Assembly: GCA_017303935.1 (NCBI GenBank)
Contig: JAFLBD010000001.1
Location: forward strand, 1 to 64,000
Reading direction: 5' to 3'
Origin: Armatimonadota bacterium
GTDB taxonomy: Bacteria > Armatimonadota > Fimbriimonadia > Fimbriimonadales > Fimbriimonadaceae
DNA length: 64,000 nucleotides
Each line of letters starts with the position of its first letter. Within the stretch, counting starts at the first letter, position 1. The notes under the pieces are model-generated. The model saw only the letters and a program-made list of their open reading frames with translations. It had not been told where the DNA came from and searched no databases. Made by a program: the position numbers and the translations under genes. Positions 1-64,000 of this stretch are shown one piece after another.

Positions 1-168
1 GCCATCTGGGTAACCCACGAGAATTCCTTCTCGCTTCAGGTTCTCAATGGCTTCAAATGCCCAGTGATTTTCCGGTACGTCCGGGAAGTTATCTTGTGCC
101 ATTGCAGGTACGACAAACAGTGTCGTCATGGCAACAGCTAGAGCAATTCTAAAAGTGCTTTTCATCAT
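1..168 (-). CDS. S-layer homology (SLH) domain protein, N-terminal fragment
   Basis: Only the first 56 codons lie in the window; the gene continues beyond base 1. It starts with an ATG at 168 (followed by a second ATG) and encodes a signal peptide with a hydrophobic core and cleavage near AMA-QD (about residue 24). The start of an SLH repeat follows (FPDVPENHWAFEAIENL...GILVGYPDG). SLH domains anchor exported proteins to cell-wall polymers or form part of an S-layer or outer-membrane tether. GAGAG lies 5-6 bases before the ATG as a plausible ribosome site. The rest of the architecture is unseen, so any partner domain (porin, hydrolase) cannot be stated. The 87 bases up to the next gene hold a small CCATG/CATGG inverted repeat at 181-196. 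Confidence 0.85.
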   Translation of the reverse strand, partial: MMKSTFRIALAVAMTTLFVVPAMAQDNFPDVPENHWAFEAIENLKREGILVGYPDG

Positions 169-255
169 GATTTCTCTCGCCCATGCGCAAACATGGCCCC
201 AGTTGAGGTCCATCCCAACCAAGCACGTTTTTACCCTTAATTTTGCGTGGATGAG

Positions 256-1614
256 TTATCCGCGAATAATGTCGAGCAATTCTTGAGTTTTTTGCTCCAT
301 AAGCGCATGATCTCCGCGAGTTTCCACATTAAGTCTGATCACAGGCTCTGTGTTGGATCCGCGAAGGTTAAATCTCCAATTGTCAAAATCGATGCTCAGA
401 CCATCCAGCTTACTGACTAATCCTCCAGGATAAGCTGCTTCGACCTTTGCCAGGACATCGGCCACATTGGATACAGTGGAGTTTATTTCTCCGCTGCATG
501 GGAAGTCCTGCATCATCTGGTCGACAAGTTGTCCCAGAGATTTTCCAGAAGTGCTGACGAGGTGGGCGATCATCAGCAATGGAATCATGCCGCTGTCGCA
601 GTACCAATGCTGCTTGAAATAGTGGTGCGCGCTCATCTCACCGCCATAGATCGCGTCTTCGGCGCGCATTTTTTCTTTGATGAATGCGTGGCCACTCTTA
701 CAAACGACCGCTCGCCCTCCTAGTTTTTCGGCAATTTCAAGCGTGTTCCAAGTGAGTCTTGGGTCATAAATAATCGTTTGATTTGGATTAACGGAAAAGA
801 TCGCCTGCGTGAGCAAACCAACGATGTAATAACCTTCAATAAACCGCTGCTTCTCGTCAAAGAAGAAGCAACGATCGTAATCGCCATCCCAAGCCACCGC
901 GAAATCAAATGGGCCATCGCTGGTCATCTTTTGCAGGGTTGAAACACGCGATTCTTCCAAAATCGGATTAGGAACTCCATTCGGGAAGTGACCATCGGGT
1001 TCAAACAAAACTGGTGTGACCTTTAGCGGTAACTTCGCGGCCAACTTTTCCATGGCGAGTCCTGCGGCTCCATTTCCTGCGTTTGCAAGCACTTTGAGTG
1101 GCTTCAGCTCATCAATGGGAACGATCTTGCAGAGGTGTTCGATGTAGTCCGCATAGACATCCTTTGGAGTCTGCTTCGCCTGGAACGAGTCGGGAATAGG
1201 CTCGGAATCAAGGATTTTTCGAGTTTCGGCTTCGATGTCCAGCAATCCGGTGTCGCCACTGATCGGACGACTTTCGGATCGGACCATCTTCATGCCGTTG
1301 TATTCAGGCGGATTGTGGCTAGCCGTAATCATTACGCCGCCGTCGTAGTTGTATAAAGCGGTGGCGAAGTACACCATCTCGGTGCCGACACACCCGAGAT
1401 CAACCACGTCGCAACCTTCAGCATTGAGACCCGCAGCTAACGCTTCGCCGAGTTCTGGGCCACTGAGCCGAATATCGTATCCAATGCAGACCGTTTTGGC
1501 ACCAATGATTCGGCCATACGCCCGACCGATTGCATAGGCCACAGAAGGGTTAAGTTCGGAAGGGACTTTGCCGCGTACATCGTAGGCTTTGAAGCAAGGA
1601 ACAAGCTGGCCCAT
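256..1614 (-). CDS. manB: phosphomannomutase/phosphoglucomutase
   Basis: This 452-residue alpha-D-phosphohexomutase interconverts hexose 6- and 1-phosphates (mannose and/or glucose) for sugar nucleotide and polysaccharide synthesis in the cytoplasm. The phosphoserine loop TASHNP is at about residues 97-102 (Ser99), the metal loop DGDYDR near 243, the sugar-specificity loop GGEMSAHHYF near 330 and the phosphate loop RGSNTEP near 420. The GEMSAHHYF loop resembles bifunctional PMM/PGM enzymes more than phosphoglucosamine mutases. Length matches the family. The ATG at 1614 has no obvious Shine-Dalgarno; a weak -10-like AAACCT lies 8 bases upstream. It is divergent from the endonuclease IV gene with a 40-base gap. 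Substrate preference cannot be fixed from sequence. Confidence 0.93.
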   Translation of the reverse strand: MGQLVPCFKAYDVRGKVPSELNPSVAYAIGRAYGRIIGAKTVCIGYDIRLSGPELGEALAAGLNAEGCDVVDLGCVGTEMVYFATALYNYDGGVMITASHNPPEYNGMKMVRSESRPISGDTGLLDIEAETRKILDSEPIPDSFQAKQTPKDVYADYIEHLCKIVPIDELKPLKVLANAGNGAAGLAMEKLAAKLPLKVTPVLFEPDGHFPNGVPNPILEESRVSTLQKMTSDGPFDFAVAWDGDYDRCFFFDEKQRFIEGYYIVGLLTQAIFSVNPNQTIIYDPRLTWNTLEIAEKLGGRAVVCKSGHAFIKEKMRAEDAIYGGEMSAHHYFKQHWYCDSGMIPLLMIAHLVSTSGKSLGQLVDQMMQDFPCSGEINSTVSNVADVLAKVEAAYPGGLVSKLDGLSIDFDNWRFNLRGSNTEPVIRLNVETRGDHALMEQKTQELLDIIRG

Positions 1615-1642
1615 ATGCCTGAAGGTTTACCCCAGAAGGTGG

Positions 1643-1648
1643 TAGATT
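1643..1648 (+). promoter_or_regulatory. -10 element (TAGATT) of nfo, apparently leaderless
   Basis: TAGATT is separated by six bases (CGCCCC) from the nfo ATG. No Shine-Dalgarno lies at a useful distance. This spacing would place the transcription start at or next to the start codon. No convincing -35 is visible. Confidence 0.5.
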
Positions 1649-1654
1649 CGCCCC

Positions 1655-2515
1655 ATGACTCAACGGCTGATCGGCGCACATATGCCCACAAAGGGAGGGC
1701 TCGGTGAAGCGGTTCGAAACGGCAAGAAGATTGGTTGTACGGCGGTTCAGGTGTTCACATCGAGCCCGCAACAATGGCGCGCGAAACCAATCACCGATGA
1801 AATGGTCGCCGACTTCAAAGCCGCCAAAGAAGCCACAGGAATCGACTGCGTCGTCAGCCACGACAGCTATCTCGTGAATTTGTGCGCAGAATTGCCGGAA
1901 AAGAAGCAGCAGAGCAGAGAAGGCCTGAAGGCAGAAATAGAGCGATGTCATCAATATGGGATTCGCTGGTGCGTGAGCCATATCGGCGCGCATACGGGCC
2001 GCGGAGTCGAAACTGGGTTAAAAGAATCGGCTGAAAGCTTGCTCTGGGTGTTCGAAAATTCTCCCGATGACGTTATGGTTTTGGCGGAGACAACGGCTGG
2101 TCAAGGAAGCTGTTTGAACTCAAAATTTGAAGAGATTTCAGAGTTTTTTGAGCTTTGTAAGGGGCATCCACGGCTCGGAGTTTGCCTTGATACCTGCCAC
2201 ATCTTTGCAGCGGGATATCCGATTTCGGCGCCGGAAGAATTCACGCAAACGTTTAACATGTTCGACCAGCTGATTGGCATCTCAAACCTGAAATGCATCC
2301 ACGTGAACGATAGCAAGAAGCCGCTGGGTAGCCGGGTTGACCGCCACGATCACATTGGGGAGGGCGAAATCGGAAGATCAGCATTTATGAACTTGATGGC
2401 CGATACAAGGCTCGCTCACATTCCAATGATCGTCGAAACTCCCGACGCAGAAGAGAACCATGAACGAAATGTTAAATCGCTTTTTGAGATGGTAAAGTCG
2501 AATTCAAATGGCTGA
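1655..2515 (+). CDS. nfo: endonuclease IV (AP endonuclease)
   Basis: This 286-residue TIM-barrel AP endonuclease of base excision repair cleaves 5' to abasic sites using three zinc ions. Family signatures are present: LIGAHM at the N-terminus, VSHDSYLVNL, LAETTAGQGS, the signature LDTCHIFAAGYPIS, and HVNDSKKPLGSRVDRHDHIGEG, which carries metal-binding His and Asp. Length is typical. The chosen ATG follows a TANNNT hexamer by six bases, suggesting a leaderless message. The 3' end overlaps the GyrI-like gene by 8 bp, indicating a two-gene transcript. Confidence 0.97.
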   Translation: MTQRLIGAHMPTKGGLGEAVRNGKKIGCTAVQVFTSSPQQWRAKPITDEMVADFKAAKEATGIDCVVSHDSYLVNLCAELPEKKQQSREGLKAEIERCHQYGIRWCVSHIGAHTGRGVETGLKESAESLLWVFENSPDDVMVLAETTAGQGSCLNSKFEEISEFFELCKGHPRLGVCLDTCHIFAAGYPISAPEEFTQTFNMFDQLIGISNLKCIHVNDSKKPLGSRVDRHDHIGEGEIGRSAFMNLMADTRLAHIPMIVETPDAEENHERNVKSLFEMVKSNSNG

Positions 2516-2969
2516 TTTCAGACACTCAAATGAACCAACCCGGAAAGCCTATGGCTTGCTACACATAGGGCCATATCCGATGATCGGGTCCAAGTTTGGA
2601 CCGCTAATGGGCATCGTTCAATCAGCCGGATTGCCCATCACTGAAGTCCTCGGCGTTTTTCACGACGATCAGTCTACGGTGGCTCAAAGTGAACTGCGCT
2701 CCCACGCTTGTGTCTGCTTTGCCCCCGGGACAGAGATCTCAGCAGACTTGGATCTCGAACTAGTTGAGATTCCTGGTGGAGAATATGTTGTGGGAACGCA
2801 CAAAGGTCCCTACGAAGGGCTCCACAGCTCATGGGGCGAGTTCGTGACTAGTGTTATCGGTTCTGGAGTGAAGCTTGGGTCAATGCCATGCTTTGAAATC
2901 TATCGCAACGATTGTAGTCAGGTTCCTGAGTCAGAATTGCTCACGGACATGTACACAAAAGTTGAATAG
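2508..2969 (+). CDS. GyrI-like / AraC effector-binding domain protein
   Basis: A 153-residue stand-alone GyrI-like small-molecule-binding domain (SbmC/GyrI superfamily, SHS2 fold). Recognisable features are the repeated TYxGPY-type motif (LHIGPYPMI near the N-terminus and HKGPYEGLHSSWGEF near residue 100) and the terminal PCFEIYRNDCSQVPESEL followed by D-Y-like strand residues. Members bind hydrophobic ligands as multidrug-response domains or, in E. coli SbmC, protect DNA gyrase. No DNA-binding domain is attached. It overlaps nfo by 8 bp, so it is probably co-expressed with a DNA-repair enzyme, which fits a genotoxin or gyrase-protection role without proving it. Confidence 0.85.
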   Translation: MADFRHSNEPTRKAYGLLHIGPYPMIGSKFGPLMGIVQSAGLPITEVLGVFHDDQSTVAQSELRSHACVCFAPGTEISADLDLELVEIPGGEYVVGTHKGPYEGLHSSWGEFVTSVIGSGVKLGSMPCFEIYRNDCSQVPESELLTDMYTKVE

Positions 2970-3002
2970 CAAACCGGGTCCGCTGCGAGGCACAATAGAG
3001 CC

Positions 3003-3635
3003 TTGTTAGACACCATTATTTTGCCGATCAAGCTTTGGGCTGAAGGGCTCATCACGCAGATGGGGCCAGTGGCCATCGCGTTCCTGATGTTCCTAGATTC
3101 GGCAAATATTCCGATCCCGAGTGAAGTCATTATGCCTTTCGGCGGAATTCTTGCCGCCGAAGGGAAAATGTCCTTTCTGGCCGTCGGTGCGGCTGGCACG
3201 ATAGGCACTGTTTTGGGGAGCATTCTAAACTATTTTCTCGGGATGAAGCTTGGTCCGGAGGGCGTCATAAAATACGGAAAATTCCTATTAATTCGCCGAA
3301 AAGAGGTCGAACACGGCGAAAAATGGTTCGAAAAATACGGTGACTGGGTCACTCTTTGGGGGAGATTCATTCCGCTGGTCAGAACCTTCATTTCCCTCCC
3401 TGCCGGCATTTATCGCATGAATTTCGGCCGATTTGTTTTGTTTGCATTTTTGGGCGCAACTCCCTGGTGTTTTGGCTGGGCTTATATTGGATTTAAAATG
3501 GGCGAAAATTGGTCCGTCGTCGAAAAGAACTGGAAATACGTGGACTACATAGTCGTTGCTGGCTTGGTGTTTCTTATCGGAAAATGGCTCTACAGTCGGA
3601 TCAAAGAGAAAAATAATGAAAAAATGCCTGCTTAA
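3003..3635 (+). CDS. DedA family membrane protein
   Basis: A 210-residue inner-membrane protein of the DedA/SNARE-associated (VTT) family; characterised members are lipid transporters/flippases (undecaprenyl phosphate, phosphatidylethanolamine) needed for envelope homeostasis. Family features are the re-entrant loop (NIPIPSE near residue 38), and FIPLVRTFISLPAG with the conserved G/Arg (GRFIPLVR near residue 120), plus four to five hydrophobic segments. The start is TTG at 3003; CACAAT lies six bases before it, so this may be another leaderless start. The stop codon lies inside the terminator hairpin that follows. Confidence 0.9.
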   Translation: MLDTIILPIKLWAEGLITQMGPVAIAFLMFLDSANIPIPSEVIMPFGGILAAEGKMSFLAVGAAGTIGTVLGSILNYFLGMKLGPEGVIKYGKFLLIRRKEVEHGEKWFEKYGDWVTLWGRFIPLVRTFISLPAGIYRMNFGRFVLFAFLGATPWCFGWAYIGFKMGENWSVVEKNWKYVDYIVVAGLVFLIGKWLYSRIKEKNNEKMPA

Positions 3636-3650
3636 TTCAAGCAGGCATTT
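3622..3650. terminator. bidirectional rho-independent terminator between dedA and gyrB
   Basis: A perfect 12-bp stem (AAATGCCTGCTT / AAGCAGGCATTT) with a five-base loop, flanked by A-rich sequence on the left and T-rich sequence on the right. It includes the dedA stop codon and serves the convergent gyrB transcript ending at 3678 as well. Confidence 0.85.
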
Positions 3651-3677
3651 TTCAGCGCATTATCGAACGATTTTTTC

Positions 3678-5804
3678 TTAATAGTGCCAGTCGACATCCA
3701 TCGCCCTTTTGGCGTGGCGCTCGATGAACTCTCGCCGTGGTTCGACCTTGTCGCCCATTAGAGTACTGAACATTTCTTCAATTTCCAGCTCGAAGTTCGG
3801 ATCCCAGTGAACCTGTACCAACCTTCGATTTGCGGGGTTCATCGTCGTTTCTTCAAGTTCATCGGCGTTCATTTCACCAAGACCTTTAAAGCGTGTGACT
3901 TGAGGATTCTTGCGCCGCCCCTTGGTTTTGACGATTTCATCAATCTCGGCCTGATTGTTGCAATAGTGCCGCTCGTTGTTGCCGATCTTAACCACAAATA
4001 GTGGCGGTTGAGCCAGATAGATGTGTCCTCCTTCGATCAGTGGTCGCATATACCTGTAGAAGAACGTCAGCAGCAGCGTTCGGATGTGTTCACCATCAAC
4101 GTCCGCGTCGGTCATGATGATCACCTTGCCGTAGCGGAGCTTTGATAGGTCAAAGCCGGAATCCTTGCCATTGCCGTTACCGTTGCCGCTTGAGCCGCCT
4201 TCCTCGTCTTCTTCCATCGGCTTTCGCCCGATCGAGATATCGATTCCAGTACCAAGCGCGGCGATCATCGACTTGATTTCTTCATTGTCAAGCGCCTTGT
4301 CGATTCGGGCACGCTCAACGTTGAGGATCTTTCCTCGAAGTGGCAAAATCGCCTGAGTCATTCGGTCTCGGGCACCCTTTGCCGAACCTCCCGCAGAGTC
4401 ACCTTCCACGAGGAAGAGCTCGCACTTATCGGCGTCTTTGCTCATGCAGTCCGAGAGTTTGCCTGGGAGACCAAAGCTTTCCATACTGCTCTGGCGCTTG
4501 ACGGTTTCGGCAGCCTTTCGGGCTGCTTCACGTGCTCGCTGAGCGACCAAAGCTTTGTCAACAATGCGGCGGGCGTCTTGAGGGTTTTCTTCAAGGAAGG
4601 TCAGCAGTCCGTCGCCGACCAGGGAGTTTGTGAGACCTTGGACCTCTGGCGTCACCAGCTTGACTTTGTCTTGAGAGTTATAGCTTGGATTGCCGAGTTT
4701 CAAAGCGATCACCGCGGTAAGCCCGTCGGCAACGTCGTCGCTCGTGAAGTTCTTATCCTTCTCTTTGAGGAAGCCCATTTTCCGCGCGTACTGATTGATC
4801 ACGCGAGTGAGCGCCATCGAGAATCCACTGACGTGGGTTCCGCCATCTGGCTGGTGGATATTGTTCGAGAACGCGAGGACGGTCTGGTTATAGCCGCTGT
4901 GATATTGAAGAGCAACTTCCAGTTCGTAGGTTTCTTTGACGCGCTTGAAGTGGGCCACTCGGCGATGGATTTCTTCCTTGGAGGAGTTGAGGTCCTCGAC
5001 AAGCTGGACAATGCCGCGCTCGTAGTGATAGACGTCGCTTTGGTTTTCGTCTTGCTCGTATTCGAAGGTGAACTTGACGGTCGGGTTCAAGTAGGCGAGT
5101 TCTCGCAAACGGCTCTTGATCATGTGGAGATCGTATGTCGTGTCGGTAAGCACAGTAGCGTCTGCCAACCAGCGGACCGTGGTACCCGTTTCTGTTGACT
5201 TGCCGACGACCTTCACTTCATCGCACGGAACACCCTTTTCGTACCGTTGTTGATACTCTTTTCCGTCTCGCCGGACGGTCGCGGTCAGCCATTCAGACAG
5301 AGCGTTTGTACAGGAGACACCGACGCCGTGAAGACCGCCAGAAACTTTATAGCCTGTGCCTTCGCCGCCGAATTTTCCACCGGCGTGCAAAACAGTCATG
5401 ACAACTTGAAGCGTCGAAACGCCCATCTTCTTATGGGTTTCGACCGGGATGCCGCGGCCATTATCAGCGACGGATAGCGAATTGTCCGCGTGTAGCTTGA
5501 CGTCGATGACCGTGCAGTAGCCTGCAAGGGCTTCGTCCACAGCGTTGTCGAGGACTTCGCGGAACATCTGGTGCAGGCCCCGCTTGCCGTTGTCACCCAC
5601 GTACATGCCGGGTCGCTTACGGACTGCCTCAAGACCTTCTAGGACTTGAATCGAGTCAGCGTTGTAATCGCCTTCGACTTTGCTGGCGATTGAATTCTCA
5701 ACATCAGAAGAGACGCCTTCCAATAGGCTCGCATCTGCTTCTGTGATGCCCTCATTCACATCAGCCTTTTGGTTTTCTTGCCCGTCTTTCTTATCGTCTT
5801 TCAT
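3678..5804 (-). CDS. gyrB: DNA gyrase subunit B
   Basis: The 708-residue ATPase/TOPRIM subunit of type IIA topoisomerase; with GyrA it introduces negative supercoils. Visible are the GHKL ATPase motifs (EVLDNAVDEALAGY, DNGRGIPVE, GGLHGVGVS), the GyrB TOPRIM core (LVEGDSAGGSAKGARDR; MTDADVDGEHIRTL) and the C-terminal tail (MGDKVEPRREFIE). I take the start at the ATG at 5804 (MKDDKKDG...) rather than the in-frame codon 78 bases upstream; a weak AAGAAAG precedes it. There is an acidic N-terminal extension of roughly 50 residues before the usual DSIQVLEGLEAVRKRPGMY. An acidic, Gly/Asn-rich insertion (about 23 residues, with GNGNGNG) sits just before the TOPRIM DADVD motif. ParE is unlikely because of the gyrase-type tail. 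Confidence 0.95.
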   Translation of the reverse strand: MKDDKKDGQENQKADVNEGITEADASLLEGVSSDVENSIASKVEGDYNADSIQVLEGLEAVRKRPGMYVGDNGKRGLHQMFREVLDNAVDEALAGYCTVIDVKLHADNSLSVADNGRGIPVETHKKMGVSTLQVVMTVLHAGGKFGGEGTGYKVSGGLHGVGVSCTNALSEWLTATVRRDGKEYQQRYEKGVPCDEVKVVGKSTETGTTVRWLADATVLTDTTYDLHMIKSRLRELAYLNPTVKFTFEYEQDENQSDVYHYERGIVQLVEDLNSSKEEIHRRVAHFKRVKETYELEVALQYHSGYNQTVLAFSNNIHQPDGGTHVSGFSMALTRVINQYARKMGFLKEKDKNFTSDDVADGLTAVIALKLGNPSYNSQDKVKLVTPEVQGLTNSLVGDGLLTFLEENPQDARRIVDKALVAQRAREAARKAAETVKRQSSMESFGLPGKLSDCMSKDADKCELFLVEGDSAGGSAKGARDRMTQAILPLRGKILNVERARIDKALDNEEIKSMIAALGTGIDISIGRKPMEEDEEGGSSGNGNGNGKDSGFDLSKLRYGKVIIMTDADVDGEHIRTLLLTFFYRYMRPLIEGGHIYLAQPPLFVVKIGNNERHYCNNQAEIDEIVKTKGRRKNPQVTRFKGLGEMNADELEETTMNPANRRLVQVHWDPNFELEIEEMFSTLMGDKVEPRREFIERHAKRAMDVDWHY

Positions 5805-6028
5805 GTTAATCTTTCTTGGTCCGGCGCACGGCGATTCCACTAAGGTGGATTCTCCACGGATCGGAGGCCGCAGAATGGCCATTTTGGCCTCAAAGTAAGG
5901 CGTACAATTCTGCGATTAGAATCCCTCTAGGATACCCCAGCGCCGACTTCAATTCTTGGTCGCTTAAGTTCAAGACGTTGGCCGATTCCAACCTGATGCG
6001 CGCAACCACATTTGAACCGCCTGCCCGG

Positions 6029-6034
6029 TATAGT
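6029..6034 (+). promoter_or_regulatory. -10 element (TATAGT) upstream of the beta-helix gene
   Basis: TATAGT lies 11 bases before the ATG at 6046, implying a leader of only a few bases. The rest of the gyrB-side gap (5805-6028) should hold the gyrB promoter; I see only a small GTGGA/TCCAC hairpin there and no clear coding sequence. Confidence 0.4.
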
Positions 6035-6045
6035 CCCTAGGAACG

Positions 6046-8397
6046 ATGGCTTGGATTTCTCTGATCGTAGCGGGGCTTGCGGGCGCGAATCCCACACTAG
6101 TGCTCAGCCCGGGCACAACCACCATCACAAAAAGTTGTTCGGTCATCGGCGGCTCGTACAACCGGTTCACCGATGGCGATTCCCCAGCGATCCTCATCAA
6201 AGGTGACAATCTAGTTGTCGACTTTAAGCAGGCGAATCTCGAAGGTTCACCAAAGACATCAGATCCTGACCAGCGAAAAGGAATTGGGCTCGTTGTCGAA
6301 GGGAACAACGTCACGATCAAGAACCTTCGAATGCGCGGATATAAGGTTGGCGTTCTCGCCAAGAACGCAAAGAACCTGATGCTGTTGGAGTGCGACCTGA
6401 GCGATCAGTATCGTCCAAGATTGCTGAGCACGCCCGAACGCGAAGACCTATCGGATTGGATGAGTTATCACCAAAACGAGAAAGGGGAATGGGCGCAAAA
6501 GGGTGCCGGAATCTATCTCGACGGTTGTGATGGATTTAAGCTGCGCAACGTTCGAATCGAGCGCGCACTCAACGGTGTACTCCTGAATCGGTGCAACTCT
6601 GGCACGATCATCAACAGCCGTTTCAGCTTTTTAAGTGGAGTCGGAATCGGACTTTACCGATCCAGCGGGAACGTAGTGATGCACAACCAAGTCGACTGGT
6701 GCGTGCGAGGCTACAGCCACGGCGTTTACAATCGAGGTCAAGATTCTGCCGGGATTTTGGTCTATGAGCAATCCAACAAGAACGTATTCGCCTACAACAG
6801 CGTGACTCATGGTGGTGACGGGTTCTTTCTATGGGCAGGGCAAAGCACCATGGACTCGGGGCAAGGTGGGTGCAACGATAATCTTTTGTACGGCAACGAC
6901 TTCAGCCACTCGCCGACCAACGGAATCGAGGCGACCTTCAGTCGAAACCGGTTCGTCAACAACTTGATTCAGGAGTGCTGGCATGGAATCTGGGGAGGCT
7001 ACAGCTACGAGTCCCTAATCGTTGGGAACACCCTTTCTGGCAACGGCTCCGCAATTTCGATCGAGCACGGCCAGAACATTTCGGTCGTCAGCAATCGATT
7101 TAGCGGGAATGCCAAGGCAATGGAAATTTGGGAACGGGCGGACCAGCCCAAAGATTGGGGTTATGCCAAAGCCCGGGACACCCAATCGCGTGACTATGAC
7201 ATCCGTAACAACGTTTTCGAGAACACCGCGAAGATGGTGTTCGATCTGCGTGGAGTACATGGGATCAAAATCCAAAACAATACGTTTCGCGCGAATCTGC
7301 GGCTGGCCAACGATCTGCCGCTGACGGAAAAGCTGATTTTTGCAAACAACGATATTCGCGCTAATAGAGATCCGTCGGTGGCGAGGTTAAAGGATCTAGC
7401 GGTTTCGCAGATTGGGCAAGGCGTCAACCGAGTGATCGAAGACGTCATGAGTCGACCAAAGCCTCAAACGATGGAATCGACAGGGAATTCGGTCGTGGCG
7501 ACTGAAGGCTCTACGCGCGAATACTTGGGGCGATTCTCTCGCTGGAATCCCATGGATGAAACAATCCAGTCGCACAACAAGAAGTACTGGGTCAAACCAT
7601 ACACAGGCGGTCAAAATCCATTCCTCAAGCCGGGCACGGTGCGCGGAAGACGCTACATCTTGATGGATGAATGGGGGCCGTACGATTTTCGGCGACCTTT
7701 CCTGTGCCGACGATCTGAGCGATCGAATGCTTCGAACCGCGTTATCCGCTTTGAAGTCCTTGGACCACGAGGGAGGTGGTCGGTGGCTAATCTGAAAGGC
7801 GCGACTCTCAGCGCATCGTCGGGGACTGTCCCGGGATTCGTTGAGGCAACCATTCCGACGAGCGGCAAACTTGCGGATGTCAGCATTTCGCTCAACTACC
7901 GAGGATCAAAGTGCACGGATATCAAGGGAAATGAGCTTCCTGCAGGAGTGCTCATTCCTTTCGGCTGGTCGTTCTTCAATGTTCGAACAAATTGGGATGT
8001 CAGCTGGTTCAACTACGATGCCAAGACACAGGATCCAAGAACGCAGTATGAAGCGTTTCAGAAAGTCGTCTCTAAGTGGCCGATCGCGTCAGAGAAAACC
8101 GATCGACTGAGTTATGATTGGTGGAATTCACCGGCCAAGGGAATTGGTGAAAATCACTTCGCAACGATTGCAACCACCAAAATTGATGTGACGCCAGGGA
8201 ACTATGTGCTGGAAGTTTCGGCCGATGACGGCGTGAGGCTCTATCTCGATGACAACCTGATCGTAGACGAGTGGAAGTACAGTGGCCCAACCACTTATAC
8301 ACGTTCGGTCAAGCTGACCGGAACCCACCGGCTCCGCATTGAGCACTTTGAGCTGGACGGGTTCGCCCAGCTCAAATTCAACATCAGAAAGGGTTAG
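6046..8397 (+). CDS. secreted right-handed parallel beta-helix protein with C-terminal PA14 domain
   Basis: A 783-residue protein with a short hydrophobic N-terminus (MAWISLIVAGLAGA) that could be a signal peptide. Residues about 45-470 are made of pectate-lyase/NosD-type coils, seen as repeated patterns such as N-x-(V/I)-x-x-N-x-(F/I)-S-x-N. The last about 130 residues form a PA14-like domain (YVLEVSADDGVRLYLDDNLIVDEW...HRLRIEHFE), a carbohydrate-binding beta-barrel. Together they suggest extracellular polysaccharide binding or processing. No lyase catalytic triad can be assigned by eye, so the enzyme class is open. The stop overlaps the convergent haloperoxidase gene by 4 bp. Confidence 0.85.
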   Translation: MAWISLIVAGLAGANPTLVLSPGTTTITKSCSVIGGSYNRFTDGDSPAILIKGDNLVVDFKQANLEGSPKTSDPDQRKGIGLVVEGNNVTIKNLRMRGYKVGVLAKNAKNLMLLECDLSDQYRPRLLSTPEREDLSDWMSYHQNEKGEWAQKGAGIYLDGCDGFKLRNVRIERALNGVLLNRCNSGTIINSRFSFLSGVGIGLYRSSGNVVMHNQVDWCVRGYSHGVYNRGQDSAGILVYEQSNKNVFAYNSVTHGGDGFFLWAGQSTMDSGQGGCNDNLLYGNDFSHSPTNGIEATFSRNRFVNNLIQECWHGIWGGYSYESLIVGNTLSGNGSAISIEHGQNISVVSNRFSGNAKAMEIWERADQPKDWGYAKARDTQSRDYDIRNNVFENTAKMVFDLRGVHGIKIQNNTFRANLRLANDLPLTEKLIFANNDIRANRDPSVARLKDLAVSQIGQGVNRVIEDVMSRPKPQTMESTGNSVVATEGSTREYLGRFSRWNPMDETIQSHNKKYWVKPYTGGQNPFLKPGTVRGRRYILMDEWGPYDFRRPFLCRRSERSNASNRVIRFEVLGPRGRWSVANLKGATLSASSGTVPGFVEATIPTSGKLADVSISLNYRGSKCTDIKGNELPAGVLIPFGWSFFNVRTNWDVSWFNYDAKTQDPRTQYEAFQKVVSKWPIASEKTDRLSYDWWNSPAKGIGENHFATIATTKIDVTPGNYVLEVSADDGVRLYLDDNLIVDEWKYSGPTTYTRSVKLTGTHRLRIEHFELDGFAQLKFNIRKG

Positions 8398-9845
8398 ACC
8401 CTGGATGCCGTTGCAGTTCCGTTGATATACGCCATGCAGGTGTTGTAGACCTGTTCGCCGACCTGGCGACCGCAATTTCGGCCTTCGAGGTCTCCGGCTC
8501 GGAAGTGGATTCCACCGTACAACCGGCTGCTTCCGGCTTGGTCCGCGGCATCCGAGAACGTGCCCCAAGAGAGCGTCACTGGCGACGCTGGCAACGTCGG
8601 TTCAAAAGCCAACGAGTGCGCCGCCACTGTGACCGAGTGGCCAAAGAAGTCACTTCCCGTGAACCGCTTGAGAATCTCCGCTGCGGCAGCACTGAAAGTA
8701 CTATGTCCGCTGGTGTATTCAGGGAATGGCGGTGTGATGAAGTTCGGCGACTGGTACGGCAGCCACTGTGAGCCATCAACATCGGCAAAACCTACCGTTG
8801 GATTCACATAGCTGCGGATCGTTTGACCAGCATAGTAGTCTCGGATAACTGTAATCGGGCGCGAGGAATTGAAGAAGCGCTTGCAATCCCAGCAGGCAAC
8901 GCCAGCGTCAAACACGGCGTTACCGAGCATGAAGAACATCTTTACGTCTTCGTCGAGCGTGTGTGCGTCCCGAGCCGAAACATATTGGCCGAATACCTGC
9001 CAGTGCCCTGGAGGAAGCACCGAGCGCGGTCCATCTGCCCAATATTCGGCGATCACCTTCTTGGTGTCGTCTAGGCCAGCGGTCAGATCAACGACAGCTT
9101 GTGCCTGATCTCGGTGAGTCGGAGAACCAAAGGTTGGCGGTGGTGGCGGCCGCAGGGCCGAAGGAGAAGTGAGAGCAAACGGCACCACATTGCCCCAGTG
9201 CGGTGCAATGTAAGCGGGTGAGTTGCCATTCGCAAATCGAAGCTGCTGCCATTTGCTCGGGTCGACAACCGTGTCAGGAGTATTGACTGGAACGTACCCA
9301 GTTGTGTCTGCATAGCCTGCCAGCTGATTTGAACCGTCGATGTGCCGGAACGCCAAAAGCTCCGCGGCAACGACATTACCGATTCCTTCTGGCGTGGCAA
9401 TGTTGGTGGTGGTATTCGCTGGGTTATAGCCAAGGTCCGCCATCATCGTATTGAACCGGGCAACCTGGGCGGGATACAGGTCAACCAGAACGCGGTACAC
9501 CGCAAAACTAATCGCTTGTTCCTTATTGACTCTCGTGTGCTCCGCGAGCGGACGTCGCAGGGTGCCACCCAGCCTTGTACCCACAGCGACGGCATCATAG
9601 GCGCTCCAAGCGTCATACGCTGCCGTGGCGACCATTCCAATCGCGCGGGCAGTCATTGGCGGGCCCAGTGTGCCGTTCGAAATCGCATCGAGCAAGGTGG
9701 AAGTCCAACGGTAGGAAACGCTTCGCGTTACCGGGTTGCTGCTCAACGAACTGCCTCCGCAACCGATCATCGTCAGCGCGAACGGCGCAGCCATCATTCG
9801 GAGCGCGTCGCGCCGTGAGTATTTGGAGAAATTACTATTGCTCAT
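8394..9845 (-). CDS. vanadium-dependent haloperoxidase / PAP2-type secreted phosphatase
   Basis: A 483-residue exported protein. The N-terminus carries a twin-arginine-like signal (YSRRDALRMMAAPFAL) ending in a lipobox-like MIGC, so a Tat-exported lipoprotein is possible. The vanadate/phosphate pocket of the haloperoxidase-PAP2 superfamily is intact: a K-x6-RP element (KRFFNSSRP), SGH in PEYTSGHSTFS, and R-x3-H-type residues in YGGIHFRAGDLEG...GRQVG. Length and spacing match bacterial vanadium-haloperoxidase-like proteins rather than short PAP2 phosphatases, but the two activities cannot be separated by sequence alone. The ATG at 9845 is preferred over the upstream TTG because GAGGAAG lies 6 bases before it. 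Confidence 0.88.
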   Translation of the reverse strand: MSNSNFSKYSRRDALRMMAAPFALTMIGCGGSSLSSNPVTRSVSYRWTSTLLDAISNGTLGPPMTARAIGMVATAAYDAWSAYDAVAVGTRLGGTLRRPLAEHTRVNKEQAISFAVYRVLVDLYPAQVARFNTMMADLGYNPANTTTNIATPEGIGNVVAAELLAFRHIDGSNQLAGYADTTGYVPVNTPDTVVDPSKWQQLRFANGNSPAYIAPHWGNVVPFALTSPSALRPPPPPTFGSPTHRDQAQAVVDLTAGLDDTKKVIAEYWADGPRSVLPPGHWQVFGQYVSARDAHTLDEDVKMFFMLGNAVFDAGVACWDCKRFFNSSRPITVIRDYYAGQTIRSYVNPTVGFADVDGSQWLPYQSPNFITPPFPEYTSGHSTFSAAAAEILKRFTGSDFFGHSVTVAAHSLAFEPTLPASPVTLSWGTFSDAADQAGSSRLYGGIHFRAGDLEGRNCGRQVGEQVYNTCMAYINGTATASRV

Positions 9846-9886
9846 ATGGGACTTCCTCAATCAATTGAATTGCAGACGACTGCACC

Positions 9887-9892
9887 AGTGTA
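9887..9892 (-). promoter_or_regulatory. -10 element (TACACT) of the haloperoxidase gene, conventional leader
   Basis: On the minus strand TACACT lies about 41 bases before the ATG at 9845, with a TTTGGA-like -35 seventeen bases further upstream. The resulting leader of about 35 bases contains a good Shine-Dalgarno, unlike the leaderless starts elsewhere in the window. Confidence 0.45.
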
Positions 9893-9917
9893 ACAAGATT
9901 TTCGCAAAATCCAAAAT

Positions 9918-10757
9918 TTATTTGTTTGGCAAGGTGGCTCGGTAGGCGTCAAGCTCAACTTTAGCTTTTTCGCCGACTGCTTTGAGCGAATCCATCCAGC
10001 CGCTCTTGTAAGGACGGAGCGCCTCAACAATTGCCTCGGCGACGGCCAAATTTCTAAACCACTTCTTATCGGCAGGGATCACATGCCAGGCCGAGTCCTT
10101 CGTCGCGGTTTCGTTGATCGCATCCTCATAGGCGGATTGATAGGCGTCCCAATTCTGCCGCTCCTTCCAATCTCCCACACTCAGTTTCCAAGACTTTTCT
10201 GTTTCTTGTTCACGTTCGATCAGCCGCTGTTCTTGCTCATCCTTGCTGATGTGAAGAAAAATCTTGACGATGATGGTCTCGTTATCAGAGAGTTGGTCCT
10301 CGAAGTTGACAATCTTCCCATACCGTGACCGCCATTTGGCTTCTGGAACGAGGTCGTGAACCCGAACCACCAGAACGTCTTCATAGTGCGATCGATTGAA
10401 GATCGTGATCTCTCCTCTGCCTGGCGTGTTTTGGTGGCACCTCCAAAGGAAGTCGTGGGCAAGTTCGTCCGGGGTAGGCACCTTGAAGCTGACAATGTCG
10501 ATGCTTTGAGCGTTCATGTGCTGAAGCAGAAACCGAATCGTGCCGTCTTTTCCGCTCGTATCCATGCCTTGCAACACGATGAGCAAAGGATGCTTCCCAG
10601 CGTAAAAGAGCAAATCCGCAAGCTCGGAAAGTTCTTCGCAAATCGGTTCTAGCTTCGATTCGGCGTCTTCCTTTTCTAATCCTCGCGAATCATTGGGTTC
10701 GATTTTGTCAATTCGAAACGGTTTACTCCCGTCGAAGCGATGCGCAAGAAGACTCAT
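9918..10757 (-). CDS. ppk2: polyphosphate kinase 2 family protein (PPK2)
   Basis: A 279-residue PPK2-family phosphotransferase that moves phosphate between polyphosphate and nucleotides (usually NDP or NMP phosphorylation). The P-loop G-M-D-T-S-G-K-D-G is at residues 64-72 and the lid/Walker B element FNRSHYEDVLVVRVH at 120-134. The early PNDSRGLEKEDAESKL region resembles single-domain class III-like enzymes. I place the start at the ATG at 10757 because TATGAT lies 7 bases upstream; an ATG at 10769 falls inside that promoter core. It is divergent from cca with an 18-base gap. Class and nucleotide preference are inferred only. Confidence 0.9.
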   Translation of the reverse strand: MSLLAHRFDGSKPFRIDKIEPNDSRGLEKEDAESKLEPICEELSELADLLFYAGKHPLLIVLQGMDTSGKDGTIRFLLQHMNAQSIDIVSFKVPTPDELAHDFLWRCHQNTPGRGEITIFNRSHYEDVLVVRVHDLVPEAKWRSRYGKIVNFEDQLSDNETIIVKIFLHISKDEQEQRLIEREQETEKSWKLSVGDWKERQNWDAYQSAYEDAINETATKDSAWHVIPADKKWFRNLAVAEAIVEALRPYKSGWMDSLKAVGEKAKVELDAYRATLPNK

Positions 10758-10763
10758 GGCTGT

Positions 10764-10770
10764 TATCATA
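10764..10770. promoter_or_regulatory. shared palindromic -10 core for divergent ppk2 and cca
   Basis: The heptamer TATCATA gives TATCAT on the plus strand (six bases before the cca ATG at 10776) and TATGAT on the minus strand (seven bases before the ppk2 ATG at 10757). One near-symmetric -10 therefore appears to drive two leaderless transcripts in opposite directions. Confidence 0.55.
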
Positions 10771-10775
10771 CGCCA

Positions 10776-12167
10776 ATGCGCGCCGATTCGAGGGCAATCA
10801 CCAACCTGATTGACAGTGTTCCGGCGCTTACTGCAATCCGGGACTCGCTCACTGATACTTCGTTTGAACGAAAGGTTTTCTTGGTAGGTGGCGCAGTGCG
10901 GGATGCCGTTATGGGCAGGCCTCCAAGTTCCGATTTGGATTTTGTTCACGAAGGTGATGTGGGCGAACTTGTTGAATTTCTTTATCGAAGCCTCAAACTC
11001 ACAAAGACACCAGCCATTTTTGAGCGATTTGGCACGGCGATGCTCACGATTCGAGATGTCCAGTGCGAGTTTGTGAACGCCCGCAAAGAGAGTTATCATC
11101 CCGACTCGCGCAAGCCGGATGTTCGGCAGGGAACTCTGCGTGATGACGCACTGAGGCGAGATTTCACTGTCAACGCGCTGATGGCCGACCTTTGGTCCTC
11201 GGAAGTTGTCGACGTCCTGGAGACGAGCTTGAGCGATCTGGATTCCAAGATTCTGCGTACGCCGCTTGATCCTGGTGTGACGATTAGCGATGACCCTTTG
11301 CGCATGTTACGCGCGGTGCGGTTCAAGCACAAGTTGGGATTTGAACTTGATCGCCAGGTTATCCAGGCAATCAAAGACCATTCCGGCCGAATGGAGATAG
11401 TGAGTCCGGAACGGATTCAATTGGAGCTAGATATGATTCTGCTCGGCCCAAACCGGTCTGTGGCGATGCAGGACCTGATGGATCTTGGGCTCCTCGACGT
11501 CCTCATCCCGGAATTTCGCGACTTAGTCGGCGTTGAGCAAGGACACTTTCATCACAAAGATGTTTGGGGGCACACTCTCGAGGTTTTGGATTACGCTCCA
11601 CTCGGCGATTTGGAATTGGCATGGGCGTGCCTGCTGCACGATATCGCAAAGCCAAAAACAAAGACCATCGAGCCCGATGGGCGAATTCGATTCTTTGGCC
11701 ACGAGTCCGTTGGGGCCGAAATGGCGGGCACCATCCTTAGGAGACTTCGGTATTCGAACGACCAGATTCAGACTGTGAAGCGGCTCGTCCGAAATCACAT
11801 GCGCGTATCGAGAATAGAGGATCTTAAAAAGCCAGGATTGAGGCGAATCCTCCGCGATATGGACGGCGTGCTCGAACCATTCCTAGAACTTCTCGATGCT
11901 GACTCCAAGGCACACCACCCGGACATGCCTAAGCAAGATATTGCCAGGTTGCGCGCAAAGCTAAATTCTGTTAAGAAGGAAACTCCTGTCGAGACCCTCA
12001 AAAGTCCTTTGTCGGGATTTGAAATCATCTCTGAATTTGATCTCCAACCCGGTGAGCGGATCAAGGCGATCAAGGCGCATCTTGAGCAATTGGTGATCGA
12101 CGGCGAACTCAATTCTGACGATAAGCCGGGGGCGATCCTCGCCGCGCGCAAGTTCTTGAATCGTTGA
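10776..12167 (+). CDS. cca: CCA tRNA nucleotidyltransferase / poly(A) polymerase family with HD domain
   Basis: A 463-residue class II nucleotidyltransferase. The head domain holds FLVGGAVRDAVMGRPPSSDLDFV (catalytic DxD), followed by RRDFTVNALM and DDPLRMLRAVRF, the ATP/CTP-selecting neck. A C-terminal HD phosphohydrolase domain follows (HTLEVLDY...LLHDIAKP...). It probably adds or repairs the tRNA 3' CCA end; HD-containing relatives also hydrolyse phosphates. A poly(A) polymerase or A-adding-only specificity cannot be excluded. The ATG at 10776 is chosen over the upstream in-frame codon at 10740 because the ppk2 start lies there and TATCAT sits six bases upstream. Confidence 0.92.
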   Translation: MRADSRAITNLIDSVPALTAIRDSLTDTSFERKVFLVGGAVRDAVMGRPPSSDLDFVHEGDVGELVEFLYRSLKLTKTPAIFERFGTAMLTIRDVQCEFVNARKESYHPDSRKPDVRQGTLRDDALRRDFTVNALMADLWSSEVVDVLETSLSDLDSKILRTPLDPGVTISDDPLRMLRAVRFKHKLGFELDRQVIQAIKDHSGRMEIVSPERIQLELDMILLGPNRSVAMQDLMDLGLLDVLIPEFRDLVGVEQGHFHHKDVWGHTLEVLDYAPLGDLELAWACLLHDIAKPKTKTIEPDGRIRFFGHESVGAEMAGTILRRLRYSNDQIQTVKRLVRNHMRVSRIEDLKKPGLRRILRDMDGVLEPFLELLDADSKAHHPDMPKQDIARLRAKLNSVKKETPVETLKSPLSGFEIISEFDLQPGERIKAIKAHLEQLVIDGELNSDDKPGAILAARKFLNR

Positions 12168-12196
12168 GTCACCAGAATCAGTAAACTTCGATAAGC

Positions 12197-13291
12197 ATGC
12201 AAACGTCGCAAACTCCGAATCTGGCGCAATACGGCAAACTCGTTTGGTATCTCGTACTTGCGATCGTTGTGGGTTCGATTGTGGTGGTGTTGGCCCCGTT
12301 TGCGACAAGCTTGGCATGGGCGACGGTGATGAGCGTGCTGACTTATCCCCTCTATTCCAAGTTGCGAGGAAAATTCGCCGAAACCCCCAGCGCGCTTCTG
12401 ACCATGCTTTCGACGTTCTTGTTAGTCGGCGTGCCAGTGGCTTTGGTTGGACTGCTCGTTTTTGTCCAGTTCAAAGGTGTGATTGACAACTTCGAAAAGA
12501 ACCCTGATGGGTCACGTCAGTCCCTCTCAATTGATCTCGTGGCAAAGGAATTCGATAAGAACATCGCACCCATGGTTCAGAGTATCAGTCCGGGATTTAG
12601 TGCTACGAAGTACGTCCAGGACGATCAAAATCGGCGGAACATCACTGAGAAGATCAGCGGCCCAGTCACTCGTACTGCGACCAATTTGGTTGTGAACACA
12701 GTTCTGGTGGTCATCGCCTTCCTCACGATGTTCTTCATGCTTAAGGATGGTCACAAGTTGCGGGGCCCGTTTGCTGAGCTCATGCCTTTGCCGAAAGAAG
12801 TGACCAACCACATCCTTGACCGCGTGATCAAGACGCTCCATGCGGTGTTTATGGGAGTGATTTTGGTCGCGTTTGTGCAGGGCATTGTTGCCACTGGGCT
12901 CTATGTCGTTGTAGGCGTCGAACCGTGGCTAATGTGGGGCGCTGCCACGATGATTTTGTGTGCGGTTCCACTGTTGGGCGCACCAGTGATTTACGTTCCT
13001 TGGGCGTTGATCTTATTCTCCCAGGGCAAGATCTGGCAAGGCACAACGTTGCTCATCATCGGATTCGGAATCGTCTCCAACATCGACAATTTCCTTCGGC
13101 CAAAATACATCGGCGAGCGGGTGGGCCTCAGCTATTTGCCAATTTTCTATTCGCTTCTCGGCGGAGTTCTGGTGATGGGACCGATCGGATTGTTCGCCGG
13201 GCCAGTGCTGCTCACGGTAGCCTTGGAGTTGGCGCAATACCTTCGGGGTTTACGCCAACAAGCTGCTGACGTGCCTGTTCCGCACGCCTAA
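12197..13291 (+). CDS. AI-2E family transporter (PerM/TqsA-like permease)
   Basis: A 364-residue polytopic inner-membrane protein of the AI-2E family. It has two N-terminal hydrophobic helices, a soluble segment at about residues 95-150, then a helical bundle with the family pattern (FLTMFFMLKDG, then VVGVEPWLMWGAATMILCAVPLLGAP split over two helices, and NFLRPKYIGERVGL near residue 300). Members export signals or act as Na+/H+ antiporters; substrate is unknown here. It begins 29 bases after cca, with TAAACT 9 bases before the ATG, so it may have its own promoter. Its last 42 bases overlap the convergent prmC. Confidence 0.9.
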   Translation: MQTSQTPNLAQYGKLVWYLVLAIVVGSIVVVLAPFATSLAWATVMSVLTYPLYSKLRGKFAETPSALLTMLSTFLLVGVPVALVGLLVFVQFKGVIDNFEKNPDGSRQSLSIDLVAKEFDKNIAPMVQSISPGFSATKYVQDDQNRRNITEKISGPVTRTATNLVVNTVLVVIAFLTMFFMLKDGHKLRGPFAELMPLPKEVTNHILDRVIKTLHAVFMGVILVAFVQGIVATGLYVVVGVEPWLMWGAATMILCAVPLLGAPVIYVPWALILFSQGKIWQGTTLLIIGFGIVSNIDNFLRPKYIGERVGLSYLPIFYSLLGGVLVMGPIGLFAGPVLLTVALELAQYLRGLRQQAADVPVPHA

Positions 13292-14080
13292 GACTCGAAT
13301 CTGCCCGCTGAGATCGCGCCATTCGTGTTGGGTGAAACCGCTGAACAAACTGCTCACAGCGTCGGATTGACCTGCGCCAAGTTCGAGCAACAGCCATCCG
13401 TCAGGTGCCAGACGACCTTCGAATTCAGCGGCAATTTTCTTATAGAAGTCAAGCCCATCTTCACCTGCAAAGAGCGCTTCTGGCGGCTCAAACTCGCCGA
13501 CCTCGGGTTGTAACTCGGCGCCAATCTCTACATAAGGTGGATTCGATACTATCAGGTCGAACCGCTGGTTTCCTAAAGCCACCAGGCCATCCGCCAGTTC
13601 AACCTCGACCTCCGCTCCCAAGTTCTTCGCGTTCGACTGCGATACTTCAATGGCAATGGGTGACAAGTCCGAAAGGGACACATGGGTGGTAGGACGCTCT
13701 AACTTAATCGTGATCCCCAAGCACCCGGATCCGCAACAAAGGTCCCAAACTTTGGCACCAGTAGCGATGAGTTCCAAGGCAGCGGTGATCAGCGTTTCTG
13801 AATCTGGACGAGGAATCAAAACTCCTGGTCGAACCGCGAATGTCCTGCCATAGAACTCCTTTTGGCCAAGGATGTATGCCAGTGGTTCTCGCATACATCT
13901 TCGGCTCAAGAGCAGGTTGAGATTCCCATTATCAATTGTTGCCTCAGGATGAGAAAGAACCCAGGTGCGCTCGACATTCAGCGCGTAAGCCGCCAAAAGC
14001 GATGCCTCAAGGGCTGGGGATTCGATTCCACATGAATCCAATTTCTGACTCGCTGACCGTAACCACTCTCCTAAGTTCAC
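13250..14080 (-). CDS. prmC: peptide chain release factor N5-glutamine methyltransferase
   Basis: A 276-residue SAM-dependent methyltransferase that modifies the GGQ glutamine of release factors. It has the N-terminal helical domain, the SAM-binding WDLCCGSGCLG (near residue 112) and the signature NPPY with flanking VSNPPYVE (near 180). The start is GTG at 14080, overlapping the hflX stop as GTGA, so translation is coupled to hflX. The C-terminal coding bases overlap the AI-2E gene by 42 bp. Confidence 0.95.
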   Translation of the reverse strand: MNLGEWLRSASQKLDSCGIESPALEASLLAAYALNVERTWVLSHPEATIDNGNLNLLLSRRCMREPLAYILGQKEFYGRTFAVRPGVLIPRPDSETLITAALELIATGAKVWDLCCGSGCLGITIKLERPTTHVSLSDLSPIAIEVSQSNAKNLGAEVEVELADGLVALGNQRFDLIVSNPPYVEIGAELQPEVGEFEPPEALFAGEDGLDFYKKIAAEFEGRLAPDGWLLLELGAGQSDAVSSLFSGFTQHEWRDLSGQIRVLGVRNRHVSSLLA

Positions 14081-15345
14081 GGCACCACGTATTTCGCGAG
14101 AATTTGGCGCATTTCTTCCACCAGCTCTGCTTCGATATGGATTCCATCATCTTGGTAGTCGACGTTTAACACGCGTCCAAAACGGTAGCACTCTTCGACA
14201 AGGCTCGCCTTGTCATAGGGAAGAACGGCTTTCACGCGCCCCAGGAACTTCTCGACCATCTGACGGAGGTGTCGGTGGAGGTCTTCCATCCCTTCATGGG
14301 TGATCGCCGAAATTGCGACCGAATTCGGGGTGCGCGCGACCAATTCCCTCAGCATCGCTTTATCCTCGACCCGATCGATTTTGTTGTACACCGTCAACAT
14401 CGGCTTATCCGCAGCATCGAGCACGCCCAGCGTATGCAACACCGCTTCTTCTTGCGTCTCCCATTGCGGGTGGCTCACGTCAATCACGTGCAATATGAAG
14501 TCGGACTGAGCAACTTCTTCCAGCGTCGCGCGAAACGCCGCCACCAAATTCGTCGGCAAATTGCGGATAAATCCGACCGTATCGGTGAGGTACAGGCAGT
14601 ATCCCCCGTGTAATTCTAACTTTCTAGTGGTCGGGTCCAACGTCGCGAATGGCATCGCGTCTGCCAGAACGTCAGTTCCGCTGAGCAGGTTCATCAGCGT
14701 CGATTTCCCAGCGCTGGTGTATCCGGCAATGCTGGCTGATGGGTAAGGGTGCTTCTTGCGAGCGGCGCGTTGCTGCGCACGGTGCTTTTTGACATCCTCG
14801 ATTTCATCCTTCAGCTTTGCGATGCGGTCATTGACCATACGGCGGTCGGACTCCAGTTTGGTTTCACCTGGACCGCGCATTCCAATACCGCCGCGCTGTC
14901 GCTCGAACTTGGTGTAGACAGACATCAAGCGAGGCAGGAGGTAGCTGAGCTGAGCCAGTTCGACCTGTAGATGGCCTTCGCGAGTTCGGGCGCGTCTTGC
15001 AAAGATATCCAGGATCAGCTGCGTCCGGTCGACGACCTTACGCTGTAATGCATCCGAGATATTGCGATTTTGAATACCGGTGAGTTCGCAATCGAAGATC
15101 ACGACGTCAGCGTTTGCATCGAGGACATATGCTTTCAGCTCTTCGAGCTTGCCGCTCCCGATGTAGGCAGCTTTCCACGGTTTGTCGATCCGCTGGCGCA
15201 TCGACCCGATTGGAGTGATGTGCGCCGCTTCACAGAGCCCTTCGAGCTCTTCTTCAACATAAAGATCCTCGTCTGCGATCGAATTGACGTAGACGAGGAA
15301 GGCAGATTCCCGTATCTCCCACGGGTTAGGAACAGTTTGAGACAT
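14077..15345 (-). CDS. hflX: GTPase HflX
   Basis: A 422-residue ribosome-associated GTPase that splits or rescues stalled 70S ribosomes. The HflX N-terminal domain is visible (ADVVIFDCELTGIQNRNI, ERQRGGIGMRGPGETKLE) followed by a linker helix and the G domain with G1 GYTSAGKST, G2/G3 (DTVGFIRNLP) and G4 NKID. The start codon overlaps the upstream gene's stop as TAATG. It is followed directly by prmC, giving a translation-quality pair (ribosome rescue and termination). Confidence 0.95.
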   Translation of the reverse strand: MSQTVPNPWEIRESAFLVYVNSIADEDLYVEEELEGLCEAAHITPIGSMRQRIDKPWKAAYIGSGKLEELKAYVLDANADVVIFDCELTGIQNRNISDALQRKVVDRTQLILDIFARRARTREGHLQVELAQLSYLLPRLMSVYTKFERQRGGIGMRGPGETKLESDRRMVNDRIAKLKDEIEDVKKHRAQQRAARKKHPYPSASIAGYTSAGKSTLMNLLSGTDVLADAMPFATLDPTTRKLELHGGYCLYLTDTVGFIRNLPTNLVAAFRATLEEVAQSDFILHVIDVSHPQWETQEEAVLHTLGVLDAADKPMLTVYNKIDRVEDKAMLRELVARTPNSVAISAITHEGMEDLHRHLRQMVEKFLGRVKAVLPYDKASLVEECYRFGRVLNVDYQDDGIHIEAELVEEMRQILAKYVVP

Positions 15346-15866
15346 TAAAAATTAACGAGAACGAAACGGGCATTAAGGCTCAACCCGCTGAAATCCAGTC
15401 CGTTTCGCTTCGGGAAGAAGTCGTATCGAACGTTTAGATTGATGCGGTTGTTAATGGTCGTTCCGATTTCAGCATTAGCTGAAGTCGTGAAGTACTTGTC
15501 GTCGCCAAGACCCACGCGGTAATCCACATATGCGCCACCGAGTCGAGCGGCGAAATAAGGCACATTTGAAGGGGAATTGCCAAAGGTCTTGTAGAAGCCA
15601 ACACTTGGTGAAATGATGAAAAGTCTGTTTCCGTTGCGTCCGACCGAAATCGCGTTGATATCCCAGTCTAAACCAGAGCCCTTGTATGCCCCCATTGTGC
15701 CAGGAGCGATGCTGATCCGTGTCCAGCTATCACCGAACGTCGAGCGGACATAAGCACTATTGGGATAGAACACGCCGAGGCCCAATTGGAGGCCCAGCCG
15801 AGGTTGTTCTTGTGCAAAAGCACCAGTGGCAAATGCAGCAACGGCGATCAAAGAAGTCAGCTTCAT
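15345..15866 (-). CDS. small exported beta-barrel-like protein of unknown function
   Basis: A 173-residue protein with a clear signal peptide (MKLTSLIAVAAFATGAFA-QE). The mature part is made of alternating hydrophobic/polar strands rich in Gly and aromatic residues, ending in an aromatic residue (FVLVNF), as in small outer-membrane barrels. No family is recognised. A TAAAAT hexamer lies 7 bases before the ATG, so the message is probably leaderless. The stop overlaps the hflX start (TAATG), making it the first gene of a run with hflX and prmC; the functional link is unclear. Confidence 0.75.
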   Translation of the reverse strand: MKLTSLIAVAAFATGAFAQEQPRLGLQLGLGVFYPNSAYVRSTFGDSWTRISIAPGTMGAYKGSGLDWDINAISVGRNGNRLFIISPSVGFYKTFGNSPSNVPYFAARLGGAYVDYRVGLGDDKYFTTSANAEIGTTINNRINLNVRYDFFPKRNGLDFSGLSLNARFVLVNF

Positions 15867-15873
15867 GACGCCG

Positions 15874-15879
15874 ATTTTA
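15874..15879 (-). promoter_or_regulatory. -10 element (TAAAAT), apparently leaderless, for the 15345-15866 gene
   Basis: On the minus strand TAAAAT is followed by seven bases and the ATG at 15866. No Shine-Dalgarno is present in the gap. Confidence 0.5.
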
Positions 15880-15889
15880 CCGAAGAACT

Positions 15890-17959
15890 TTATGCGCTGC
15901 GTTGAACTTCGTCCAACAATGCCAAATTATGTGCGGCTTGAGCGTGGTTCGGATCGATTTGCAAACATTGCTGATAGGCTGTTTTCGCACCGTCCACCGC
16001 ACCCACCTGGAAGAGCGAGTTTCCAAGCACAAACCAACCTTGAGCATTCAGAGGTTCAACCCTTAGTGCTTGCTCGTAGCAGTGCGCCGCGTCAAGAAAG
16101 TGCCCAGATTGATACTGAATATCACCGGTATTGAACAGCGCGTTTGCGTTGGTTGGGTCAAGTTTGAACGCCTCGGTGAAGCAAACGATCGCCTGATCGG
16201 GCTGATTGGTTTCGGCAAAGGCGCGGCCCCAATTCACCATTTGGGCTGAATTCGCCTCAAACTTGCTCGAGTACGCTTGGTACGCTTCGACGATTTCGTT
16301 GCTGTTGCAAAGTGCCTCGGCGGTGGTGACCCACTGCAAGAATCCTGCTTCGTCGCAAATTCCGCTATCCCATCGAGCCTTTGCGTATTGTAATGATCGG
16401 TCAAGCTGACCAGCCTCTCGGGAGACAGTGCACGCCGCCAGCAAAGCATCTGCTTTTTGCGCTGGCTTTTCGATCAGTACTTCTAGAATCTCGAGCGACT
16501 CGTCCGACCGGCCCAGTTTGCCTAAAGCAGCAGCCTTGATGCCGAGTGCTTCGTCAAGATTTGCGTCGTTCTTCAGCGCGTTTTCAGCGGAGTTGAGTGC
16601 AACTTCAGGCTCGCCCAGTTGCAACATAATCCGCGAATGCAGAAGATGCTTCTTGTAGCTATGGACGCCGTAATCCCCGGCCAATCGTGGTGGCCAATCT
16701 TGATCCAAAGCTATTTCGATCTGCTCCTTCGCGAGTTCTAGATCGCCAGCGTTCACCGCAGCATATGCGGACTCATATCTCGCCAAAATGCAGTCGAATC
16801 CTTGATCGACACATTTCTTCAAAATCGATTGGACTTCCGTAAATCGGCCTAACCTCGAAAGGTGGCTCATCCACAGCTGATAAATGTTGTAACCGATGGA
16901 ACAGCCTGGTTCGAGCAGTCCTGCCGCCTTTGCGCAGACATCAACGCACTTTTGGCTTTCGAGCGCGACCGAATAGGTCATCGCCAAATTAAAAAGCTGG
17001 AAAACGTCGTCTGGATTCTGCTCAAGCTCCGCCAAGATCATGTTCATCGTGCGATTGATCTTGTCGCGCTCTTTCATCAATTCTGGTCGGTAGCCGTGGT
17101 GATGGAGCAAAACTCCTGGCAAGTGCGCCGATGAGAGTCCGAGTTCTGGAAACTTGCTGGCAATCTGCTCGTGAATCTTGCCTTCGAACCGGATCTCGGG
17201 CAGATTTCGAAAGAGCCGTACAGGCATGTGAACAAACAGTTCCTTTGCGCCAGTGTCGGCAAGATAGTTGACAATCTGAATTTGGTATCCGCCGAACTGA
17301 GGCCGAATCACTGCCTCGCGGATCATGTGATGACCAGCGGCATCGAGAACCTCATCCGCGTCAATCCACAGCAGCCACGATTGGGTCGCCATCTCTAGCG
17401 ATTTGTTTCGGGCCGCCGCGAAATCGTTGATCCATTCGAATTCACCGATGACCGCGCCAAACTCTTTAGCGATTTCAACAGTGCGATCCGTGCTTCCGGT
17501 GTCGACGACCACGATTTCATCGACGATCGACTGGATGCTTACCAGACAATTTCGAATGAATTTCTCCTCATTCTTGACGATGAGGCATGCGGTGATTCCG
17601 ATCCCAATTCCGGAAGTGGGGGTGTCAAATCCTAGTTTGGCGAGTTGCGAGGTAGCCGCTTCGCCTTGGGCGTCGTGAACAACGCCGAGTTTGCTGGCCA
17701 GTTTTGCCCGCAAGAAAAAATGATCACAAAGTGCTTGTCCCGATTTGGCAAAGCTCGTGGTATCGACACACTTTTCAAGCCGGGAGACGGCTTGCAATTC
17801 TCGCTGGGAGAGGAGTTCGATTCGAACTAACTGCTCATGCAGTTCAGGATGGTCTCCTAGCTCGGAGAGCGCTTGTTCGAGCACTTGCTCGGCATCGGCC
17901 AACTTTTCTTGACCGATCAGCTTGAGCGCCGATTCTACTGCCAATTGGCAATCGTTCAT
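15890..17959 (-). CDS. TPR-containing family 2 glycosyltransferase
   Basis: A 689-residue protein. After about 130 residues of TPR-like helices comes a GT-A glycosyltransferase domain (ITACLIVKNEEKFIRNCL, VVDTGSTDRT, and the DAD metal site in LLWIDADEVL near residue 210). A long TPR array fills the remainder, including canonical repeats such as DPTNANALFNTGDIQYQSG near the C-terminus. Similar proteins are usually protein- or lipid-glycosylating enzymes of unknown acceptor. I start at the ATG at 17959 because the longer reading frame runs into the upstream merR gene. It follows merR by 4 bases, so they are co-transcribed. Confidence 0.88.
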   Translation of the reverse strand: MNDCQLAVESALKLIGQEKLADAEQVLEQALSELGDHPELHEQLVRIELLSQRELQAVSRLEKCVDTTSFAKSGQALCDHFFLRAKLASKLGVVHDAQGEAATSQLAKLGFDTPTSGIGIGITACLIVKNEEKFIRNCLVSIQSIVDEIVVVDTGSTDRTVEIAKEFGAVIGEFEWINDFAAARNKSLEMATQSWLLWIDADEVLDAAGHHMIREAVIRPQFGGYQIQIVNYLADTGAKELFVHMPVRLFRNLPEIRFEGKIHEQIASKFPELGLSSAHLPGVLLHHHGYRPELMKERDKINRTMNMILAELEQNPDDVFQLFNLAMTYSVALESQKCVDVCAKAAGLLEPGCSIGYNIYQLWMSHLSRLGRFTEVQSILKKCVDQGFDCILARYESAYAAVNAGDLELAKEQIEIALDQDWPPRLAGDYGVHSYKKHLLHSRIMLQLGEPEVALNSAENALKNDANLDEALGIKAAALGKLGRSDESLEILEVLIEKPAQKADALLAACTVSREAGQLDRSLQYAKARWDSGICDEAGFLQWVTTAEALCNSNEIVEAYQAYSSKFEANSAQMVNWGRAFAETNQPDQAIVCFTEAFKLDPTNANALFNTGDIQYQSGHFLDAAHCYEQALRVEPLNAQGWFVLGNSLFQVGAVDGAKTAYQQCLQIDPNHAQAAHNLALLDEVQRSA

Positions 17960-17963
17960 ACCG

Positions 17964-18233
17964 TTAGGCGGCTCGCTTAAAGTGCTCGCGTAGAGATTTT
18001 CGAGCACCGGCGATGCTAAACATTTCCTCGCGCAGAAGTCGCTTCAGTAGGAAAATTGTTTGGATGTCTTGAGGCCGAAATCGACGCTGACCACCTTCGG
18101 TGCGCAAGGGCTGGAGGAATTCTTCAAACTCCTTTTCCCAATAGCGTAGGGTGTGAACTTCAACTCCTGTGATAGAGCTGGCTACACTGATCCCCACAGC
18201 TTGATCGTTTCGGCGCATTTTCTTCGTCGACAT
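17964..18233 (-). CDS. short MerR-family regulator (HTH only)
   Basis: An 89-residue protein that is essentially one MerR winged helix-turn-helix (SVASSITGVEVHTLRYWEKEF...GGQRRFRPQDIQTIFLLKRLL). It lacks the C-terminal dimerisation and effector-sensing part of classical MerR sensors, like the small MerR-type regulators of several deep-branching bacteria. The target is unknown; the adjacent TPR glycosyltransferase is 4 bases downstream. An internal ATG at 18218 is an alternative start. The 113-base gap upstream (18234-18346) holds two small hairpins (ATCAGT/ACTGAT and GGAGT/ACTCC). Confidence 0.85.
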   Translation of the reverse strand: MSTKKMRRNDQAVGISVASSITGVEVHTLRYWEKEFEEFLQPLRTEGGQRRFRPQDIQTIFLLKRLLREEMFSIAGARKSLREHFKRAA

Positions 18234-18346
18234 GCCTAGTCAAAAACTCCTGGTGGCCTTGATCAGTTTTGTACTGATTGCAGACCTGCCAGTAATTTTG
18301 TCGGTATTGCTTGTCTAGAACTGGAGTGCTTTACTCCAAAAACCGC

Positions 18347-19396
18347 TCATTCTTCGATTAAATACTCAGCGATCAGCGTGGCAGTTTGTACCAACGCCTC
18401 AACATGGGTGCGCTCGTAAGCATGGCTGTTGTCGACGCCAGGCCCGATCAAGGCAACTTCTGCGGTGCCACCTGAGCGCCAATACATCGAACCGTCCGAA
18501 CCGTAATGTGGGTAAACATCCGGCACCAGGTCGATCGCATTTCGCTCGGCGATTCCTCGGAGCTTTTCGGTGAGACGCCTGCTGTAAGGGCCGCTCGAAT
18601 CTTTCACGCAAATCGAGCACCGGTATTCGCTCCCTTGCTGGCCATCACCGACGACTGCCATGTCCAGAACAACGTATTCGGCAAGATCTTCCGGCAAGCC
18701 ATCGTTTCCACCGTGCCCAACTTCTTCAAAATTGCTAAACGCAACGGTCGTTCGCTGGAAAGGCGTCACTCCAGCCTCACTGAGAGCCTTGAGAGCCGCG
18801 AGTAAGCAGGCCACACACGCTTTGTCATCGAGGAATCGGCTGCGAATAAATCCTGAAGATTCGTTGTGCTCAGTTCTTGGGTCGAACACTACAAAGTCTC
18901 CAACCTCGATCCCTAAAAGCCGCGTCTCTTCGGCGTTGTTCGTGCGTTCGTCAAGCCGGATTTCCAGCGTATCTGCGTTTCGGGCTGTCGTGGAGGCATC
19001 TTTGTTGACGTGAGCGGCGCCATTCGTCAAAACAACTGACCCACGAATGTTTCTACCGCTCTTTGTTTGAACGGTCACTCCTTCGCTTTCGACGGCGGGC
19101 CACATGACTCCGCCGATGGCAGTAACGCGGAGGCGGCCGCTCGGCTTGATTTGTGCCACCATCGCGCCGAGTGTATCGACGTGAGCCGTCAACGCTCGCG
19201 GTCGATCATCCCGAATCCCAGGAATCAAGGCAGTTAACGAGCCTTTATTGGTCCGCGCGCAATGCAGCCCGAACATTTCCAACTCTTGCTCCACCATGCT
19301 GATGGCCCAATCGGTGCTTCCGGTAGGACTGGGGGTTTGCAAAAGGTCAAGGAGAGTCTTGACGAGATAATCGCGGTCAATATCGAGCCGGGCCAT
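18347..19396 (-). CDS. M42 family metallopeptidase (glutamyl aminopeptidase/endoglucanase-like)
   Basis: A 349-residue dinuclear zinc or cobalt aminopeptidase of the M42 (TET/FrvX) family. Metal ligands are visible in LTAHVDTLG (His), RFLDDKACV (Asp), FSNFEEVGHGG (catalytic Glu pair), VLDMAVVGDG (Asp) and the final His in NSHAYERTH. Such enzymes form large tetrahedral complexes that finish cytoplasmic peptide degradation. TAAAAT lies five bases before the ATG, again without Shine-Dalgarno, and just after the upstream EEP gene's stop, so it may be transcribed both alone and by read-through. Confidence 0.93.
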   Translation of the reverse strand: MARLDIDRDYLVKTLLDLLQTPSPTGSTDWAISMVEQELEMFGLHCARTNKGSLTALIPGIRDDRPRALTAHVDTLGAMVAQIKPSGRLRVTAIGGVMWPAVESEGVTVQTKSGRNIRGSVVLTNGAAHVNKDASTTARNADTLEIRLDERTNNAEETRLLGIEVGDFVVFDPRTEHNESSGFIRSRFLDDKACVACLLAALKALSEAGVTPFQRTTVAFSNFEEVGHGGNDGLPEDLAEYVVLDMAVVGDGQQGSEYRCSICVKDSSGPYSRRLTEKLRGIAERNAIDLVPDVYPHYGSDGSMYWRSGGTAEVALIGPGVDNSHAYERTHVEALVQTATLIAEYLIEE

Positions 19397-19401
19397 GGTG
19401 C

Positions 19402-19407
19402 ATTTTA
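19402..19407 (-). promoter_or_regulatory. -10 element (TAAAAT), apparently leaderless, for the M42 peptidase gene
   Basis: On the minus strand TAAAAT-GCACC-ATG: five bases separate the hexamer from the start codon at 19396. Confidence 0.45.
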
Positions 19408-19413
19408 GCGCGA

Positions 19414-20385
19414 TTACGGCAATGAAACTTCAACCATCACTGGAAGGTGTTCGCTGAGAGTGGTCGAAATCGACTTTTTATGGGTGGAATGGAGGTCCTT
19501 CACGAAGATTTGGTCGATATTCCAGGCCGGAGCAAAGTTCGGATATGTCGCAACTGGAGGAAAGGCTGGCGCCGTGTCCACAAACTTGCGAGTGATCTTC
19601 CTGTACAAGAATCCCGTCGGCTGCATATTAAAATCGCCGGCCAGAAGTACCGGCTCTTCCTTCGTGGCGAATGTGTTCAAGACCGCATCGAGCTGCATTG
19701 TACGGACTTGTGATCCCAGATCCAGTCGATTTTGGAGATCGTCGACCGGCTTAAGCCAATTGGGGCGGAAACCATGAACCAGGTGGACGCTAGCCACCCA
19801 GAATTTTTTGTCTTCGAGGGCAAGGCGCAATCCAAGAATTGAGCTCCGTTCCTTGGCTTCGCCGACCACGACAGTTTGGTCCTCGATGATACTGAGTTTG
19901 GTGAGAATCCCGATCTGTCCACTCGCGCGGTAGTTGTAGCCGCCCAAAATGTCGGCAAGCTCCTGCGTGATCTGCGGTGTGGACTGCTGCAAGCAAACTA
20001 CGTCTGGATCGTACTTTTTGATCTGTTTGGCAAGCGCTTCGCTAGGCGAATATCCACTGCGCACGTTCCAACTCATCACAGAAATCAGATGCTGGCCCGG
20101 GGAGGGACCTGCAGGGATTGGGTGATAGGCCAAAAATCCGACAATTGCCATCAGCACAGCCGCAAGCCATTTCACCTCTTTGCCCTTTCCCAGAATGAGC
20201 ATCAGAATCAGCAAGAACAGGGTGGTGCCGACCATGTAGGTGAGCGGTGGAGTCCCGAGGAGTGTTGCCCACCAATACTGGTCGCAAAAGCGGTAGACGC
20301 AGATCGTCCAGACGGCAGAAAGTACTGGCAAAAGAATCCAGTACGGGCGTTTCGTTTTGGACTTTGGAGACTTACTTTTCTCCAT
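19414..20385 (-). CDS. membrane-anchored endonuclease/exonuclease/phosphatase (EEP) family protein
   Basis: A 323-residue protein with two to three N-terminal membrane helices (about residues 17-95) and a C-terminal EEP domain (MSWNVRSGY, AGDFNMQP, SEHLPV). Related VanJ-like proteins are membrane-associated phosphatases acting on lipid pyrophosphates. The metal-binding Glu normally found in the CLQE motif is Gln here (VVCLQQS, near residue 133), while the Asn, Asp-Asn and His motifs are intact; activity may be altered. The start overlaps the ribBA stop by 14 bp, so the gene is co-translated with riboflavin synthesis but has no obvious pathway link. Confidence 0.85.
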   Translation of the reverse strand: MEKSKSPKSKTKRPYWILLPVLSAVWTICVYRFCDQYWWATLLGTPPLTYMVGTTLFLLILMLILGKGKEVKWLAAVLMAIVGFLAYHPIPAGPSPGQHLISVMSWNVRSGYSPSEALAKQIKKYDPDVVCLQQSTPQITQELADILGGYNYRASGQIGILTKLSIIEDQTVVVGEAKERSSILGLRLALEDKKFWVASVHLVHGFRPNWLKPVDDLQNRLDLGSQVRTMQLDAVLNTFATKEEPVLLAGDFNMQPTGFLYRKITRKFVDTAPAFPPVATYPNFAPAWNIDQIFVKDLHSTHKKSISTTLSEHLPVMVEVSLP

Positions 20386-21604
20386 CGCTTGCCGGAAGCA
20401 TGTGCCCCATCTTCTCCGCCTTGGTTTTCAGATACTCTTCGCGCGATTCTTCATAATCCGCGATGATAGGCACAAACTCGACAAATTCGAGGCCATAGCC
20501 TTGGAGTCCAGCACGCTTAGCCGGGTTGTTGGTCATCAACCGAATGCGGCGAATTCCTAAGTCGGCGAGAAGCTGTGCGCCGAGCGAATAATCGCGGCTG
20601 TCCGCAGCAAATCCGAGCGCAAGGTTGGCGTCCACTGTGTCCATGCCCTGATCCTGAAGTTCGTAGGCGCGCAATTTGTTGATGATCCCAATTCCGCGAC
20701 CTTCTTGCTGGATGTAGACCACAACGCCTTTGCCTTCTTGCTCGATTTTGCGAAGGGCGATTTCCAGCTGATCGCCGCAATCGCAGCGCAACGATCCCAA
20801 AAGATCGCCAGTCAGGCATGAGCTGTGCATCCGGACGAGCACAGGTTCGTCACCAGCCACATCGCCCTTTACGATGGCGACGTAAGGGTCGCGATCGACA
20901 GTCGGCTCATAGGCGTAGAGCTTGAAATTGCCGTATTTGGTGGGGAAGTCGATCGGACCAGCCTTCCTTACGATCAACCGCTCGTGATGCCGGCGGTAGG
21001 CGATCAGGTCGGCGATGGTGACAATGATCAGGCCGTGGTGTTTAGCAAAAGCTTCGAGCTCGCCACCAAGCCGCATCATCGTCCCGTCGTTATTGAGGAT
21101 TTCACAGCCTAGGCCGACAGGCTTGAAGCCTGCCAACTTTGCCAAGTCGACGATGGCTTCGGTATGACCAGCCCTTCGTAGAACGCCGCCTTCTTCTGCT
21201 CTTAGCGGAATAATGTGTCCTGGCCGAGCAAGGTCGCCGGGCGTTGCTTTGTCATCGACAAAAATCTTGACCGCCAACGTTCGATCATGCGCGCTAACAC
21301 CGGTTGTGGCGCCGTGCAATGCATCCACGGTTTCGGCCATCGCTGTGCCATGGCGAGCAGTATTCTGCTTCGTCATCATCGGGATGCCGAGCTCTTTGAG
21401 TCTCTCCGCGGTAGTCGGAATAAACGGAACGCCACGGCCGTGCATGATCATGAAATTCATGATCTCGGGCGTGCAAGCTTCTGCGGCGCAAACGAGGTCA
21501 CCCTCATTCTCGCGGTCAGGATCATCCACGACGATGATCATTCGTCCCTTCTTCAGCTCGCTGAGAGCTTCTTCAATCGTTGCGATCGGCGATTCCGTGG
21601 TCAT
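20372..21604 (-). CDS. ribBA: bifunctional 3,4-dihydroxy-2-butanone 4-phosphate synthase / GTP cyclohydrolase II
   Basis: A 410-residue fusion that makes both early precursors of riboflavin. Residues 1-205 are RibB (DDPDRENEGDLV acidic metal loop; VDALHGATTGVSAHDRT; RRAGHTEA). Residues 206-410 are RibA with the zinc-binding HSSCLTGDLLGSLRCDCG and the catalytic QQEGRGIG. There is no visible FMN riboswitch; the 56 bases after the secA stop hold a strong hairpin (21615-21652) instead. No good Shine-Dalgarno is present. The start is the ATG at 21604. Confidence 0.97.
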   Translation of the reverse strand: MTTESPIATIEEALSELKKGRMIIVVDDPDRENEGDLVCAAEACTPEIMNFMIMHGRGVPFIPTTAERLKELGIPMMTKQNTARHGTAMAETVDALHGATTGVSAHDRTLAVKIFVDDKATPGDLARPGHIIPLRAEEGGVLRRAGHTEAIVDLAKLAGFKPVGLGCEILNNDGTMMRLGGELEAFAKHHGLIIVTIADLIAYRRHHERLIVRKAGPIDFPTKYGNFKLYAYEPTVDRDPYVAIVKGDVAGDEPVLVRMHSSCLTGDLLGSLRCDCGDQLEIALRKIEQEGKGVVVYIQQEGRGIGIINKLRAYELQDQGMDTVDANLALGFAADSRDYSLGAQLLADLGIRRIRLMTNNPAKRAGLQGYGLEFVEFVPIIADYEESREEYLKTKAEKMGHMLPASDGEK

Positions 21605-21614
21605 AAGATGTTCT

Positions 21615-21652
21615 ACGAGTCGGCGGACGGCGTGTGCAGTCCACCGACTCGT
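21615..21652 (-). terminator. strong intergenic hairpin between secA and ribBA
   Basis: A 13-position stem, nine pairs (ACGAGTCGG / CCGACTCGT), one C-A position and three pairs (GGA/TCC), closes a 12-base loop. The C-A mismatch becomes a G-U pair only in RNA copied from this (minus) strand, so the structure is most likely a secA-ribBA transcript element. There is no T-run after it, so it may be a weak terminator, a processing site or a ribBA leader structure. Confidence 0.5.
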
Positions 21653-21660
21653 TTGGTGTG

Positions 21661-24600
21661 TTAGATCAGTCCGTCTTCACGGAACGAAGGATAGTGGCAC
21701 TGTTTAAATTTCTTGCCACTTCCGCAAGGGCAAGTGTCGTTGCGCCCAACGCGCTTTGGATCGACGTCTTGCGGCCATTCGCCTTGAACACCAGTTCCTT
21801 CAGGTAGTTGCGAGCCTTCGATTTGCATCATCGATGGCACACCTTCCTCCTCGCTTGAGACGTCCCGCGCGGGTTGAGCTCGGAACAAGAACTTCACGGA
21901 TTCTTCGCGAATGTGCTTGAGCGTGCTGTTGAAGAGGTCGTAAGTCTCGCGCTTGTACGCAACGAGCGGATCGACCTGACCGTACGAGCGGAGCCCAATT
22001 CCTTCTCGGATGTAGTCGATGGTCTGCAAGTGCTCCATCCACTTATCGTTGATCGCTTGAAGCATGATCATGCGCTCAACATCCGGCATTTCTCCGGCGA
22101 AGATTTCTGCGCGGTCTTTGTATGCCTTCATCGCGGTTTCGAACAAGAAGTCATCCAGTTCTTCTTGCGACTTGCCGTTCAATTCAGACGGAGTGACATA
22201 GTCGACGATCGGCATGTATTCGTTCAATCGCTCGAATACAGCCGTCGAATCAAACACTCGGTTGCCGTTGTCGTCAAAGTCCCAACCCGCTGCGATGGCA
22301 TCGTGGACAACTTCTTCCAAGCCGATTTCGAGTTCTTCTCGAGCATCTTTGCCGAGCAGATATTCACGGCGCATCGCATAGATATGCTCGCGCTGTGAAT
22401 TCAGAACGTCGTCATACTCCAGAACGTGCTTTCGAGCTTCGAAGAAGTGGTTCTCGATTCGTTCTTGAGTCTTCAAAATCGCCTTCGTGAGGAAGCTCGC
22501 GTTGATTTCCTCCATGACGGGCCATCCCCTCAGAACAGGGTGATCCGCCATGTTGGCGTTGAAGATCTTCCAGAGCTGGTCCTCAAGACTGACGAAGAAT
22601 TTGGATTCGCCTGGGTCGCCTTGTCGTCCAGCACGACCGCGCAGCTGGTTATCGATTCGGCGACTTTCGTGCCGTTCGGTACCCAGAATGAACAATCCTC
22701 CGAGCGCGCGGACTTCCTCTGCGAGTCCTTTTCGCTCTTGGTCGTCGAGCGGGAGCGGAGGCGCGGCGCGTTCCAGACCACCTCGTCGGAAGTGCTTGAA
22801 GGTATCGGCGTACTCAGGGTCAAAGCTGAGTTCGTCTTCCTCTTCAGCGTCCTTGGCGCGATCTTTTTCGATGATCGCATCCGCCACGCGGCCGCCCAGC
22901 AAAATGTCCACACCACGACCCGCCATGTTCGTAGCGATTGTGATGGCGCCCTTGCGTCCGGCTTCGCTGATGATCAGAGCTTCCTTTTCGTGGAACTTCG
23001 CGTTCAAAACGTTGTGTGGTGCACCGTGCCGCAAAGCTTCATCTAAGTAGGAAATGTTCTCCTTAGGCAATCCGTGCTTCGTGAGGAACCACTCTTCGTT
23101 TTCTGAAGCGATCGCAATTCCAGGGATTCCGGCCTTGCTGCAAACCAACGACATCGTCTGCGAGTTGATTTCGGACAATGGCAGTTGCACCAATTCGTCA
23201 ATCAGCTTTTTGGTTTCCTTGTTGGTGGACTTATCTTCTTTGACTTCGTAGAGTCGATAGAGCAAGAGCACCTTTTGGAGCATGTCTGGATTGAGCCGAG
23301 CCGAAACGGTTTCCGACATTTCGATGGACCGCGTACCGACTAGAACAGGTTGTTGCTTCGCGTAACGAATCAGAAGTTCGTAAGCGATCGCCCGGAACTT
23401 GGCTTCTTCCGACTTGAATACAGCATCTTCTTTGTCCACGCGCTTCAGCCCTCGGTGGGTAGGGATGCTCACCACGTCCAAGCCATAGATCTTTCGGAAT
23501 TCGTCCTCTTCAGTCTTTGCGGTACCGGTCATACCAGCCAGCTTGTCGTACATTCGGAACAAGTTCTGGAAAGTAATGACCGCGACGGTCTGGCTTTCGC
23601 GCTGGATGGCGACACCTTCTTTAGCTTCAAGTGCTTGGTGCAAACCATCGGAATAGCGACGCCCAAACATCATGCGGCCGGTGTTTTCGTCCACAATCAC
23701 GACTTCGTTTCCGCGCACCACATAGTCGATGTCCTTGGTGAAGACACCATGCGCCTTGATGGCAGCATTGATATGGTGGAAGAGCTTAGGATCAGAGGCG
23801 ATGTTGTCGATACCGAGCATGTTTTCGATCGTGTCCATGCCTTGCTCCGTAAGCGTCGCGCTGTGATTCTTCTTGTCGATCACATAGTGGATGCCTGGCT
23901 TATCGACGTCATCCTTTTCGCCTTGCACGAGTTGCCGAGCGATCAGGTCGATCTGTTTGTACAAGCTGACATCGTCGTTGGAAGGTCCGCTGATGATGTG
24001 CGGAGTTCGTGCTTCGTCAATAAGAATCGAGTCAACTTCGTCGACGATCGCGAAGTTGAGTTCGCGCATGCTGAGCTGCTCAACTCGGAACGCCATGTTA
24101 TCGCGCAGATAATCAAAGCCAAACTCATGGTTCGTACCGTAGGTGATGTCGCAAAGATAGGCTTCTCGGCGGGAGCATGGCACCAAGTTCACGTATCGAG
24201 GATCGTTCAAGACGTCGGCGCCGGGAACATAGCGGTAGGACCCACCAAGCTCGTCACTATCCATGCTTTGGCCTTGGATAATTCCGACGCTGAGACCGAG
24301 GAAGTCGTAGATAGGACCCATCCAGGTCGCGTCGCGTCGTGCGAGATAGTCGTTGACCGTCACAAGGTGCGCGCCAAGCCCGCCAAGGGCATTGAGATAC
24401 ATCGGGGCGACCGCAACTAGGGTCTTTCCTTCACCGGTTTTCATTTCTGAAATTCGGCCTTGGTGCAAGACCATGCCACCGATAAGCTGGACGTCGAACT
24501 GGCGCATTCCAAGGGTCCGTAGGCTGGCCTCGCGTACGGTTGCGAAGGCTTCTGGAAGGATTTCGTCGAGATCCTCGCCTGCGGCGAGACGATCCCGATA

Positions 24601-24741
24601 TTCTTGGGTCTTGGCCTTTAGTTGCTCGTCTGAGAGCCCTGCGATTGCATCTTCAAGAGCGTTGATCCGCTCTACAGTGGGTAACAGCGCCTTCACATCG
24701 CGGTCGCTGTTGTCGAACATTTTTCGTAAAAGTTGTAACAT
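21661..24741 (-). CDS. secA: protein translocase subunit SecA
   Basis: The 1026-residue preprotein translocase ATPase that drives Sec-dependent export. Motifs include Walker A MKTGEGKTL (100-108), DEVDSILIDEARTP (near 234), the NBD2 region TNMAGRGVDILL (near 605), and a C-terminal zinc finger (CPCGSGKKFKQCH) for SecB/ribosome binding. Two insertions relative to the common form are evident: about 38 residues at 157-195, between LSVGIIQ and CDITYGTN, and about 90 residues at 482-572 inside NBD2, between SIEMSETVSARL and PHNVLNAK. TAAGTT lies six bases before the ATG with no Shine-Dalgarno. It heads a minus-strand run with ribBA and the EEP gene. Confidence 0.97.
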   Translation of the reverse strand: MLQLLRKMFDNSDRDVKALLPTVERINALEDAIAGLSDEQLKAKTQEYRDRLAAGEDLDEILPEAFATVREASLRTLGMRQFDVQLIGGMVLHQGRISEMKTGEGKTLVAVAPMYLNALGGLGAHLVTVNDYLARRDATWMGPIYDFLGLSVGIIQGQSMDSDELGGSYRYVPGADVLNDPRYVNLVPCSRREAYLCDITYGTNHEFGFDYLRDNMAFRVEQLSMRELNFAIVDEVDSILIDEARTPHIISGPSNDDVSLYKQIDLIARQLVQGEKDDVDKPGIHYVIDKKNHSATLTEQGMDTIENMLGIDNIASDPKLFHHINAAIKAHGVFTKDIDYVVRGNEVVIVDENTGRMMFGRRYSDGLHQALEAKEGVAIQRESQTVAVITFQNLFRMYDKLAGMTGTAKTEEDEFRKIYGLDVVSIPTHRGLKRVDKEDAVFKSEEAKFRAIAYELLIRYAKQQPVLVGTRSIEMSETVSARLNPDMLQKVLLLYRLYEVKEDKSTNKETKKLIDELVQLPLSEINSQTMSLVCSKAGIPGIAIASENEEWFLTKHGLPKENISYLDEALRHGAPHNVLNAKFHEKEALIISEAGRKGAITIATNMAGRGVDILLGGRVADAIIEKDRAKDAEEEDELSFDPEYADTFKHFRRGGLERAAPPLPLDDQERKGLAEEVRALGGLFILGTERHESRRIDNQLRGRAGRQGDPGESKFFVSLEDQLWKIFNANMADHPVLRGWPVMEEINASFLTKAILKTQERIENHFFEARKHVLEYDDVLNSQREHIYAMRREYLLGKDAREELEIGLEEVVHDAIAAGWDFDDNGNRVFDSTAVFERLNEYMPIVDYVTPSELNGKSQEELDDFLFETAMKAYKDRAEIFAGEMPDVERMIMLQAINDKWMEHLQTIDYIREGIGLRSYGQVDPLVAYKRETYDLFNSTLKHIREESVKFLFRAQPARDVSSEEEGVPSMMQIEGSQLPEGTGVQGEWPQDVDPKRVGRNDTCPCGSGKKFKQCHYPSFREDGLI

Positions 24742-24747
24742 GGATTG

Positions 24748-24753
24748 AACTTA
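24748..24753 (-). promoter_or_regulatory. -10 element (TAAGTT) of secA, apparently leaderless
   Basis: On the minus strand TAAGTT-CAATCC-ATG: a six-base spacing to the secA start at 24741. Confidence 0.5.
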
Positions 24754-24842
24754 AATCTGGGGAGTTTTCACCCAGCAAAATTACTGAGCTAAACCGATCA
24801 AGGAAGGCAGAATTGCCCTCGGGGGATGAAAAAATTGATCGT

Positions 24843-25172
24843 TCAGATTTTCGGGCCGTCGCGGCTACGAACCGAACGTGCGAATCCTGGGTTGATTCGG
24901 GCGGACGTCCGGGAAATGATCCTGACTGCAGGAGATTGAGGTTCATCTTCGGCGAAGCAAACCTCGATGTTCGAGTCTCGAGACTCTTTGATAACCTGCA
25001 ACGCAAGTACAATCGCCATTCGCTGGAACTCTCCAGCAGGCGACTGCTCGTTCTTCAGGAACCGTGAATTCGAAGCGGATTCTGCCAGGCGTAGCGATCC
25101 GAAATCATCGGACATCGGACCGATGGGACCATTGAGTAGCAACGCCAGCAAAACGGGCAGAAATTGAATCAC
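24843..25172 (-). CDS. possible small exported protein
   Basis: A 109-codon open frame starting at GTG 25172. Its N-terminus is strongly hydrophobic (IQFLPVLLALLLNGPIGP), consistent with a signal peptide or anchor; the remainder is polar and basic with no recognisable family. A TATCAT hexamer (25189-25194, minus strand) and an AGAG-containing stretch lie upstream. It is the only plausible gene between secA and the divergent YvlD-like gene. Absence of any known homologue by eye and the lack of an ATG keep confidence low. Confidence 0.4.
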   Translation of the reverse strand: MIQFLPVLLALLLNGPIGPMSDDFGSLRLAESASNSRFLKNEQSPAGEFQRMAIVLALQVIKESRDSNIEVCFAEDEPQSPAVRIISRTSARINPGFARSVRSRDGPKI

Positions 25173-25302
25173 GCGATTTCTCTAACGAATGATACCGGAC
25201 TAGAGTTCGAATTCTCACTTTTTTGGCCTATCGCGTACTCAGAATCCGGGACTTTAGCCGAAAGATTGTGCCCAAAGAGATAGAATAACGCTTACAACTC
25301 CA

Positions 25303-25707
25303 ATGAAAATCTTGCTCATGAAATGGGTCACGCTGACCGTCGCGATTATTCTGACGGCGGCCATTTGCAACGCGATCAATTTGCCGTTCACAGCTCCCAT
25401 CAAAGGAGTCGGCGATGTACTCCAGATTTTTGTCGGAGCGGCGGTGCTCGCGTTCCTGGGCGCCACTCTTGGAAAAATCCTCAAACTGATCACCCTCCCG
25501 TTGAACTGCCTCACGCTGGGGCTAATGAGTTTGGTGATCAATGGCGTGATATTGTGGTGGGTGGGCTCTCTCGGGTTCGGTTTCAAGGTGGACAACTTCC
25601 TTTCGGCATTTGTCGGAAGCATCCTGATCTCAATTTGCAATGCGGTCGTCGGTTCTTTCCTTATCCCAGACAAAGATTCCAAGCGAAAAGGTAAAGATGA
25701 CGAATGA
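25303..25707 (+). CDS. phage holin superfamily IV / YvlD-like small membrane protein
   Basis: A 134-residue protein with four predicted membrane helices and a charged C-terminal tail (KDSKRKGKDDE). The pattern LKLITLPLNCLTLGLMSLVING is the hallmark stretch of the PF04020-type (mycobacterial and Bacillus YvlD-like) family, which is widespread on chromosomes and not evidence of prophage; YvlD is linked to envelope stress. TAGAAT at 25281-25286 could serve as its -10 with a leader of about 10 bases. The stop overlaps the yvcK start (ATGA), so the two are translationally coupled. Confidence 0.85.
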   Translation: MKILLMKWVTLTVAIILTAAICNAINLPFTAPIKGVGDVLQIFVGAAVLAFLGATLGKILKLITLPLNCLTLGLMSLVINGVILWWVGSLGFGFKVDNFLSAFVGSILISICNAVVGSFLIPDKDSKRKGKDDE

Positions 25708-27017
25708 TCATTAACCGGAGAATGCTCAAGCGGTGGCTCGCACCGACGGCTGAGATTCTCTGGGCCGTGGTTGCGCTACTTTTTGGCCTTGCGATTGTGC
25801 TCGCCGGGCTGAGCTTGAGCTTTCGCGCGCTGGTCAATCCCTTGATGGGTGGCCTCGAACGAGGGTGGAACTCGCTTTTGCGATCGACCATTGGCGTCGA
25901 GAGCCTTGATGTTTCCAATCACCTTCTTGGTGGGGCGTTTTTGCTTCTCGGCTTGGCACTCTTGTGGGTCGGCGGCAAAGGCATCATGAATTCGTTTGTC
26001 CGCACATTGAACCCAAACATTGGTCCGAACATGGCGACCGCATACGTTCGCAAGCAGCAGTTGGCCCGCGGTCCAAAAATTGTTTGCTTGGGAGGTGGAA
26101 CCGGACTTTCGACCTTGCTCCGGGGACTGAAAAGCCATAGTTCAAACATCACTGCAATCGTTACTGTCACTGATGACGGTGGCTCTAGCGGCAGGCTGAG
26201 TGAAGAGCTAGGCATCATTCCGCCTGGTGACATGCGCAACTGCTTGGTGGCTCTTGCCGATGCGGAAAAGCTGATGACCGACCTTTTTCAATATCGGTTT
26301 AAAGGCAAATCAGGCTCGTTGAGCGGCCACAGTTTGGGGAATCTTCTTATCGCGGGACTCATCGAACAGAGTTCTGGTGACTTCGAGAAAGCGCTCAACA
26401 TGGCCAGCGAAGTTTTGGCGATCCGTGGGCGAGTCATGCCCAGTAGCCTCGAACGGATTCGTTTAAGAGCTTTGCTTGAAGACGGCAGCGAGGTCTGTGG
26501 TGAGACAAAGATTGTCGAGAGCGGCGGTCGAATTCGCCGGTTGTTCATTGACCCACAAGACGTGCAGGCATACCCTGAAGCGATCGAGGCGATTGAGGAA
26601 GCAGAAATGATCGTCATCGGACCAGGGAGCGTCTACACCAGCGTCATTCCTAACCTTTTGGTTAAGGGGATTCCCGAGGCGATCCGCAATAGCAAAGCCG
26701 TAAAGGCGTATGTCTGTAACGTGATGACCCAGCCCGGCGAGAGCGATGCTTTTTCCGCCGCGGAGCACCTTTTGGCTATCGAAGCGAACGTAGAACATCG
26801 CCTCTTTGAATATATTTTGGTCAACACCCAAGTGCCTTCCTCCGCAGCGGTCGGCAAGTATCGGGATCGGGACCAGTACCCTGTCGAGCCAGATATCGAC
26901 CGCATTCGATCCATGGGATTCCGGGTTAAACCAGGAGATTTCATGAGCGAATCTGACTTTGTTCGGCACGATCCGTTGCGGGTGACCGATGCCTTGATGG
27001 AGATCTTCCACCGATGA
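25704..27017 (+). CDS. yvcK: YvcK/CofD-like UDP-sugar-binding regulator with membrane anchor
   Basis: A 437-residue protein. The C-terminal about 310 residues are the YvcK fold: CLGGGTGLSTLLRGLK (nucleotide loop near residue 129), VTVTDDGGSSGRL, PPGDMRNCL, and GPGSVYTSV. Known YvcK (CuvA) proteins bind UDP-GlcNAc and couple central carbon metabolism to cell-wall synthesis. The N-terminal about 110 residues add two hydrophobic helices (about 18-48 and 74-95), tethering the domain to the membrane. ATGA overlaps on both sides join it to the YvlD-like gene and gmk. F420 synthesis (CofD) is unlikely given the YvcK-type loop. Confidence 0.92.
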   Translation: MIINRRMLKRWLAPTAEILWAVVALLFGLAIVLAGLSLSFRALVNPLMGGLERGWNSLLRSTIGVESLDVSNHLLGGAFLLLGLALLWVGGKGIMNSFVRTLNPNIGPNMATAYVRKQQLARGPKIVCLGGGTGLSTLLRGLKSHSSNITAIVTVTDDGGSSGRLSEELGIIPPGDMRNCLVALADAEKLMTDLFQYRFKGKSGSLSGHSLGNLLIAGLIEQSSGDFEKALNMASEVLAIRGRVMPSSLERIRLRALLEDGSEVCGETKIVESGGRIRRLFIDPQDVQAYPEAIEAIEEAEMIVIGPGSVYTSVIPNLLVKGIPEAIRNSKAVKAYVCNVMTQPGESDAFSAAEHLLAIEANVEHRLFEYILVNTQVPSSAAVGKYRDRDQYPVEPDIDRIRSMGFRVKPGDFMSESDFVRHDPLRVTDALMEIFHR

Positions 27018-27580
27018 AATTTGCCCAAAACCGAGTGGTGATTCTTAGCGGGCCAAGCGGTGTCGGCAAGGACACCGTGCTCGACCGATGGATGGCCGAG
27101 AATCCCCTAGTTGAGCGGGTGGTGGCGGCAACAACTCGGTCGCCGAGAGAAGGAGAAATCGATGGTGACGCCTATCACTTTCTCTCACTCGACGAGTTTG
27201 AGAGTAGAGCCTCGAACGGAGATTTTCTTGAGTTCAAAAATGTCCACGGCAATTGGTACGCAACTCCGATTTCGAGCGTCAATGCAATTCTTGAAAAGGG
27301 TGGCGTTGCCGTTCTGAAGATCGATGTGCAAGGTGCCGAGGAAGTGGTTCGGACTCATCCAGAAATCGTCACCATTTTCTTGTTGCCGCCATCAATTGAA
27401 GAACTCGAAAGACGGATTCGCAGCCGAGCGACAGATAGCGAGGAAGCCATAGAGCAACGCTTGTTGAACGCCAAAGAGGAGATCGAGCGGTCAGAGTTCT
27501 ATCTGCACCACATCGTGAATCAGAGCATTGAAGGGGTGGTCGACCAGCTTGAACAAATTGTGGGAGCGGTCGAAGTCTGA
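27014..27580 (+). CDS. gmk: guanylate kinase
   Basis: A 188-residue enzyme phosphorylating GMP to GDP. It has the P-loop LSGPSGVGKDTVLDR at the N-terminus, the GMP-binding TTRSPREGEIDGDAYHF (near residue 42), and FLLPPSIEELERRI-type lid residues. Length is typical. It begins inside the yvcK stop (ATGA), making the last gene of a three-gene operon. Confidence 0.97.
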   Translation: MKFAQNRVVILSGPSGVGKDTVLDRWMAENPLVERVVAATTRSPREGEIDGDAYHFLSLDEFESRASNGDFLEFKNVHGNWYATPISSVNAILEKGGVAVLKIDVQGAEEVVRTHPEIVTIFLLPPSIEELERRIRSRATDSEEAIEQRLLNAKEEIERSEFYLHHIVNQSIEGVVDQLEQIVGAVEV

Positions 27581-27620
27581 AAGTTGTCCATAATGATGCC
27601 GTCGAGATTCGGCAATTCTG

Positions 27621-27626
27621 TAAGTT
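27621..27626 (+). promoter_or_regulatory. -10 element (TAAGTT) of lgt
   Basis: TAAGTT lies eight bases before the lgt ATG and there is no Shine-Dalgarno; probably leaderless. The same hexamer is used at secA. Confidence 0.4.
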
Positions 27627-27634
27627 CGTGAATC

Positions 27635-28411
27635 ATGCACCCAATCCTCTTTAACATCAACGGTTTTGAATTGCGCAGTTTTGGCGTGATGCTCATGATC
27701 GGGTTCTTGGTAGGAATCGCGATGGCGTCTCGCCGATCCGAGCGATTTGGATTGAAAAGCTCGGTCGTGCAAGATTCAGCGATCTGGCTCATCGTTGCAG
27801 GGATCATAGGAGCTCGAGTGCTGTTCATCGTCCAGGAATGGCCAAAGTTTGCCGGTCGCCCAGACCAAATTTTCAAAATTCAGATGGACGGCCTCACCAG
27901 TTTTGGGGGCTTGCTTGGTGGATTGCTCGCGATTTTGATCGTGAGCAAACTCAAGAATTTCAAGCCATCCCAGCTGTTTGACACGGTCGGAATTCCGATG
28001 CTCGTGGCTCACGCAATTGGGCGTGTCGGCTGTTTGCTTAATGGTTGCTGCTACGGCCACGCCTGCGAGACCTCTCCGCCTGGCGTCCATGTCGAAGGGC
28101 TTCCAGGCTACTTTCTTCCGGCTCAGCTGGTTGATTTTGCGTTGGTCTTGATCGGCGCATTTATCGTTAGCCGGATTGAACTTGGCGGCAAGCTGAAGCG
28201 GGGCCAATCCTTCTCCTTAGTCTTGGTTGTCTACGGAGTTGCCCGGTTTATTTACGAGTTCTTCCGTGCTGGCACAAGTTCGACAACAATGGGGTCAACC
28301 GGCATGACTGAAGCTCACGTGGCCGCTGCAGTGATGGCCATGTTTGGATTCGGGCTTTACCTCTATCAAGCAAAGCGCTCGCAATTGGTAGCATCGGAGA
28401 CCGTAAGCTGA
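27635..28411 (+). CDS. lgt: prolipoprotein diacylglyceryl transferase
   Basis: A 258-residue inner-membrane enzyme that attaches diacylglycerol to the lipobox cysteine of prelipoproteins; several predicted lipoproteins in this window would be substrates. Visible are seven hydrophobic segments, the signature HAIGRVGCLLNGCCYG (near residue 128), GGLLGG and the YGVARFIYEFFR motif with the essential Arg/Glu. Length is typical. It follows gmk after 54 bases. Confidence 0.97.
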   Translation: MHPILFNINGFELRSFGVMLMIGFLVGIAMASRRSERFGLKSSVVQDSAIWLIVAGIIGARVLFIVQEWPKFAGRPDQIFKIQMDGLTSFGGLLGGLLAILIVSKLKNFKPSQLFDTVGIPMLVAHAIGRVGCLLNGCCYGHACETSPPGVHVEGLPGYFLPAQLVDFALVLIGAFIVSRIELGGKLKRGQSFSLVLVVYGVARFIYEFFRAGTSSTTMGSTGMTEAHVAAAVMAMFGFGLYLYQAKRSQLVASETVS

Positions 28412-28454
28412 GGTATCCTGCTGGGCTGAACCTCGAATAGGACCAACGAGAAAT

Positions 28455-28691
28455 ATGCGAATTCGAAACAAGGAATTGAAAAAGCGCTGGAACCGCAAGA
28501 AGCAGCACGTTAAAGCGCTCGTGAAAGAAGCTATTGCCGACGCAAAGGCTGGCAACAAGAAGGCTCCAGCTGAAAAGAAGGCACCTGTCGCTAAGAAGGC
28601 CGTGGTTGAAAAGCCAAAGAAGCCGGCAGCTGCCGCCGCAGACAAGCCAAAGAAGGCTCCAGCTAAGAAGAAAGAAGCCGCGGCTGAGTAA
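28455..28691 (+). CDS. very basic Lys/Ala/Pro-rich 78-residue protein
   Basis: The first about 28 residues are a Lys/Arg-rich helix (MRIRNKELKKRWNRKKQHV). The rest is a low-complexity tail of Ala, Lys and Pro with repeated KKAP / EKK units, resembling histone H1 or the C-terminal tails of bacterial nucleoid and ribosome-associated proteins. I cannot name a family. It is clearly expressed as its own unit, being followed by a strong terminator at 28714-28747. A DNA- or RNA-binding role is inferred only from charge. Confidence 0.75.
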   Translation: MRIRNKELKKRWNRKKQHVKALVKEAIADAKAGNKKAPAEKKAPVAKKAVVEKPKKPAAAAADKPKKAPAKKKEAAAE

Positions 28692-28713
28692 TCGCGCAAA
28701 AAATTATTGAAAC

Positions 28714-28747
28714 AATGCCCCCGGAACCGATTGGTGCCGGGGGCATT
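28714..28747. terminator. rho-independent terminator
   Basis: An 11-bp perfect stem (AATGCCCCCGG / CCGGGGGCATT) with a 12-base loop, followed by TTG on the plus strand. It lies between the basic protein gene and the convergent lipA, so it can serve both. Confidence 0.85.
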
Positions 28748-28764
28748 TTGTTGTGTGAACTGGG

Positions 28765-29688
28765 TTAGACTTGGGCGGCTTCCTCAGCTTCTCGCAGCCT
28801 GATGACTTCATCAGCCTTGTCGAGCCGCTCTTTCATCACCTTTTTCGAAAACTCGATGGCGTTGTAGCTCGACCGAATGAATGGTCCTGATGCGACGAAC
28901 GCGAACCCCATTTTTTCGCCGATCTTCTCGTATTCCTTGAATTCGTCCGGGTGAACAAATCGCACGACCGGCAGGTGCTTCATCGTCGGCCGAAGGTACT
29001 GTCCGATGGTCACGGCGTCCACTCCAATGGCTCTCAGATCCTGCAAAGTCTTGAGGACCTCGTCCTTAGTTTCGCCAAGGCCAAGCATAATCCCGCTCTT
29101 TGTGTAGATCTTCGGATTGAGTTCCTTGACGATCTCCAGAGCACGCATCGTGCGGGCATAGCGTGCTTGTGGCCGAACGATCGTGTGCAGCCGCTCGATG
29201 GTTTCGATGTTGTGATTGTAGATTTCTGGGAAGGAATCCACAACGATCTTGATCAGCTCCGGCTTCGCCTTGAAGTCCGGAGTCAGAATTTCGACAATCG
29301 TCTCTGGTACGACCTTGTGCAAGGCCATAATGGTTTTGGCAAAGTGGCCAGCTCCTTCATCTTTGAGGTCGTCTCTGGCGACGCTAGTGACCACGACGTG
29401 CTTCATGCCCATCCGCTTGGCACTCATGGCGACGCTCATCGGCTCCATTGGGTCGAGTTCTTCGCCCTTACCGGTGTTGATTGCGCAGAACCCACAAGCC
29501 CGGGTGCAGGTGTTGCCCAGAATCATGAAGGTGGCGGTCTTCTTGGACCAGCATTCGGGAAGGTTAGGGCATCGCGCGCTTTCACAAACCGTGTGGAGGT
29601 TCTTGCTGCGCATGAGCTGCTCGACTTCTTTGATGGTGTCGGGCCGCGGAAGCCGAATCTTCAACCACTCCGGCAACGTCTGGTTCAT
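28765..29688 (-). CDS. lipA: lipoyl synthase
   Basis: A 307-residue radical SAM enzyme that inserts two sulfurs into octanoyl groups on lipoyl domains. Both [4Fe-4S] sites are present: the auxiliary cluster CESARCPNLPEC and the radical-SAM CTRACGFC, plus the C-terminal RSSYNA motif that ligates the auxiliary cluster. Length is typical. TACAAT lies six bases before the ATG with no Shine-Dalgarno, indicating a leaderless transcript. No lipB is adjacent. Confidence 0.97.
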   Translation of the reverse strand: MNQTLPEWLKIRLPRPDTIKEVEQLMRSKNLHTVCESARCPNLPECWSKKTATFMILGNTCTRACGFCAINTGKGEELDPMEPMSVAMSAKRMGMKHVVVTSVARDDLKDEGAGHFAKTIMALHKVVPETIVEILTPDFKAKPELIKIVVDSFPEIYNHNIETIERLHTIVRPQARYARTMRALEIVKELNPKIYTKSGIMLGLGETKDEVLKTLQDLRAIGVDAVTIGQYLRPTMKHLPVVRFVHPDEFKEYEKIGEKMGFAFVASGPFIRSSYNAIEFSKKVMKERLDKADEVIRLREAEEAAQV

Positions 29689-29694
29689 GGTAGG

Positions 29695-29700
29695 ATTGTA
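29695..29700 (-). promoter_or_regulatory. -10 element (TACAAT) of lipA, apparently leaderless
   Basis: On the minus strand TACAAT-CCTACC-ATG, a six-base spacing to the lipA start at 29688. Confidence 0.5.
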
Positions 29701-29774
29701 CCGTCACGAACGCTCGAATTTGAACCTAGCTGGAGCATATTTTGGCGCGAAGTGGCGGTCCGGACCGACTAGAA

Positions 29775-29804
29775 TTGACATAATTTTAAAAATTATGAAA
29801 CTCT
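29775..29804 (+). promoter_or_regulatory. promoter of the caspase operon
   Basis: A perfect TTGACA at 29775-29780 is followed, after 16-18 bases, by GAAACT or AACTCT as candidate -10. This is the only consensus -35 I find in the window. The leader to the ATG at 29872 would be about 60 bases and contains a GCTCAA-G-TTGAGC palindrome (29834-29846) and an AGGGGA ribosome site about 10 bases before the start. Confidence 0.5.
29779..29797. repeat. perfect 19-bp AT-rich palindrome inside the caspase promoter
   Basis: CATAATTTT and its exact complement AAAATTATG flank a single central A. The element fills the spacer between -35 and -10, a classic operator position for a dimeric repressor or an MerR-type activator. 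Confidence 0.6.
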
Positions 29805-29871
29805 TTTTCAGGTCAGCCGTTTGAACTCTCGAAGCTCAAGTTGAGCGATAAGGACAGGGGAATTTAGAATA

Positions 29872-30804
29872 ATGAATCGATTTTTGAAATTTGCATTAGG
29901 CGCGACAATTGCATTTTCTGCAATGGTGGCACATGCTGAAACTTACGCATTAATGATTGGTATTAATGACTATCCGACTCCGACCGACGAAAAGGGTCAA
30001 CCGATGAAGGACGAGAAGGGCAATGTCATTGATAACGATTTGCGCGGTCCAAAGAATGACGTAAAATCTATTCAAGACCTGATGCTTAAAAACTATGGTG
30101 TTAAGTCAAGCAATATCAAATCGCTATTGGACAAGGACGCCAGCGGTAAGAACCTTTTGGAATCTCTCAAATGGATCATGAATTCCGCGAAACCAGGCGA
30201 TCAAGTCGTGCTTTTCTACAGCGGCCACGGCGGACAAATTCCAACCGAAGATAAGAGCGAAAAGGATGGTAAGGACGAAGTGTTCGTTCTCGCTGATGGT
30301 GCGCTGGTTGTCGATGATTTGATCAACGACTTGCGAAATATCCTGACTACAAACGGCATTAACTTTACCGGCATCTTCGATAGCTGCTTCTCCGGCGGAA
30401 TGTCACGAGATGCTGGTCCAAACAAGCGATTCAAGTTTTTGCCGAACGTTACGAAGTACAAGAATTATAAGACCTTCAAGGCAAAATTGCCTAGCATGCC
30501 AGCTGTTCGTCCAAACGCGACGACGAAGGCAATGGCCTCAAAGGGCAGCTTCGCATTCCTTTACGCTGGCCGAGAAGATCAGCCAACCATCGACTTGGGC
30601 AGCGATGATCCAAAGGTCGAATCGCACGGTCTGTTTACTCTCGCACTCACCGCAATTGTGAGCGAAGAGCCAACCGCTCCAGCGAAGCCAGTGATCGAAG
30701 CAATTGCTTCCTTCTTGAAGGACAACGAGATCGATCAGGAACCAACTTTTGAGTTTAGCGACGAGGATCGAAGCAACCAGCCGATCATTCTAGTTGCTAA
30801 GTAA
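29872..30804 (+). CDS. exported caspase-like (C14, orthocaspase-type) cysteine protease
   Basis: A 310-residue protein with a signal peptide (cleavage near AHA-ET, residue 22). One caspase-hemoglobinase domain fills the mature part: ALMIGINDY at the start, then a Lys/Asp-rich loop with the sequence K-G-Q-P-M-K-D-E-K-G, then the catalytic dyad YSGHGG (His119) and DSCFSGG (Cys172), ending in strand VESHGLFTLAL and a C-terminal IILVAK. Orthocaspases and metacaspases usually cleave after Arg or Lys; specificity here is not proven. It is unusual because bacterial orthocaspases are most often cytoplasmic or multidomain; this is a small secreted one. It is separated by 15 bases from the WD40-caspase gene and is preceded by a palindrome-containing promoter. 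Whether it acts in the periplasm, at the surface, or as part of a cascade is inference. Confidence 0.85.
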   Translation: MNRFLKFALGATIAFSAMVAHAETYALMIGINDYPTPTDEKGQPMKDEKGNVIDNDLRGPKNDVKSIQDLMLKNYGVKSSNIKSLLDKDASGKNLLESLKWIMNSAKPGDQVVLFYSGHGGQIPTEDKSEKDGKDEVFVLADGALVVDDLINDLRNILTTNGINFTGIFDSCFSGGMSRDAGPNKRFKFLPNVTKYKNYKTFKAKLPSMPAVRPNATTKAMASKGSFAFLYAGREDQPTIDLGSDDPKVESHGLFTLALTAIVSEEPTAPAKPVIEAIASFLKDNEIDQEPTFEFSDEDRSNQPIILVAK

Positions 30805-30819
30805 GAGTTCAAGAACAAA

Positions 30820-33800
30820 ATGAAATTCGCGCATTCGGTCACTTCGATCATAGCGCTAGGCAGTCTGCTCCCGATTTGGGGGCAGGCTGCTGTTTTACAG
30901 GCGCCATCCGACGAGCCCAAAGTTCGCCTCATGCCTCAGATTTCCGACACGATTTTGGCGGACATCGAGGAATCTGCGGACGGGACGCGTTTGATTACTC
31001 ACGATCGAAAGTACGCCCCTCGACTTTGGGATGCAAAGTCGATGAGGTTGCTGCGAATTTTAGGCGGTGCAAAGTCGCTCATTCCCATAGTCAGATTCTC
31101 CAGTGACGGGAAGTCTATCTTGACAATGAGTCGCACGGAAGTTCGAATTTGGGATTCCCTTAAGGCGAATTTGAAATGGGAACTGAAGGTCCCCGAAGGC
31201 GACGAATACTACTCTGCAATCATCAGCAAAGATAACAGATACATTGTTGCGGGGACGGATAAGGGAATGGTCTACATGGTGGACACTTCCAAATCCAACC
31301 AAGTTACGAATCTTAAACAGAATTCGGCCGCTGTTGTTAGCTTGGACATTTCTGCTAAGGGCATTTTGGCTGCTGGATGCTCCGACGGTTCGACGACGCT
31401 TTATGATCTAAAGACTAGCAAAGTAGTCACAACGTTAAAGGGCAACACTGGGCAAGTTAAGTGGGCAACCTTTAGCAAAGACGGCGCTGTATTGTTGACG
31501 ACTGGGAGTCGAAATGGAGTGATCGCTTGGAATGGGCAAACCGGCGAAAAGCTATACGAAAAGCCTCACGCTGTGGGCAATAGAACGACAAGTTTGATTA
31601 CCTACATGGGCTCGCCATTTGTGCTCGAAGGAGACACGGGAATGCTCTATGGCGACGACACCGGGTTGATGCACATTTGCAATGCCAAAACGGGCGTTGA
31701 GCTCGGCCAGTTGCAAGGCCACACAAAGAGGATTCGTGAAATTCGTGTGTCCGCTGATGGCAAGTTAGTCGGCACCTATGCGGATGACGAAACATTGCGT
31801 TTTTGGGACGTCGCGAAGTTTAAAGAAATACCATTTAAGAGACCCGAATATTCTCCTACTGCAGGTTCCTTCACCCCGGATTCAAAGGCGTTTTGGTTTG
31901 GATTTATGAATGGAATCATTCGACGCTATTCCATTCCTGAAGGCAAGATCCTCGCCGAACGAAGAGGTTCCGTCAACCCGATCACTCGAGTGAGTTTTGC
32001 GGGCAAGGACCGAATTCTTTTGATCGGTCCAGAAACCTATAGCGCGCCAATGATCGGCGATCTCGGCGAAACAAAATTTCTTCGCGTTTTTGAAGAGGGT
32101 AGTGAAACAGCAAAACAAGAACTTGCAGGTGCCACCTATTCTTCGAATGGCCGTTTTATGGCTTTGAAATCGGCTCCAAACTCAGCGGGATATTCGACAT
32201 TGATGACGGCGGATTGGTTTTTGAACCAAATCCTGTTCAAACTAGATGAGCCGATCATCAAAACGGCCGAGTTCATTGGAGATTCGAATTTCGTGTTTTT
32301 GACATTGGACGAGGGTGCATGCGCGATCCTCGACCTCGATGCGGGCAAGTTCATTCAGAGTTGGCAGTGGGAATTTGCCAATCCAATTCGCGGCGCAGTC
32401 TCATCGAACGGAATCACCGGAGCGCATTTTGGGGTGATGGGCGGCGAATTCGGCACCTGGGATGTCACCACCGGAAAGGGTGAAACCACCTTTGATATCG
32501 AAGGATTTGAGTCAATCGACTATGCTGGGATCAGCGATGATGCAACATTGGTCGCGGGTGCAAGCAAAGCGGGCAAGATCGGAATTTGGAACACCAAAAC
32601 CGGCAAGGTCGTGATCTCAAAGGAGATCACGATTTCAGCAGCGGCTTGCGATCTAAAAATTTCAAAAGACAATAGCACTCTCTTTATCACCGCGCTGGAC
32701 AAAGTGACCATTCTCAGACTCTCCGACCTCAGTGTTTTGCGAGAAGCTGAGACAAAGCCGACCGGTTTCATTCAGGTTCGGCAGGGTCGAATCAGCCCTG
32801 CTGGGGACAAAGTCGTCACGTTTGATGAAAACGAGGGGACAGTTTGGAATGCAAAAGATGGTTCAAAACTCTGCAGTTTTGAAACCATTGACACCATCGA
32901 CCAAGCCACATTTTCACCAAATGGTCAAAAGTTGATTACGGTCGATCGGAGCGACGGAGTGGTGATTTGGGACCTCCAGAACGTGCCACAAAGTGGGCAG
33001 GCCAGCCAGCTCGGGAAGATTGTGCAGATGCGAGATGGCTCGGTTTTGGTGATGGACCTGAAAGGTCGATACGATGCAACTGACCCAAGCGACGTGACGG
33101 GCGCATTGTACGTGATCAATTGGGAAGGCGGGCTAGAGACCGTCGACGTGGCGCAATTCAAGAGCATGTTCTGGGATCCAGGCCTACTCGAAAAGCTCCT
33201 CGGAATGTCGAAGGAGCCGTTGCGCCAAGTTCCAAACCTCGATTCACTACGGTTGTACCCTTCTTCAAAGCTCAGTCTGAGTTCCAAAGGGGAAGTCAGC
33301 ATCAGCCTGCAAGAACGCGATAATGGCGGCATCGGCTCGTGCGTTGTTTTGTTGAATGGCCGCGAAATCATTCAGAAAGATGGCGTCGGATATTTCTCTT
33401 TCAAGGTGGATGAATTCAAGCAGTTTCTTTTGCCCGAGACTCAACTTCCTCCAGGACAGGGCAACATCGTCTCGGTGAAAGTCAGCAATGCAGACGGGAC
33501 CCTGACCAGTCTGCCAAACCCCATTGATATCGGAATTCCATCCGGGCTTTCTGTTCCGCAAGTCAAGTTGTACGCCCTCTTTTGCGGCGCGGGAGATTAC
33601 GCTGGTTCAGCAAAAGACCTCAAAGCTCCTCCGAGCGACGCGATCAAGTTGGCTGGCGCAGTGACCAAGCTGGCCGATGGACTGCTGAAGGACCGAGTCG
33701 ACGTGAGCGTTTTGGCAACTTCCGAAGGGTTCCAGCCGCCCACGCGCTCAAACATCATCAGCTGGTTTGAATCCGTCTCGAAGAAGGCAAATTCTGGCGA

Positions 33801-34773
33801 CATCATTCTGGTGTTCATGGCCGGGCACGGTTTGGATAAGCTCGGATCGCGTGTAGGTTATTACTTCCTGACTGCTGAGTGCGACCCCGCAACCGTTACC
33901 GAGGCATCGTTGCCGAGCGTTTCGATCAGTGCAGAAGACCTCCGGCTCGAGCTTTCGAAGATCTCTGCGAACAAGCAAATTCTGATTCTCGATACGTGCC
34001 ACAGTGGCGCGGCTGCCGGAAGTTTGATCGGCGATGACAGATCGGTTAGCGGTGATTACCAGCGTGCTTGGGAATCCCTAAAAGACTCCACAGGCACATG
34101 GATGCTGGCCGGGGCAGCAGCGAATCAGCTGAGCTACGAATCTTCGAACGTGGAGCACGGCATGCTTACTTACTCGTTGCTTGAGGCGATCGACAAAGGC
34201 ACAGGCGAGGGCCTGCGACAGACTCCGAGCGGTGAGATGTTCTTGGACGTCGAACGGTGGCTCAACTATGCGGCCAACCGGGTGGAATCCCTCAAGAATG
34301 AAGTTGGATTAACCGGAGTGCAAAAGCCAGAATTCAAGCGGTCCAAGACCGGAAAGTCGTTCGATATCGGAGTGCTAGAACCGGCTGATCGAGGCTTCAT
34401 CGGGCTGAAGCCGCCAATGCCAATCGTGATCGTTGGGCCGTTTGAGCAGGAACAAGAAGATCCACTTAACTTTGAGGACTTTATCCGGACATCGATGAAG
34501 GATTCGGTAGGGGTCAAGGCTTGGTTCGACGTGACCAAGCATCCAAACGTGTACCGAATGTCGGGTGAATACACCGTGACTGGTCCAGACATCGCGATCA
34601 AAGTGTTCGTCCAAAGGATCGACTCGAACGGTCAGCGCAAGACGGTGTCGACTTTCGAAGTTAAAGGAAATGTCCAGAATCTGGATAAGTTGGCGAACGA
34701 GATTCGAAGCGGAATTTCGCTGCGCGTCAAGCAGCTTGAACTCGCGCGATTACAACCGACTCCAGAGCAGTAA
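30820..34773 (+). CDS. exported WD40-repeat / caspase-like protease fusion
   Basis: A 1317-residue protein with a signal peptide (residues 1 to about 24, GQAAVLQ). Residues about 40-720 are a long array of WD40/YVTN-type beta-propeller blades (repeated x-I-W-D/N-x endings such as IRIWDS, VIAWNGQ, LRFWDV and IGIWNTKTGK), enough for about two propellers. A linker of Ig-like strands (about 790-890) precedes a C14 domain with intact His1003 (FMAGHG) and Cys1060 (LDTCHSG). The C-terminal about 130 residues form a mixed alpha/beta domain of unknown function. WD40-caspase fusions are known in bacteria and are discussed as signalling or cell-death proteins; an exported form next to a small caspase suggests a receptor-effector pair. 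No Shine-Dalgarno is visible, and it probably depends on the upstream gene's transcript. Confidence 0.85.
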   Translation: MKFAHSVTSIIALGSLLPIWGQAAVLQAPSDEPKVRLMPQISDTILADIEESADGTRLITHDRKYAPRLWDAKSMRLLRILGGAKSLIPIVRFSSDGKSILTMSRTEVRIWDSLKANLKWELKVPEGDEYYSAIISKDNRYIVAGTDKGMVYMVDTSKSNQVTNLKQNSAAVVSLDISAKGILAAGCSDGSTTLYDLKTSKVVTTLKGNTGQVKWATFSKDGAVLLTTGSRNGVIAWNGQTGEKLYEKPHAVGNRTTSLITYMGSPFVLEGDTGMLYGDDTGLMHICNAKTGVELGQLQGHTKRIREIRVSADGKLVGTYADDETLRFWDVAKFKEIPFKRPEYSPTAGSFTPDSKAFWFGFMNGIIRRYSIPEGKILAERRGSVNPITRVSFAGKDRILLIGPETYSAPMIGDLGETKFLRVFEEGSETAKQELAGATYSSNGRFMALKSAPNSAGYSTLMTADWFLNQILFKLDEPIIKTAEFIGDSNFVFLTLDEGACAILDLDAGKFIQSWQWEFANPIRGAVSSNGITGAHFGVMGGEFGTWDVTTGKGETTFDIEGFESIDYAGISDDATLVAGASKAGKIGIWNTKTGKVVISKEITISAAACDLKISKDNSTLFITALDKVTILRLSDLSVLREAETKPTGFIQVRQGRISPAGDKVVTFDENEGTVWNAKDGSKLCSFETIDTIDQATFSPNGQKLITVDRSDGVVIWDLQNVPQSGQASQLGKIVQMRDGSVLVMDLKGRYDATDPSDVTGALYVINWEGGLETVDVAQFKSMFWDPGLLEKLLGMSKEPLRQVPNLDSLRLYPSSKLSLSSKGEVSISLQERDNGGIGSCVVLLNGREIIQKDGVGYFSFKVDEFKQFLLPETQLPPGQGNIVSVKVSNADGTLTSLPNPIDIGIPSGLSVPQVKLYALFCGAGDYAGSAKDLKAPPSDAIKLAGAVTKLADGLLKDRVDVSVLATSEGFQPPTRSNIISWFESVSKKANSGDIILVFMAGHGLDKLGSRVGYYFLTAECDPATVTEASLPSVSISAEDLRLELSKISANKQILILDTCHSGAAAGSLIGDDRSVSGDYQRAWESLKDSTGTWMLAGAAANQLSYESSNVEHGMLTYSLLEAIDKGTGEGLRQTPSGEMFLDVERWLNYAANRVESLKNEVGLTGVQKPEFKRSKTGKSFDIGVLEPADRGFIGLKPPMPIVIVGPFEQEQEDPLNFEDFIRTSMKDSVGVKAWFDVTKHPNVYRMSGEYTVTGPDIAIKVFVQRIDSNGQRKTVSTFEVKGNVQNLDKLANEIRSGISLRVKQLELARLQPTPEQ

Positions 34774-34806
34774 ATAGGCGCTACCGTCCAAAATAGAAGT
34801 ACCGCT

Positions 34807-35661
34807 ATGGCTTCAACTATTTTGGATGGTCGTCTGGTCAGCAATCTCCTTCGCGAAGAAGTAAGACAGCGCGTGAGTGCGCTCCGGGAAAAGGGAATTG
34901 TGCCGCGACTGGAAGCGATCGTCGCCTCGCAGGACCCATCCAGTCTGGCGTACGTCAAGATGAAGCGCGCCTGGGCCGAGAAGGCGGGAATGGTCAGCGG
35001 TCAATGGTTTGCGAGCGAAACGACAACTCAATCTGAGTTGATCGATCACATCCAAAAGCTGAATGCAGATCCAACAGTGCATGGAGTCTTGTTGCAGCAC
35101 CCACTTCCGAAGCACTTGGATGAAAATGCCGCGTTGATCGAATTGGGCTCTCGGAAGGATGCTGACGGTATTTCGCCAGAATCCCTAGGGAAGCTAGTTG
35201 CAGGGATGGAAGGTTTCCGTTGCGCAACGCCGTTCGGAATCATCAAACTTCTGGAGCATTACAACATTCCGGTCGAAGGCAAGCAAGCGATCGTCATCGG
35301 TCGAAGCGTGATTTTGGGCAAACCAATGGCACTGATGCTTTTGGAAAAGAATGCGACCGTGACCATCGCGCACAGCAAAACAAAGGATCTTTCAGAGTTG
35401 TGCCGTGAGGCTGATATCGTTGTTGCTGCCGTCGGGCGGCCAGAACTCGTACGTGGGAGTTGGATCAAGCCTGGAGCGGTCGTCATTGATGCCGGCTACA
35501 ACAAAGTCGAAGGTCGAGATTCCGACGTCGGAGATGTCCATTTTGAAGAGTGCGCGGCAGTTGCGTCTGCGATCACTCCAGTGCCCGGTGGGGTGGGGCC
35601 AATGACCGTTGCAACGCTCCTTTCAAACACCGTTGACGCTGCTGAAGCGCTCTTAAGATAG
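34807..35661 (+). CDS. folD: bifunctional methylenetetrahydrofolate dehydrogenase / cyclohydrolase
   Basis: A 284-residue cytoplasmic enzyme of one-carbon metabolism. The catalytic YVKMK (Tyr-x3-Lys), the folate-site LLQHPLPKHLD, the dinucleotide-binding GRSVILGKPMA, and PVPGGVGPMTVATLL near the C-terminus are all present. Length matches the family. It begins 33 bases after the WD40-caspase gene and is likely transcribed from its own promoter or by read-through; no metabolic link to the caspases is visible. Confidence 0.97.
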   Translation: MASTILDGRLVSNLLREEVRQRVSALREKGIVPRLEAIVASQDPSSLAYVKMKRAWAEKAGMVSGQWFASETTTQSELIDHIQKLNADPTVHGVLLQHPLPKHLDENAALIELGSRKDADGISPESLGKLVAGMEGFRCATPFGIIKLLEHYNIPVEGKQAIVIGRSVILGKPMALMLLEKNATVTIAHSKTKDLSELCREADIVVAAVGRPELVRGSWIKPGAVVIDAGYNKVEGRDSDVGDVHFEECAAVASAITPVPGGVGPMTVATLLSNTVDAAEALLR

Positions 35662-35752
35662 CCAGTAATTCTGCTTGTTACCCCGCACTTTCCCTTGTGG
35701 AAAGACTCGTTTGGGAATGTGCGCTTTGCCGCGCATGTTTTGGGGGAACGGG

Positions 35753-36382
35753 ATGGAGCAACAGGAACAGTTTAATTTCTCTGGATTGCAGCTATCGGCT
35801 GTCAAAGAGATGTCCAACATTGGACTCGGTCACGCCGCAACAGCGCTTTCAGATATGACCGGAAGGTCCTTCAACATGTCGGTGCCAAACATCGAGTCGG
35901 TGCCCGTCGCACAACTCAGCGAGCTGATGGGCGGTCCAGAATCGACGGCGTTGGCAGTGTATATGCCGTTCGAGGGAGATGTTTTTGGCTACATTGCCTT
36001 CCTCTTCCCTTGGCAATCGGCAGCCAATCTTTGGGAGATGTTGCTCGGTACTGCGCCCGATGATCCCAGCTTGGTCGGTGATATGGAAGCCTCAGCCATG
36101 CTCGAGGTGGGAAATATCATCAATTCGAATTTCTTGAACGCGATCAGCGACATGACTGATCTCAAAATGCACGCGACGCCGCCGGCGTTCGCGGTGGAGA
36201 TGACTCAAGCCATTTTGTCAGCAATCGTCAGCGAGGCCGAAGAGCACGATGCCGTCGCACTCGCGGTCGAAACCCAGATTTTTGATGAATCTAGTTCGAC
36301 CTCGGGATACTTCCTCTGTATTCCGAGTACCGAAGGCTTGCAACTCATGTTTTCGAAACTCGGAATTTCGGAGGCTGCTTGA
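35753..36382 (+). CDS. cheC: CheC-type CheY-P phosphatase
   Basis: A 209-residue protein of the CheC/CheX/FliY family. It has two copies of the phosphatase motif E-x2-N: KEMSNIGLGHAATAL (first) and LEVGNIINSNFLNAI (second), each followed by the downstream Pro. CheC dephosphorylates CheY-P and binds CheD. I start at the ATG at 35753 because GGGGGAA precedes it; the in-frame codon at 35675 would add 26 implausible residues. It begins a seven-gene operon in which all but the last gene overlap; its stop overlaps the cheD start. Confidence 0.93.
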   Translation: MEQQEQFNFSGLQLSAVKEMSNIGLGHAATALSDMTGRSFNMSVPNIESVPVAQLSELMGGPESTALAVYMPFEGDVFGYIAFLFPWQSAANLWEMLLGTAPDDPSLVGDMEASAMLEVGNIINSNFLNAISDMTDLKMHATPPAFAVEMTQAILSAIVSEAEEHDAVALAVETQIFDESSSTSGYFLCIPSTEGLQLMFSKLGISEAA

Positions 36383-36891
36383 GTTCAGTGGCCTCTCCCA
36401 TCATGGTGGGAATGGCCGAAATTGCAGTCCGGAAAGGGCCCGCGCTCTATTCGTGCCTCGGCCTCGGAAGTTGCATTGGTCTTGCGCTATTTGACTCTGC
36501 ATCAGAAGTCAGCGGAATGATTCACATTATGCTGCCGGGCAAGTTTCCGAACAGGCCGGTGGACAAGGTTGGAAAATTTGCCGACACCGGGATCGAAGAG
36601 ATTCTCAAGATGATGGAGGGCCTAGGAGCGAACACCAGTCGGCTCACTTGTGCTTACGCAGGAGGCGCCCAAGTATTCAAGTTTGGCAGCGGAAACACCG
36701 ACACTAAACTTGAAGTGGGTGCGCGAAACGCGGACGCGGTAGAGAAGATTTTGGCTTCGCTTCGAATTCGGACAGTAGCCAAAGATATCGGTGGCACGGT
36801 TGGTAGAACCGTGAACTACAACGCGTCAACGGGCGAGATCACCGTGCGATCGGTGACGACAGGGGAGAAACCATTATGCAAACTCCGATGA
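36379..36891 (+). CDS. cheD: chemoreceptor glutamine deamidase CheD
   Basis: A 170-residue CheD. The signature GLGSCIGLALFD holds the catalytic Cys, followed by GMIHIMLPG with the catalytic His, and YAGGAQVF. CheD deamidates receptor glutamines and is controlled by CheC binding. The TTG at 36379 overlaps the cheC stop (TTGA) and is 4 bases after GGAGG; GTG at 36388 is an alternative. No chemoreceptor is encoded in this window, so the target is elsewhere. Confidence 0.92.
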   Translation: MSSVASPIMVGMAEIAVRKGPALYSCLGLGSCIGLALFDSASEVSGMIHIMLPGKFPNRPVDKVGKFADTGIEEILKMMEGLGANTSRLTCAYAGGAQVFKFGSGNTDTKLEVGARNADAVEKILASLRIRTVAKDIGGTVGRTVNYNASTGEITVRSVTTGEKPLCKLR

Positions 36892-37766
36892 ACAGCCCAA
36901 GCGAATCGCCTCGATTCTCGATGCAAGCGATTCTTCGCCAAACCACAGAATTGCCTTCAATTCCAGTGGCCGCACTCAGGGTTGTGCGCCTGACGGACGG
37001 ATCCGACGCCACAGCGAAATCGGTTGCAGAGGCGATCTCTTTGGATCAATCTTTGGCGGCCAGAGTTCTTCGATTGGCCAATAGCGCATTCTTCGGTTTG
37101 CCGCGACAAGTCAAGAGCATTCAAGACGCTGTCGTCCTTTTGGGATATCGCACGGTGCGCAACATCGCGCTCGTAGCCGGAACCTATAAGTGGATGAAGG
37201 AACCACTGCCAGGCTACGAATTGCAGCCAAAAGACCTTCTGCATCACTCGATGGCTGTTGCCGTCGGCGGCCAGATGATCGCAAAGAAGTCAGGCGGCGA
37301 TCCGGATTCAACCTTCATCGCTGGATTGCTCGCGGACATCGGAAAGTTCGCACTCAGCCAAATCATTGACGGCAAGATTTCACTGCTTGTCAGCCTAGGA
37401 TTGCAGGCTGGGATGACCTTCAACGAAGTCGAGAAAAAGGTGATCGGACACACGCACGGCGATGTCAGTGCGCATCTTTGCGAGCACTGGAATCTGCCCG
37501 AAGAAATCGTCACCGGAATTCGATATCACCACAATCCGAGCGACTCGGTCAAGCCGACCGCGATCGGTGATTGCATCCACATTGGCGACTTCTTAGCGAT
37601 GTCGGTCGGATGCGGGATTGGTGGAGACGGACTACTTTATCAATTTGACGATGAAGCGTTGCGGCGGCGGGGACTTTCTGCCGAAGATTTAGATGCGCTA
37701 ATTGACGAATTTGTGATCGCCTACGAACGATGTGAAGCGATCTTTGAGGAACTGCACGAGAAATGA
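36876..37766 (+). CDS. HDOD domain signalling protein
   Basis: A 296-residue protein. The HDOD domain runs from about residue 18 to 215 (LPSIPVAALRVVRLTD, ISLDQSLAARVLRLANSAFFGLP, AGLLADIGKFAL). The metal-binding HD pair is replaced (AD), as is typical of HDOD, so it is a binding rather than phosphodiesterase domain. HDOD proteins link signalling networks, especially chemosensory and type IV pilus systems. It overlaps cheD by 16 bp and cheB by 4 bp; GGGGAG lies 8 bases before its ATG. Confidence 0.9.
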   Translation: MQTPMNSPSESPRFSMQAILRQTTELPSIPVAALRVVRLTDGSDATAKSVAEAISLDQSLAARVLRLANSAFFGLPRQVKSIQDAVVLLGYRTVRNIALVAGTYKWMKEPLPGYELQPKDLLHHSMAVAVGGQMIAKKSGGDPDSTFIAGLLADIGKFALSQIIDGKISLLVSLGLQAGMTFNEVEKKVIGHTHGDVSAHLCEHWNLPEEIVTGIRYHHNPSDSVKPTAIGDCIHIGDFLAMSVGCGIGGDGLLYQFDDEALRRRGLSAEDLDALIDEFVIAYERCEAIFEELHEK

Positions 37767-38806
37767 GCCAAAAAGTACTTGTTGTTGACGATTCACCGTT
37801 CATCCGGAGAATCATTTCAGACTGGATCAAGGGAGAGAACGATCTTGAGTTTGTCGGTTCAGCGTCTAACGGTCGAGAGGCCGTCGAGATGGCCGCCCGG
37901 CTAAAGCCAGACGTGATCACATTGGACGTTGAGATGCCAGTGATGGACGGCCTCACCGCCCTTCGACAGATCATGAAAGACTGCCCAACAGCGGTGATCA
38001 TGGTCAGTAGCGTGACGTCTCAGGGCGCGAGTGCGACAATCTCCGCCCTGGAAGCCGGTGCACTTGACTTCGTGACGAAGCCGGAAGGTAGTACCAGCAT
38101 TAAGGTCATCTCTTGTAAGGCGGAACTTCTTCAGAAAATCCGGGCGAGCAAGGGAGCCAAGCTGGGCGCGGGCCCATCCCTGAAACTTGTCAAGAGTGCG
38201 GCTCCTGTAATCCGAACGACGACGGACAAAGTTGTGGTCATCGCGAGTTCTACCGGCGGACCAAAGGCACTCACCGCTCTTTGGCATACTCTGCCGAAAG
38301 GTTTTCCTGCACCAATTCTGATTGTCCAGCACATGCCTCAAGGCTTCACCGAATCCTTCGCAAAGCGGTTGGACAGCATCGGAACAGTTCCATGTAAGGA
38401 AGCCAAAGCGGGCGACCACATCGTGCCAGGATTGGCGTTGCTCGCACCAGGCGGTTGGCACATGACAGTAGGGAAAAATGGTCACATCGAACTGAACGAT
38501 AAGCCGATTCTCCATGGTACTCGACCCGCCGCAGACTATCTGTTTGATAGCGCTTTGCAACACTTTGGTGGAAAGAGGCTCGTGGGCGCGGTTTTGACCG
38601 GAATGGGCAAGGACGGCGCAGCTGGTGCGGCTGGAATTGTCGCTGCCGGTGGCAAGGTCTTCGGCGAGAACGAAGCCTCTTGCACGATTTATGGAATGCC
38701 GAAAGCGGCACTCCAAGCGGGTGGAATCACCCGCGAAATGCCAATCGAAGAGATCGGCAAAGCACTCACCGAGGCGCTGGAGGGCCGAATCGCAAATGCT
38801 TCCTAA
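37763..38806 (+). CDS. cheB: chemotaxis response regulator protein-glutamate methylesterase
   Basis: A 347-residue CheB. The N-terminal receiver has VDDSPF, the phospho-accepting Asp in TLDVEMPVMDG and the switch Lys in TKPEG. The C-terminal methylesterase carries the Ser-His-Asp triad in ASSTGGPKAL, QHMPQGF and GMGKDGA. It removes methyl groups from chemoreceptors. Overlap with the HDOD gene (ATGA) and 11 bp with cheR. Confidence 0.96.
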   Translation: MSQKVLVVDDSPFIRRIISDWIKGENDLEFVGSASNGREAVEMAARLKPDVITLDVEMPVMDGLTALRQIMKDCPTAVIMVSSVTSQGASATISALEAGALDFVTKPEGSTSIKVISCKAELLQKIRASKGAKLGAGPSLKLVKSAAPVIRTTTDKVVVIASSTGGPKALTALWHTLPKGFPAPILIVQHMPQGFTESFAKRLDSIGTVPCKEAKAGDHIVPGLALLAPGGWHMTVGKNGHIELNDKPILHGTRPAADYLFDSALQHFGGKRLVGAVLTGMGKDGAAGAAGIVAAGGKVFGENEASCTIYGMPKAALQAGGITREMPIEEIGKALTEALEGRIANAS

Positions 38807-39605
38807 GCAATCTGAATGGGACGCGTTTTACGCGCAGATGAAGGCTCGGACTGGCCTCGACTTGTATGATTACAAGCCTGCCCAGCTTCAACGACGCATC
38901 ATCGGGATGATGGAACTCAAGGGCGCAAAAACCCTAGCTGAGTTTTGGACCGCGCTGACCGCAACTCCAGATGGGATCACTTGGTTCCAAGACAAGTTGG
39001 CGATCAACGTCAGCGAGCTGTTTCGGAATCCAGAGAAGTGGGACCAACTTGAAAAGATCGTCATTCCAGAACTGTTGTCCAACAGCTCAAAGCTAAAGTG
39101 CTGGAGCGCTGGCTGTAGCTACGGAGCGGAAGCGCACTCCTTGGCGGCTTTGTTTGAAGAGAAGTTCAAGGGAATGCACACCATCGCTGGCACAGATATC
39201 GACAAGGCGGCCCTTTCACAGGCGCAAGCAGGCCGATTCAATGAGGCCGACATGCGCGGCGTGCCCAAGCAGTATCAAAAGTACTTCGTGAAAGATGGTG
39301 CCGATTGGGTGGCTCTGCCTCAGATCAAGCGATTCTTGTCATTTAAGTACAAGAATCTCCTTGAAGATAATTTCGAATCCGGATTTGATTTAATTTTGTG
39401 CAGAAACGTTGTGATTTATTTCACCGAAGATGCCAAAGATAAATTGTACGAGAGGTTTTTCAAGGCATTGAAGCCGGGTGGAATCCTGTTCGTCGGCAGC
39501 ACCGAACGAATCAGCACCGCCCAGAAGATTGGCTTTGAACAACCAGTTCCGTTCTTCTATAAGAAACCAAAGACAGGGGAAACAAAATGGCGAAACGCAT
39601 CTTAA
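38796..39605 (+). CDS. cheR: chemotaxis protein methyltransferase
   Basis: A 269-residue CheR. Family features are the N-terminal helical domain, INVSELFRNPEKWDQL, the SAM loop CWSAGCSYGAEAHSLA (the usual GEE is GAE), TDIDKAALSQAQ and FDLILCRNVVIYF. It methylates receptor glutamates using SAM. I start at 38796 (MLPKQSEWD), as the upstream frame is inside cheB. There is no C-terminal tethering pentapeptide-binding TPR. It overlaps cheY by 19 bp. Confidence 0.95.
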   Translation: MLPKQSEWDAFYAQMKARTGLDLYDYKPAQLQRRIIGMMELKGAKTLAEFWTALTATPDGITWFQDKLAINVSELFRNPEKWDQLEKIVIPELLSNSSKLKCWSAGCSYGAEAHSLAALFEEKFKGMHTIAGTDIDKAALSQAQAGRFNEADMRGVPKQYQKYFVKDGADWVALPQIKRFLSFKYKNLLEDNFESGFDLILCRNVVIYFTEDAKDKLYERFFKALKPGGILFVGSTERISTAQKIGFEQPVPFFYKKPKTGETKWRNAS

Positions 39606-39949
39606 TTACTGACGACGCATTGTTTATGCGAGTCACGCTCAAGAAGATTCTCACCGAGAATGGCTATGAAGTTGTTGGGGAAGCTCAGAACGGCGCGGAA
39701 GCGATCGATCTTTACAAGCGATTGAACCCAGACATCGTGACAATGGACATCACCATGCCCGAAATGGACGGTTTGGCCGCTCTCAAGGGCATCAAAGAAC
39801 ATGATCCAAATGCGAAAGTCGTCATGTGCTCCGCAATGGGCCAAAAGAACATGGTTGTCGAAGCAATTCAAGCTGGAGCAAAGGACTTTATCGTGAAGCC
39901 ATTCCAAGCCGAACGTGTGCTTGAAGCAATGGGCAAGCTAGCCGCTTAA
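39587..39949 (+). CDS. cheY: CheY-like response regulator
   Basis: A 120-residue single receiver domain. Acidic pocket ITDDALFMR, phospho-Asp in IVTMDITMPEMDG, the Ser/Thr in MCSAMGQ and the switch Lys in IVKPFQ are all present. It is the likely output of this pathway, acting on a flagellar or pilus motor elsewhere. GGGGAAACAAA precedes the ATG. It sits 28 bases upstream of the next gene, cheX, whose product would dephosphorylate it. Confidence 0.95.
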   Translation: MAKRILITDDALFMRVTLKKILTENGYEVVGEAQNGAEAIDLYKRLNPDIVTMDITMPEMDGLAALKGIKEHDPNAKVVMCSAMGQKNMVVEAIQAGAKDFIVKPFQAERVLEAMGKLAA

Positions 39950-39977
39950 TTCGCTTAGGCGTACTGGCAAAACTAAT

Positions 39978-40460
39978 ATGAAAGTCGAATACGTAACTCC
40001 TTTTGTCGCTGGAGCCATGTCGGTTCTAGAAATGCTGCTCTCGTCTAAGCCAGAGAGAGGAGCATTGGGCGCGCGTCCACAGATCTTTACCACGCAGCAG
40101 ATCAATGTTGTCTGCGGCGTGACCGGCATGATCGAAGGTCAAGTTATCTACGGAATGAGCGTTCAAACCGCAGATAAGATCGCAGGACTCATGATTGGTC
40201 AAGCAATCACCACTTTTGATGCCCTGGCGGCATCGGCGATTGCGGAAATGGGCAATATGATCAGCGGCAATTCGATGACCCAGCTGGCGTCAACGGGTTA
40301 CACATGCGACATTACTCCGCCGACAATCATCCGCGGATCAAATGTGCGGATTCTCACCGCAAATATCCCCGCCTTGGTGATTCCGATAACCATTGCTAAC
40401 ATTGGCGAAATCGAAATCAACGTCAGCTTGCAAGAGCGAAAAGCTCGCGCCGCTGCCTAA
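39978..40460 (+). CDS. cheX: CheX-type CheY-P phosphatase
   Basis: A 160-residue CheX. The core motif AEMGNMISGNSMTQL and the downstream ITPPTIIRGS are characteristic; the strong similarity of EMGNMISGN distinguishes it from CheC. CheX dephosphorylates CheY-P in systems such as Borrelia and Thermotoga. Having both CheC and CheX in one operon gives two phosphatases for one CheY. No Shine-Dalgarno is visible. It is the last gene of the operon and is followed by a terminator hairpin. Confidence 0.92.
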   Translation: MKVEYVTPFVAGAMSVLEMLLSSKPERGALGARPQIFTTQQINVVCGVTGMIEGQVIYGMSVQTADKIAGLMIGQAITTFDALAASAIAEMGNMISGNSMTQLASTGYTCDITPPTIIRGSNVRILTANIPALVIPITIANIGEIEINVSLQERKARAAA

Positions 40461-40485
40461 CACCAAATCTTAAAGAACGGAAGTC

Positions 40486-40527
40486 ACAAAAGTCAGCAAT
40501 TGGGTGCCACCCACTGCTGGCTTTTGT
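40486..40527 (+). terminator. terminator hairpin of the chemosensory operon
   Basis: A 13-position stem (ACAAAAGTCAGCA / TGCTGGCTTTTGT) pairs fully on the plus-strand RNA, counting one U-G pair, with a second small stem GGGT/ACCC in the loop. It precedes the M48 peptidase promoter. Confidence 0.65.
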
Positions 40528-40529
40528 CG

Positions 40530-40535
40530 TAATCT
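40530..40535 (+). promoter_or_regulatory. -10 element (TAATCT) of the M48 peptidase gene
   Basis: TAATCT lies eight bases before the ATG at 40544, right after the terminator. No Shine-Dalgarno is present. Confidence 0.45.
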
Positions 40536-40543
40536 TGATAGCC

Positions 40544-41398
40544 ATGGAGCGACGTACTTTTCCTGACATCTCTGCAAACGCGTTTGTATCGGACGCAGAT
40601 CGCCGCGCGCTGGATGCACTGAAGAAGGTGCCGCTGCTCAACGACATCGTCAAGAAGTTCTATGAGATGGGGCTCGACCGATGGATGTACGTTTACAACA
40701 TGGGCCGTGCGGTTCGGTGTGGACCCAATCAATATCCTACGCTTTACAACATCCTGCGTGAGTCTTGTGAGGTTCTGGATATGCCAGAACCAGAGCTCTA
40801 TTTGAGCAGCAATCCATTTCCGAATGCGTTTGCTGGCGGAGTAGAGCGGCCGTATATCGTCCTGCGCTCCGGCATTATCGAAAACTTAACTGACGAACAG
40901 CTTTATCATTTGATCGGCCACGAGCTTGGCCACATCAAGGCAGGGCACGTACTCTACTTCTCGGTCGCTTCGCTCCTCTTGCCGCTTCTCGAACTGATCG
41001 GTCGCCGTACGCTTGGTCTGGGCGATGCGTTGAGCTATGGTCTGATCTTGGCGTTCTACGAGTGGTCGCGCCAAGCCGAGATCAGCGCGGATCGCGCCGG
41101 TTTGTTGGTTTCTCAGCAACTCCAAATCTCGTTGGACGCCAGTCTGAATATGTGCGCAGGGCCAAACCGATTGTCGCATGAGGCAAGTTCCGATGCGTTT
41201 CTGGACCAAGCTCGCGTCTACCACGACATGCCAACTTGGGATTCGCTAGGGAAGGTGATCTGGTTCCTGGTTGCAAACTGGCAAAGCACTCACCCGATGT
41301 TTGTACACCGCGTGCAAATGTTGGATCGTTGGGTCGAGATGGGCGACTTTGGCAGAATCATGGCCGGCGATTACCCAAGAGAAGTCGCCACCGTCTAA
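40544..41398 (+). CDS. M48 family zinc metalloprotease
   Basis: A 284-residue HtpX/Oma1-like membrane-associated protease. The zinc motif HELGH (near residue 126) is followed by a third ligand in EISADRAG. A hydrophobic segment (VLYFSVASLLLPLLELIG) lies right after the HExxH helix, as in other M48 proteins. No signal peptide. ATG at 40544 is chosen over the in-frame TTG at 40535, because the TAATCT hexamer covers the latter. Confidence 0.9.
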   Translation: MERRTFPDISANAFVSDADRRALDALKKVPLLNDIVKKFYEMGLDRWMYVYNMGRAVRCGPNQYPTLYNILRESCEVLDMPEPELYLSSNPFPNAFAGGVERPYIVLRSGIIENLTDEQLYHLIGHELGHIKAGHVLYFSVASLLLPLLELIGRRTLGLGDALSYGLILAFYEWSRQAEISADRAGLLVSQQLQISLDASLNMCAGPNRLSHEASSDAFLDQARVYHDMPTWDSLGKVIWFLVANWQSTHPMFVHRVQMLDRWVEMGDFGRIMAGDYPREVATV

Positions 41399-41400
41399 GC

Positions 41401-41406
41401 TATCCT
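41401..41406 (+). promoter_or_regulatory. -10 element (TATCCT) of purE, apparently leaderless
   Basis: TATCCT begins three bases after the M48 stop and lies seven bases before the purE ATG at 41414. No Shine-Dalgarno is visible. Confidence 0.45.
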
Positions 41407-41413
41407 ATCGAGT

Positions 41414-41920
41414 ATGTCCACGCCAGCCACGACGCCGATTGTAGGAATCATCATGGGGAGCGAAAGCGATTTCCCCACGCTCAAGCTGGCTGCCGATGTG
41501 CTTTCAGAATTCGGCGTTCCGTTCGAAGTCGAAGTTGTTTCTGCTCACCGGACACCGGATCGGATGGTGGAGTACGCGAAGTCCGCATCAGATCGTGGCA
41601 TCAAGGTGATCATAGCTGGCGCCGGAGGGGCAGCCCATCTGCCCGGTATGACTGCGAGCATGTCGACGCTTCCCGTTATCGGCGTACCGATCCAAACCAA
41701 AGCTTTGAGCGGTGTCGATTCGCTCTATAGCATCGTCCAGATGCCAGCTGGAATTCCCGTCGCGACCGTCGCGATTGGTGGGGCGGAGAACGCGGGACTC
41801 CTCGCGATCCAGATTCTCGCGCTAAGCGATGCTGACTTAGCCGCAAAGCTGGCAGACCATCGCCGCCAGCTTAGCGAAAAAGTGAAGAAGATGAACGAGA
41901 ACGTTACTTCTTCTCTTTAA
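41414..41920 (+). CDS. purE: N5-carboxyaminoimidazole ribonucleotide mutase
   Basis: A 168-residue class I PurE that converts N5-CAIR to CAIR in purine synthesis. The nucleotide loop [23 protein letters not shown], and [12 protein letters not shown] with [15 protein letters not shown] are canonical. The PurK partner is not adjacent. The 3' end overlaps the convergent gene by 17 bp. Confidence 0.96.
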
Positions 41921-42500
41921 GAGAATTCAAAACCGGTGCGCAGTGCTGATCAAGGATGATCACCTTGATGAAAAACCGGAGTTTGGCGTCGTCATCAAGC
42001 TTGGTTGGGTCGAGGCTCGGATCGAATAACTGCGGCTTGATCGCATAAATCGCCGCTCGCAATTGTCCCTTATTGAACGTCGACTTCATCACCGGCATGA
42101 TCATGTCCACGTTCTGCGAAATCAAAATCTCGCGCGACATGTTGAGCGCGTTGAACGTGTTCTTCATTTCGGCGAGCAGCGTCTGGCTGGGGATCTGCTT
42201 TTTATCCTTGCCTTCGGTGATCGCAGCATCGAGCTTTGGCTCAAGCTTCAACAAGACTTCGTACTCTTTGACCTCCGCTTCCTGAACGTTTTTTCGCGCT
42301 TGTTCGATCACCGGCACCAGCTTTTCGATCTGTTCTGGAGTGAGTAGCAACGGCAACAACTGGTTCATCAGCTCAACCTGGCGCGCCTTCGCTAGAATTT
42401 CGTCCGAGCGGCGGGCGCGTTCTGCTTGCGTCAATTGTGCGCTGACAATCGTGCCCAAAATGAGCGTCGCAATAATACTAAAGGTCCATTTGAAGTTCAT
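41904..42500 (-). CDS. exported helical protein of unknown function
   Basis: A 198-residue protein with a signal peptide ([23 protein letters not shown]) followed by mainly charged helix, including [24 protein letters not shown] and a [17 protein letters not shown] stretch. The pattern resembles periplasmic Spy/CpxP-like or LTXXQ-motif chaperones (LTPEQIEKL), but the match is weak. I start at the ATG at 42500, overlapping the upstream gene's stop (ATGA); the longer frame reads through that gene. Confidence 0.7.
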
Positions 42501-42901
42501 GAATTCTTGTTTTCCGGGAAGTCCTGTAGTTGGGACGGTTTGGCGGGAGGTGGCGTTACATTCTGTTCCAACACGACAACGAAATTCGCTGCCGCCAGAA
42601 CCTGTAGGTGCACGAAGATGAGCCCGAGGGCAGCAATGGCGATCCAAGCCAAAATCGATGGGCCGGACTTTGTCATCCCACCCAATGCCGAGATGGCAAA
42701 GAGCCCTGCGAGCATGATCGCCGCCGAACCGAAGAAGCCGAGCATTCCGAGCCCGATGTTTTTGTTCCTTGGCCGAGAGAGTAGCTTGGTGTGTAATCTC
42801 TCTGACTGCTTGCGCATCCAAAGGCCGTAGCCGAGCCACAGGATGAGTGCGGGTAAGCCTTGAAGAAAGATCACGAGTTCAAGGTACCCGATGGCGGCCA
42901 T
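42497..42901 (-). CDS. small membrane protein of unknown function
   Basis: A 134-residue protein with three hydrophobic segments (about residues 5-27, 48-72 and 82-110) and a Pro/Asn-rich C-terminal tail. No family recognised. It is translationally coupled (ATGA) to the exported helical protein downstream, so the two may form a membrane-periplasm pair. Its start codon overlaps the -10 of the divergent PfkB gene. Confidence 0.7.
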   Translation of the reverse strand: MAAIGYLELVIFLQGLPALILWLGYGLWMRKQSERLHTKLLSRPRNKNIGLGMLGFFGSAAIMLAGLFAISALGGMTKSGPSILAWIAIAALGLIFVHLQVLAAANFVVVLEQNVTPPPAKPSQLQDFPENKNS

Positions 42902-42906
42902 AATCT
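42901..42906 (+). promoter_or_regulatory. -10 element (TAATCT) of the PfkB kinase gene, apparently leaderless
   Basis: TAATCT-CGAACA-GTG: six bases to the start at 42913. The first base lies in the start codon of the divergent gene. Confidence 0.5.
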
Positions 42907-42912
42907 CGAACA

Positions 42913-43806
42913 GTGAGCGCGCCTATTGGAGTCTTTGGAACGGTGGTCATGGACCGGTTTCGGCACATCATGGAAATGCCGAAAGTTGGAGGTTATGCCG
43001 AATATCACCACGAGGCCTTACAGCTTGGCGGGGAGGCCGCAAACACTGCTGTAGCACTGCATCGACTTGGGCAAAGCGTCGTCCTTCGATCCAACTATGT
43101 CGGTAATGGGCAGCACATCCACCCTTGGCTAATCGAAAATGGAATCGACGTTCACGGTTGTCCAATCAGCGATTCACCCGAACCTAGCTGTGACATCTAC
43201 CTCACGCCTGACGGTGAACGGACGATGTTCGGGAGACAGCTTCTAGCACCGGATTCAGTGCCGTGGGGAAATGACATCGAGTGGGTTTCGTGTGATCCGA
43301 ATCTAGGCGAAGCCAGCCGTGAAGAGTTGCGACGAGCCTTTCGCCAAGGCAAAAAGACTTACGGTATGGACTTCTTTCAACCAGACGATCCATACGACTG
43401 CATTACGATCTGGCAATCGAGCACCGATTGGTGGGGCAACAAGGGCAACCTGCATGACAATCATGATGCGTTTGCAGCGTTCACAGATGAATATGGGTTC
43501 AACGGGATTCTGACTGCTGGTGCACAAGGGTGCCTCGCTGGCAGAGGTGACGCGCTCAGACATTATCCTGCCTTCAGAATTCCACAGGTAGTTGACGCCA
43601 CGGGCTGTGGCGATTGTTTTAGAGCGGGAGTGATTGCGGGGTTGAACGAAGGAAAGCCATTTGAGGAGGCACTGATGCTCGGTGCTGCGGTCGGGGCGTT
43701 GAACGCTACAAAGGAAGGCGCCAGTGCAGGCGCGCCGACGATGCTTGAAGCACTACAATTGATTGCGGAGCAACCAGAAATCTCTGCGGCTTATCGCCCG
43801 AGATAG
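42913..43806 (+). CDS. PfkB-family carbohydrate/nucleoside kinase
   Basis: A 297-residue ribokinase-fold kinase. The N-terminal GGEAANTAVALHRLG corresponds to PfkB signature 1, and DATGCGDCFRAGVIAGL is signature 2, with the catalytic Asp in GCGD (the usual GAGD is changed at the second position, leaving Asp intact). The substrate is unknown. GTG start, preceded by TAATCT at a six-base spacing. The 3' end overlaps the sigma-factor gene by 16 bp. Confidence 0.85.
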   Translation: MSAPIGVFGTVVMDRFRHIMEMPKVGGYAEYHHEALQLGGEAANTAVALHRLGQSVVLRSNYVGNGQHIHPWLIENGIDVHGCPISDSPEPSCDIYLTPDGERTMFGRQLLAPDSVPWGNDIEWVSCDPNLGEASREELRRAFRQGKKTYGMDFFQPDDPYDCITIWQSSTDWWGNKGNLHDNHDAFAAFTDEYGFNGILTAGAQGCLAGRGDALRHYPAFRIPQVVDATGCGDCFRAGVIAGLNEGKPFEEALMLGAAVGALNATKEGASAGAPTMLEALQLIAEQPEISAAYRPR

Positions 43807-44648
43807 TCGCGGAGTTTGCGCTGTTGGGCGAGGATTCTCAGCTTTTTGATCGCTGAAAGCTCTATCTGACGGATTCGCTCGCGGCTGACTCGCATTTCGT
43901 TAGCGAGCTGATCTCGGAGCATTGTCACTTCCTCATTGTCTTCTAACCGAAGTCTTTGCGACATAACGCGCTGCTCTCTTTCGTTCAACTCTTTCAGGAT
44001 TTCTTGGAGCTCAACGGTCCGTTCAGCGAACAGCACTTCGTCTTCCGGGTTCTCGCAGTTGGTGTCGTGGATCATCGCTCCCAAAGTTGTTTGCTCAGTG
44101 TCGCCGATTCGCATGTCAAGGCTCAGCAAATCCTGCGATGCAACCATCAAATGGGTGAGTTTTCTGGGGCTGAGTCCAATTGCTTTGGCCAGCTGATCGT
44201 GCGTGGGTTCGTGTCCTAACTCGCGGGTCAAGCGTAGTCGTTCGCGCTCAATCCTGCGGATGGATTGTGAAATGTGAGCTGGCAATCGGATCGCCTTGGA
44301 CTTACCATCGAGCGCCCTACCGATGGACTGGCGAATCCAGTGCGTGGCATAAGTCGAGAATCGGAAGCCCTTTGTAGGATCAAATCGCTTGACGGCGTGC
44401 ATGAGCCCAATCGCGCCTTCCTGGATCAAATCTTCAAGAGGAATCGCTTGGCAACGATAGCTCCGCGCAATGTTGATCACGAGGCGCATATTGGATTCGA
44501 TGAGGCGCTCACGAGCTTGCTCGTCGCCACGCTGAGCGGCGAGGGTGAGTGAGACCTCTTCCTCAGGCGTCAGCAACGGCGCTTGGGTAAGTCGTCCCCA
44601 ATAGCTGTTGTGCCCGTCATCCGAGTCGGCTGAAGTGTGCCGCGTCAA
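43791..44648 (-). CDS. group-2 (RpoD-like) sigma-70 factor
   Basis: A 285-residue sigma factor with regions 1.2-4.2 and no long region 1.1. Region 2 (NMRLVINIARSY, QEGAIGLMHAVKRFDPTKGFRFSTYATHWIRQSIGRAL) is close to primary sigmas but has His for the usual Trp. Region 3 (LARELGHEPT-like) and region 4 (LRDQLANEMRVSRERIRQIELSAIKKL, a helix-turn-helix) follow. It is a non-primary sigma because of its size. The TTG at 44648 follows AAGGAG at 12 bases, a little long. Which promoters it reads is unknown. Confidence 0.92.
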   Translation of the reverse strand: MTRHTSADSDDGHNSYWGRLTQAPLLTPEEEVSLTLAAQRGDEQARERLIESNMRLVINIARSYRCQAIPLEDLIQEGAIGLMHAVKRFDPTKGFRFSTYATHWIRQSIGRALDGKSKAIRLPAHISQSIRRIERERLRLTRELGHEPTHDQLAKAIGLSPRKLTHLMVASQDLLSLDMRIGDTEQTTLGAMIHDTNCENPEDEVLFAERTVELQEILKELNEREQRVMSQRLRLEDNEEVTMLRDQLANEMRVSRERIRQIELSAIKKLRILAQQRKLRDYLGR

Positions 44649-44946
44649 CTCTTAATATTTCTCCTTTAGATTCCTGCTTTGAAAAGCAATCCTCGAATCG
44701 GCACACGCGTGCCCAAAAGATGGCTAGAACAATTTTCGTGCCAATCTATCCGTTTCTACGTCTGACGCCAAAAAAAGTAGTGATGTTCAGACGAAGTTTT
44801 TTCTGCGTGGTGCGCGCGCAAGTTTGCGAGAAAACAATCTAAAGTGGCCTCATTCGCAACCAAACGAGAGCGTATTGAATATTATCTCATAGAGCAAACC
44901 GATTTCGTGGTGAACTGCAAAACCAGCAACCTCACGAGGTACCCAT
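44649..44946. other. intergenic region between divergent sigma and SpoIIM-like genes
   Basis: About 300 bases without a convincing reading frame. Two small inverted repeats are visible: GGCAC/GTGCC (about 44700-44713) and CGTCTGA/TCAGACG (about 44758-44793). The start of the plus-strand gene has a GAGGT ribosome site. No promoter hexamer stands out clearly on either strand. Confidence 0.5.
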
Positions 44947-46032
44947 TTGAACGAAACAGAATTTGTAAACTCAAATAAGGAGGAGTGGGAAGAGCTCAGG
45001 AACCTCAGTCTCCGGCTTCAAGTTTCGCCGGGTACTTTGCTGCCGCGAGAAATCGAGAGGTTTCTTGAGTTGTACCGAAAGGCGACAAGCGACCTTGCCC
45101 GAGCACGTGCCGAGTCTACGAATCCAGATCTTATTGGGAGCCTGAATAACCTCGTTGCTCAAGGATATTCCTCGTTCTATTCAAAGCCAAAGCGCAAAGT
45201 TGGCGCAGGAATTCTAAATGCAATCGTATTCTGCGCGCAGGCGTTTCGACGGCAATACCGGTTCGTTTTGCTCAGCCTGTTCACCGTGATCGCCGGTACG
45301 ATGGTCGCGAGTTTGACTTTGGCCAATCGCCCAGACTTGCGATATGCGGTCATTCCACCAAGCGAGGAAGAGCTGTTTACACAATGGAAGAAGGCGGAGT
45401 TTGAGCAGAGATCCGGCGGAGAGAATCTCTCAATGCTCGCGATGTATGCGAGCAACAACCCGAATGTTTCGCTGAGAACCGCGGCAATTGGCGCCTCGAC
45501 ACTAGGGATCGGCTCAGCATACTCGCTTTGGCAGAACGGCATTTTGCTTGGGGCATTGGGGCAAGACATGAGGTCGGTGGGCAAGCTAGGATTTTTGGCC
45601 ACATCACTTGCTCCGCATGGTGCGACGGAACTCTCTGGGATGATCATTTCAGGTGCATCGGGCTACTCCTTGGGGTGGGCAATTCTCGTGCCTGGTCGCA
45701 GGCGGCGAATCGACTCACTCGTCGAAAAATCCAAAGATGCGATGGCCCTCTTTGTCATGGGGGTGGTCATGATGTACATCGCAGCGCCGTTCGAAGCTTT
45801 CTTTAGCTTCAGCCCAGCATTTAGCCAACCATTGAAAGCGATCGTTGGGTTGATCATTTTCGCACTTTGGATGTCCTTCTGGTTGTTTGCCGGCAGGACG
45901 AAGAAGAATGTGAGCAAGATCCGCTCGTTTGTCCGCGAGCCGTCAACCCAGCCGCTTGAATACTCGGGTTGGCAGAACGTACGTGGCGACCAATCGGAGG
46001 ATGCTCTTGAAACGGAGCGGGTTCAAGCGTAG
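44947..46032 (+). CDS. stage II sporulation protein M-like membrane protein
   Basis: A 361-residue polytopic membrane protein of the SpoIIM/DUF95 family. An N-terminal amphipathic cytoplasmic domain (about residues 1-85) is followed by at least four to five hydrophobic segments, with the family stretch LQNGILLGALG near residue 194 and APHGATELSGMIISG near 220. Such proteins occur widely in non-sporulating bacteria in membrane-fusion or -homeostasis roles; presence is not evidence for sporulation. TTG start with GAGGT ribosome site. The C-terminal 90 coding bases overlap the convergent GT2 gene. Confidence 0.88.
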   Translation: MNETEFVNSNKEEWEELRNLSLRLQVSPGTLLPREIERFLELYRKATSDLARARAESTNPDLIGSLNNLVAQGYSSFYSKPKRKVGAGILNAIVFCAQAFRRQYRFVLLSLFTVIAGTMVASLTLANRPDLRYAVIPPSEEELFTQWKKAEFEQRSGGENLSMLAMYASNNPNVSLRTAAIGASTLGIGSAYSLWQNGILLGALGQDMRSVGKLGFLATSLAPHGATELSGMIISGASGYSLGWAILVPGRRRRIDSLVEKSKDAMALFVMGVVMMYIAAPFEAFFSFSPAFSQPLKAIVGLIIFALWMSFWLFAGRTKKNVSKIRSFVREPSTQPLEYSGWQNVRGDQSEDALETERVQA

Positions 46033-46851
46033 CGACTCAAGGTAATTTCTTCGCGCTTCAGCCCGGTTACCGCGCCACATCATCTCGGTGCCGAGACAAG
46101 CGAAGTTATGTGCGAAAGCTTGCTGGTGACGCGCCGATATCTTTGCCATCTCATCGGCGATCTTTGCCAACTTGGTGCGAATGACCACTCCATCTTCATT
46201 CATTCGGTCTTCAAACCGACACGCCTGATTTGGATGAACTCGGTAAAACGTTAGTGGCTGATCGATATGGACCACTTCTGAAACTTGTGCGATTCGCAGC
46301 CACATATCCCAATCGCCGCATCCCCAAAATCCGGGCTCAAACAGCCCCACTTTTTCGGTGATTGAACGGCGGAACATCACTGAGCTCGCGATGATTTTGT
46401 TGCGCTCCATCAAGTCCAGATACACATCACCAGATTCGGTCTTGGGCCAAGGAAACCCAAGCGGCGCACCTGGAATCTCGTTGCCTTGGTCGTCGATGAA
46501 CCACCCGGCAGTGTGTACCAATCCTGCCTTCGCGTTTGAATCGAGCGCTTGAACTTGTTGCGCTAACTTCTCCGGCCCCCAAAGATCGTCGTCGTTGAAA
46601 ACCGCAATGTACTCACCCTTCGAATGCTCAATTCCAAAATTCAGGTTTCCGTAGGTGCCCAGATTTTTGGGATGAAAGTGCGGGATCAGATCGGGTTGCT
46701 CGGCGATCCACTCGCGGGAGCCGTCGGTCGACCCATCGTCGAGGGCGAGAATCTCAAAGTCCTTAAAAGTCTGGGCACGCAACGATTCGACGGCGAGGGG
46801 CAAAAAATCGCGGTGATTGTAGCTGGTGAGCAGTACAGATACTTTCGGCAT
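45943..46851 (-). CDS. family 2 glycosyltransferase
   Basis: A 302-residue GT-A enzyme. It has VSVLLTSYNHRDFL at the N-terminus, LDDGSTDGSREW, NDDDLWGPEKL (DxD-like metal site near 87) and a final basic helical region. It transfers a sugar from a nucleotide donor to an unknown acceptor. It directly abuts the upstream lipoprotein gene (TAA-ATG). The 3' end overlaps the SpoIIM-like gene by 90 bp. Confidence 0.9.
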   Translation of the reverse strand: MPKVSVLLTSYNHRDFLPLAVESLRAQTFKDFEILALDDGSTDGSREWIAEQPDLIPHFHPKNLGTYGNLNFGIEHSKGEYIAVFNDDDLWGPEKLAQQVQALDSNAKAGLVHTAGWFIDDQGNEIPGAPLGFPWPKTESGDVYLDLMERNKIIASSVMFRRSITEKVGLFEPGFWGCGDWDMWLRIAQVSEVVHIDQPLTFYRVHPNQACRFEDRMNEDGVVIRTKLAKIADEMAKISARHQQAFAHNFACLGTEMMWRGNRAEARRNYLESLRLNPLRFKSILRLVATYVLPTRVFKRLG

Positions 46852-47574
46852 TTAGTCGAATCTCACCTCGACACTCCAGTCCTCAATATCCAATTCTGGA
46901 TTCGGCTGGTCGCCAGTCGGTTCAATGTTGCCGGCGGTCGTGTTGCTGTAAGTTCCTGCGCGGTCCAATGGGATATTCACGACGGTATTGATTTGCGAAG
47001 GAAAACGGCCGTCGCCTAGCGCATCCCACTGTTTGTCGGTGCCGGAAGCTGGCACACGGTCCATCGTCAGGAAGTTGATCTGCATTGCCCGTGTATTGTT
47101 GCGCTCGGTCTCATCCGGGATCATTTGCGCGAGGTCAAGTTCGAACCGAATACGGCGCGAACCGACATTAACCAAATCGCCAGAGATCGGGACGCCCGTC
47201 GTGATGAACGTTGTCAGGTCCGTAGTCTGGAATTTGTAAATTAGATAATCGTTGGATTGTGTCGGGTCCCACCAAACGAAGTGGGTAGCGTTTCCGGCAA
47301 CAAAGCCGTTGCCCCATGGTGGAGCAATCACCGGAATTGGACCTTGGGTCGGCGGTGGGCTATCTGGAGAAAAATTGATCGCCACCATATACACGTAGGG
47401 AACGCCACCTGCGCCGGTCTCGGCTCCAGTACGAACAGGGCCGCTCATCGTGTAAGAAAAGATCAGCCGCGTCGATCGCGGAGTTCCGGTCGCTGGGAAT
47501 TTGGCACAGCCGCCCAAGACCAGCAGAAGACCACTCCCGCCTAGCGCAACAAGCCGATTTTTCAGAATCTTCAT
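46852..47574 (-). CDS. exported lipoprotein of unknown function
   Basis: A 240-residue protein with a type II signal peptide (VALGGSGLLLVLGGC-AK, lipobox Cys at about 23). The mature domain is beta-rich with no recognised family. It is coupled to the zinc-ribbon gene (ATGA overlap) and adjoins the GT2 gene, so the four genes 45943-48287 form one transcript. Possible substrate of the downstream glycosyltransferase is speculation. Confidence 0.8.
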   Translation of the reverse strand: MKILKNRLVALGGSGLLLVLGGCAKFPATGTPRSTRLIFSYTMSGPVRTGAETGAGGVPYVYMVAINFSPDSPPPTQGPIPVIAPPWGNGFVAGNATHFVWWDPTQSNDYLIYKFQTTDLTTFITTGVPISGDLVNVGSRRIRFELDLAQMIPDETERNNTRAMQINFLTMDRVPASGTDKQWDALGDGRFPSQINTVVNIPLDRAGTYSNTTAGNIEPTGDQPNPELDIEDWSVEVRFD

Positions 47575-48287
47575 TCGGAAGGAACAACCTTAAACAGGAT
47601 TCGATGACATGTTTCGCAGGTCATCAATTTGTCGGTATTCACCGCTTCAATGATTCGACGCGCCAGAGACGTTCCGCATGCGGTGCATTTATCATTTTCT
47701 ACAACGCCCATCCCAATTCCGTGATATTTGGCTCGAATGGCTTCGTACTTGTCGAGCAATCCACGTTCGACTTCCTTGGCCGCCGAGGTCCTCTCCACCT
47801 GCTTCGCAGCAAACTTGGCTTTGATTTCCTCTAAAAGCTGCGCGTCGCCCGTCTTCTTCGATTCCAAAGTTTTAACCATTTGGTTAATCTGGCTTGCGAT
47901 CGGGCGGGCTTCTGCCAGAGCCGCTGGTTCTTGATCAATGATCTCTAGCATTTGCAATTCGTAATCGCTGATTTTTTGCCCTAGAGAAGCAATCTCTAAT
48001 TCAATGCTTGCTGCCTCTTTGCTGTTCACGACAGAACCACCGTACAGAGTTTTGTCCAGAGTTTTCTTCTTTTCGGTGCTCGCGGTAACTTTGTCTTCGA
48101 GCTCTTTCAAAGCAGCTTTGAGCTTCGCTGGCCTTTCCAAAATCTCTAAATTGGCTTGCTTTAGGTCTCGAATTTCTTGCACCAGAGCTTTGCCTCCATC
48201 AAGCGATGCGGCTCGCTTTTTGAGATGGAGCAATTCGGTATCGACTAGGTGAAGCCGGTACAGCAGATAAAGAGAATTGTCCGACAT
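47571..48287 (-). CDS. coiled-coil protein with C4 zinc ribbon (CT398-like)
   Basis: A 238-residue protein. A long helical hairpin (about residues 20-180, rich in Lys/Glu and heptads) ends in a zinc ribbon with two CxxC pairs (CTACG and CETCH, about 40 residues from the end). This is the C4-type zinc-ribbon/CT398 family, reported to have a nucleic-acid or flagellar/secretion-chaperone role in some bacteria. I start at the ATG at 48287; CATAAT lies 9 bases before it. Divergent from the VOC gene. Confidence 0.85.
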   Translation of the reverse strand: MSDNSLYLLYRLHLVDTELLHLKKRAASLDGGKALVQEIRDLKQANLEILERPAKLKAALKELEDKVTASTEKKKTLDKTLYGGSVVNSKEAASIELEIASLGQKISDYELQMLEIIDQEPAALAEARPIASQINQMVKTLESKKTGDAQLLEEIKAKFAAKQVERTSAAKEVERGLLDKYEAIRAKYHGIGMGVVENDKCTACGTSLARRIIEAVNTDKLMTCETCHRILFKVVPSE

Positions 48288-48353
48288 GAACAATTGATTA
48301 TGGTCTAGTTGAAGGACATCGGCGCAGAATTGTCGAAAACGGAGGATACGGCA

Positions 48354-48740
48354 ATGGCCTCGTCGTTCAGCCAACTCATTTTAGATGTCGAGAATTTGGA
48401 TCGTTCGCTCCAGTTCTATGAGGGCATCTTGCACCTATCGGTTCAGCACCACTCGAACCTCGATGGCGTTAAGTTGGCGTCGTTGCTCGCGGGAAAAACC
48501 GAAGTGATTTTGGTCCAACGCTCGCCATTTGAACAAAACAGCGCATATGATCGGGCTGGTGGAGTCGTGCTCAACTTCAATGTAAACAACCTTCTAGGTC
48601 TGTTCACCGAGATTCAAGATACTGGAATCAAGGTTTTGCGAAACGTTGAATCGACCTCGTTGGGCGAGCGGTCGTTGTTGGTGGCCGACCCAGACGGTTA
48701 CGCCGTCATGCTGAGCGAAAATTCCGCTTTGATGAATTAA
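48354..48740 (+). CDS. VOC (glyoxalase/dioxygenase fold) protein
   Basis: A 128-residue vicinal-oxygen-chelate domain with LDVENLDRSLQFYEGIL at the start and VADPDGYAVML near the end. Reaction unknown. Start at ATG 48354, because GGAGG lies 8 bases upstream; the in-frame TTG at 48309 would add 15 residues. Its stop overlaps the convergent rtcA gene by 4 bp. Confidence 0.88.
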   Translation: MASSFSQLILDVENLDRSLQFYEGILHLSVQHHSNLDGVKLASLLAGKTEVILVQRSPFEQNSAYDRAGGVVLNFNVNNLLGLFTEIQDTGIKVLRNVESTSLGERSLLVADPDGYAVMLSENSALMN

Positions 48741-49801
48741 CTTGGGTTGATCGTCACAGTCCCTGGCATTCCTGGTTGACCCAAAATCGTGATGCTGATC
48801 GGCATAAATTGCCGTATGACCCAAGCCATGGTTTGGAGCCTGGGAGTGATGGTCAAGGTTTTGAATCGTGTCGGTGACGAAGCGAGCGCACCGGCGACCA
48901 ACGCTTGATCGGCCAAGAATGGGTCCAATGTGGCGTCAGATTTGACGAATCGCATCAGCATTTCACCTGCTGATCTTACGACTTGTTCCGTTCGGATTCC
49001 GCGACCACCCATGGCTGTGCCGCACCCGATGCCACGTTCGTACCGAGCGACAAACGTGACGAACATGCCGTTGGTTTTGGACGGAACTTCGCAAGCTTCG
49101 ACTTCGAAAGTCTTGCACAGCCGTTCGCAAAACTCCGTCATCGCTTTCACTGCGCGCTCGGGAATGTCCTTCGATATTCCGGAGTGGCTGACGACGGCAA
49201 CGACGGATTCAAGTTCGCCGCGGTTAGACCAATCAAATCCATGGAGTGCGCTTGGTTCGACTTCAGCAAACACCTCGCCCTTGGCAGCGAACCCAAATCC
49301 GGCGAGATTTTGCTCTGCAAACGCCACGAGCCCTTGTGCGGCGTGAAGGCGCAAGGTCGCTTGCTGAAACGCGTCAAAGGTCAAGGTATTTGGGTTGTAT
49401 GTCTCCCCCTTGACGCTGAAGGTGGAATACGCCCCAGACTTCGCCAAGATCGGTAGTAAGGAGTCGATGATCATCAACGCATTGCCCGGAATGCTGCCTT
49501 TTTCGTGGCTACCGACGTCATAAATGCCCTTCAATGGACGGGGAGCGCGAGTGGGGACATACAGGATTTCTTCCGATCCGAGATCAACGCCGCCGAGTTT
49601 AGCCTCACAAATATATTCCGCGGCCTGCAAAAACGTGAGGTCTTCACTGGTTAAGCCTGGCTTGCGCGTTCCGCCTCGAATGTGATGGATTCGCACGGGT
49701 TGAACGGTCAACGCTGCTAGAGAAAGCGCGGTGCGCAGTAGCATGCCGCCGCCTTCGCCCTGAGAGCCATTGATGACCAGCGGATCTTGTTGGGCTCGCA
49801 T
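48737..49801 (-). CDS. RtcA-family protein lacking the catalytic histidine
   Basis: A 354-residue protein of the RNA 3'-terminal phosphate cyclase family. The N-terminal INGSQGEGGGMLLRTALSLAAL, SIPGNALM..., RGIGCGTAMGG and PFLADQALV segments identify the fold and correspond to RtcA. In active RtcA the adenylated nucleophile is a His in the C-terminal motif corresponding to E. coli SCHLLTN (His309); here the aligned segment reads TPRLQTMAW, with Arg321 replacing His. The protein may therefore not form the adenylate and could be an RNA-binding relative, like eukaryotic Rcl1 which also lacks the nucleophile. It follows the CW membrane protein (TAATG overlap); no rtcB is present. Confidence 0.85.
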   Translation of the reverse strand: MRAQQDPLVINGSQGEGGGMLLRTALSLAALTVQPVRIHHIRGGTRKPGLTSEDLTFLQAAEYICEAKLGGVDLGSEEILYVPTRAPRPLKGIYDVGSHEKGSIPGNALMIIDSLLPILAKSGAYSTFSVKGETYNPNTLTFDAFQQATLRLHAAQGLVAFAEQNLAGFGFAAKGEVFAEVEPSALHGFDWSNRGELESVVAVVSHSGISKDIPERAVKAMTEFCERLCKTFEVEACEVPSKTNGMFVTFVARYERGIGCGTAMGGRGIRTEQVVRSAGEMLMRFVKSDATLDPFLADQALVAGALASSPTRFKTLTITPRLQTMAWVIRQFMPISITILGQPGMPGTVTINPS

Positions 49802-50862
49802 TACATTTTGAGCTTGAAGATCATGTATTCCAGCATTTTGAGAAGGTACGCCAGCACCATGATCATCAAAAGCACGCTCAAGACTTCCTGCATGATTGGA
49901 AGTTGATCGTTTTGAGCGATGTTTGGTTTGCCCGTGAGAGTTGCTTGCCCCAAGAACTTGTCGGCGAAACTCAAAATCCCACCCACTCCAGCTTTTATGG
50001 CATCTCTGCCAACCAGGTAAATCGAAAGGACGAAGAGGAGAGTGAGTGGAAGCAACAGCTTGTACTTATGCTTCTGATGTTCGTTGTAGATCACGCATTG
50101 TTGGCAACGCTTGATCTTAATCTCCATCGGCAAACTGGTGTTATACGGAATGAACTTTGCGGCGGCAATTGCATCCTTCGGGATCGGCTTGCCCTCCATC
50201 GCGTTTTGAATCACCTTTTCTTCGCACATACACCCGACGCGCTCCTTCCAGCAGGTAAGACGAGTGTGATAGATCGGACATTTTTCGCGGACAAATTTTC
50301 GGCAGTACGGCAGCTGCCAGCACTTGCCCATGAACACGTTTTGGCGATCGTCTTCTTCGCGAACGCCCTTGCCGTACTTGAGCGAATCAGCTTTGCTGCC
50401 CTCTTTTGCCCGGTCACGAACGCGCGTGATGACGTCGAAAAGGGTGACGATGACCGTGACGATTCCTATCGCGAACCCAGCCGTTTGAACTCGCTGGAGC
50501 GCCGTCGCGGCAACTTGTTCGACACTACCCCCTACGAATTGAGGCAGGAAAACTGGGGCCATCACGATCGCTATCGTGACGATGATGAGTAAGACGCTGA
50601 GGACTTCTTCGCCCCAAAAAACGATGGCGGCACCAATCGCCATGATCAGTCCGCTGATCGCGGCGACTCGGCCAAACATGTCGACCATCTGGGTCGCTTT
50701 GGCGACATCGGTCGGCTGTGCACCGGCAAAGCTGAAGAAGTAGTAAAGGAGAAATCCTATACCGCCGAGGAGTCCGATTCCCCCGGCATAAAACAAAAGC
50801 CTGCTGACAGTATCCTGCAGACCACTTAGAAAGTCCTCTACTCCTTCTCCAGATTTTCGCAT
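49801..50862 (-). CDS. six-helix membrane protein with an eight-cysteine 'CW' cytoplasmic loop
   Basis: A 353-residue protein with four N-terminal hydrophobic segments (about 21-45, 66-84, 88-108, 128-148), a central soluble loop (149-268) and two C-terminal segments (about 269-285 and 325-348). The loop holds Cys181, 187, 195, 204, 211, 213, 253 and 256 in the pattern CW-x5-C-x7-CP-x7-CW-x6-C-x-C then CxxC. The paired CW and CP motifs resemble a 'two-CW' domain, likely binding zinc or an Fe-S cluster. Function is unknown. It lies 3 bases downstream of efp and overlaps rtcA (TAATG). Confidence 0.75.
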   Translation of the reverse strand: MRKSGEGVEDFLSGLQDTVSRLLFYAGGIGLLGGIGFLLYYFFSFAGAQPTDVAKATQMVDMFGRVAAISGLIMAIGAAIVFWGEEVLSVLLIIVTIAIVMAPVFLPQFVGGSVEQVAATALQRVQTAGFAIGIVTVIVTLFDVITRVRDRAKEGSKADSLKYGKGVREEDDRQNVFMGKCWQLPYCRKFVREKCPIYHTRLTCWKERVGCMCEEKVIQNAMEGKPIPKDAIAAAKFIPYNTSLPMEIKIKRCQQCVIYNEHQKHKYKLLLPLTLLFVLSIYLVGRDAIKAGVGGILSFADKFLGQATLTGKPNIAQNDQLPIMQEVLSVLLMIMVLAYLLKMLEYMIFKLKM

Positions 50863-50865
50863 GCG

Positions 50866-51444
50866 TTATTTCTTGTTGACGCGTTCGATATAGTTACCGT
50901 CGCGGGTATCTATCTTGATCGTGTCGCCTTCATTGATATGATAAGGCACTTGAACTTTAGCACCAGTTTCAACTACCGCGCCCTTGGTCGAGCTTCCGCT
51001 AACGGTATCTCCCTTGATGCCTGGCTCTGCCTCAACAATACGAAGCTCTACAAAGTTTGGAAGTTCATAAGTAATGACTTGATCGTCGACGGCTAGCCCG
51101 ATGATCTTGCTTTCTTCCTTCAAAAACTCGGCTCCTTGCCCCAGAATGTTCAGCGGGACATAGAGCTGATCGTAGCTTTCCAAGTCCATCAAGACCGCTT
51201 CTTGGTCGATATCGTTCTTGTAGAGGAACTGCAATTCCTTCTTTTCAAGGAACACCGCATCCACCTTTTCACCCGATCGGAAGGTCTTTTCGATGACGTT
51301 CCCGTTATCGACTCGGCGAAGTCTTGTGCGAACAAATGCGCCGCCCTTTCCGGGTTTTACATGCTGAAATTCGACGAGCACATAGGTTGCGCCGTCAATC
51401 TTCATGGCCATGCCATTACGAAAATCACTGGTATCTACTGCCAA
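50866..51444 (-). CDS. efp: translation elongation factor P
   Basis: A 192-residue EF-P (three OB/KOW-like domains) that relieves ribosome stalling at polyproline. The tip loop KPGKGGAF holds the Lys that is modified in many bacteria. The start is TTG at 51444, 7 bases after GGAG. A TACAAT -10 lies 42-47 bases upstream and a small hairpin (51459-51473) is in the leader, so efp likely has its own promoter within the nusB-accC run. Confidence 0.97.
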   Translation of the reverse strand: MAVDTSDFRNGMAMKIDGATYVLVEFQHVKPGKGGAFVRTRLRRVDNGNVIEKTFRSGEKVDAVFLEKKELQFLYKNDIDQEAVLMDLESYDQLYVPLNILGQGAEFLKEESKIIGLAVDDQVITYELPNFVELRIVEAEPGIKGDTVSGSSTKGAVVETGAKVQVPYHINEGDTIKIDTRDGNYIERVNKK

Positions 51445-51485
51445 AAGTTTCTCCGTTTCTACCTTCTTGGTAGATTCAAGAGGCT

Positions 51486-51491
51486 ATTGTA
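51486..51491 (-). promoter_or_regulatory. -10 element (TACAAT) of efp with conventional leader
   Basis: On the minus strand TACAAT gives a leader of about 35 bases containing a CTACC/GGTAG hairpin and a GGAG ribosome site before the TTG start. Confidence 0.4.
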
Positions 51492-51503
51492 CCGCCGCAG
51501 CAA

Positions 51504-52118
51504 CTACGAATCGCGCTTAAGTAACCAACCACCTTTTCGCAGTAATTCATGTTCCTCAGAACCTTCCTCTACGTCCATGTGATCCACTTCTATTGGTTGT
51601 GGGGTTTGCTCATCGTCTTCGCTGAGTGTCGAAGTGCCAACTTTGCTCGGGTCCCAGACTGCCTTCGAGGAACTCGGGAGATATTTGCCCAAAACGCCGT
51701 TTACGAACCGGCCGCTTTCTTCGGAGCCGAATTTCTTCGCCATGATCACCGCTTCGCTGATCGTCACCTTGGGTGGCATCGACTCGATGTGATCGAGCTC
51801 GAAAAACGCCATGCGCAAGATCGCTCGATCGACTTTGGCGATTCGGCTCAAATCCCAATTCTTTGAGAGAAGTGCTGAGATTTGCTCATCAATGACTTCA
51901 AGTTGTTCGACCGTGCCCTTGACGAGTGATTCGATGTACTCGATCGCTTCTGGAACAAACGGTTCGCGATTTGTCGCCGATTGAATCGCTTCATCAACCT
52001 CTGTTTCGGCAGTATCGATTTCGTACAATGCTTGAAACGCTGATTCACGCGCCAACCGTCGGCTCCGAACCAATTTAACCGGCTGTTCCTGCTCCTCCGG
52101 ATTCAATTCGTCACTCAT
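51504..52118 (-). CDS. nusB: transcription antitermination factor NusB
   Basis: A 204-residue NusB with the RNA/NusE-binding helical fold (RRLAREAAFQALY-like start, IAKVDRAILRMAFFELDHIESMPPKVTISEAVIMAKKFGSEES in parts). It supports rRNA antitermination. The C-terminus has a long acidic tail (EDDEQTPQPIE..EEGSEEHE) beyond the usual end near LPSSSK. The ATG at 52118 overlaps the accC stop (ATGA). Confidence 0.94.
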   Translation of the reverse strand: MSDELNPEEQEQPVKLVRSRRLARESAFQALYEIDTAETEVDEAIQSATNREPFVPEAIEYIESLVKGTVEQLEVIDEQISALLSKNWDLSRIAKVDRAILRMAFFELDHIESMPPKVTISEAVIMAKKFGSEESGRFVNGVLGKYLPSSSKAVWDPSKVGTSTLSEDDEQTPQPIEVDHMDVEEGSEEHELLRKGGWLLKRDS

Positions 52119-53473
52119 TGGACGAGCTCGACTTCCATCATTTGAGGCACGAACGCAGTTGAAAACTCACCGGAGATGAACCCTTCAGTTCGAACAAGTC
52201 GCCGCAAGAACGGGATATTGGTCTTGATGCCTTCGACATGAAACTCATCTAGAGCCACACGAAGTCGGTTCACTGCTGTCGCCCGATCTGGTCCGTAGAC
52301 GATCAGTTTGGCGATCATCGGGTCATAAAATGGCGAGATCAAAAAGCCAGTGTAGATGTGCGTGTCCATCCGGACACCAATTCCACCAGGCGCCATCCAT
52401 TGGGTGACGATGCCAGTTGATGGAGCGAAGTCGTTGTCCGGATCTTGTGCGGTGATTCTCGCTTCGATCGCGTGACCGTTAATATTCAGGTCATTTTGGC
52501 TGAACGGCATCTTCTCTCCCGCTGCGATTCGAAGCTGCAAGTGAACCAGGTCAAGGCCAGTGATCAATTCGGTGACCGGGTGCTCGACTTGGAGCCGGGT
52601 GTTCATTTCGAGGAAATAGAACTTGTAGTCTTTGTCCACCAAGAACTCGACCGTTCCAGCGTTCCAATAGCCAACAGATGCCGCGACTCGAACAGCCGCT
52701 TCGCCCATCTCCTTGCGAAGTGATTCTGGCATCCCGGCGAAGGGCGCCTCTTCGACAATTTTCTGATGTCTTAGGTTCTGAATGCTGCACTCGCGCTCAA
52801 AGCAGTAGACGCCATTGCCATGCTCGTCGAACAACACTTGAACTTCGACGTGCCGCGGTTCGACAACGCACTTCTCGACAAGCATGTCGCCATTTCCAAA
52901 GCTCGCTTGTGCTTCGGCTTGAGCAATCTTCCACTGCTTGACCAAATCGTCGGGTCCGTCCACACGTCGGATTCCGCGACCTCCGCCGCCGGCAACAGCT
53001 TTCAGCAGAACTGGATAGCCAATCGTTTCGGATAGCTCGATGGCTTCTTGCTCTGTGGGGACGACGTCTTCGGAACCGGGCACGACAGGGCAATTCGCCT
53101 TGATCGCAGCCTTTTTGGCCTCTGCCTTATCACCCATCGAAAAGATTGCGCTTGGTGGAGGCCCAATGAATTTGACTCCGATCCGCTCCAGTGATTCAGC
53201 AAAAGTTTGTCGTTCGCTGAAGTAGCCATAACCAGGGTGTACGGCATCGGCCCCACTGATTTCGACCGCCATCAGAACGTTCGCGAGGTTCAAATACGAA
53301 TCTGTGTTGGTCGCTTCACCTACGCAGATCGCTTCGTCGGCAAGCTTGACGTGGAGGCTCTCCCGGTCCGCTTCGCTATAAATGGCGACGGTGGGGATGC
53401 CAAGCGATTTGCAGGATCGAATGACACGTACGGCGATTTCGCCACGGTTTGCAATCAGAACTTTTTTGAACAT
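52115..53473 (-). CDS. accC: biotin carboxylase subunit of acetyl-CoA carboxylase
   Basis: A 452-residue ATP-grasp biotin carboxylase that carboxylates the biotinyl carrier in fatty-acid synthesis. VLIANRGEIAVRVIRSC, the Gly-rich ATP loop AVAGGGGRGIRRV, CSIQNLRHQKIVEEAPF and FLEMNTRLQVEHPVTE are canonical. I start at the ATG at 53473 (MFKKVLIAN), overlapping the upstream lipoprotein stop (ATGA). Its normal carrier partner is encoded nearby only as a form lacking the biotinylation Lys. Confidence 0.97.
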   Translation of the reverse strand: MFKKVLIANRGEIAVRVIRSCKSLGIPTVAIYSEADRESLHVKLADEAICVGEATNTDSYLNLANVLMAVEISGADAVHPGYGYFSERQTFAESLERIGVKFIGPPPSAIFSMGDKAEAKKAAIKANCPVVPGSEDVVPTEQEAIELSETIGYPVLLKAVAGGGGRGIRRVDGPDDLVKQWKIAQAEAQASFGNGDMLVEKCVVEPRHVEVQVLFDEHGNGVYCFERECSIQNLRHQKIVEEAPFAGMPESLRKEMGEAAVRVAASVGYWNAGTVEFLVDKDYKFYFLEMNTRLQVEHPVTELITGLDLVHLQLRIAAGEKMPFSQNDLNINGHAIEARITAQDPDNDFAPSTGIVTQWMAPGGIGVRMDTHIYTGFLISPFYDPMIAKLIVYGPDRATAVNRLRVALDEFHVEGIKTNIPFLRRLVRTEGFISGEFSTAFVPQMMEVELVQ

Positions 53474-53805
53474 CAGTATTTCCCGTGTCCTGGGTGGAGA
53501 CACTTTACTTTTCCGGTCGCTGGGTCATACTCATACGGCTCTTTGCCGATGGGGTCTGCCAACATTTCTGGCGGCAATTTTAAGACGGACATATCGGATG
53601 GAGGAGTCTCGTCAGAGGTCATGTATGCGGCAACAGCTTGTCGAATCTGCCGCAGGTTTGCCATACAAACTTCGTCCTTCGCGCGGGCCATCGATTGGCC
53701 CACAACGGTATTGCCAACTTTGTCCGCGCGCTGGTTTCCGTCCACGGAAAGGCACCCTTGGAGGCAGATTAAAAGCCCGGCAACTGCGATGTACTTCAGG
53801 GTCAT
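53473..53805 (-). CDS. small lipoprotein with a pilin/pseudopilin-like C-terminal motif
   Basis: A 110-residue protein with a lipobox (AGLLICLQGC-LS, Cys at about 18). Its C-terminus (PIGKEPYEYDP..TGKVKCLHPGHG) resembles the C-terminal region of type II secretion pseudopilins. It overlaps genes on both sides (ATGA twice), so it is embedded between the BCCP-like gene and accC. Why a small lipoprotein sits in an acc operon is not clear. Confidence 0.7.
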   Translation of the reverse strand: MTLKYIAVAGLLICLQGCLSVDGNQRADKVGNTVVGQSMARAKDEVCMANLRQIRQAVAAYMTSDETPPSDMSVLKLPPEMLADPIGKEPYEYDPATGKVKCLHPGHGKY

Positions 53806-54212
53806 GGCTTCACCTTCACGATCGCTTGGCCATATTGCACTGGTTGATTGGTCACGACTAGAGTCTCCGTAACTTCACCACTGACGTTGGAGACGACTTC
53901 ATTCTTGATCCCGAGAGCGACAACAAACCCAATCACATCGCCGCTGGAGATCTTGGCGCCTTCTTTCAGTTCGACTTTGCCTTCTTGGAAGAACCCGACG
54001 CAAGGGCTCTTCACTTCTTTGAAGTCGGGCGCAAGTTCGACAGAATCCGATTCAGCGACGGCATGCGATGGGATCGCGATCGGAGCAGGAGCCTCTGCTT
54101 GAATCACCGCGGAGAACTTTTCGTCGCCATTTTTGAGCCTAACATGCCGGAAACCGAGGTCCTTGGCGGCCTCAAGAGCATGCTTAATGGTTTCTCCATC
54201 CAAACCAGACAT
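53802..54212 (-). CDS. BCCP-like biotinyl domain protein lacking the biotinylation lysine
   Basis: A 136-residue relative of the acetyl-CoA carboxylase carrier AccB. The N-terminal helix (DGETIKHALEAAKDLGFRHVRLKNGDEK) and the C-terminal barrel (SPCVGFF...SSGDVIGFVV...VSGEVTETLVVTNQPVQYGQA) follow the BCCP pattern. At the AMKM biotinylation site the sequence is ALGI-K-N, so the modified Lys is replaced by Gly (residue 101), and the BCCP 'thumb' is shortened. It is thus probably not biotinylated. I start at the ATG at 54212 because TACACT lies 7 bases upstream; the TTG at 54233 is upstream of it. Confidence 0.78.
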   Translation of the reverse strand: MSGLDGETIKHALEAAKDLGFRHVRLKNGDEKFSAVIQAEAPAPIAIPSHAVAESDSVELAPDFKEVKSPCVGFFQEGKVELKEGAKISSGDVIGFVVALGIKNEVVSNVSGEVTETLVVTNQPVQYGQAIVKVKP

Positions 54213-54219
54213 GAGAACG

Positions 54220-54225
54220 AGTGTA
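54220..54225 (-). promoter_or_regulatory. -10 element (TACACT) of the BCCP-like/accC operon, apparently leaderless
   Basis: On the minus strand TACACT lies seven bases before the ATG at 54212. It is only a few bases downstream of the T-run of the preceding terminator. Confidence 0.45.
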
Positions 54226-54230
54226 CCGGA

Positions 54231-54280
54231 CAAAAAAAGGGCGGGCGCAATTTCTGGCTTGGGAGGAGAGTTGCACCCGC
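54231..54280 (-). terminator. rho-independent terminator of the dapF operon
   Basis: On the minus strand, stem GCGGGTGCAA / TTGCGCCCGC with one G-U pair is followed by CC and seven T. The stem is imperfect on the plus strand, so it is a minus-strand structure. It ends the thioesterase-orphan-dapF transcript before the acc-type promoter. The 131 bases 54281-54411 hold no clear feature. Confidence 0.8.
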
Positions 54281-54411
54281 TTAATAGCTGTCTTCGTTTG
54301 CGATTTTCGCTTCGATTTTAGGTGAGGGCTTATACTTATGCCCTTCTGCATGTTAAACGCATTAAACCTGAAAGAAAGTTCCGATTGATTTGGAAAATCT
54401 TGAACCGCGAC

Positions 54412-55236
54412 TTAAGTCCTAGATTCGATTTCCTGAATCACTTGCGACGAAATCGCACCAGAGAACACGCACCGCACTTCGGATTCCAATGTTACTTCGG
54501 ATTCATAGTGCTCCAAGCCGACCTTGACGAGCCCGCCAGTATTGAAGATTTCAATCGTTCCAGTGGTCCCGGTTTTCCTAGAATGGACGATCGCCGCAGC
54601 GGCCGAACCCGTTCCACAAGCCCTCGTCTCACCCACCCCGCGCTCGAATGGTCGCATCCTCAATTGCCCTGGTGCGATCGTCGTGACGAACATTGTGCTC
54701 GTCCGCTCAGGGAAAAGCAGATGATGTTCCAGAGCGGCACCAGTTTCAAAGAACTCGGCGTCGGAAAACGGTTGATCGTCGATAATCGTGTGGGCTGAAC
54801 CGGTAGATAAGCTCGAAATCCGCCACTCTCGGCCGTTCAATTGCACTGGATAGTCGAAGATCTCGGTTTCGGTGATCGCTGGAATCGCGTCCGGATTGAA
54901 CGAGCCCGAGCCAATATTCACCTTTGCCGATGAAGGGCCCGTGATCCAAACCTCCACATCTCGAGAGAAGTGGTGGATGACGTCATGTTCTCGGAGCCAT
55001 CCGATCTCGTGAGCGTGGACTGCCGCACAGCGCAGTCCGTTTCCACAAAAATCCTCGCTCCCATCGGGGTTGAACATGCGCAGTTGGCCCTTGTCTAGGA
55101 CCAAGAGCCCGTCTGCGCCGATTCCAAAATGGTGTGAACAGGTGCGCTGGGCAAGTTGCTCAAGATCTAGTTGGAACCCAGGATGGTGAACCAGAACAAA
55201 GTCATTCCCAGCAGCTTCGTACTTCCAGAATCTCAA
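54412..55236 (-). CDS. dapF: diaminopimelate epimerase
   Basis: A 274-residue two-domain epimerase converting LL- to meso-DAP for peptidoglycan and lysine. Catalytic cysteines are Cys64 (FCGNGLRC) and Cys207 (ETRACGTGSAAA). The usual GNPHAV element reads GSAHTII. I start at the TTG at 55236 (MRFWKYEAAGNDF), overlapping the upstream stop as TTGA; the longer frame lies in the upstream gene. It is translationally coupled to the orphan gene. Confidence 0.95.
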   Translation of the reverse strand: MRFWKYEAAGNDFVLVHHPGFQLDLEQLAQRTCSHHFGIGADGLLVLDKGQLRMFNPDGSEDFCGNGLRCAAVHAHEIGWLREHDVIHHFSRDVEVWITGPSSAKVNIGSGSFNPDAIPAITETEIFDYPVQLNGREWRISSLSTGSAHTIIDDQPFSDAEFFETGAALEHHLLFPERTSTMFVTTIAPGQLRMRPFERGVGETRACGTGSAAAAIVHSRKTGTTGTIEIFNTGGLVKVGLEHYESEVTLESEVRCVFSGAISSQVIQEIESRT

Positions 55237-57182
55237 CGAACGTGCTCCAACGAATACTGAGCCGAGGCAACGGTATCGTGATACCAACCACCATCGGGAC
55301 AAACCAATGGGAACCACCATGCAGAGGGTCGTAATCCTGCTTTCACAAGCCCTTTTGAAACGGTCACGGCATCTCGGACGAGTCGCAGCCGTTTGAGTTC
55401 CACCTCAAGGTCCAAATCCTTGCGGGACTTGTGTAATTCTTGAATTTCGGCCGAAGAAACGACTGAATTTTGCTTGCTTCGGATATCGGCATATTTGACC
55501 CAGCCGTCCGCAATTTGGGCATCAATTTCGGCAATTCTAGATTCGAACGATGCGCGCTTTTCAAGTTCTTCTGGCGACGGAGACTTTTCAAAAATCTCAG
55601 CCCGCCAATGTCGCCCCTTGTCGTGTTCAGTCGTATTTCTGATTTGCTTTAAAAGTTTGATCTCTTTGAGCAGTTCCGCCTTCTCGACTCGGAATTTCTC
55701 AACGTTTGACTGAAGGTTGATCATCCCCTCTTGGATCACTTCGTACCGATTCGCGAGGTCCGACCATGCCGAGCTTTGCTGCGTGCTCAGGAAATTCACC
55801 AGATCAACTGGGCGCCGCAGATCTTTGAGCCGGTCGAGCAGTTCAGATTGTTGCTTGACAGTAGTCCGCCAAAGTGACCCAAACGAAGAGGATGAGATAT
55901 CGTCCGCACCGAATGGCCTTCGGAACGGATCGGGAAGGCTCAACCAAACCTTGCAGTTCGCCAGTTCATCCCAGGTCGAATACTTGATTCGAAGGATCGG
56001 GTTCATCGGTGGGCAGTGTTCGCCGAGATTCTTGTGGAATTGGGTTGACCGCGGCACATAGCTTGACGCGCCTTCGTGGAACACAAACACGTGCTCTTGA
56101 GCTAGCATCCCAATGAGGCTCACCGCTTTTCCAACCAGCGTACATTTCGGCCCAAATTTGGATTCGATCGCCGCTGCCAAGTCTTCGATCGACTTCACAG
56201 GCTTCTTGGTCGTGATAAAGAGCGGCCTTTGAGCCATGACGATGATGGCCTTTGGCGCGATCCTCAATGTCCCGCGGCCATGTCCTGGCACGACCAAATC
56301 GAAGGGGATAGCCCACGATTTGAACTTATCTAAGGTGTAAATCTCGGAATGCCTGACGGCATCATTGTAGGCAGCTTTGGCGATCTCACTGGTCTCAGGT
56401 CGGAGGAAAAGATCGACGAGCTTAAACCGTGCGAGCGACGCTGTACTGGTGTTAAACCTCAGAAGTTCGGTCGTGCTTGTTGTCTCAGCAACGCTGGGTA
56501 CTCCGGCGACAAACTCGTGGAGCCTGGGCAGCAGAGCACGGAAAAACTGACTTAGAGATTGCCCGTTTGCTTGCTCGATAGCATCACAAACCAAGCTTCG
56601 GAGTTCCGCAGCTTTTTGCTTTGGAATACAGATCTGGCACCCCGGAATTCGGGAAAGAGACTCACTGATCGCCCAGTCGATTGCCTCGAGCAGTTTGGCC
56701 TCCAGCGGTCCTAGTGCTGTTTCAGCAATGACGGGCGTTTCATCGCCCATGAATGCAACACCCCGCCATCCCCAAGCTTCTGTGATTTCATCGAGCAGCG
56801 TGGGCCGAGATTTGGCGATTTTGGCGAGTTTGGCGCCAGACGCTTGCAGCTTTTCGCGGGTAACCACGGTTTCACTACCGAACAATGTGGAGATCTCACC
56901 CGCGGCACTCCAAAGTTCTCTGGTTGTGGTGTCGTTGTGGGGCAGAATCGCATAGTCAACGTCACCTGCCAACTTGCGACTGTGCTTGGCGAAATAGTCG
57001 GTGTCGTGAACGCCGGCGATGAATCTTCGCTCGTATCCGAGTTCTTTGGCGCAATTCGCCACGCCGATCTTCAGCGGTTCATCCCAGAGTGCGGTCTGAC
57101 CGAGAGCGAGGAACGGTGCACCAGGTGCGATAGCGTCTAGCTCTTTGAAGATCGCGGCGTGAGAGGGACAGAAAGAACTCAA
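55233..57182 (-). CDS. uncharacterised 649-residue protein with coiled coil
   Basis: I do not recognise the family. The N-terminal half has a globular, mixed alpha/beta feel (GAPFLALGQTALWDEPLK near 22, DYAILPHNDTTTRELW near 76, WGWRGVAFMGDETPVI near 143). A central VPGHGRGTLRIAPKAIIVM region (about 300) follows. Residues about 455-610 are a charged coiled coil (VIQEGMINLQSNVEKFRVEKAELL..., then KRASFESRIAEIDAQIADG). The C-terminus is WWFPLVCPDGGWYHD. No signal peptide. The TTG start at 57182 has no clear ribosome site. It is flanked by a thioesterase (10-base gap) and dapF (TTGA overlap). Confidence 0.7.
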   Translation of the reverse strand: MSSFCPSHAAIFKELDAIAPGAPFLALGQTALWDEPLKIGVANCAKELGYERRFIAGVHDTDYFAKHSRKLAGDVDYAILPHNDTTTRELWSAAGEISTLFGSETVVTREKLQASGAKLAKIAKSRPTLLDEITEAWGWRGVAFMGDETPVIAETALGPLEAKLLEAIDWAISESLSRIPGCQICIPKQKAAELRSLVCDAIEQANGQSLSQFFRALLPRLHEFVAGVPSVAETTSTTELLRFNTSTASLARFKLVDLFLRPETSEIAKAAYNDAVRHSEIYTLDKFKSWAIPFDLVVPGHGRGTLRIAPKAIIVMAQRPLFITTKKPVKSIEDLAAAIESKFGPKCTLVGKAVSLIGMLAQEHVFVFHEGASSYVPRSTQFHKNLGEHCPPMNPILRIKYSTWDELANCKVWLSLPDPFRRPFGADDISSSSFGSLWRTTVKQQSELLDRLKDLRRPVDLVNFLSTQQSSAWSDLANRYEVIQEGMINLQSNVEKFRVEKAELLKEIKLLKQIRNTTEHDKGRHWRAEIFEKSPSPEELEKRASFESRIAEIDAQIADGWVKYADIRSKQNSVVSSAEIQELHKSRKDLDLEVELKRLRLVRDAVTVSKGLVKAGLRPSAWWFPLVCPDGGWYHDTVASAQYSLEHVR

Positions 57183-57192
57183 AACAAAAAAC

Positions 57193-57618
57193 CTACGCTT
57201 TGTCTACGACAGGACTGGCTTCCAAGATTTCGCGAAGGAATGGTGGAATGGAAACCGCTTTAAATTCTGGCCCAACCAGAACGTGCCATGTGAACCCGGT
57301 GGCGCATAACACGCCCGTCTCGGCATTAAAGATTTCGTACTCGACTTTGATGGCGGCACGTTTTATCTCGCCGAGCCTAGTCCGAACCTCAACAAGATCA
57401 TCGTATTTGATTTCGTTCTTGTAGCGGCACCCGACTTCAACGACAGGAAGCTTGAATCCCAACTCCTCGACTTGCTTGTAGGGCAAGCCTCGTTCGCGGA
57501 AGAACGCCGATCGAGCTTGTTCCATCCAAACCAAATAGTTGGCGTAGTACGCATGCCCCATCTGGTCGGTCTCGGCATATCGGACTCGGATTTTCTCGGA
57601 AGTCACGTTTTCGCTCAC
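57193..57618 (-). CDS. acyl-CoA thioesterase (YbgC/4-HBT hotdog fold)
   Basis: A 141-residue hotdog-fold thioesterase. The catalytic motif YAETDQMGHAYYANYLVWMEQAR matches YbgC-like 4-HBT enzymes with Asp as general base (D-Q-M-G-H). It would hydrolyse acyl-CoA; the acyl chain is unknown. I start at GTG 57618 (SENVTSEKIRVRYAETD); TACTCT lies 4 bases upstream. Longer upstream frames run through the divergent ftsE. Confidence 0.9.
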   Translation of the reverse strand: MSENVTSEKIRVRYAETDQMGHAYYANYLVWMEQARSAFFRERGLPYKQVEELGFKLPVVEVGCRYKNEIKYDDLVEVRTRLGEIKRAAIKVEYEIFNAETGVLCATGFTWHVLVGPEFKAVSIPPFLREILEASPVVDKA

Positions 57619-57655
57619 GCCAAGAGTATGACGCGGGTACGCTGATTGTTTACGG

Positions 57656-58342
57656 ATGACGGGCTCGCCATACATCGATTTTCGCAGCGTGGAGGTTACG
57701 TACAACAAGTATGTGACCGCGCTCAAAGGAGTCTCCTTCACGGTTAGCCGGGGCGAGTTCTTGTTCCTTCTAGGGCGCACTGGATCAGGGAAATCCACGA
57801 TCTTAAAGCTTCTGAGCCGCGAAGTTCGCGAAACCAAAGGTCTAGTGCTTTTTGATGGCCAGGACCTTGGCGAGCTGAAAGAATCTGAGATTCCGATGCT
57901 TCGAAGGAAGATGGGGATCGTTCCACAAGACTATGGACTTCTCCCCAGAAAACGAGCCTGGGAAAACATCGGCTATGCCATGCGCGCGGTGGGACGAACC
58001 AAGAAGGAAGTCCGCAGGTCTGTCGGCGGAATTTTGGAAAGCGTGAACATTGGGCACCGAGCCGACGCTTTTCCTAGTGAGCTTTCTGGCGGGGAGCAGC
58101 AGAGGCTAGCCATTGCTCGCGCATTGATCAACAGCCCAGTCTTGATCTTGGCGGACGAACCTACAGGGAACCTCGACCCACAGCATTCCACAGAGATTAT
58201 TCAAGTGTTGCAAAAGCTCAACCAGGCTGGCGCAACTGTTCTAGTTGCGACTCACGACATGAGCGTCGTTGAGCAGTTCGGCGGGAGGATTCTCACGCTG
58301 GATTCGGGCACGATCGTGAGTGACGAGGTGCGAAATGCTTGA
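57656..58342 (+). CDS. ftsE: cell-division ABC transporter ATP-binding protein FtsE
   Basis: A 228-residue ATPase with Walker [12 protein letters not shown]-loop, signature [15 protein letters not shown], Walker [15 protein letters not shown] and the switch His (VATHDMSVV). With FtsX it couples ATP hydrolysis to activation of periplasmic peptidoglycan hydrolases at division. TACGCT lies 12 bases before the ATG. Overlaps ftsX by 8 bp. Confidence 0.96.
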
Positions 58343-59210
58343 TCGAATCGAGTTTTTGTTCAGCGAAGCGTTTACCGCTCTTCGTCGCAACACTTGGATG
58401 ACTTTCGCCGCGATCACGACCAGTTGCATGGCCTTGTTCTTGACGGGCGGCGTCGCATTCGCTTACAAAGGGGTGGACGAGTACGCCAACTCGCTTCCAA
58501 GTCGGTTCGAGATTCGCGTGTTTCTTAAAGACAAGGCGACGGATGCCGAAGTCACGGAGATGAACGATCGCCTGAAGCGGACAAAGGGCATTAAAAGCGT
58601 TGAGTGGATTCCAAAAGCCAAAGCTTGGGAAGCATTCAAAAAGCAGAACCCGGATTTCCCGACAGACGGCATCATCAATCCCTTGCCTGATGCCTTTACA
58701 TTGACGCTGACCAATGTGGATGATGCGGAGTACATCGCCTCCAGAATTCAAAGCATGCCGAGCGTCGCAAAGGACGGAGTGCTGTATTTGAAGCGGGAGC
58801 GCGAAATGCTGTCTCAAGCCCTCAAATTCTTGCAATGGATCGGGTTTGGCCTCGGCGGCATGATGGTGCTGACAAGCGGCGTACTCATCTACAACGCCAT
58901 TCGTATGACCATTGTGGCGAGGAGGCGAGAATTCCGAATCATGCAGTTGGTGGGCGCTTCCCCATTGATGGTGACCGTACCCCTGATGATCGAAGGGGTC
59001 GTGCAGGGAATCTGTGGCGGGATTTTGGCCTCGTTCCTCGTGCTGGGCGCACACCGCGCGATGCAGACTCAATTGCAAGGCTTCAGCGGTATTATCAAGA
59101 TCGGGGCGCTTGCTCCAAACGGGGTTTTCATTACAATGATGTTGCTCGGCGCCGCATACGGACTGATTTGCTCGATCATCGCGGTGCGCGATCCTAGGAG
59201 GTTCGAATGA
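58335..59210 (+). CDS. ftsX: cell-division ABC transporter membrane protein FtsX
   Basis: A 291-residue FtsX-type permease with four hydrophobic helices: one near the N-terminus (MTFAAITTSCMALFLTGGVAF), a large extracytoplasmic loop (about residues 40-160), then three C-terminal helices. The RRREFRIMQLVGASP motif is typical. It transmits the ATPase signal to a periplasmic hydrolase activator. I start at the ATG at 58335 because GAGGTG precedes it; the codon at 58320 is less likely. ATGA overlap with envC. Confidence 0.95.
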   Translation: MLDRIEFLFSEAFTALRRNTWMTFAAITTSCMALFLTGGVAFAYKGVDEYANSLPSRFEIRVFLKDKATDAEVTEMNDRLKRTKGIKSVEWIPKAKAWEAFKKQNPDFPTDGIINPLPDAFTLTLTNVDDAEYIASRIQSMPSVAKDGVLYLKREREMLSQALKFLQWIGFGLGGMMVLTSGVLIYNAIRMTIVARRREFRIMQLVGASPLMVTVPLMIEGVVQGICGGILASFLVLGAHRAMQTQLQGFSGIIKIGALAPNGVFITMMLLGAAYGLICSIIAVRDPRRFE

Positions 59211-60340
59211 AGCTAGGCGTATTGATGAGCGTGGTTTTGGTTATCGCCGCGACTGGGTTGACTGAAGCCCAGCAAAAGCCAAAGAAGCCAACCGAAAAGC
59301 AGCTGAAATCCAACCTTAAGAAGGTCGAATCCAAAAAGAATGCTGTCCGGCAGCAACTGAGGGCGACAAAGCGGCAAGCTAGCTATGTTCTTGCGGATAT
59401 CCAAAAAGCCGATGACGAGCTGGGGAACCTTGAAGACCGCATTGACTACATCGAGAATCGGCTCAAGACGCTCGCATCAGAAAAGATTCGACTTGAAAAG
59501 GACCTCCAGATTGCGGAGCAGGTGCTTGTCGAACAAACCGAAGTCATTCGCCAGCGGATGAAGCGGCTGTATATGCAGCCTCAAGGCACAGCAATCGGTT
59601 CGATTCTTGCCAGCGACTCCTTAGGCGATATGGCTGCGCGCCGCGCCATCTTCGAGCGGATTGCCGAAGAAGATCAAGAGACTTTCGACGAGTACAAAAA
59701 GCGAGTCACTGAGGTCGAAAAGAAAAAGAAGCTCAAGGAATCGGTCATTGTCGAAACCAACGAATTGATGGCTGATGTCAAGCTCAAAAAAGTCCAGGTA
59801 GGGCAGCACAAAGCCAAAAAGAAGGTCCTGCTGGGCGAATTGCGTAGCGAACAAGCCGACCTGCAACAGGAATTTGACGAACTCGACCGCGAATCAAATG
59901 CGATTGAATCCCAGATCAACGCCTTCCAAAGTGTCAATACAGGCTTGCCAAGGTTTAATGGCAGATTCCGGAAGCCGGTGAACGGACGCATCACCAGCGG
60001 ATATGGGTATCGATTCCACCCCGTCTTGCACCGGAGTAAGTTGCACACCGGTATTGATTTTGGAGCGCCGACTGGCACTCCGATCTATGCTTCTGCACCG
60101 GGTGTCGTGATTTCGGCCGGATATCGGGGCGGCTACGGGAACACCGTGATCATTGACCATGGTGGTGGCATCGCCACGCTCTACGGTCACTGCTCCAGGA
60201 TTTTCACAAAGGCAGGCGCAAAGGTTTCCCAAGGTGAAAAAATCGCCGCTGTCGGTAGCACCGGCATGTCCACTGGCCCGCACCTTCACTTTGAAATCCG
60301 GGTGAACGGCAAGCCGGTGAATCCGATGGGCCGAATCTGA
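59207..60340 (+). CDS. envC: EnvC-like murein hydrolase activator (M23/LytM)
   Basis: A 377-residue exported protein. Signal peptide (MKLGVLMSVVLVIAATGLTEA-QQ), long coiled coil (about 25-245, Lys/Glu-rich) and a C-terminal LytM domain (about 255-377) with HTGIDFG, YGHCS and GPHLHFEIRVNG. These metal-ligand positions are intact, so it might itself be a peptidase, unlike E. coli EnvC. Order ftsE-ftsX-envC matches other bacteria and indicates a division hydrolase system. Confidence 0.94.
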   Translation: MKLGVLMSVVLVIAATGLTEAQQKPKKPTEKQLKSNLKKVESKKNAVRQQLRATKRQASYVLADIQKADDELGNLEDRIDYIENRLKTLASEKIRLEKDLQIAEQVLVEQTEVIRQRMKRLYMQPQGTAIGSILASDSLGDMAARRAIFERIAEEDQETFDEYKKRVTEVEKKKKLKESVIVETNELMADVKLKKVQVGQHKAKKKVLLGELRSEQADLQQEFDELDRESNAIESQINAFQSVNTGLPRFNGRFRKPVNGRITSGYGYRFHPVLHRSKLHTGIDFGAPTGTPIYASAPGVVISAGYRGGYGNTVIIDHGGGIATLYGHCSRIFTKAGAKVSQGEKIAAVGSTGMSTGPHLHFEIRVNGKPVNPMGRI

Positions 60341-60342
60341 GG

Positions 60343-61977
60343 CTACATCACCACGACGGGGACAACCACGGGTCGCATCTGAGCCTTCCTCTGGAAGATG
60401 ATCTTGGCTGCGCCCTCGACGGCTTCTTCGACCAGTTGAATTTCGCGCCAAGCTTCCTTCGGAATTGATAACAACGCGTCGTCAACTGCTTCGGCGGCGT
60501 TGTCCAAGAGTTTTTCGCTTCCCGCAAATCCCTTGGCCGCGAGTTCAACCGGGGCGAATCCTCCTGGCCCTAGCACAACTTTGACCACGACAATTCCTTC
60601 ATCTGCGAGTTCAGCGCGGTCTCTAACAACGCTCGGATTGATGATGTTGCCCGCGTTATCAATCCAGACTTCTCCGCCAGCCGAAGTCTCTTCCGTCCAA
60701 GCCTGGGTCTCATCAATGATCAGCTTGTGGCCATCCAGAAGTTTGAACATTCGGTGGGGGGCGTGCCCCATCTTGAGGGCCATATCGCAGTAGTGGTGCT
60801 GGTGTCGCGGTTCTCCGTGGACCGGCGCCAGATAAAACGGTCTCGTGAGGTTGATCATCATTTTGAGCTCCTCAAGGTAGGCATGTCCGCTGACGTGAAC
60901 CGCTGGAATCGCGTCGAAAACCACCGTTGCCTTCAAGCGGTAAAGCCGGTTAATCGTCTTCCAAACCGCAGATTCGTTGCCTGGAATCGGCCTCGCTGAA
61001 TAGATCACCGTATCCCCCTCATTGACCTTCAGCCGGGTGTACTCACCTTTCGACATCTGCACCAAGGCACTAAGCGGCTCGCCTTGGCTCCCAGTTGTCA
61101 GGATCACCAATTGATGAGGTTCGTAGTCGCCTACCATGTCTAGTCGAATACGGACGCCTTTTGGAGGATTGAGATAGCCGAGTTTGATACAGGTGTCGAT
61201 GGTCTGGTTCATCCTGCGACCTGCTACGGCGACCTTCCGCCCGGTTTCCGCCGCAATATCCATCGCTTGCTGCATTCGGTGGATGTTGCTCGCGAACATG
61301 GTAATCAAAATTCTCCCTTCGGCATTGGCAAACGCCGCGCGGAATCCGTTGCTAGCGGTCGATTCGCTTGGACCAAATCCCGGGCGGTCGATGTTTGTGG
61401 AGTCGCTCAGAAGGCAAAGGACACCCTGCTTGCCAAGTTCGGTGAGACGTGTCAGGTCAGAAAGTTTGCCGTCGACAGGGGTGAAGTCGAGCTTGAAGTC
61501 TCCGGTGAAGAGCACAACTCCTTCGCTGGTGTGAATCGCGACGCAACTACAATCCGGGATCGAGTGCGTGATTCGAACCATCTCAAACTTCAGCGCACCA
61601 ATAGGAATGATCTGGCCGTGTTGGACCACGTTCAATTTGAGACCCTTGATATCGAGCCGCTCTTCGAGCTTGCTTCGAATCATCGCATGGGTGAGTTCAG
61701 TCGCGAAGACTGGAATTTGTGGGAAATCTCGCAGGAAGAATGAAAGAGCGCCGACGTGGTCTTCGTGAGCGTGGGTGAGGATCACCGCTCGAAGATTCTC
61801 TTTAATATCGTGCAAACAGGAAAAATCAGGGATCACGACATCAACGCCGTGCATTTCTTCATCCGGAAAAGAAATTCCGCAGTCTATGAGGATCGCATCA
61901 TCGCCTTGTCGGAGGAGTGTGCAGTTTCGGCCGATTTCGCCGGCGCCGCCCAAAGGCATGATCTCGATTCTTGACAT
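60343..61977 (-). CDS. rnj: ribonuclease J
   Basis: A 544-residue MBL/beta-CASP RNase. Zinc motif THAHEDHVGAL, then the GDFKLDFTP and SDSTNIDRPGFGPSE motifs, and the beta-CASP motif HVSGHAYLEEL are present. RNase J is a 5'-3' exo/endonuclease in RNA processing and decay in organisms without RNase E. TACCCT lies 8 bases before the ATG. It is convergent to envC with only 2 bases between. Confidence 0.96.
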   Translation of the reverse strand: MSRIEIMPLGGAGEIGRNCTLLRQGDDAILIDCGISFPDEEMHGVDVVIPDFSCLHDIKENLRAVILTHAHEDHVGALSFFLRDFPQIPVFATELTHAMIRSKLEERLDIKGLKLNVVQHGQIIPIGALKFEMVRITHSIPDCSCVAIHTSEGVVLFTGDFKLDFTPVDGKLSDLTRLTELGKQGVLCLLSDSTNIDRPGFGPSESTASNGFRAAFANAEGRILITMFASNIHRMQQAMDIAAETGRKVAVAGRRMNQTIDTCIKLGYLNPPKGVRIRLDMVGDYEPHQLVILTTGSQGEPLSALVQMSKGEYTRLKVNEGDTVIYSARPIPGNESAVWKTINRLYRLKATVVFDAIPAVHVSGHAYLEELKMMINLTRPFYLAPVHGEPRHQHHYCDMALKMGHAPHRMFKLLDGHKLIIDETQAWTEETSAGGEVWIDNAGNIINPSVVRDRAELADEGIVVVKVVLGPGGFAPVELAAKGFAGSEKLLDNAAEAVDDALLSIPKEAWREIQLVEEAVEGAAKIIFQRKAQMRPVVVPVVVM

Positions 61978-62009
61978 AAGCCAAGAGGGTACCCCGGTGG
62001 GTGCCGAAC

Positions 62010-62405
62010 CTAAGTTCTTTCGATGGTTCGACGCATCGCGGCAAGTGTTTCTTCGCTCACGTGATGTTCGATCCCTTCCACGTCAATCTCGGCGATTTCT
62101 GTGGGCACGCCAATCTTGAGCAAAAACGCGAGCACTAGTTCGTGCCGATTCATCGATTCTCGCGCAAGCTCCTTGCCTTTGTCGGTGAGAAAAATCGAGC
62201 GGTATCGCCGCGTGATGACATACCCTTCGCGGTCAAGTCGTTGGAGTGTTTTTCCGACCGTCACTGGGCTGACACCCAGAATGTCCGCCAGATCCACGGC
62301 ACGAGCTTCTCCATTCTTTTCGATCAGCTCGGCCACCAATTCCACATAGTCCTCGGCGGTTTCTCGGCTATGGTCTTGCCTGGTGCGCTGATACTTGTTC
62401 GTCAT
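62010..62405 (-). CDS. mntR: MntR/DtxR-like metal-dependent transcriptional regulator
   Basis: A 131-residue regulator. N-terminal winged helix (VDLADILGVSPVTVGKTLQRLDREGYVI) and a dimerisation/metal-binding domain (ESMNRHELVLAFLLKIGV, EIDVEGIEHHVSEETLAAM) follow the short MntR form, without the SH3-like C-terminal domain. It is likely to repress Mn or Fe uptake genes; no target operator is visible in the window. It lies 32 bases from the RNase J gene and 14 bases downstream of the TPR gene on the same strand. Confidence 0.9.
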   Translation of the reverse strand: MTNKYQRTRQDHSRETAEDYVELVAELIEKNGEARAVDLADILGVSPVTVGKTLQRLDREGYVITRRYRSIFLTDKGKELARESMNRHELVLAFLLKIGVPTEIAEIDVEGIEHHVSEETLAAMRRTIERT

Positions 62406-62419
62406 GGGGTCTAGTGAAT

Positions 62420-63340
62420 TCAGCGCTTGAGCCGGGCGAGTTCCACGCTGGCAACAGGGTGATGGGCGTTGATGTCGAGCGCCTTACCGAACGAGGCCTT
62501 CGCCTCGGCCTCCTTTCCGGTTCGGCGGAAAATCACACCGAGTGCAGCGTGCGCATCTGCATAATTTGGATTGATTTCGATCGCCGCTTCGATCTGTTTT
62601 TGTGCTGCTTCCAACTGATCCAGTTCGATCAAACATTGGCCGAAGCAGCACCTGACATCGGCGTAATTGGGGACGATCTCCACCGCCCGGCTGAACATCG
62701 TCGCAGCCTTTTCCACTTCGCGATTGCTGAGTAAATGCTTAGCTTCTTCGATCAAAGATTGGGTTGTGTCTTGTTTTGATTCACAAATCTGAGTGAGAAC
62801 GGCGCTGGCGTCCTCAAATTTGCCCGAATTGTGGAGCAACACGAATTCACGATAGAGGTCGTCTTCCAGCGAAGGTCGATCGTGCACTGCGTCGATCAGC
62901 GAGTTCATCGCGAGTTCAAACTCGCCTTGATCGTAGCTCACCGCCGCACTCAGTACCTTAGCGCTTGCAAACCGCGGATTCAGGTCAAGGCACCGATCTA
63001 AACACTCTCTTGCGAAATCGGAATCTGTTAGTGCGCGGTGGACCCGAGCCAATTGGAACCAGAGATCGGCAAACCCCGACTGAAGCTTGAGCGCCTTGGT
63101 GTAGAGGTCGCGCGCAGCCGAAAAGTTTCCTTCGTCCATCGCCTGCGCGGCAAGATGCGCGAGTGATTCGGCAAGATAGAGACGGGCGATTTTTGCCAAG
63201 CTCAGGTCGCAGCTTGGCTCGGAAATAAACTGCTCGAATGAGACTGCAGCATCTGCATACAACTGCTGTTCATAGGTGCGAAGACCCTGATCGAACAGGG
63301 CACTTTTGCCGAAGACAAACCACTTGTCGAGGGCGCTCAT
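62420..63340 (-). CDS. TPR-repeat protein
   Basis: A 306-residue protein made of tetratricopeptide repeats over most of its length (for example DEGNFSAARDLYTKALKL and NPNYADAHAALGVIFRRTG). No signal peptide or catalytic domain; a scaffold or interaction role is inferred. TAATCT lies six bases before its ATG. It reads toward mntR with a 14-base gap, so they may share a transcript. The 205 bases from 63341 to 63545 hold no supported gene. Confidence 0.88.
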   Translation of the reverse strand: MSALDKWFVFGKSALFDQGLRTYEQQLYADAAVSFEQFISEPSCDLSLAKIARLYLAESLAHLAAQAMDEGNFSAARDLYTKALKLQSGFADLWFQLARVHRALTDSDFARECLDRCLDLNPRFASAKVLSAAVSYDQGEFELAMNSLIDAVHDRPSLEDDLYREFVLLHNSGKFEDASAVLTQICESKQDTTQSLIEEAKHLLSNREVEKAATMFSRAVEIVPNYADVRCCFGQCLIELDQLEAAQKQIEAAIEINPNYADAHAALGVIFRRTGKEAEAKASFGKALDINAHHPVASVELARLKR

Positions 63341-63346
63341 GTGATG

Positions 63347-63352
63347 AGATTA
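63347..63352 (-). promoter_or_regulatory. -10 element (TAATCT) of the TPR gene, apparently leaderless
   Basis: On the minus strand TAATCT-CATCAC-ATG, the same hexamer as upstream of the PfkB and M48 genes. Confidence 0.5.
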
Positions 63353-63545
63353 TGGCCGACGCCGGCGCAAGCTCACAAAAGAATGGTTGATGCGCACCGG
63401 CTGAAGTCGAATCGGACCTTGCAGATAGGAGTTGAAATTTTTGGCCGTCCTGGCCCGCCTTCTGGCCCCTCCATTGGCACTATTCGAGACGAACAGGCCA
63501 TCGCAATTGGAGGGAGTAATTCGGTGTTCTCGAAAAGATTTCATA

Positions 63546-64000
63546 TCAAATTTGGATGACCAGCCCATCATAACCGGTTTGAATCCCGTGTGGTTCCAAG
63601 GCAAGACAAAGTTCTTCGTGAGTGGCATCACCCAAATGCCCATGGTGGGTGGTAGCCACCGGGGTCTCTTGACCGATACAGCCCAATTCGCGTAGTTTTT
63701 CGACGGCAGCGACGCACTCCTTAAGGTCCATGTGGCCGTAATAGGAGGACTTCACAAATCCGTCAGTACATTCTATCACGACTCCATCTACTTTCTTATC
63801 CTGTAAGAATTCCCAGGTTATTGGCTGCCACGGTCCGGTGTCGGTGGCATATAAGAAAGTCTTTCCTTCTCGCTCAATAAGTAGGTTCTGGCTGTCCTCT
63901 TCAAGCTTGTGATAGGCGCGAATCGGAGTGATTTTGTAGTCGAGATGCCAAAACGGCTCGAAGCTCTTCGTTTGAATGATTTCGAATGGCCATTCTTCGT
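63546..64000 (-). CDS. MBL-fold metal-dependent hydrolase (PhnP-like), C-terminal part
   Basis: The last 150 codons of a gene that begins beyond base 64000. The visible part has LYATDTGPW, then VVIECTDGFV, then a TTHHGHLGDATHEELCLAL segment and the end YDGLVIQI. This layout is that of metallo-beta-lactamase-fold hydrolases of the PhnP/PqqB-like group (cyclic phosphodiester hydrolysis), but the primary HxHxDH motif is outside the window. The specific substrate is unknown. Confidence 0.8.
   Translation of the reverse strand, partial: EEWPFEIIQTKSFEPFWHLDYKITPIRAYHKLEEDSQNLLIEREGKTFLYATDTGPWQPITWEFLQDKKVDGVVIECTDGFVKSSYYGHMDLKECVAAVEKLRELGCIGQETPVATTHHGHLGDATHEELCLALEPHGIQTGYDGLVIQI

Follow-up and report, generated by a model that had tools for sequence, protein, structure and literature searches.

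An RtcA-like protein without the nucleophilic histidine, conserved throughout the Fimbriimonadaceae, is possibly a binding protein

RNA 3′-phosphate cyclases of the RtcA type follow a covalent course, which leads from a His-AMP intermediate through RNA-3′pp5′A to the 2′,3′-cyclic phosphate. The RtcA-AMP intermediate arises when His309 of E. coli RtcA (His320 in the human enzyme) attacks ATP (PMC6277466). What, then, can be the task of an RtcA-like protein that has no histidine at this position? Such a protein is encoded in the window, that is, the whole stretch of 64,000 nucleotides from a member of the Fimbriimonadaceae (phylum Armatimonadota) that was analysed here (Table 1). Its membership of the RtcA family, which had been claimed in a sequence-only reading, is upheld by Pfam, as both RTC (PF01137, E=3.9e-44) and RTC_insert (PF05189, E=4.3e-9) match the ORF. 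The NCBIfam cut-offs for RtcA equivalogs are not reached (NF003246, 208 bits against 352; TIGR03399, 197 against 250). The same is true of the Rcl1 model (TIGR03400, 27.9 bits against 227.95), and the protein cannot be counted as an orthologue of Rcl1.

Table 1. Features at the locus, numbered from the first letter of the window.
Feature	Position	Strand	Remarks
RtcA-like ORF	48737..49801	minus	354 aa; RTC fold and RTC insert domain; lacks the nucleophilic His
GEGGG motif, residues 15-19	49745..49759	minus	Glu16 corresponds to Glu14 of E. coli RtcA
Glu53-Asp54	49640..49645	minus	In place of canonical Gln51-His52 in the alignment
E-P-S motif, residues 182-184	49250..49258	minus	Clade signature, retained even in reduced genomes
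Arg321 codon	48839..48841	minus	Aligned with His309 of E. coli RtcA
(K/R)QFxP, residues 330-334	48800..48814	minus	C-terminal helix; retained throughout, including reduced genomes
TMcys	49801..50862	minus	Upstream gene; membrane protein of 353 aa in which 8 Cys are invariant
efp (elongation factor P)	50866..51444	minus	Upstream of TMcys
nusB	51504..52118	minus	Adjacency not conserved in the family

The replaced residue lies in the motif TPRLQTMAW, which spans residues 319-327 of the window protein. The proposal that Arg321 takes the place of His309 was confirmed, since the two are matched without gaps in pairwise (phmmer), profile, and multiple alignments. PF01137 was searched for in 85 genomes of the Fimbriimonadaceae and 291 of the phylum, and 84 divergent and 46 canonical sequences, each of at least 300 aa, were aligned. 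At the position of His309, Arg is found in 76/76 full-length sequences from the main Fimbriimonadaceae group, Thr in all seven tested sequences of a sister family (f2), and His in 46 of the 46 canonical RtcAs of the phylum. Because Arg is invariant in the main group, Arg321 cannot be put down to chance. The loss of the nucleophilic His is clade-wide and ancient, and it concerns a conserved, universal gene.

Such a protein could still be a canonical covalent cyclase if another residue, either a His elsewhere or a Lys such as that at position 330, served as the nucleophile. The fold and the GEGGG motif are retained, and residue 330, which is nearly invariant as Lys or Arg, is the sole conserved Lys/Arg near the Arg321 position in the clade. 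However, in the window protein this residue is an Arg, nine residues down the helix, and Q51, H52, R43, Q104, and P131 (E. coli numbering) are gone as well. Another active-site His, on whose absence the earlier reading depended, does not appear in the clade alignment either: His is conserved in none of its columns, and the best of them (54/83) has Gln in the window protein. With residue 330 as the only conserved Lys/Arg nearby, no replacement nucleophile is visible, and a cyclase of this kind is highly improbable.

The rest of the pocket has been partly kept and partly rebuilt. In the E. coli enzyme, Glu14 is a metal ligand. The claim that the N-terminal motifs of the window protein are intact stands for GEGGG (E16), R23, and R42. 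It fails for other positions that are invariant or nearly so among canonical RtcAs, where the protein carries the changes Q18 to M, R43 to T, Q51 to E, H52 to D, Q104 to D, G124 to E, and P131 to L (E. coli numbering). In general, the clade keeps the equivalents of E. coli E14, R21, R40, D287, and Q288. Thus, Glu16 is present in 83/83 clade sequences outside two reduced genomes, and the counts in the main group are 76/76 for E16, 74/76 for R23, 76/76 for R42, 69/76 for D298, and 67/76 for Q299. At the same time, the main group has new invariant residues at pocket positions, namely E53, D54, E133, and R321 (Glu53 in 76/76 and Asp54 in 75/76, where canonical sequences have Gln51 in 45/46 and His52 in 46/46).

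These exchanges can be followed in a signature of six positions (43/51/52/124/131/309 of E. coli RtcA). It reads R-Q-H-G-P-H in 44/46 canonical sequences, the other two having Ala or a gap at one position. Nearly all Fimbriimonadaceae have (T/M/L, in rare cases another residue)-E-D-E-(L/M/I/V)-R, and the sister family has L-(V/I/M)-D-G-P-T. The canonical set R43-Q51-H52-G124-P131-H309 has been replaced en bloc in the clade. Positions 309 and 51 have shifted jointly on each branch (H/Q, R/E, T/V), which, with two events only, suggests but does not prove that both residues are in contact; from this covariation between groups, a salt bridge between R321 and E53 may be proposed. Because the nucleophile has been lost throughout the clade, no substitute is conserved, and the pocket residues have changed, a covalent RNA cyclase is very unlikely, and the proteins of the clade are almost certainly non-adenylating.

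In a quick tree, the proteins that lack the His form one clade (SH-aLRT support of 100 for the branch), and the RtcAs of E. coli and of the archaeon P. horikoshii fall among the canonical sequences. It might be supposed that this clade is a decaying remnant of RtcA that drifts without function, as residues specific to RtcA have been lost, and two draft genomes (G014 and G037) hold broken matches to the gene. The rates of evolution speak strongly against this: pairwise dN/dS is 0.017-0.16 for the divergent copies and 0.10-0.14 for the canonical ones, values that are raised by 5′ extensions on a few ORFs. In addition, the clade has invariant residues of its own, and the gene is carried even by genomes of 1.5 Mb. 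The Pfam search found it in 84/85 Fimbriimonadaceae genomes and missed that of G059, whose copy was recovered by a search with the G060 protein. The gene is therefore present in 85/85 family genomes, a count that includes seven fragments with broken frames or at contig ends. The clade is under strong purifying selection, and a functionless remnant is scarcely credible.

The divergent gene is usually single-copy. Elsewhere in the phylum, canonical RtcA is patchy (78/198 other genomes; 170 - 84 - 8), and both types occur together in six genomes (G007, G022, G058, G082, G151, and G155); in G007, the divergent copy lies at C1 ~988601-989575 and the canonical one at C1 ~4461418. A partnership with RtcB was considered and rejected, as 28/85 family genomes, all of them with the divergent gene, have no RtcB match; the gene is thus independent of RNA ligation by RtcB. 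As a separate observation, RtcB matches in the family reach at most ~230-240 bits, and many are split, compared with ~600 bits in much of the remaining phylum, so the RtcB of the Fimbriimonadaceae is a divergent, RtcB-like subfamily. No relatives of the clade were found on viral contigs; phage and plasmid matches had at most 31% identity, and most were annotated rtcA or came from E. coli. A scan of genome contigs yielded two close relatives only, both from Fimbriimonadaceae, and no report of an RtcA without the His in Armatimonadota was found within a limited literature collection.

The comparison with RtcA and Rcl1 through structure prediction, which had been recommended, shows that the fold matches both. 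An AlphaFold2 model, for which the window protein and two relatives (three sequences) were the input, had a pLDDT of 77 and a pTM of 0.74. It matches RtcA with a Foldseek value of 1e-31 and a Z of 33.2 to 4O89 and 30.9 to 3TUT (the RtcA.ATP complex). Over 323-333 residues, Z ranges from 33.2 to 30.4 for RtcA and from 26.0 to 28.6 for Rcl1. The closest solved structures are RtcAs (E. coli 1QMH/3TUT and P. horikoshii 4O89; 27% and 24% identity), with which the clade shares the whole fold with the insert domain, GEGGG with Glu14, Arg21, Arg40, Asp287, and Gln288. Unlike RtcA, the clade has lost His309, R43, Q51, H52, Q104, and P131, and its gene is core rather than patchy and is not linked to rtcB or archease.

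Rcl1, a protein of the eukaryotic small-subunit processome, has the same fold and has also lost the nucleophile, a parallel that had been drawn from the sequence and that was borne out. In three alignment modes with Rcl1 sequences taken from PDB chains, the His309 position is Tyr in human, Glu in Chaetomium, and Arg in both S. cerevisiae and K. lactis, the yeasts thus having the same residue as the clade. R43, Q51, and H52 are replaced in Rcl1 and the clade alike, with an acid at 52, and both are core genes. By contrast, GEGGG and Glu14, which the clade keeps outside the two reduced genomes, have been lost in Rcl1, where the motif is absent from the alignment. Moreover, the clade is bacterial, is closer in sequence to RtcA than to Rcl1, and has no known partner. 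The RDK/RHK motif of Rcl1 lies on the same C-terminal helix as the (K/R)QFxP of the clade, and the Lys of Rcl1 falls on residue 330. Mutation of this motif abolishes Bms1 binding in yeast. In human, 18S production continued with the corresponding mutant, and the motif is therefore not essential everywhere (PMC4914098).

If the covalent reaction has been lost, catalysis of another type could have taken its place. The main rival to a role in binding is an enzyme that acts by a non-covalent mechanism on RNA 3′-phosphates, nucleotides, or some other phosphorylated substrate, a possible reading, if a somewhat doubtful one. EPSP synthase and MurA, which catalyse without a protein-nucleotide intermediate, resemble the model distantly (Z 14-15 over ~195 residues); they differ in domain count, motifs, and chemistry, and show no sequence match. 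In addition, outside the two reduced genomes, E16, R23, and R42 are near-invariant, D298 and Q299 are strongly conserved, and E53, D54, E133, and R321 have been gained as invariant residues. A pure scaffold would have no need of conserved pocket residues, and it is therefore plausible that the pocket serves catalysis or the binding of a ligand. However, E53, E133, and R321 are absent from the sister family, and the two reduced genomes have kept the gene after the loss of nearly all pocket residues.

These two genomes, G059 and G060, measure 1.5 Mb, have a GC content of 0.33-0.39 at the locus, and carry intact RTC ORFs of ~350 aa whose proteins are 39% identical to each other. Both proteins lack the equivalents of E14, R21, D287, and Q288, that of R40 is gone in G059 too, and the Arg321 position is Ser in both. 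Among the 61 columns that are conserved in at least 85% of the clade, 19 are identical in both proteins; these are mainly structural Gly, Pro, and Leu, together with E182-P183-S184, K330-Q331-F332, P334, T338, G341, and G347. The pocket can thus be lost from a gene that persists, whereas the C-terminal element was retained. No other single observation argues as well for binding over catalysis; it comes from one fast-evolving lineage, which may reflect a relaxed, altered function instead of the ancestral one. The strongly eroded genes are at L112 4047-5090 (G060) and L137 1501-2550 (G059). Both genomes look like those of host-associated, reduced Armatimonadota; G059 encodes an LRR-like protein and G060 a Met-Pro-Thr-Gly-Asp repeat protein (L112 1593-3794).

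The gene neighbourhood had been offered as a hint of a ribosomal role, as efp and nusB lie in the same operon, but this hint proved weak. In the window, the TMcys stop and the start codon (ATG) of the RtcA-like gene have 1 nt in common; 62-68 family loci show the order efp-TMcys-RTC, with the RTC start mostly 0-11 nt from the TMcys stop. TMcys is present in 271/291 genomes of the phylum, adjoins efp across Armatimonadota, and forms an efp-TMcys-accB-accC(-nusB) operon in other families that has no RtcA-like gene. The pair is also unbroken in three genomes (G039, G056, and G010) whose RtcA-like gene now lies elsewhere. The RTC gene joined an older efp-TMcys operon later and left it again in these three genomes. 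TMcys, which had been considered as a specific partner, was rejected because this ancestral pair exists without the gene elsewhere and stays intact when it leaves. No convincing match to TMcys was found in Pfam, NCBIfam, or the PDB; its invariant cysteines (C181, C187, C195, C204, C211, C213, C253, and C256) perhaps hold a metal or an Fe-S cluster. As for nusB, none of the other family loci examined had it next to the RtcA-like gene. That the efp neighbourhood predates the gene counts against a ribosomal reading.

In the sister family, the RTC gene is the last in an operon with HD-7TM, ybeY, dgkA, and CNNM/CorC, all four of which are present at 5/7 loci; the remaining two have fewer, and for one of them the contig is short. 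YbeY is an endoribonuclease of 16S rRNA 3′-end processing (PMC6943124). Neither efp-TMcys nor ybeY-dgkA-CNNM includes rtcB or archease, the latter of which adjoins the canonical copy of a further family (f3, L122), a position that agrees with a part in RNA ligation. The two housekeeping neighbourhoods, which are unrelated to each other, give a weak hint of a role in translation or in the maturation of ribosomes. In the ybeY operon of the sister family, the diacylglycerol kinase is joined to a PAP2-like domain (L120 7134-7841). In the window, the RTC gene is followed downstream by a CT398-like coiled coil with a Zn ribbon (CdsZ-like, 47571-48374, minus strand), which, among the loci examined, has this position in the window genus only.

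A partner outside the ribosome may also be considered, in which case the protein would be a subunit of a transcription or stress regulator. For instance, E. coli RtcA binds the CARF domain of RtcR; catalysis is not needed, and the RtcRAB complex assembles even with catalytic mutants of RtcA (PMC9650030). A gene for a sigma-70-type factor is near the RTC gene in the window genus and in the G056/G057 lineage (43791-44648 in the window; L105 5660-6523; L077 8835-9689); in G010 it lies at a greater distance. Nevertheless, it is not a neighbour at most family loci, and a regulatory subunit is unlikely.

The best reading, to which we give an even chance, is a protein that acts by binding and docking or as a scaffold. 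A descendant of the RNA 3′-phosphate cyclases would have become a non-adenylating core housekeeping protein, usually single-copy, in which the lack of the nucleophilic His and of several canonical pocket residues would make the covalent RtcA reaction impossible. The RTC fold may hold RNA or a nucleotide-like ligand in a modified pocket (E16, R23, R42, E53, D54, E133, D298, Q299, and R321), and a partner may dock through the C-terminal helix-strand element (K/R)QFxP...T..G.....G and the EPS motif. Basic charge was discarded as a sign of RNA binding, as the divergent proteins, with a median pI of 5.95 and 5.87, lack it; such values do not favour a claim of RNA binding. If Rcl1 is taken as a guide, the setting would probably be translation or rRNA maturation, although the link to the ribosome is only suggestive. 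It is rather doubtful that the transition from RtcA to Rcl1 has been repeated independently in bacteria, with a dead cyclase turned into a core factor of ribosome maturation or translation that uses the same C-terminal docking helix.

Rcl1 is usually regarded as a eukaryotic peculiarity. Whether it acts as a nuclease or as a scaffold is still disputed (PMC4914098). A bacterial clade that has independently lost the same residue, in a universal gene, would provide a natural replicate of Rcl1. Genes without the His are liable to be labelled ‘RNA 3′-terminal phosphate cyclase’ despite the missing catalytic residue, and such annotations should be read with caution. Fimbriimonas ginsengisoli, of which Gsoil 348 is a cultured strain (PMC4072686), has both versions of the gene and makes a direct test possible. 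The clade would reveal the role of the RTC fold once catalysis has been removed.
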